Shown here in pieces: positions 1 through 17,903 of a stretch of DNA of 17,903 nucleotides. Source of the stretch: Myxococcota bacterium (GTDB lineage Bacteria > Myxococcota_C > UBA6777); contig JAKLKB010000170.1 in NCBI GenBank assembly GCA_023150835.1, forward strand, positions 1 to 17,903. The letters run 5' to 3'. How positions within the stretch are numbered: position 1 is the stretch's first letter; every line of letters begins with the position of its first letter. The notes beneath the pieces are model-generated. The model saw only the letters and a program-made list of their open reading frames with translations. It had not been told where the DNA came from and made no database searches. Made by a program: the position numbers and the translations under genes.

Positions 1-256
1 CATTGAAGTCTTCGGCTTGTAGAGTGGGGCGAAACAAGGCATCGACGGCTTTGTTGCGAAAGAAGTCAACGGTAAGATACATGGGTTTGGACACAAAGCC
101 TAAAGCGTTGAGAATCATTGCCTTTGTGGCCTCTCCGACCGTCACTTTGCGTAATGGATTCGGAAAAAAGGCATCGATCTGTTCGACAAGCTGTATTTGC
201 TCACAAATACCTGCGACAAGTCCGAGGTGATCGAGGTTTTTTGTTTGCATATTCAT
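1..256 (-). CDS. IS1634-type transposase, N-terminal fragment (DUF4277-like), cut by window edge
   Basis: The minus strand from the ATG at 256 is open to the window edge (85 codons). It reads MNMQTKNLDHLGLVAGICE..., then KVTVGEATKAMILNALGF and a segment SKPMYLTVDFF. This is the pattern of the DUF4277 N-terminal domain of IS1634-family (IS4-like DDE) transposases: a 'LDHLGIVAGI' start, a 'VSVGEAVKAMILNGLGF' helix and a 'PLYL..EFF' segment. The DDE catalytic core would lie beyond the window. A good ribosome binding site (AAAGGAG, about 7-10 nt upstream) supports this start. The terminal inverted repeat should lie in 257-356, but I could not identify it. Whether the element is intact cannot be judged from here. 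The family call rests on recognised sequence pattern, not on a search. Confidence 0.85.
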   Translation of the reverse strand, partial: MNMQTKNLDHLGLVAGICEQIQLVEQIDAFFPNPLRKVTVGEATKAMILNALGFVSKPMYLTVDFFRNKAVDALFRPTLQAEDFN

Positions 257-356
257 GAGAGCGCTCCTTTGTTTCGGCCAAAACAAACCAAAGCGCAACT
301 CTATCTCGCTCCTTGCTTTTTGCCAACCCAAACGCCGGCCTCTTATTCCTAATACT

Positions 357-2003
357 TCAAATGTTCAGTGCGGAAGGTGGGGTATACAAATAGATAACCA
401 ACAAAAAGCATCCCAGCCACAGCCAAGAGAAGTCTTTTGATTCGAACGAATTACAGCTACTGCATCCTGAAGGGATGGCTGTTTCGGGCGATTTTTCTTG
501 CTGCTGCGTGTCTTGGGCAGGGGCTTCGAGGGCAGATTCGACAAGGGAATCTGCGGTCGGTTCGGCGTTTTCGGACGTAGTGGGTTCGGGATGGATGGTC
601 TCGGCCTCGTCGGAGGTTGTAGGGCGTTCAGGAGTGGTGTCTCCGCTGCCTTCGATGGTTGCGGGTTCTTCGGGATGCGTGGTCTCGGAGGCGTCGGGTG
701 TGTTGACCTCGGGATCGTCGGGCGTGGTTTCGGAGATCGTTTCGGTGGGAAGGGGGTTTTCGTTGGTGGGTTGTTCTTTGGGCGGAGTGCTAGAAGTGGG
801 GGGGTGTACGCGGGAAGTATCGCAGGGAAGGTTGGGTTGGGTGGCTCCGGGGGAGGAGTGGTTGGTTCGTGGTTGGCCGCAAAAGTCGTCTGGGACGGAT
901 GTTGTAGGAGCTTGTGCGGTGGGCGGCAGTCCTGTGATATCGAAGTTGAGCGCGAGTGGATCGACAAACCAAGCCTTCCATTGGGCGTCTGTGACGCCTG
1001 TGTGGTTGTGCTGTTGTGTGAGCGTTGCGCTGTCTCGGGCGCGCAATCCTCCGCTCAAGACGTTGTAGCGGACATCGGCGTCGGATGAGGCAAAGCGGAT
1101 GTCGATGCCCGTCGTTTGGAAGAAAAGGTTGTGGTAGATGCGCGTGTTTTTTCCTTTGTTGACGTAGAGTCCGACGTCTGCGGGGCAACGCACCACGATA
1201 TTGTTGCGTACGAGGGCGTTTTGGTGTTCGGGGGTGCATGTTCCGTCTTCGCAGATGCTGTCGGGGCTTGTGCCGCCACCGCCGATCGATAGGCCAAGCC
1301 GGATAAAGCCTGTGTGGTTGCGCTCGCATTGGATCAAGTTGCGCTCGATCAGCCCGTCGCGTGAGTTGCCTTTGAGAAAAGCAGCATAAGAGATGTTGTT
1401 GCCCTGTGCTTTGGCGAAGTCGTAGATAAAGTTGGCGCGGAGGATCCAGCGTCTTCCGCCAACAACATCGATCGGGGTGACGGGATTGCTGGTTTGGCGG
1501 GGAGTGGTGTTGTAGATCGTGTTGCCTTCGATCAGCACGTCGTCAGGGAATTTTCGGGGGGTGCCATCGCCGTTGCTTTTGATATGGGCGTTGTAGTTCC
1601 AAAGGGTATTGTTGGCGATCACCACACCATCGGCGTCCCCCGCGAGGTGGAAGGCGTGTTCGCAAGCAGAGTGTTGCGCACAGATCCCTTCGATGCGTAG
1701 GCCCTCAAAGCGCCATCCTGCACCTGAGACTTTGAAGCCTTCGAGCGCATCAAAACGGATATGGGCGCCTGCTTTGGAGGCAGGGCGAACAGTAATCGGG
1801 TTTTGACGAGCGTTGGTGGTGCAGTTGAGGTTGGTGTTGACGGTGTATACGCCATCTTCGAGGACGATGGTATCGCCCGGGGCCGCTTGTTGGAGTGCAG
1901 TACGCAGTCCTGCAACATCGCTGACCCGCCGCTCGGCTGCAAGGGCATGGTGTGAGAAAACCAACCACACGAACAACAAACATCCACCGATGCGGTATCT
2001 CAT
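357..2003 (-). CDS. Exported right-handed parallel beta-helix protein with Pro/Thr/Glu linker and Cys-containing C-terminal membrane tail
   Basis: 548 residues from the ATG at 2003, chosen because a GGAG box lies about 9 nt upstream and because a signal peptide (MRYRIGG, then a hydrophobic stretch ending SHHALAA) begins exactly there. An upstream in-frame ATG at 2051 overlaps the stop of the preceding gene (ATGA) and would add 16 residues; this alternative is possible. Residues ~25-380 look like the chondroitinase-B/PL6 type of right-handed beta-helix: 'ADGVVIANNTLWNY', 'DDVLIEGNTIYNT', 'RDGLIERNLIQ', 'NALVRNNIVVR', 'NTRIYHNLFF' are successive N-x-hydrophobic rungs. Residues ~400-510 are a disordered Pro/Thr/Glu-rich linker. 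The C-terminus has GCSSC, then a Trp/Leu/Ile membrane segment and a short tail. This resembles MYXO-CTERM-like sorting tails but lacks the Arg cluster. Likely a surface-anchored polysaccharide-binding or lyase-like protein; catalytic residues were not established. Last gene of the putative operon. Confidence 0.8.
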   Translation of the reverse strand: MRYRIGGCLLFVWLVFSHHALAAERRVSDVAGLRTALQQAAPGDTIVLEDGVYTVNTNLNCTTNARQNPITVRPASKAGAHIRFDALEGFKVSGAGWRFEGLRIEGICAQHSACEHAFHLAGDADGVVIANNTLWNYNAHIKSNGDGTPRKFPDDVLIEGNTIYNTTPRQTSNPVTPIDVVGGRRWILRANFIYDFAKAQGNNISYAAFLKGNSRDGLIERNLIQCERNHTGFIRLGLSIGGGGTSPDSICEDGTCTPEHQNALVRNNIVVRCPADVGLYVNKGKNTRIYHNLFFQTTGIDIRFASSDADVRYNVLSGGLRARDSATLTQQHNHTGVTDAQWKAWFVDPLALNFDITGLPPTAQAPTTSVPDDFCGQPRTNHSSPGATQPNLPCDTSRVHPPTSSTPPKEQPTNENPLPTETISETTPDDPEVNTPDASETTHPEEPATIEGSGDTTPERPTTSDEAETIHPEPTTSENAEPTADSLVESALEAPAQDTQQQEKSPETAIPSGCSSCNSFESKDFSWLWLGCFLLVIYLYTPPSALNI

Positions 2004-2047
2004 CCGATTTTTCTCCAAAGGGGGTGACTTGTGGAAAAAGGCGTACT

Positions 2048-2728
2048 TCATGTTTTTTCGTTTGATGGCGGAGACTGCGGAGGTTGCGGGGCCTCGATCG
2101 AGGGGGGGAGTCCTGCAAAGATACGGCGCAAAAAGCTCTCCAGTTCTTTCGAGGAGAAAGGCTTACTAAGACAGGGGATCTCGGCAGCAGATCGAGCCGT
2201 GTGTTCGTCCATGTAGCCGGACATAAAGGCCACAGGAAGGGAGGGCAGGTGTTGTTTGACCCACGAAAGCAAGAAGAGACCGCCCCCTTGGGGCATGACC
2301 ATATCGGAAAGCAGCAGGGCGGGGGTGGTTTCGGGGGCGGGGTGTGTGAGGGTGTGTTGAAGGTGCGCGAGGGCTTGTTCGGTGTTGTTTGCGGAGAGAG
2401 TGCGAAAGCCCATGCGCTTGAGGAAATGGAGCAGCAGCGCAAGCAGATCAGGATTGTCTTCTGCGACGAGGATGAGCCGATTCGCGCCGAACGAAGGGCG
2501 TTCTTCGGATGGCGGGTGGACTGTTGAAGCAGAAGGAGGCGTTTTGGAGGAATCGGAAGGCGCGGTGAGAAAGGCTTGTTGTTGTTGCATCGCGGCTTGT
2601 CGTTGCGTATCCAGCCACGAGGCAGGATAGGTGCGTTGTTGTGCGGCGTCCAAAAGGCACCTCGCTGCTGATCGAATCCGCTTGGCGGAAGGTTCGTGGA
2701 GCTTTCGGTAGTGCGCGGAATATAGCAC
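2048..2728 (-). CDS. Receiver-domain (CheY-like) response regulator without a recognised output domain
   Basis: 226 residues from a GTG at 2728. The ribosome binding site there is weak, so the start is uncertain. Residues 1-80 are a Gln/Ala/Pro-rich region that I do not recognise. Residues ~84-205 form a receiver domain: the acidic pair E90-D91 in VAEDNPDLL, the phospho-acceptor D142 in LLLSDMVMP, the conserved Ser S170 in AFMSGYMDE, and K189 in SKPFSSKEL. The pattern is that of receivers found in hybrid histidine kinases and stand-alone regulators. The C-terminal ~20 residues are Pro/Ser-rich and carry no DNA-binding or enzymatic domain. It lies 64 nt after the glycosyltransferase gene, and its stop overlaps a possible ATG of the beta-helix gene. 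It probably acts by protein-protein contact; the partner kinase is not in the window. Confidence 0.85.
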   Translation of the reverse strand: MLYSAHYRKLHEPSAKRIRSAARCLLDAAQQRTYPASWLDTQRQAAMQQQQAFLTAPSDSSKTPPSASTVHPPSEERPSFGANRLILVAEDNPDLLALLLHFLKRMGFRTLSANNTEQALAHLQHTLTHPAPETTPALLLSDMVMPQGGGLFLLSWVKQHLPSLPVAFMSGYMDEHTARSAAEIPCLSKPFSSKELESFLRRIFAGLPPSIEAPQPPQSPPSNEKT

Positions 2729-2792
2729 AGGCCAAGCAATCGGGGCGAGAGGGCATCTTGTGTTCAGGTCTCACGACATCGTTGTTTGTATC

Positions 2793-4373
2793 TCAGGGAG
2801 CGTGAGCGGAGAAGTCTGAGAATCGCGCAGCTTGGCGTTGGCGTTTTCGATAGAAGTCGCGCAGATCGAGCAGAAGCAGCAAACACAGAGGGAGAAACTC
2901 AACAAGCAGGATCGCCGCAGGGAGCGCCCACTGACCGTCGATCTGTTTGAAGGAGCGGACGAGATGAGAGAGCGGGATCAACGCGAAGCATCCGAAAAGA
3001 AAGCGCGTCGGCCCGATCACCAACCAAGGCGCAAGCCAAAGCAGATACCAAGGATAAAGCGTGGGCGTGAAAAGCATATACACCGCCATCGGTAGAAACA
3101 GACGCCATCGCAGCGGGATGTGCAGAAAGGCCGATGAGATGGACGCCAGCAACACCACACTCGACAAGATCAAGCGGTTGGCTTCTTGGATCAGCCAGAT
3201 ATCGAGCAGCGTGTAAAAAGGGCCGTTAAAGTACCAATGACGGGAATAGACGCCCATCTGCTTGAGCAGGCTTCCCCATTCTTGGATGTAGGGAAGCATG
3301 ATCAAAAGTCCCGTCAGTAGGGCGGTAGCGAGCATCCGCCAGCCTTGCCGCCAGCGCAGCCACACAAAAAGCACAGGCACCCAAAAGATCGGCAAAGGCT
3401 TGATCAAGATCGTCATTGCCAGCAGCACTCCCACCGCGATACCGCGTTTCGAGGCCGCAGCAAACAAGATCCCCAACAAAAAAGGCATGGCCAAGGCGTC
3501 AAGATGCGCATCAAGGCTGATCTCCAAGATCGGCAACGGGCACCAAAGATAAAGCAACAAGCCCCCCGCTGCTTTGCCTCGGAGTTGCAACCAGTGCAGC
3601 ATCAACAAGCAAGCCACCCCCTCACACAATCCGAGTAAGACCTTCCATCCAACAAAGCCTTGGGGTTGGAGAAGATAAGCGCCCGTAAAAACCGCTTGGG
3701 CGACGGGTGGATAGACGGTCGGCATCTTGGGATGGTTGATAAAGGGGTGGATCAGGGTGTCGCGCAAGTGCATCAAATAAGGAGAGTTCGGAGGCTCCTC
3801 GTAGGGATTGAGTCCGTGCGCTTGGACTTTTCCATCCCACAAGTACCGATACGCATCGTCAGACATCGACGGATCATGCGGCCAAAGCAAGAGGCGAGAC
3901 AGGATCGCAAGGCCCACCAACGCCCACCACATCCGACATTTGGGGAGTTGGCGCGCCCACGCCACAAACGGCAAGTACAGCGCAAACAACAACAAAGACC
4001 AACGAACGTGGTTTTCTGCGTTGGGCGGATCGAGCAGCGGAAGAAAGAAAAAGGCTCCATACATCGCGGTGCTTGCGATGGCCAACCACAATAAAACAAC
4101 ATATTTCCAGTTTGAAGATCCCCTATCCTCCGATGATCTTGATTGATGTAATATTGAAGAAATCGATAGTGCCGATGATTGGGATGATTCGGATGATTGG
4201 GATGATTCGGATGATTCGGATGATTCGGATGATTCGGATGATTGGGATGATTCGGATGATTCGGATGATTCGGATGATTGGGATGATTCGGATGATTGGG
4301 ATGATTCGGATGATCGGGGATGTGTGATCTGTTCGGAGGGAGCAGGTGGTTCGGAAGAAATAGACGGGATCAT
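2793..4373 (-). CDS. GT-C fold membrane glycosyltransferase, GT87/MptB-like (DUF2029-type), with N-terminal SSE/SSQ repeat
   Basis: 526 residues from the ATG at 4373, which overlaps the TGA of the preceding lipoprotein gene (ATGA, translational coupling). A longer start at 4418 would run 49 nt into that gene and is less likely. Residues 1-88 are cytosolic, Ser-rich and disordered, including 15 tripeptides SSE/SSQ (residues 21-65). From residue ~90 on there are about ten hydrophobic segments. Loop 1 has the acidic motif SDDAYRYLWDG (residues 171-181) followed by GLNPYEEPP and the VYPPVAQ motif (~220), as in polyprenyl-phosphate-dependent GT-C mannosyltransferases (GT87 and relatives). Later segments include a 'TLYPWYLLWLAPW' motif, also typical. 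Expected role: transfer of a hexose from a polyprenyl-phosphate donor to a lipid or glycan on the periplasmic side. The acceptor and sugar are unknown. The operon context of exported proteins suggests an envelope glycan. Confidence 0.82.
   Translation of the reverse strand: MIPSISSEPPAPSEQITHPRSSESSQSSESSQSSESSESSESSQSSESSESSESSESSQSSESSQSSALSISSILHQSRSSEDRGSSNWKYVVLLWLAIASTAMYGAFFFLPLLDPPNAENHVRWSLLLFALYLPFVAWARQLPKCRMWWALVGLAILSRLLLWPHDPSMSDDAYRYLWDGKVQAHGLNPYEEPPNSPYLMHLRDTLIHPFINHPKMPTVYPPVAQAVFTGAYLLQPQGFVGWKVLLGLCEGVACLLMLHWLQLRGKAAGGLLLYLWCPLPILEISLDAHLDALAMPFLLGILFAAASKRGIAVGVLLAMTILIKPLPIFWVPVLFVWLRWRQGWRMLATALLTGLLIMLPYIQEWGSLLKQMGVYSRHWYFNGPFYTLLDIWLIQEANRLILSSVVLLASISSAFLHIPLRWRLFLPMAVYMLFTPTLYPWYLLWLAPWLVIGPTRFLFGCFALIPLSHLVRSFKQIDGQWALPAAILLVEFLPLCLLLLLDLRDFYRKRQRQAARFSDFSAHAP
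4179..4313 (-). repeat. 9-bp in-frame minisatellite (15 units) inside the glycosyltransferase gene
   Basis: Fifteen head-to-tail 9-bp units on the minus strand, TCATCCGAA or TCATCCCAA, encoding Ser-Ser-Glu or Ser-Ser-Gln. A degenerate unit (SSA) follows at 4170-4178. Unit order from the N-terminus is E Q E Q E E E Q E E E E Q E Q. Since the period is a multiple of three, copy-number change keeps the frame and only alters the length of the cytosolic N-terminal tail. Near-perfect unit identity points to recent slippage or amplification. Confidence 0.97.
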
Positions 4374-5464
4374 AGGCAGTTTAGGCGCCCGGGAGATCCG
4401 CTCTCTTTGTCTTGCCAAGAGCCGTTGTCGCAGCGTTCGCGGGATCTTCCTGTGCTAGGCCAGTTTCCGCCGGAAGCGACGTTGGGATCAGCACGGGTGA
4501 GTTCTTTGGCTCCGTCGAGCAGTACAACGGTATCGCCTGAGGAAAGATTGCTTGAAAAGAGCGTTGTTCCGCCTTCTTTGACGGTGAAGACAGCAGCTGA
4601 TGTGGGGATTTGATAGGGATTTCCGACCATATCGTAATCAGGTTCAACGATCACCGCGAAGCCTCTGGGTTTGATCAAAGGACAAGAGCCTGCCTTGATG
4701 GGGGCGAGTAGCCGGCCTCCGCTGCCAGCTTTTCCGACGGAAAGGCCGCACAGATCGAGATCTTCGGAGTTGGAGGCATTTTGGATCTCGACGTATTCGC
4801 CATTTGGAACGGAAGGGCTGGCCATGACTTCGATGATCTGGGGGTCACCTGATCGGGGCGGAGCGACGGTGGTGCGGAAGGTAAATACTTTGGTTTCGCC
4901 TGTGCGATAAGAAGCGATATCACCGCGCCAGATGTCGTTTTGGTCAGGGCAAGTGTTGAGTGGGCGAGAGCCTGTGTAGCGGGGATCGCCTTGAGCGATC
5001 GGGCGGAGTTCATCGCGCAAGCCGCGCACCATCACCAGATCATACAGTTCTTCGCCAGCGAGGGGGTTGTTGGGAGTTACTGTCACGACGGTGCGTTTTT
5101 TACCGCCTTCTTCGATGGTTTCGGCTTTCACAGTGAGGTCTGTGAGAAAAGGGATGCGCGAGTCGGCAACGGGCGGGGCTTCCATATCACGGATAAAGTT
5201 GTAGTCGGCTTGGCCCCGCACAAGGAAAAAGAATTCTTTTGTCAGAGTGGTGGGCTGCATGACTTTGGAGAAGGTGATGCGAAAGTTTTGCTTGATATCG
5301 ACGACGGGCTTGGTCGCAGGGTCAGGATCGACCGCGAGGACGCAAGGCGGGTTTTCGAGTCCGACCGTCTCAGGCGGAGCGCAGGAGATCGAGAGCAACA
5401 GCCCCAACAGACCGAGGGTTGCGCTGCTCAAAAGTCTCCGTATGCTCGTCCTTGTGTGGATCAT
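4370..5464 (-). CDS. Lipoprotein with SbsA-type Ig-like and lamin-tail (LTD) domains
   Basis: 364 residues from the ATG at 5464, chosen for a strong AGGAGG box 5-6 nt upstream and because the signal peptide starts there. The track-longest start at 5509 would add 15 residues inside the preceding gene's end. The signal peptide has an Arg-rich n-region and ends in a lipobox LSIS-C (C28), so the protein is probably lipid-anchored. Residues ~33-200 resemble the bacterial Ig-like SbsA (Big_5) domain: VDPDPATKPVVDIKQNFRI, then 'F.V...V......TPNNPLAGEELYDLVM'. Residues ~215-330 look like a lamin-tail domain: 'IIEVMASPSVPNGEYVEIQN', 'DLDLCGLSV', 'GDTVVLLDG', a small beta-sandwich found in many secreted bacterial proteins. 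Two Cys in this part could pair. It lies 16 nt after the previous gene and overlaps the next by 4 nt, consistent with an operon. Likely an adhesion or structural envelope lipoprotein; function unproven. Confidence 0.82.
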   Translation of the reverse strand: MIHTRTSIRRLLSSATLGLLGLLLSISCAPPETVGLENPPCVLAVDPDPATKPVVDIKQNFRITFSKVMQPTTLTKEFFFLVRGQADYNFIRDMEAPPVADSRIPFLTDLTVKAETIEEGGKKRTVVTVTPNNPLAGEELYDLVMVRGLRDELRPIAQGDPRYTGSRPLNTCPDQNDIWRGDIASYRTGETKVFTFRTTVAPPRSGDPQIIEVMASPSVPNGEYVEIQNASNSEDLDLCGLSVGKAGSGGRLLAPIKAGSCPLIKPRGFAVIVEPDYDMVGNPYQIPTSAAVFTVKEGGTTLFSSNLSSGDTVVLLDGAKELTRADPNVASGGNWPSTGRSRERCDNGSWQDKESGSPGRLNCL

Positions 5465-5480
5465 TTGTGCCTCCTGTGGC

Positions 5481-6140
5481 TCATTTATACGGATCTTGGC
5501 CAGCTTCACGCAACATTTTGGAGAAGGCTCCGCCCGTAAGCGCGTCCAGATCGGCGCTCAATTCTTGGAGGCGTAGGCGTTGACGCAAATAAGCGAGTAG
5601 ATTGGAGGGGCGATTGACAAGCAGGTCGATTTGAAGGCGTCGGCGTTCAAAGTAGAGCTTGGTGATCTCTTTGAGGACGTCGGTGCGCAGTTCGACCAAT
5701 CGGCGAAGTTCGCGGTAGACGGTGATCTCGTTGCGGTTAAAGATCAGGTCATCAAGACGCCATGTTGCGCGAAATTCGAGGCGGTGGTCAAGGTCGGTGG
5801 ATTGGGTGGTGAGGATGGGGGAGTTGAGCGTGGGGAAGGAGGTGGCGCGGTCATCATCCGTGTTGTAGTTGTAGCGGACACGGAATTCGGGCAACCATCC
5901 CGAGTGACGGGCGCGGCTGACGAGTCCACCGATGCGATCTTGGTTGACGAGAGCGTACTGAAGGCCCGCTTTGTGGAGTTGGCGGACGGTAGGTTCTTTG
6001 CTGAACTTGCGCAAAAGAGCGGTGGCTTTGCGCTCCATCTCAGGATCGACTTGGGCGCGGATAGGCAAAGAAGGGAGTCCACAAAGCAGGGCCAACAGGG
6101 CGGATAGGCCGAGCCAAGCCAAGCGTCGTTTGTGTTGCAT
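5481..6140 (-). CDS. Small exported protein carrying the 'LPEFR...RRRLQ...LTGG' domain (paralogous to the C-terminus of the propeller protein)
   Basis: 219 residues from the ATG at 6140, chosen for an AGAGGTG box upstream and a classical signal peptide (QHKRR n-region, Leu/Ala core, cleavage near IRA-Q). An upstream ATG at 6227 overlaps the stop of the previous gene (ATGA) and would add 29 residues; both starts are possible. After a helical segment (~31-75) comes the shared domain: LPEFRVRYNYN (83-93), ATWRLDDLIFNRNE (125-138), ELRRLVELR (144-152), KLYFERRRLQ (161-170), and DALTGGAF (199-206). The same series occurs at residues 492-613 of the neighbouring propeller protein. I do not recognise a named family. 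The pattern of aromatic/Arg strands followed by Arg-rich helices suggests a periplasmic or outer-membrane-associated module, which is inference. Second gene of the operon. Confidence 0.75.
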   Translation of the reverse strand: MQHKRRLAWLGLSALLALLCGLPSLPIRAQVDPEMERKATALLRKFSKEPTVRQLHKAGLQYALVNQDRIGGLVSRARHSGWLPEFRVRYNYNTDDDRATSFPTLNSPILTTQSTDLDHRLEFRATWRLDDLIFNRNEITVYRELRRLVELRTDVLKEITKLYFERRRLQIDLLVNRPSNLLAYLRQRLRLQELSADLDALTGGAFSKMLREAGQDPYK

Positions 6141-6223
6141 GAAAACACCTCTGGGTTGCGTGTCGATGAAAAGGGTGTGTCTCTCGATCCTATTGGGAGA
6201 CTTCGATGTTTCTGGGACTTGGG

Positions 6224-8116
6224 TCATTTTCTTTTTTTGCGGGACATACGCTGCGCACGGATAACGCCGGGTTCAAACATACCGCCTGTGAGGCCGTCGA
6301 TGTGAGAAGTGATCTCGCTGAGTTTGAAGCGAAGGCGAAGGTAGCGAGAGAATTGTTTGTCGCGAAAGCGGAGCAGTTGGTATTGGAGGCGACGGCGTGC
6401 GTAAAATAAGCGAATAACGCGGGTCATCAGGCGATCGCGGATGCGGCGAAGCCGCCGGAGTTCGGTGATAAGGGCTGTTTCGCGTTGATCATGGATCAAC
6501 TGGCCGAGGTGCCATGTGGCGGTTCCCTCGAAGAAAAACGCTCGGCCTTCGTTGCTTTGGATCGGGATCGGATTGCGAAAGGGGGCAAAGTCTTGGTCGT
6601 AGTCGTGTGTGATCAACAGGCGGAAGCGGAACTCGGGCAACAGGGCGCGTGCGCGGAAACGGTCGTGGTGTGCGGTGAGTGGCGTGCGTAGGTGCATAAA
6701 GCGAAGGGCGGAAAGTACGACGCTCCAGATGGAGGGCTCACGTTTGAGATAGCGTTCAAACCGAGCGAGTTGGGCGCGTGTGACGTGTCCAAGGATCGAT
6801 TTGGACCAGCGCATCACGCCGTATTCGGTCGCGGCCCAGATATCGTTGGGGTCGGTGGGCGAGACGGAGAGAAAACGGATCACGTTGCTGAGCATCCCAT
6901 CGCGCAACAAGCGGAAGCTTTTTCCGCCATTGCGGGACAAGAAAACACCGCGATCGTTGAGCAGATACACGCTGAGAGGCGAAGCCAGCGAAGAAGTGAT
7001 GTAGGTGATCTGGCGATCGCCGATGCCTTGGGCTTCGAGTGTGCGGAAGCGCATATCTTGGCCCTTGCGTACGGAGGTGTACAATCCGCCGCCTGTACCG
7101 ACGATCACGCGCACAGGACGGGTGGGTAAGATCGCAAGAGAAGTGATTCGGCGCGGACCTGCGGGCAGAGTCAGCGGTTCGGTGAAGGTTTTTCCGTCAT
7201 CGCGGGACACAAACAGAGCGCGGTTGGTGGCGACGTAGAGAATGGTGGGCTTGCGCGGATGAAAGCGGATCTCTCGGATATTCATACGGCGAAGTTTTCC
7301 GTAGATCAGGCGAAACGTGTTGCCTCCATCGATCGAGTACCACAGGCCATTTTGGGTGCCGAGCCAGATCTTGTTGTGATCGCGTGGATCGAATTCGGCG
7401 GAGAGGATATCGCCTTCGCCCGGGCGTCTTCCACGAAAGATGCTGCGAAATGTTTTGCCAAAGTCATCCGACAAAAACGCCCCGCCATCGGTTGCTGCGA
7501 GGATGCGTTGTGGTTTGTGCGTGGAGATCACGACGCGCCGAATAAAACGGCGCAAACGGCCTTGGACTTGACGGCGGCGACTGCGTTGGGTTTGGGCGAC
7601 TTGGTCTTCGGCTTCTTCTTCGGCTTCGCGCTCCAGTTCGCTTTCGCGTTCGCGAGCGTAGGTTTCGCCATATTGGGAGGCAAGGTCTTCGATCTTTTCT
7701 TCGAGCAGGCGCTCTTTGATCTCGCTGACGCGTTGTTGTTGTGTCACTTGCTGCGCAGAAGCTGTGCGGTTGGTTCCTTGGAAACGAACCAGAGCCTTCC
7801 ACCGCAACCCCCCATCATCCGAGCGATACAGCAATCCATCGGCCCCCGCATAGATTCGAGACGGTTTGGTCGGATCGACGGCGACTGTGCTAATAAGCAG
7901 CGAATACAAACCATCCGACAGATCGTCCCAAGCGTACTCGATGGTGGTTTTTTTGGCGTTTTTGGAAGAGTCCGCGTCCTCGTCTTGTGCGGACTTGTCG
8001 GCTTGGGCTTGTGCAGGCCAAAGCCAAACGAACACCCACAAACCAAGCATCCACCGCCCTTTGTGGCAATCTATTTTCCATCCATTCTTTGCGCCCACAC
8101 TCACACCTGACTCCAC
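6224..8116 (-). CDS. Exported BNR/sortilin-like beta-propeller protein with coiled-coil insert and C-terminal paralogous domain
   Basis: Up to 630 residues from a GTG at 8116. The true start may be the GTG at 8098 or the ATG at 8050, because a hydrophobic segment MLGLWVFVWLWPAQAQA (23-39) is the probable signal peptide and no ribosome binding site is decisive. Residues ~60-440 contain repeated Asp-box (BNR) motifs: YRSDDGGLRW (97-106), LSDDFGKTF (215-223), SIDGGNTF (261-268), SRDDGKTF (304-311), SRNGGKSF (394-401). These indicate a beta-propeller of the sortilin/YCF48-like type. Between the first and second blades sits a highly charged, probably coiled-coil insert (~122-194) rich in Glu, Arg and Gln. 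Residues 492-613 repeat the domain of the next gene (LPEFRFRLL, TATWHLGQLI, ELRRLRRIRD, LFYARRRLQ, DGLTGGMF). First gene of the operon. Asp-box propellers often bind proteins or glycans; a specific role cannot be assigned. Confidence 0.82.
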   Translation of the reverse strand: MESGVSVGAKNGWKIDCHKGRWMLGLWVFVWLWPAQAQADKSAQDEDADSSKNAKKTTIEYAWDDLSDGLYSLLISTVAVDPTKPSRIYAGADGLLYRSDDGGLRWKALVRFQGTNRTASAQQVTQQQRVSEIKERLLEEKIEDLASQYGETYARERESELEREAEEEAEDQVAQTQRSRRRQVQGRLRRFIRRVVISTHKPQRILAATDGGAFLSDDFGKTFRSIFRGRRPGEGDILSAEFDPRDHNKIWLGTQNGLWYSIDGGNTFRLIYGKLRRMNIREIRFHPRKPTILYVATNRALFVSRDDGKTFTEPLTLPAGPRRITSLAILPTRPVRVIVGTGGGLYTSVRKGQDMRFRTLEAQGIGDRQITYITSSLASPLSVYLLNDRGVFLSRNGGKSFRLLRDGMLSNVIRFLSVSPTDPNDIWAATEYGVMRWSKSILGHVTRAQLARFERYLKREPSIWSVVLSALRFMHLRTPLTAHHDRFRARALLPEFRFRLLITHDYDQDFAPFRNPIPIQSNEGRAFFFEGTATWHLGQLIHDQRETALITELRRLRRIRDRLMTRVIRLFYARRRLQYQLLRFRDKQFSRYLRLRFKLSEITSHIDGLTGGMFEPGVIRAQRMSRKKRK

Positions 8117-8117
8117 A

Positions 8118-8170
8118 CAACCGCTGTTCTCTATTGCTTTTGGGCAACCGCTGCTCTCTGCGCTTTTTGG
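8118..8170. repeat. Imperfect tandem direct repeat (2 x ~26 bp) near the operon's 5' end
   Basis: CAACCGCTGTTCTCTATTGC at 8118 recurs as CAACCGCTGCTCTCTGCGCT at 8145; both then continue into a T-rich TTTTGG end (27-bp period, a few mismatches). It lies just upstream of the longest start of the propeller gene. It could be a pair of operator half-sites or a remnant duplication; no protein can be named. Confidence 0.6.
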
Positions 8171-8205
8171 CGTCGCATCCCATCTTCGGGGCCGAAATCC
8201 TCGAC

Positions 8206-8234
8206 AGCATGACCGCCTCGCCTCTTTGTGTCAA
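8206..8234 (-). promoter_or_regulatory. Possible sigma70-type promoter for the minus-strand operon
   Basis: On the minus strand TTGACA (8234-8229) is a perfect -35 hexamer, followed after 17 nt by CATGCT (8211-8206), a poor -10. It lies about 90-115 nt upstream of the first operon gene and points towards it. The weak -10 keeps this tentative. Confidence 0.3.
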
Positions 8235-8338
8235 CGCCTAGTATGGTCTCGATGTGCTCATCTTGCTCTAACGATGGGCGGTTTAGAACTTTTTTCGCTC
8301 ACTTTAGAGTGTTGTTGGTCCGCACGCAAAGGATGCTC

Positions 8339-8366
8339 TTGAGGTGGAAAGGCTTTTGTGTATGAT
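8339..8366 (+). promoter_or_regulatory. Possible sigma70-type promoter for the polyprenyl synthase gene
   Basis: TTGAGG (8339-8344), 16 nt, then TATGAT (8361-8366), one base off the consensus -10. It lies 124 nt upstream of the preferred ATG at 8490. A short palindrome, CCCCTT with AAGGGG, follows at about 8372-8387 and would lie at the 5' end of the transcript. The rest of the 8117-8489 interval holds no gene that I can support. Confidence 0.4.
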
Positions 8367-8489
8367 GCCGCCCCTTCCCAAAGGGGAGGGCGATCAAAGC
8401 GAATCGTTTGATTGGTTTAAGTCATCTTGAACAGAGTCGGCGCGCTGCAACGTGGCGTGGTAAAGAGGGAGCGAAAGAGGTTGACGACG

Positions 8490-9527
8490 ATGATCACAGA
8501 AGCGCAAAACAAGTCCACTGAGGCACAAAGCCAAGAAAGGCTTTTGCAGCGAGGTCTTTCGCTTTCTAAGGAGTCTTTCCTCGCAGAAGTGGAAGCGCGT
8601 TTACGCAAAGCATTGGAGGGAGGTTTTTCGGCTCCGATGCAAGAAGCCAGCGTGTTGCTCGAAGCCGCACGCCATCTTTGTTTGGAAGGGGGAGGCAAGC
8701 GTGTTCGCCCCCGTCTTGTGGGGATGTTTGGCGAAGCTCTTGGCGCACCCGAAGAGGCTTTGGCTGATATCGCTGTGGCAGGTGAACTGATCCATGCCGC
8801 GAGCCTGTTGCATGACGATGTGGTGGACGAAGGCACCCTGCGCCGAGGGCGACCGACAGCGCGCAGTTTGTGGGACAACAAAGTCTCCGTATTATCGGGC
8901 GACATGGTGTTGTCGTTGGCTTTCCTACAAGTGAAACGCTATCCGCCGATGATTACCGAACGTGCGGTTGAATTGGTCGCAAGCATGAGCCGAGCAGCGA
9001 TGATGGAGATTGTTGCATGTGGTCGCCCCGAGATGAGCATCGAGGCATGGTGGGGGATCGCGATGGGCAAGACGGGAGCGCTATTCGGTTGGTGTGGCGA
9101 AGCGGTCGCCCTCTTGATGAATCAAACCGACGCCATCGCAAACCTGCGAGACTGTGGCCTCCGTCTGGGCGTAGCGTTTCAAATGGCCGATGATCTCAAG
9201 GATCTACGCGGCGATGATCCCAAAGATCGCTTTGCCGATATCCGCAATCGCAATCCTTCTTTTTGTTTGTTGACCGCTTCCGAACGCTCGCCTGCTTTTC
9301 GTCAGGCGCTCTCCTTGGCGTGGTCCAAAGAACGCCTTGAGGAGCCTCAGATCCAGCAGCTTGGCGAATCTGTCTTGGCCTTGGGGATCGCAGAACACAC
9401 TTACCAAGCGCTTTGCCGAGAAGTGGATCTCGCGATGGCTGCGCTTGGCCCTTATCTCTACGCACCCGGAGGACGAGATATCGCGGCGTGGGGAGAATGG
9501 CTATGCAAGGGATTACGGCAGGCGTGA
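8490..9527 (+). CDS. Polyprenyl (long-chain trans-isoprenyl) diphosphate synthase
   Basis: 345 residues from the ATG at 8490, preceded by an AGAGG box; the longer TTG start at 8427 is less likely. This matches the usual ~320-350 residues of IspB/HepT-type enzymes. Motifs in order: GGGKRVRPRL (67-76, isopentenyl diphosphate binding), the first Asp-rich motif LLHDDVVDEGTLRRGRPT (106-123; D109, D110, D113 bind Mg2+), MGKTGALF (192-199), and the second Asp-rich motif QMADDLKDLRGD (231-242). Small residues (A103, A104, S105) just before the first Asp-rich motif fit long-chain products, as in octaprenyl synthases. After the second motif, the usual 'GK' segment is replaced by DRFADIRNRNPSF. Expected role: condensing isopentenyl diphosphate onto an allylic primer to make the side chain of respiratory quinones, in the cytosol. 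Chain length cannot be read with certainty, so no symbol is given. It is apparently monocistronic, since a repeat block follows. Confidence 0.92.
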   Translation: MITEAQNKSTEAQSQERLLQRGLSLSKESFLAEVEARLRKALEGGFSAPMQEASVLLEAARHLCLEGGGKRVRPRLVGMFGEALGAPEEALADIAVAGELIHAASLLHDDVVDEGTLRRGRPTARSLWDNKVSVLSGDMVLSLAFLQVKRYPPMITERAVELVASMSRAAMMEIVACGRPEMSIEAWWGIAMGKTGALFGWCGEAVALLMNQTDAIANLRDCGLRLGVAFQMADDLKDLRGDDPKDRFADIRNRNPSFCLLTASERSPAFRQALSLAWSKERLEEPQIQQLGESVLALGIAEHTYQALCREVDLAMAALGPYLYAPGGRDIAAWGEWLCKGLRQA

Positions 9528-9550
9528 CGGGTGGTCTGTTGGTGTATCCA

Positions 9551-9725
9551 AACGGCATACAACCGACGCACCAAGGCGAAACAACGCACCGCCTATCGGA
9601 TGGTTGTGCTGGCAAACGGCATACAACCAACGCACCAAGGCGAAACAACGCACCGCCTATCGGATGGTTGTGCTGGCATCCAAACGGCATACAACCGACG
9701 CACCAAGGCGAAACAGCGCACCGCC
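9551..9725. repeat. Three-copy intergenic repeat (period 64-68 bp) with internal inverted repeat
   Basis: Copies start at 9551, 9615 and 9683, each beginning AACGGCATACAACC and running to ...ACGCACCGCC. The first two continue with TATCGGATGGTTGTGCTGGC; the third stops at about 9725. Within a unit ACAACC (9559-9564) can pair with GGTTGT (9602-9607), and GGTTGT of one unit can also pair with ACAACC of the next. The block fills most of 9528-9794, between the polyprenyl synthase and the GbsR-like gene. Open frames across it on both strands are products of the repeat and show no protein-like features. It may act as a transcript-end structure for the upstream gene. Confidence 0.9.
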
Positions 9726-9794
9726 AACCCTACGCCGTTTTCAAAACACAACGCAACACAAGACGCTCGGCTCTGCACACAAGGACACAAGATC

Positions 9795-10448
9795 ATGACC
9801 GAACATACAACCGATTCGCAAGACGATCATTTCTCTCCGACCGAAGCGCAATCTTCGGCAAAACCGCTTGCGCCTTGGGAACACAAAGCCATCGATGCGG
9901 TGGGAGATGTGATCGATTTTTGGGGATTTAAGCGCAACCACGGGCGTGTTTGGGCTTTGCTTTATTTGCGCGGTGAGGCTCTTTCGGCGGTCGAGATCCA
10001 AGAGATCCTCGAACTCTCGAAGGGAGCAGTCTCCATGATCACTCGAGAGTTGGAGCAATGGAATGTGATCCGACGGGTTCGGTTGCCCAAAACCTCCTCT
10101 TGGCATTTTGCCGCAGAGACCGACTTGATGCACATGATCAGTCGTGTGATCCGCGAGCGCGAGTCGGGCGTGATCCATCGCGTTAAACAAGATCTCCAAC
10201 AGGCTGAGGTATCCGCACGTAGCGATCAACACACGCCTCCCGAAGTGATGGATCGCGTTGAGCGCATGAGCACACTCGCTTCCTTGATCGAACACGCCGT
10301 ACATATCTTCCTCAACACGGCCCATCTTGATCTGGTCAACCTGTTGAGTGTTCTTCCTTACGCTTTCCCTCGCTCGGAAGACCCCGAAGATCCGAACAAT
10401 ACAGACTCCCCACCTGATCGTCTCCTCCCCGAACAAACCACCACCTAA
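9795..10448 (+). CDS. GbsR/MarR-like winged-helix transcriptional regulator
   Basis: 217 residues from the ATG at 9795, supported by an AAGGA box about 9 nt upstream. The frame is open further upstream, but only through the repeat block. Residues ~25-110 carry the GbsR-type N-terminal helix and winged helix: AIDAVGDVIDFWGFKRNHGR, WALLYLRGEALSAVEIQEIL, then the recognition helix ELSKGAVSMITRELEQWNVI and a wing around RRVRLPKTSSWHF. The 'GF..N.GR..A.LYL' pattern is typical of GbsR-family regulators, which respond to choline or other small ligands or control envelope genes. The remaining helices (~115-195) form the dimer region, and the tail is Pro/Asp-rich. No paired target gene is evident: the downstream gene is convergent, and the upstream gene is separated by repeats. 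The ligand is unknown. Confidence 0.85.
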   Translation: MTEHTTDSQDDHFSPTEAQSSAKPLAPWEHKAIDAVGDVIDFWGFKRNHGRVWALLYLRGEALSAVEIQEILELSKGAVSMITRELEQWNVIRRVRLPKTSSWHFAAETDLMHMISRVIRERESGVIHRVKQDLQQAEVSARSDQHTPPEVMDRVERMSTLASLIEHAVHIFLNTAHLDLVNLLSVLPYAFPRSEDPEDPNNTDSPPDRLLPEQTTT

Positions 10449-10577
10449 TACGATATCCGTGTGATGCACATAGCAAACGAGACCACGCAGATGCCCGATT
10501 CTTGGGCAGCCACACCTGTCTGCTCCTACCTCTTTACGATAACGCAACCGACGGATTTCGTATGACCCATCCCCGCC

Positions 10578-10602
10578 CCGACGCGATGGATCGAAGCGTC
10601 GG
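10578..10602. terminator. Hairpin in the convergent interval between the regulator and the small protein
   Basis: CCGACGC (10578-10584) and GCGTCGG (10596-10602) form a 7-bp stem with an 11-nt loop, followed by a mildly T-rich TTTGCTTG. It is nested inside a wider inverted pair GGGCAGCC (10504-10511) and GGCTGCCC (10613-10620). The 10449-10622 interval contains no gene that I can support. The position between convergent genes fits a terminator, but the U-tract is weak. Confidence 0.35.
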
Positions 10603-10622
10603 TTTGCTTGCAGGCTGCCCGT

Positions 10623-11081
10623 TTATTCTTGCTCGGGGGGGGTTAGGCTCAAACCAAGGAGGGTTTCGAGTCGATGGCGCAGCACCATATAGATTCCTTT
10701 GGCCCCTTCAAAAAAGATCACAAATTGCCGCCCTCGCGCTTCGGTATCGTCCACAAAAGAGAAGTAATGGCATTTGACTGAGAGGTATTCGCTTTGTCCT
10801 GCAGCTCTGGTGCGCTCTTCGGTGGGCAGATCCCCTCGATAACTCAGGCAAAGTTCAACCTCGCTGTCTTCGCCTGTCGCCATCAGCTTTTGATAATCTG
10901 CGCGTTTGAGCGCGATCTGGTCTTTGCCGTAGTGGACGCCTGCGATCTTGGTCAAGTTGATCGCGAGATGGCCCTGCATACCAAAGAGTTCCCCTGCATT
11001 GGCGGGTGGAAACAGCCGTGCTGCGTGTAAGTTGTTATAGACGACAAAGATGTGTGGATTGGGCGGGATATGGATGTACAT
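10623..11081 (-). CDS. Small protein of unknown function
   Basis: 152 residues from the ATG at 11081, preceded by AAAGGAG about 10 nt upstream. The frame is open to 11210, but the extension has no protein-like character. I do not recognise a family. It begins MYIHIPPNPHIFVVYNNLHA and has a beta-rich look: 'GHLAINLTKIAGVHYGKDQI', 'SEVELCLSYRGDLPTEE', 'EYLSVKCHYFSFVDDTEARG', 'RQFVIFFEGAKGIYMVLRHR'. There is no signal peptide or membrane segment. It vaguely recalls PilZ-like or small beta-barrel domains, but the diagnostic RxxxR and [D/N]xSxxG motifs of PilZ are not visible, so I do not assign that. It stands alone: the upstream minus gene is ~330 nt away and the neighbour on the other side is convergent. 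Confidence 0.65.
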   Translation of the reverse strand: MYIHIPPNPHIFVVYNNLHAARLFPPANAGELFGMQGHLAINLTKIAGVHYGKDQIALKRADYQKLMATGEDSEVELCLSYRGDLPTEERTRAAGQSEYLSVKCHYFSFVDDTEARGRQFVIFFEGAKGIYMVLRHRLETLLGLSLTPPEQE

Positions 11082-11285
11082 GATCGAAACGGCTCCTTTG
11101 TGTTTCTGCGATCGTGAGGGGTGGCAACCGTTGCGAATTGTGTTTGTTTCTGCCCAAAAGTCAACCCGATCGGCGCTTCGTACGCAATCCGCCCAGATCT
11201 CGATCGTCAAAATGTAGGGGCGTCCCCCATACGCGCCTTGTTAATGTGGAAACCTCGTAGAGTCGGTCTTGATCGCCTTTTTTTT

Positions 11286-11424
11286 TCCCCCCCTCAATCC
11301 CCCCGTGAACGGGGGGAAGTTGGAACGGGCAGCGTCTGCATTTGGTGCATACAGCGTGCGTCATGAAAAAACAAAATCCCCGAGGCTTCCGACTTTCGCT
11401 CCCTCCCCTGTTCACGGGGGAGGG
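11286..11424. repeat. Pair of C-rich palindromes in inverted orientation (MITE/REP-like)
   Basis: Palindrome A, CCCCCCGT-GA-ACGGGGGG (11299-11316), is preceded by a C-rich run and followed by GAAGTTGG. Palindrome B at 11401-11424 pairs CCCTCCCC with GGGGAGGG. On the minus strand B reads CCCCCGTGAACAGGGG and is followed by a GAAAGTCGG-like flank, so A and B are inverted copies of one ~40-bp element sharing the core CCCCCGTGAAC. The ~80 bp between them has no recognisable gene. Upstream, 11082-11285 also holds a 'TAGGGGCGTCCCCCATACGCGCC' type palindromic fragment near 11215. Palindrome B overlaps the 3' end of the esterase gene. Such C/G-rich elements are common dispersed intergenic repeats in many genomes. 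Confidence 0.75.
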
Positions 11425-12467
11425 CCAAGAATCGGGCGTCTACGCACTCTCCTTCGCTCACGCATTACTCGGATATCGTATCCAACCACAAACGCGATGC
11501 GGTTATTGGCGAGATACCATGCCCGCCCGTCGGGGTATTTCTCGCCTTCTTCGTAGCCTGCATCGATCCAATAACGCACGGGCTTTTTGGGGCCTTGGTA
11601 GGCGAGTAGATCGGCGAGAAACTGCGCACCATTTTCACGAAACGAGTTGGACACACAACCCGCAGCACCGAAGATCTGGGGATAATTCCAAGAAAGATAG
11701 ATCGAGATGATGCCGCCAAAGGACGAACCCATCACCGTCGTATAGGCCGATTGATGGAGGGTTCGGTAATGGTGATCGATGTAGGGTTTGAGGTGTTCGA
11801 CGATCCACTTGCTGTACTGGGCTTTTTTGTCGGCAGCTAACGTCCCAACATACTCGATCGACCTTGTGGGGCCTGTGTTGTAGATCCCCACAACGATCGC
11901 AGGATCGATCAGATCTTCGGTGAGTAGGGCGTCGAGCGCCTCGTCTACTTTCCACTCCATTCCAAAAGAAAAATGGATCGACGGTGTCGCCCATGACACG
12001 GGCTTTTTGAAGTGCAACGCCAGCGGTCGGCGTGGTGGAGCTTCGGGCGATATCTCTGGAGTGGATTCGCTCGGAGGTTCAGGCGATATCTCTGGAGGAA
12101 GCTCCACAAGGGTATCTGGGCGAGCGTGTTCGGGATCGCCCTCTTTGGGGGGATGGGTTGGCTCGGAGAGGTTCGTCTCTTGGTTTGTTTCTTGGGGCGA
12201 TGCGTCCATCTCCGATTCGTGTGGAGGTGCTTCGCTCGGAGACTCGGAGGCGTCGGAAGGTTGAAAAGATTCTGTGAGGGCGATCTCTACGGTAGGTTCG
12301 GCAAGTTCGGTGGGGGGAGAGAGCGTATCGCAGCCACCGGCACTCCATCCCAATACCAGCAGAAAAAAGCTGTAGAGCAGCAAGCCCTTGGTTCGGGAAA
12401 AAGCGCCGGAAAAAAGGATGGAGGACGTGTGTTTCGTTTGCCGCATCGTACGTTCCATTCGTTTCAT
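11412..12467 (-). CDS. Esterase-like (Esterase D / Fes-type alpha/beta hydrolase) lipoprotein, C-terminally truncated
   Basis: 351 residues from the ATG at 12467; in-frame ATGs at codons 4 and 8 are alternatives. The lipoprotein signal ends in SAGG-C (C46). Residues ~47-147 are an acidic Pro/Ser/Thr/Glu linker. Residues ~150-330 match the putative-esterase family (PF00756 type): 'IVVGIYNTGPTRSIEY', 'WIVEHLKPYIDHHYRT', nucleophile elbow MGSSFGG (S249), 'YPQIFGAAGCVSNSF', and an Asp strand YWIDAGYEEGEKYPDG (D302). The family normally continues with a helix and a 'GG.H....W' segment bearing the catalytic His. Here the frame ends soon after 'NNRIAFVVGYDIRV' in a basic RERRRVRRR stretch, and the stop codon lies inside the C-rich palindrome. 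No His follows D302. Probably an inactive relic or a non-catalytic binding lipoprotein. Divergent to the fibrinogen-like lipoprotein gene, with 125 bp between the starts. Confidence 0.78.
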   Translation of the reverse strand: MKRMERTMRQTKHTSSILFSGAFSRTKGLLLYSFFLLVLGWSAGGCDTLSPPTELAEPTVEIALTESFQPSDASESPSEAPPHESEMDASPQETNQETNLSEPTHPPKEGDPEHARPDTLVELPPEISPEPPSESTPEISPEAPPRRPLALHFKKPVSWATPSIHFSFGMEWKVDEALDALLTEDLIDPAIVVGIYNTGPTRSIEYVGTLAADKKAQYSKWIVEHLKPYIDHHYRTLHQSAYTTVMGSSFGGIISIYLSWNYPQIFGAAGCVSNSFRENGAQFLADLLAYQGPKKPVRYWIDAGYEEGEKYPDGRAWYLANNRIAFVVGYDIRVMRERRRVRRRPILGPPP

Positions 12468-12592
12468 CTCATTTCAACGGAAGCTCCTTGCTTTTGGGGG
12501 GGAGCCTCTTTCTTTTGAAGGCTTATCGTCTATTTTTGGACAGGGTTGTTTGGGTCGCGTTTTCTTTGGATGTTTGTGAGGGCGTTTTCGTG

Positions 12593-15112
12593 ATGGAGAA
12601 GCAAAAAAACAAGAGGCAAGGGTGGTATCGTGGCTTTTTCTTTAGCTTTTTCACAAGTTTGTGGCTTGCGTTCTTGGCCTGTGGTGATGTCCCTGTGTTG
12701 CAGCCCACGAAATTCTTTTGCAACAACACCACAGCCTGCGATACGGGCTACGTATGCCAAGGCAATGTCTGCGTCTTGGCCAGTCGGATCGAAGGAAACA
12801 GTCACACAGAAGGGACCACCGAAGGGACCACAGAGATCCCGACCGAAAAGACCACAGAGATCCCGACCGAAGGGACCACAGAGATCCCGACCGAAGCGGG
12901 CGAACCAAGCGGACCCGAAGAAACGGTTCCACCCGATTCAACCGAACCCAACCCGCAAGAAGGCTCCATCGAAGAGTCCGCACCCATCGAGCCAATCGCT
13001 GATTCGACCATCGAGCCGACCGCTGAGCCTACAGCGGAACCAACCGCCGAACCCGCCGACGAAGCGACCGCTGAGTCCGTCGACGAGCCGACCGCTGAGC
13101 CTACCGCTGAGTCCGTCGACGAGCCGACCGCTGAGCCAACCGCTGAGCCTGTATCCGACGGGAGTTCTCCAGAACCCTCCCAAGAAGTCGGACCTGACAC
13201 TTGTGTTGGACCAAGCGGCCAAAAGTGCTGTCAGAAAGCAGACGATTGCACAAGTCTTGGGCCGGGCGCGTACTGCGCACTAAACGGTTATTGCTACGCC
13301 AAAGATAAATGCACGAACTCTGATCCAAAAACTTGTCCCACGTTAGGAGATGTTTGCAAAAAAGACGGGAAGTGCGGTGATTGTGCAAACGACGGCGAGT
13401 GCGGAACAGGCGGAAAGTGCAGTCTTCAGAAACGCTGCTTTTATGATCCATGTACGAGCCCCGCTGATTGTCCGACAGGTATGGTCTGTCAGCAAAGCCG
13501 TTGTGTGGCGCTGTTGAAAAGGGATTCGTCGAATAACGTGGTGGGATGGGGAGACGGGGCCGTTGCGAAAGATTGTATGGAGTACCGCTATCCGCCCGCA
13601 GGGTACGAGGCTGCAACGCAGGACGGCGTGTACCAGATCCTCGACAAAGCAGATCAGCATTGGGTGTCCTGCAATATGACCTACGCAGGCGGCGGATGGA
13701 CGTTGACCATGAAGATCCAGAAAACAGGTTCGACATTTGATTACGATTCGCCCAAATGGGAGGACGATAAGTTGGTGTCTGCAACTCCGCAATCAAACGA
13801 CGCTCTGTTGGACGGGACAGACGCGAAACTGCGCAGCTACACCAAAGTCGGAGTCAAGCAGATCATGCTCCAGATGCAGACAGAGCCCGACGTATCGGCA
13901 TCTCCTGCCACCGAGCGCAGAAGAGCCATCTTGACGCTCGATCAAAGCAAGCCTTCTTTGATGGAGGTCATGAAAGCGCCAACGCCAGCGCTATCGGTGG
14001 GTGGCGGATTGGAGCGCCAAAACTGGCGTGCGTTGATCGGTGGTTCGGAGGTGTATTCGTACCCGTGTGCGGAGGGTCTTAAAAAAACCAAAGGAGCGAA
14101 TCTCAAGATCCGCATGGGTTTGATTTCTTCGGACGCGGTGGCTTGTACTGCAAACTTCTCGGTTCTGGGTGTGGGAGCAAAGTACGATGCCGCCGCACAC
14201 GCCATTTTTGGGGCTGGTTTTTGGCGGGGAGGGAGTCGATCGATCGTTGAAAATGTGTATGCGTATCTGTGGGTACGGGCTTTTCCTGCTTCCACACAAC
14301 CACTCGTGACGACAAGCAACGCCTTGGCCTATGGCTCCAACCAGTTCGCCAAAAGCTGTCTTGAGTATCGGACGCCACCCGCCGTCAGCGAGATCAGCGG
14401 TGAATACTGGTTGGCGGGTCCAGCAGGTTCCTATCGGACTTATTGTGATATGACCAAACATGGCGGAGGATGGACGCTTGCGCTCAAAATCAACGGGAAA
14501 GAATCTGCCTTTGCGTTTGATAACGCGGCGGCTTGGGTCAATGGTGTTCCTTCAATCAACGTAAACCAAGGTCACTCGCCTTCGACCCAAGGCAGTTTTT
14601 CACTCGCAAGCTACACCAGCCTTGCTCCACAGCAGATCATGCTGGAACAAACGGTGTTGGACATGTCGTCTGGCACGAAAGATTCGACGCTGACGAGCCT
14701 TGTGGTGCATCTCGACAATCCGAACAGCGAACCCTTGTCAAAAGTGTTTGTTTCGCCAAATCCAGCAGCGTTGCGCTTTGCGTATTCGCTCGGTGCGATG
14801 GCGTGGATGGAGTGGTTTCCCAATCCGATGGCAAAACTCCATAAAAACTGCGTCCTCGAAGGGTTTTCAAAAGAGCAATCTTGGACAACAGATATCTTCA
14901 AAAACGCAAAAGTGCGGATCGGGGCGGTCGGCCAAGAAGAGGATTGCGCAGCCCAGCCAAAAGAGACGCTTTCATGGATCGGCCTTGGCGGAACAGGAAC
15001 GGCGTGCAGTATCAACAGTAGCTGGATTGCGGGAGCTTCTTCGGGGGATTGCGGGGTGTTTGCGAGCAAGAAGCTAGATATCGTCTCCCAGACGAATCTA
15101 TATCTGCGCTGA
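12593..15112 (+). CDS. Lipoprotein with acidic repeat linker, Cys-rich region and two fibrinogen-like domains
   Basis: 839 residues from the ATG at 12593. GTG at 12590 has slightly better spacing to GAGGG; the frame is open to 12488 but the signal peptide begins here. The signal is MEKQKNKRQGWYRG, a Phe/Leu core, and lipobox FLA-C (C30), followed by a short Cys-bearing segment. Residues ~65-195 are a linker of repeats: three 24-bp units encoding TTEIPTEK/G, then many PTAE/SVDE units (~142-188). Residues ~204-304 are Cys-rich (CC, then spaced Cys pairs), as in Dickkopf/EGF-like stretches of myxobacterial secreted proteins. Two similar C-terminal domains follow. Domain 1 begins at CMEYRYPP (C328) with AGGGWTLTMKIQ (365-376). 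Domain 2 begins at CLEYRTPP (C589) with 'YCDMTKHGGGWTL' (W627). 'YCDM....GGGWT' is the hallmark of fibrinogen-like/intelectin-type ligand-binding domains. Likely a surface recognition or adhesion lipoprotein. Ligand unknown. Confidence 0.85.
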   Translation: MEKQKNKRQGWYRGFFFSFFTSLWLAFLACGDVPVLQPTKFFCNNTTACDTGYVCQGNVCVLASRIEGNSHTEGTTEGTTEIPTEKTTEIPTEGTTEIPTEAGEPSGPEETVPPDSTEPNPQEGSIEESAPIEPIADSTIEPTAEPTAEPTAEPADEATAESVDEPTAEPTAESVDEPTAEPTAEPVSDGSSPEPSQEVGPDTCVGPSGQKCCQKADDCTSLGPGAYCALNGYCYAKDKCTNSDPKTCPTLGDVCKKDGKCGDCANDGECGTGGKCSLQKRCFYDPCTSPADCPTGMVCQQSRCVALLKRDSSNNVVGWGDGAVAKDCMEYRYPPAGYEAATQDGVYQILDKADQHWVSCNMTYAGGGWTLTMKIQKTGSTFDYDSPKWEDDKLVSATPQSNDALLDGTDAKLRSYTKVGVKQIMLQMQTEPDVSASPATERRRAILTLDQSKPSLMEVMKAPTPALSVGGGLERQNWRALIGGSEVYSYPCAEGLKKTKGANLKIRMGLISSDAVACTANFSVLGVGAKYDAAAHAIFGAGFWRGGSRSIVENVYAYLWVRAFPASTQPLVTTSNALAYGSNQFAKSCLEYRTPPAVSEISGEYWLAGPAGSYRTYCDMTKHGGGWTLALKINGKESAFAFDNAAAWVNGVPSINVNQGHSPSTQGSFSLASYTSLAPQQIMLEQTVLDMSSGTKDSTLTSLVVHLDNPNSEPLSKVFVSPNPAALRFAYSLGAMAWMEWFPNPMAKLHKNCVLEGFSKEQSWTTDIFKNAKVRIGAVGQEEDCAAQPKETLSWIGLGGTGTACSINSSWIAGASSGDCGVFASKKLDIVSQTNLYLR
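12827..12898 (+). repeat. 24-bp in-frame tandem repeat (3 units) in the lipoprotein linker
   Basis: Three units starting at 12827, 12851 and 12875, each ACCACAGAGATCCCGACCGA plus a variable AAG, GGG or GCG-type end, encoding TTEIPTE plus one residue. Apart from the last codon the units are identical, so the array is young or kept homogeneous. Copy changes would only lengthen or shorten the linker. Confidence 0.95.
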
Positions 15113-15150
15113 GCAGCGCGGTGGGGGCGATCGTCGAAGGGTGGCTGTAG

Positions 15151-15496
15151 ACGCCCTGTTGTTGGGCAGCCACAGCTTACAGGGGTACAAAATGCGCGCA
15201 TCACGCAGAGGATGCCGAAAAGAAGAGTCCACGGACAACGACCAACGGGAGTTGCGCGCTTCGCAAAGCACGGAAAGCACGGAAAGCACGGAAAGCACGG
15301 AAAGCACGGAAAGCACGGAAAGCACGGAAAGCACGGAAAGCACGGAAAGTATGGCGACGGGGTGATCGTCACACGATTTGTACCCTGTGGTTTGGGGGCG
15401 ACGGCAAGTACCCCTGTCAGATTACCCCCTCTGGACGGGCTTTACAGAGGATGTGTACGAGTGTTAGGCATCTGTGGCTGCCCAACAGCAGGGCGT
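15151..15496. repeat. Inverted pair of REP-like palindromes flanking a short non-coding segment
   Basis: The left arm (15151-15175, ACGCCCTGTTGTTGGGCAGC...) and right arm (15472-15496) are reverse complements over 25 nt with one mismatch. Each arm is itself a partial palindrome: GTGGCTG at 15141-15147 can pair with CAGCCAC at 15168-15174. A further nested pair is ACAGGGGTAC (~15178-15187) with GTACCCCTGT (~15408-15417). The core TTGGGCAGCCACA also occurs at 10502-10514, so this is a dispersed family. The arms enclose about 300 bp containing a 9-bp array and no gene that I can support. The whole 15113-15777 interval appears non-coding. Confidence 0.8.
15262..15351 (+). repeat. 9-bp tandem array CGGAAAGCA (8 perfect plus 2 variant units)
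   Basis: Eight perfect copies of CGGAAAGCA (15271-15342), flanked by CGCAAAGCA (15262-15270) and CGGAAAGTA (15343-15351). It gives low-complexity open frames in several phases (KHG, EST or SVL repeats), none of which looks like a real gene. It lies between the two inverted REP-like arms. Confidence 0.97.
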
Positions 15497-15505
15497 TGGC
15501 CTTTT

Positions 15506-15726
15506 GAACCGAAAACGATAGGTTTAGGGATGAGGAGAAGCGTAAACGAATCGAAAACGATAGGTTTAGGGATGAGGAGAAGCGTAAACGAATCGAAAAC
15601 GATAGGTTTAGGGATGAGGAGAAGCGTAAACGAATCGAAAACGATAGGTTTAGGGATGAGGAGAAGCGTAAACGAATCGAAGATGAGGAGAAGCGTAAAC
15701 GAATCGAAAACGATAGATTTAGGGAT
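15506..15726 (+). repeat. 42-bp tandem array directly upstream of the kinase-FGE gene
   Basis: Units start at 15506, 15548, 15590 and 15632 (full, 42 bp, virtually identical: GAATCGAAAACGATAGGTTT... then AGGGATGAGGAGAAGCGTAA plus AC). A 27-bp unit with a 15-bp internal deletion starts at 15674, and a partial last unit runs 15701-15726. Each unit holds the small palindrome TCGaaaaCGA. There are no spacers, so it is not a CRISPR. The array ends 51 bp before the kinase ATG, so it probably lies in or next to its promoter or 5' leader. Confidence 0.97.
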
Positions 15727-15777
15727 ATCGCATGATATGCAGGAACACACACCCGAAAAAACGGATGGGAGGAAGAG

Positions 15778-17715
15778 ATGGAGAAGAAAGCGTTGATGGA
15801 AGAGTTGGAGCAGTTGGGGAAGTTGTACCAATCGGGGGTGTTTTCACAGGCGGAGTTTGAAGCGCAACGAGCGGAGTTGTTGGAGCAATTGCGGGTGTTG
15901 CGCAGTGGGCAGACGCCGATGCCGTCGAAGGGTGGTGGAAGTGGACTCAGCCAAGTCCACGGTGCGGATGTATTGGCCACAGGCTTTGTGGGAGGGCAAG
16001 GGCAGGCGGGATTTGTGGGAGGGCAAGGGCAAACGGGGCTGGGTGTGGGCCGAGTGGTGGGGGAGCGTTATCGGTTGGTGCGGATGTTGGGGCGAGGTGG
16101 GATGGGCGAGGTGTGGTTGGCCGAAGACATCCGCTTGGGTCGGGCGTTTGCGCTGAAGTTTCTGTCCGATGCGTTGGTGGGATCATCGGAAGCGTTGGGG
16201 CGGATGCACCGAGAATATGAAGTGCTGGAAAAGCTGACGCATCCGCATATTGTGCGGGTGTTCGATATGGATCAGGACAAAGACAGCGGGCGCTGGTATC
16301 TGCGGATGGAGTATGTGGAAGGCGAAGACTTGGGGAAAAAGATCGCGGTGGTGGCGCAACAAGCCAAACGACCGTTGTTTGGGATGGATGTGATGGTGGG
16401 TTGGTTAGGGCAGCTAGTGGAGGCTTTGGATTACGCCCATCAGCAGGGGATCTTGCACCGCGATATCAAGCCCGCAAATTTGATGTTGACGACCGAACCG
16501 CAGCGATTGAAAGTGATGGATTTTGGGATAGCGCGTGTGGTCAGCGGAACGCATACGACCCAACACACCGCGATGATGGGATCGATGTACTACGCCGCAC
16601 CAGAGCTTTTGCGCGGTCAAGCGGCGACCCCAGCGGCGGATATCTATTCGTTTGGTGTGTTGGTGTACGAGATGTTGACGGGGGAACCGCCGATGGGACA
16701 TTTCGAGAAGCCGTCTTTGGTGGTGGATGGGCTTTCGGTAGAGGTGGATCGACCGCTGCTGGGGATGTTATCGCCAAACCCGACAAAACGGGGGGGCTCG
16801 TTGCGAGAGGCGTGGTCGCCGTTGCGGGATGCGCTGCTTGGAAAATCGGCAACGGTGGTTGCGCCACCCCAGCCCGCGCCAGCATCGCCAAAGATCGAGG
16901 TGATCGCACCGCCACCGCCACCGAAGATCGCGGAACCATCGGCAGGAGAGCGGCGGGTGTTTCGGGTGGGCGGGGCGGATCTTGCGATGCGCTGGATCCC
17001 TGCGGGGCGCTTCCTCATGGGCGCAGGAGCCGATGACAAGGAGGCCAATGACTACGAAAAACCGCAGCACGAAGTGACAATCACACGGGGATTTTGGATG
17101 GGGGAGGTGCCCGTCACACAGGGCCAATACCAAGCGATCACGGGCCATAATCCATCGCATTTCAAAGCGGTGGGTTTGGATGCGCCTGTGGAGCAGGTGA
17201 ATTGGCATGAAGCAGCAGCGTTTGCAAACAAGTTGTCTGCGTTGGAGGGGCTGTCGGCTTGTTTTGTGGGTAGTGGCGAACAGATGGAAGGAGTGGGAAA
17301 CAAGAGCGGCCATTACGTCGGGTGTAAGGGGTGGCGTTTACCGACGGAGGCGGAGTGGGAATATGCTTGTCGTGCGGGTGCGACAACGCCGCGTTATGGA
17401 GAGTTAGACGAGATCGCGTGGTATGGGAAGAACAGCGGCAGCACAACGCATGCTGTGGGGCAAAAACAAGCCAATGCGTGGGGGCTACACGATACGCTGG
17501 GCAATGTCTGGGAGTGGTGCTATGACTGGTTTGGTGGTTATTCGGCCCAAGCAGCTACAGACCTTGTTGGAGCAGCTACAGGCACGAACCGCGTGGTACG
17601 GGGTGGCGGTTGGCACTACCACGCTAACAGCGTGCGGGCGGCGCGGCGTTACTACGGCACGCCGACGTACCGCAACTACAACATCGGTTTCCGTGTCGTC
17701 AGGTCGAGCCCCTAA
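15778..17715 (+). CDS. Ser/Thr protein kinase (Hanks type) fused to a C-terminal FGE/SUMF1-like domain; candidate DGR target
   Basis: 645 residues; start supported by GGGAGGAAGAG before the ATG. Residues 8-40 form a SHOCT-like helical pair (LEQLGKLYQSGVFSQAEFEA). A Gly-rich linker follows, with GFVGGQGQ twice. Kinase domain ~97-355: GRGGMGEV (105-112), Lys in FALKFL (K127), HRDIKPAN (D229), DFG (248-250), APE (274-276), DIYSFGVLVYEMLTG. All catalytic residues are present, so activity is likely. The kinase C-lobe is short and followed by a Pro-rich linker (~362-385). Residues ~400-642 are an FGE-sulfatase-type C-type-lectin fold: MRWIPAGRFLMG, MGEVPVTQGQY, PVEQVNWHEAAAF, GWRLPTEAEWEYACRAG, LGNVWEWC, RVVRGGGW, IGFRVV. 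The paired Cys of true formylglycine-generating enzymes are not present in the RGGGW...GFRVV segment, so enzyme activity is unlikely. There is no membrane segment, so it is presumably cytosolic. It fits a ligand-sensing kinase whose C-terminal domain binds a partner; the 3' end looks hypervariable. Confidence 0.92.
   Translation: MEKKALMEELEQLGKLYQSGVFSQAEFEAQRAELLEQLRVLRSGQTPMPSKGGGSGLSQVHGADVLATGFVGGQGQAGFVGGQGQTGLGVGRVVGERYRLVRMLGRGGMGEVWLAEDIRLGRAFALKFLSDALVGSSEALGRMHREYEVLEKLTHPHIVRVFDMDQDKDSGRWYLRMEYVEGEDLGKKIAVVAQQAKRPLFGMDVMVGWLGQLVEALDYAHQQGILHRDIKPANLMLTTEPQRLKVMDFGIARVVSGTHTTQHTAMMGSMYYAAPELLRGQAATPAADIYSFGVLVYEMLTGEPPMGHFEKPSLVVDGLSVEVDRPLLGMLSPNPTKRGGSLREAWSPLRDALLGKSATVVAPPQPAPASPKIEVIAPPPPPKIAEPSAGERRVFRVGGADLAMRWIPAGRFLMGAGADDKEANDYEKPQHEVTITRGFWMGEVPVTQGQYQAITGHNPSHFKAVGLDAPVEQVNWHEAAAFANKLSALEGLSACFVGSGEQMEGVGNKSGHYVGCKGWRLPTEAEWEYACRAGATTPRYGELDEIAWYGKNSGSTTHAVGQKQANAWGLHDTLGNVWEWCYDWFGGYSAQAATDLVGAATGTNRVVRGGGWHYHANSVRAARRYYGTPTYRNYNIGFRVVRSSP
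17593..17715 (+). other. Putative DGR variable region (VR) at the 3' end of the kinase-FGE gene
   Basis: Codons after RGGGW are CAC TAC CAC (17614-17622), AAC AGC (17626-17631), TAC TAC GGC (17650-17658), TAC (17668-17670) and AAC TAC AAC (17674-17682). All twelve end in C and are AAC, or AAC with only A positions changed. The framework between them is A-poor (GTG CGG GCG GCG CGG CGT; ATC GGT TTC CGT). This is the pattern expected when adenines of an AAC-rich template repeat are mutated during retrohoming into an FGE-type C-type-lectin domain. Ordinary FGE-like domains also have Asn/Tyr-rich 'R..N.N.GFR' ends, so the call needs the template repeat and the reverse transcriptase, neither of which is in the window. 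Confidence 0.55.
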
Positions 17716-17716
17716 T

Positions 17717-17765
17717 TACCGTTTTCCGTTTTACCGTTTTACCGTTTGCGGCCCGATTTATCGGG
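17717..17765 (+). other. T-rich ACCGTTTT repeats and small hairpin just after the stop codon
   Basis: Right after TAA the sequence reads TTACCGTTTT, CCGTTTT, ACCGTTTT, ACCGTTT (17717-17747), four near-copies of one motif. It is followed by CCCGA-TTTA-TCGGG (17752-17756 with 17761-17765), a 5-bp stem with a 4-nt loop (extendable to CCCGAT/ATCGGG). No U-tract follows, so it is a poor intrinsic terminator. In characterised DGRs a small GC-rich hairpin lies shortly downstream of the VR and aids homing; the position here would fit. Confidence 0.45.
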
Positions 17766-17903
17766 GTTGAAAGAGGGGGGCGCTTCGTGAACGAATGTGT
17801 TGTCCGTCGACAGTGCAGTCGTGTGTGCAGTATAGAGTGCGGCGGGTTCTGATGGGCGTGGCGCTTCAGGACGCAAGGCAGCGAGCTCCGCCGCGCCGCG
17901 TCG
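17766..17903. other. Window end, no supported gene
   Basis: 138 bp, turning strongly GC-rich in the last 60 bp. A frame opening at ATG 17795 stays open to the window end (36 codons), but it has no well-placed ribosome binding site and no recognised protein motif. Nothing resembling a copy of the VR (a template repeat) is seen here. Confidence 0.4.

What the first reader, a model, noticed from the sequence alone, without database searches (positions are those of the whole stretch)
17593..17715. Kinase-FGE gene ends in what looks like a diversity-generating retroelement variable region
Twelve codons in the last ~120 bp (CAC, TAC, AAC, AGC, GGC) are all derivable from AAC by altering A only, with C fixed in the third position. 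They are spaced by an A-poor constant framework and located in the C-terminal loop of an FGE-type C-type-lectin fold, the commonest DGR target fold. If right, this is a protein kinase with a hypervariable recognition domain: ligand binding is diversified while the signalling output stays constant.
Basis: partly seen in the sequence, partly recalled or inferred. Interest (0 to 1): 0.88.

Follow-up and report, generated by a model that had tools for sequence, protein, structure and literature searches.

The report
Kinase gene tail diversified by retroelement
The last 120 bases of this bacterial signalling-kinase gene are a real hypervariable cassette written by a diversity-generating retroelement, whose template copy sits elsewhere in the same genome; this is a known kind of system, here with a dozen scattered targets and visibly broken copying enzymes.

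Summary
The window gene (15778-17715 +, SHOCT + Ser/Thr kinase + FGE/C-type-lectin domain) ends in a DGR variable region (VR, about 17582-17701). The same genome holds the template repeat (TR) on contig C185:9754-9873(-). Window and TR differ at 12/30 template A's and 1/70 other bases (p=9e-7). Including it, thirteen VRs from this genome and its sister species give 197/390 A versus 48/910 non-A (p=5e-76). A second DGR (C63: bAvd + RT + TR) targets a caspase-FGE gene; its ortholog in the sister species differs at 24/29 A sites and 1/72 non-A sites.

Nuances: the accessory beside the kinase TR is an HRDC protein, not Avd. Both DGR reverse transcriptases are broken in the assembled genome (one lacks about 200 N-terminal residues, the other is frameshifted before the MDD motif), and in the sister's TR locus HRDC+RT is excised. 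So recent diversification is shown, but current activity is not.

Kinase-lectin DGR targets with remote VRs and degenerate loci are already described in cyanobacteria and Thiohalocapsa. This is a new member of a known kind in an uncultured Myxococcota lineage.

The parts
15778..17715 (+). DGR target gene: 645-aa SHOCT - Ser/Thr protein kinase - FGE (C-type lectin) protein
   Evidence: ORF; Pfam SHOCT, Pkinase 3.9e-49, FGE-sulfatase 2.3e-49
16069..16704 (+). kinase domain; GxGGxG loop, ALKF lysine, HRDIKPAN, DFG and APE motifs all present, so likely active
   Evidence: Pfam PF00069 residues 98-309; motifs read in the translation
16987..17703 (+). FGE/C-type-lectin domain with TvpA fold; no cysteines in the RGGGW... 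segment, so not expected to be an active FGE enzyme
   Evidence: Pfam PF03781; phmmer to TvpA 2y3c E=2.8e-38; AlphaFold pLDDT 94.3; Foldseek to 2y3c E=1.7e-26, TM 0.86
17582..17701 (+). variable region (VR), homologous to the template repeat on contig C185
   Evidence: blastn 120 bp 86.7%, 87%; differences 12/30 at template A vs 1/70 elsewhere in the core
17614..17682 (+). span of the twelve AAC-derived codons (17614, 17617, 17620, 17626, 17629, 17650, 17653, 17656, 17668, 17674, 17677, 17680)
   Evidence: codon table against the TR
17684..17715 (+). conserved 3' segment shared by VRs (GGTTTCCGTGTCGTCAGGTCGAGCCCCTA); the TR diverges after GTCA. Candidate initiation-of-mutagenic-homing site (inferred)
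   Evidence: 3' end comparison of VRs and TRs
17752..17765 (.). small hairpin CCCGA[TTTA]TCGGG 50 bp after the VR, shared with four other target flanks with differing loops (TTTA, ACAA, ACCA); possible DGR cruciform or terminator, function not shown
   Evidence: single-strand folding of the region is not exceptional

Best explanation
The end of the kinase-FGE gene is a DGR variable region. RNA from the A-rich template repeat now on contig C185 was copied by a DGR reverse transcriptase that misincorporates opposite adenines, and the cDNA replaced the VR (mutagenic retrohoming). This changed only the AAC-type codons on the ligand-binding face of a C-type-lectin domain. The kinase in front of it is constant, so each homing event would give the same signalling output a new recognition surface. 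Shown here: TR, VR, A-specific substitution, DGR-type RT and accessory genes, multiple targets, TvpA fold, kinase motifs. Inferred: that the lectin domain binds a ligand and controls the kinase; that the VR was rewritten by the C185 cassette or an intact relative of it; whether that acted in cis or in trans. The RTs seen in the assembly are broken, so the array may now be frozen, polymorphic in the population, or served by an unassembled intact RT.
For: TR with all twelve AAC codons in the same genome. A-specific differences in 13 VRs against this TR: 197/390 vs 48/910, p=5e-76, with two VRs at 0/70 non-A (C221b; sister C293). Masked-TR pattern search: 8 hits in the genus, one of them the TR itself, 0 in reversed controls, 0 in three other family members. 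A second TR with its own targets: 21/29 vs 3/72 and 15/29 vs 2/72. Orthologous target pair with synteny on both sides differs at 24/29 A and 1/72 non-A VR sites while most of the gene body differs by about 1%; a second orthologous locus gives 20/30 vs 7/70. HRDC accessory upstream of the TR (PF00570 2.3e-17) and bAvd at the other locus (3.4e-15). RT with the DGR signature GNLTSQ, 38% identical over 206 residues to the RT of an intact VR-HRDC-TR-RT cassette (L131). TvpA is the best hit by sequence and by fold.
Against: No intact DGR RT in this assembly (93% complete) or in the sister (86%). No reads were available to show variation within the population. The window contig ends 188 bp after the gene, so its distance to the TR is unknown. 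Using the window VR itself as template also gives some A enrichment, as expected because it shares codons with the TR.
Confidence: 0.95

Rival explanations
1. Frozen repertoire: the DGR diversified these genes in the recent past, but the RTs have since been lost in this lineage, so the kinase now carries a fixed VR maintained by selection or drift.
For: C185 RT lacks about residues 1-201; C63 RT is frameshifted by a short deletion just before MDD; in the sister's TR locus about 890 bp holding HRDC+RT are excised; HRDC remnants at C221 and in the sister; several VRs carry 8-11 non-A changes, i.e. are old.
Against: Two VRs match the TR at every non-A site and orthologous VRs differ at 83% of A sites, so homing went on after the two species split. 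In Thiohalocapsa the same appearance was in part due to population variants with intact RTs (PMC10907252).
Confidence: 0.35
2. An intact DGR RT exists in the cell but is missing from the assembly (collapsed repeat array or population variant) and acts in trans on the scattered VRs.
For: Contigs C118, C185 and C221 and the sister contigs C314, C506, C311, C293 and C424 break inside or next to near-identical target genes and flanks; recent homing; precedent in PMC10907252.
Against: No trace of a second RT N-terminus for the TR185-type cassette in either assembly.
Confidence: 0.55
3. No DGR: paralogous FGE genes diverged by ordinary mutation and gene conversion under selection on a binding loop.
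For: The genomes hold many FGE paralogs, and there is apparent gene conversion upstream of one VR.
Against: A-specificity relative to an all-AAC copy that is not part of an FGE gene, zero non-A changes in some VRs with 16/30 A changes, adjacent DGR RT and accessory genes.
Confidence: 0.01

Closest known systems
Cyanobacterial DGR variable proteins: Ser/Thr kinase grafted to a C-terminal CLec domain, with remote VPs (Vallota-Eastman et al. 2020, PMC7517822)
   Same: Same target architecture (kinase + C-terminal C-type lectin with VR), caspase-type targets too, dispersed remote targets, partly degraded cassettes
   Different: Different phylum; an HRDC accessory for the kinase-targeting TR; both RTs broken in the assembly; SHOCT domain at the N-terminus
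Thiohalocapsa PB-PSB1 DGRs (Dore et al. 2024, PMC10907252)
   Same: Several DGR classes in one genome, targets diversified in trans, kinase among the target domains, degenerate loci lacking RT parts
   Different: There each class has one complete locus and reads prove activity; here no complete locus was found and no reads were available
Treponema denticola TvpA DGR (2y3c; HRDC accessory, PMC4891356)
   Same: Same FGE-type C-type-lectin fold (best sequence and structure hit), VR at the C-terminus, HRDC accessory gene, remote targets
   Different: TvpA is the variable protein of a periodontal spirochaete and is not, to my knowledge, a kinase fusion; here the lectin domain is fused to a kinase
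Intact HRDC-type DGR cassette in a Dysgonamonadaceae MAG (L131)
   Same: FGE target VR, HRDC-like accessory, TR and RT together on one strand; A-biased TR/VR differences
   Different: RT intact; TR lies before RT there, after RT on C185

Membership tests
Diversity-generating retroelement (DGR) | Template repeat nearly identical to the VR | tested here: met
   C185:9754-9873(-), 120 bp, 87% identity to the window VR
Diversity-generating retroelement (DGR) | VR differs from TR almost only at template adenines | tested here: met
   12/30 vs 1/70 for the window; 197/390 vs 48/910 over 13 VRs
Diversity-generating retroelement (DGR) | DGR-type reverse transcriptase encoded near the TR | tested here: inconclusive
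   RT genes of DGR type lie next to both TRs (GNLTSQ motif at C63; YMDD half at C185) but both reading frames are broken
Diversity-generating retroelement (DGR) | Accessory protein (Avd or HRDC) | tested here: met
   HRDC 2.3e-17 at C185; bAvd 3.4e-15 at C63
Diversity-generating retroelement (DGR) | VR at the 3' end of a gene coding for a C-type-lectin-fold protein | tested here: met
   Best hit TvpA by sequence and fold; VR aligns with the C-terminal segment of TvpA
Diversity-generating retroelement (DGR) | IMH/IMH* difference and hairpin after the VR | tested here: inconclusive
   VR and TR 3' ends differ after GTCA; small shared hairpin 50 bp downstream in five flanks, not exceptional by folding
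Diversity-generating retroelement (DGR) | Ongoing VR variation in a population | not testable with these tools
   No reads held; sister-species comparison shows A-site divergence
Formylglycine-generating enzyme (catalytic) | Active-site cysteine pair in the C-terminal RGGSW segment (from own knowledge) | tested here: not met
   No Cys in RGGGWHYHANSVRAARRYYGTPTYRNYNIGFR

The most novel reading that the evidence does not exclude
In this Myxococcota genus the mutagenic RT is repeatedly lost while template repeats and a dozen kinase and caspase sensors are kept. The repertoire would then be diversified in bursts, by a transient or trans-acting RT, and frozen in between, with two template families sharing and exchanging targets.
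Probability: 0.3. Interest if true: 0.6.

Novelty: new member of a known kind. Interest (0 to 1): 0.5.

Why it matters
It extends DGR-diversified kinase and caspase sensors, so far described mainly in cyanobacteria and a multicellular gammaproteobacterium (in the papers read here), to an uncultured Myxococcota lineage. The two sister genomes give orthologous VR pairs alongside broken or excised RTs. That makes it testable whether such sensor repertoires are continuously mutated or diversified in bursts and then frozen.

Tried and rejected
A strict pattern for the TR with no mismatches found only the window itself; the masked TR pattern worked. Phage records held no DNA relative of the C63 RT. 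AlphaFold of the full 645-aa protein was unusable (pLDDT 47), so only the FGE domain model was used. I considered a cis arrangement of window gene + C185 cassette: the window's 3' flank matches the sister contig C506, which runs into its TR about 260 bp further on. The same flank also follows both C221 target genes, so adjacency stays unproven. I considered a split RT (C63 holds residues 1-206 in frame, C185 holds 202-end) and rejected it as likely coincidence, because the C63 RT C-terminal part is also present, out of frame. The idea that the tandem RT on C85 serves this DGR was rejected: it has no DGR motif (PQGAPTSG), scores as retron-type RT, and is family-wide although the three other family members gave no TR or masked-VR hit.

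Full report
OBSERVATION. The gene at 15778-17715 (+) encodes 645 aa with SHOCT, protein kinase and FGE-sulfatase domains. Its last ~120 bp read RVVRGGGWHYHANSVRAARRYYGTPTYRNYNIGFRVVRSSP*.

TEMPLATE. Searching the own genome (7.56 Mb, 239 contigs, 93% complete) with 17590-17715 found about a dozen related segments. One, on contig C185:9754-9865(-), reads AAC at every variable codon...GGCAGTTGG AAC AAC AAC GCC AAC AAC GTGCGGGCGGCGCAGCGT AAC AAC AAC ACGCCGACG AAC CGC AAC AAC AAC ATCGGTTTCCGTGTCGTCA. Homology to the window is 17582-17701, 120 bp, 87%.

ADENINE SPECIFICITY. In the 100-base core the window differs at 12/30 template A's and 1/70 other positions (p=8.7e-7). Thirteen VRs from this genome and its sister, the window's included, together give 197/390 vs 48/910 (p=5e-76); C221b and sister C293 have 16/30 and 0/70. 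VRs within a genome are not independent draws, so the pooled p-value is indicative only; the per-VR tests range from 1.7e-14 to 1.8e-3. A pattern with every template A set to N and up to 3 mismatches hits 6 places in this genome (one is the TR) and 2 in the sister, with none in backward controls and none in three other family members.

MACHINERY. Beside the C185 TR, on the same strand and upstream, lies an HRDC protein (PF00570, 2.3e-17) followed by an RT whose N-terminal ~200 residues are missing; the frame starts just before YMDD. A second DGR sits on C63: bAvd (PF22296, 3.4e-15), an RT with the DGR signature GNLTSQ, and a second TR. That RT loses its frame just before the MDD motif through a short deletion (about 23 nt by alignment). 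An intact relative of this class, with FGE target VR, HRDC-like accessory, TR and full RT, is on L131, a Dysgonamonadaceae MAG, and served as a control. No other DGR-type RT was found in this genome or the sister.

SISTER SPECIES. G001 is the Myxococcota MAG KLAP109 (one search shows the same contigs by name), in the same genus. Its TR on C506 keeps the flanks, but HRDC and RT, about 890 bp, are excised. Two loci are orthologous by synteny. The caspase-PEGA-FGE target C182 / sister C12 differs at 24/29 A sites and 1/72 non-A sites of the VR, while most of the upstream gene body differs by about 1% and the downstream flank by 5%; a stretch of ~180 bp just before the VR is diverged, apparently by gene conversion. 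The VR locus C58 / sister C440 differs at 20/30 vs 7/70. Homing therefore continued after the species split.

TARGETS. TR185-type VRs sit on kinase-FGE genes (C118, C120, C13, C9, and frameshifted C221b), FGE genes without another Pfam domain (C99, C39) and fragments (C211, C58). TR63-type VRs sit on caspase-PEGA-FGE genes.

FOLD. The FGE domain's best PDB relative by sequence is T. denticola TvpA (2y3c, E=2.8e-38), with the VR over the TvpA C-terminal segment. AlphaFold gives pLDDT 94.3, and Foldseek ranks 2y3c first (E=1.7e-26, TM 0.86). No cysteines remain in the VR segment, so it is a binding scaffold rather than an FGE enzyme (inference from known FGE chemistry).

MECHANISM. Shown: TR, A-specific VR, DGR RT and accessory genes, multiple targets, lectin scaffold, kinase motifs. 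Inferred: retrohoming from this TR by an intact form of its RT; ligand binding by the lectin face; control of the kinase by that binding. Unresolved: whether any intact RT remains. In Thiohalocapsa PB-PSB1 degenerate DGR loci were diversified in trans or were intact in other cells of the population (PMC10907252). The many contig breaks in target genes here leave the same possibilities open.

NOVELTY. Kinase-CLec DGR targets and dispersed remote VPs are described in cyanobacteria (PMC7517822), and multi-class DGRs with degenerate loci in Thiohalocapsa. HRDC accessories are known from T. denticola (PMC4891356). This is a clear new member of that kind, in Myxococcota, with an unusually informative state of RT decay.

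Noticed in passing
own genome C85:4035-6200(-) = L027:4035-6200: One ORF of 721 aa carries two RVT_1 domains in tandem (YIDD and YADD), retron-type by PADLOC scores; 720-723-aa versions with two RVT_1 matches occur in the sister and in three other family members. Fused twin RTs conserved across a family look unusual.
   Followed up: partly
own genome C183:40847-41464(+) = L031: RT gene (880-904 aa) followed by another large ORF and a cas1-like ORF; looks like a CRISPR-associated RT module.
   Followed up: no
L050:258-385 (sister C293): VR core matches the kinase-type TR at all non-A sites but its 3' end is AGGTACTGA, as in targets of the other TR; possible cross-homing between the two DGRs.
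   Followed up: partly
L026:8343-9113 (C63, next to its TR): The FGE gene beside the second DGR stops at the W of RGGSW (TGA) and its former VR is heavily diverged: a decayed cis target.
   Followed up: partly
L028:899-2152 (C221) and sister C177/C314: HRDC remnant followed by an Rpn/PD-(D/E)XK-like gene (recognised by eye, not by a family search) between two target genes, conserved in the sister at 97%.
   Followed up: partly
window 15506-15708, 9546-9725, 4174-4314, 15265-15349: Tandem repeats with periods of 42, 64, 9 and 9 bp; the 42-bp array lies directly upstream of the kinase gene and related repeats occur near C88 and C3.
   Followed up: no
window 12587-15112: Lipoprotein-like protein with two fibrinogen-C-like stretches after a low-complexity Thr/Glu/Pro region.
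   Followed up: no
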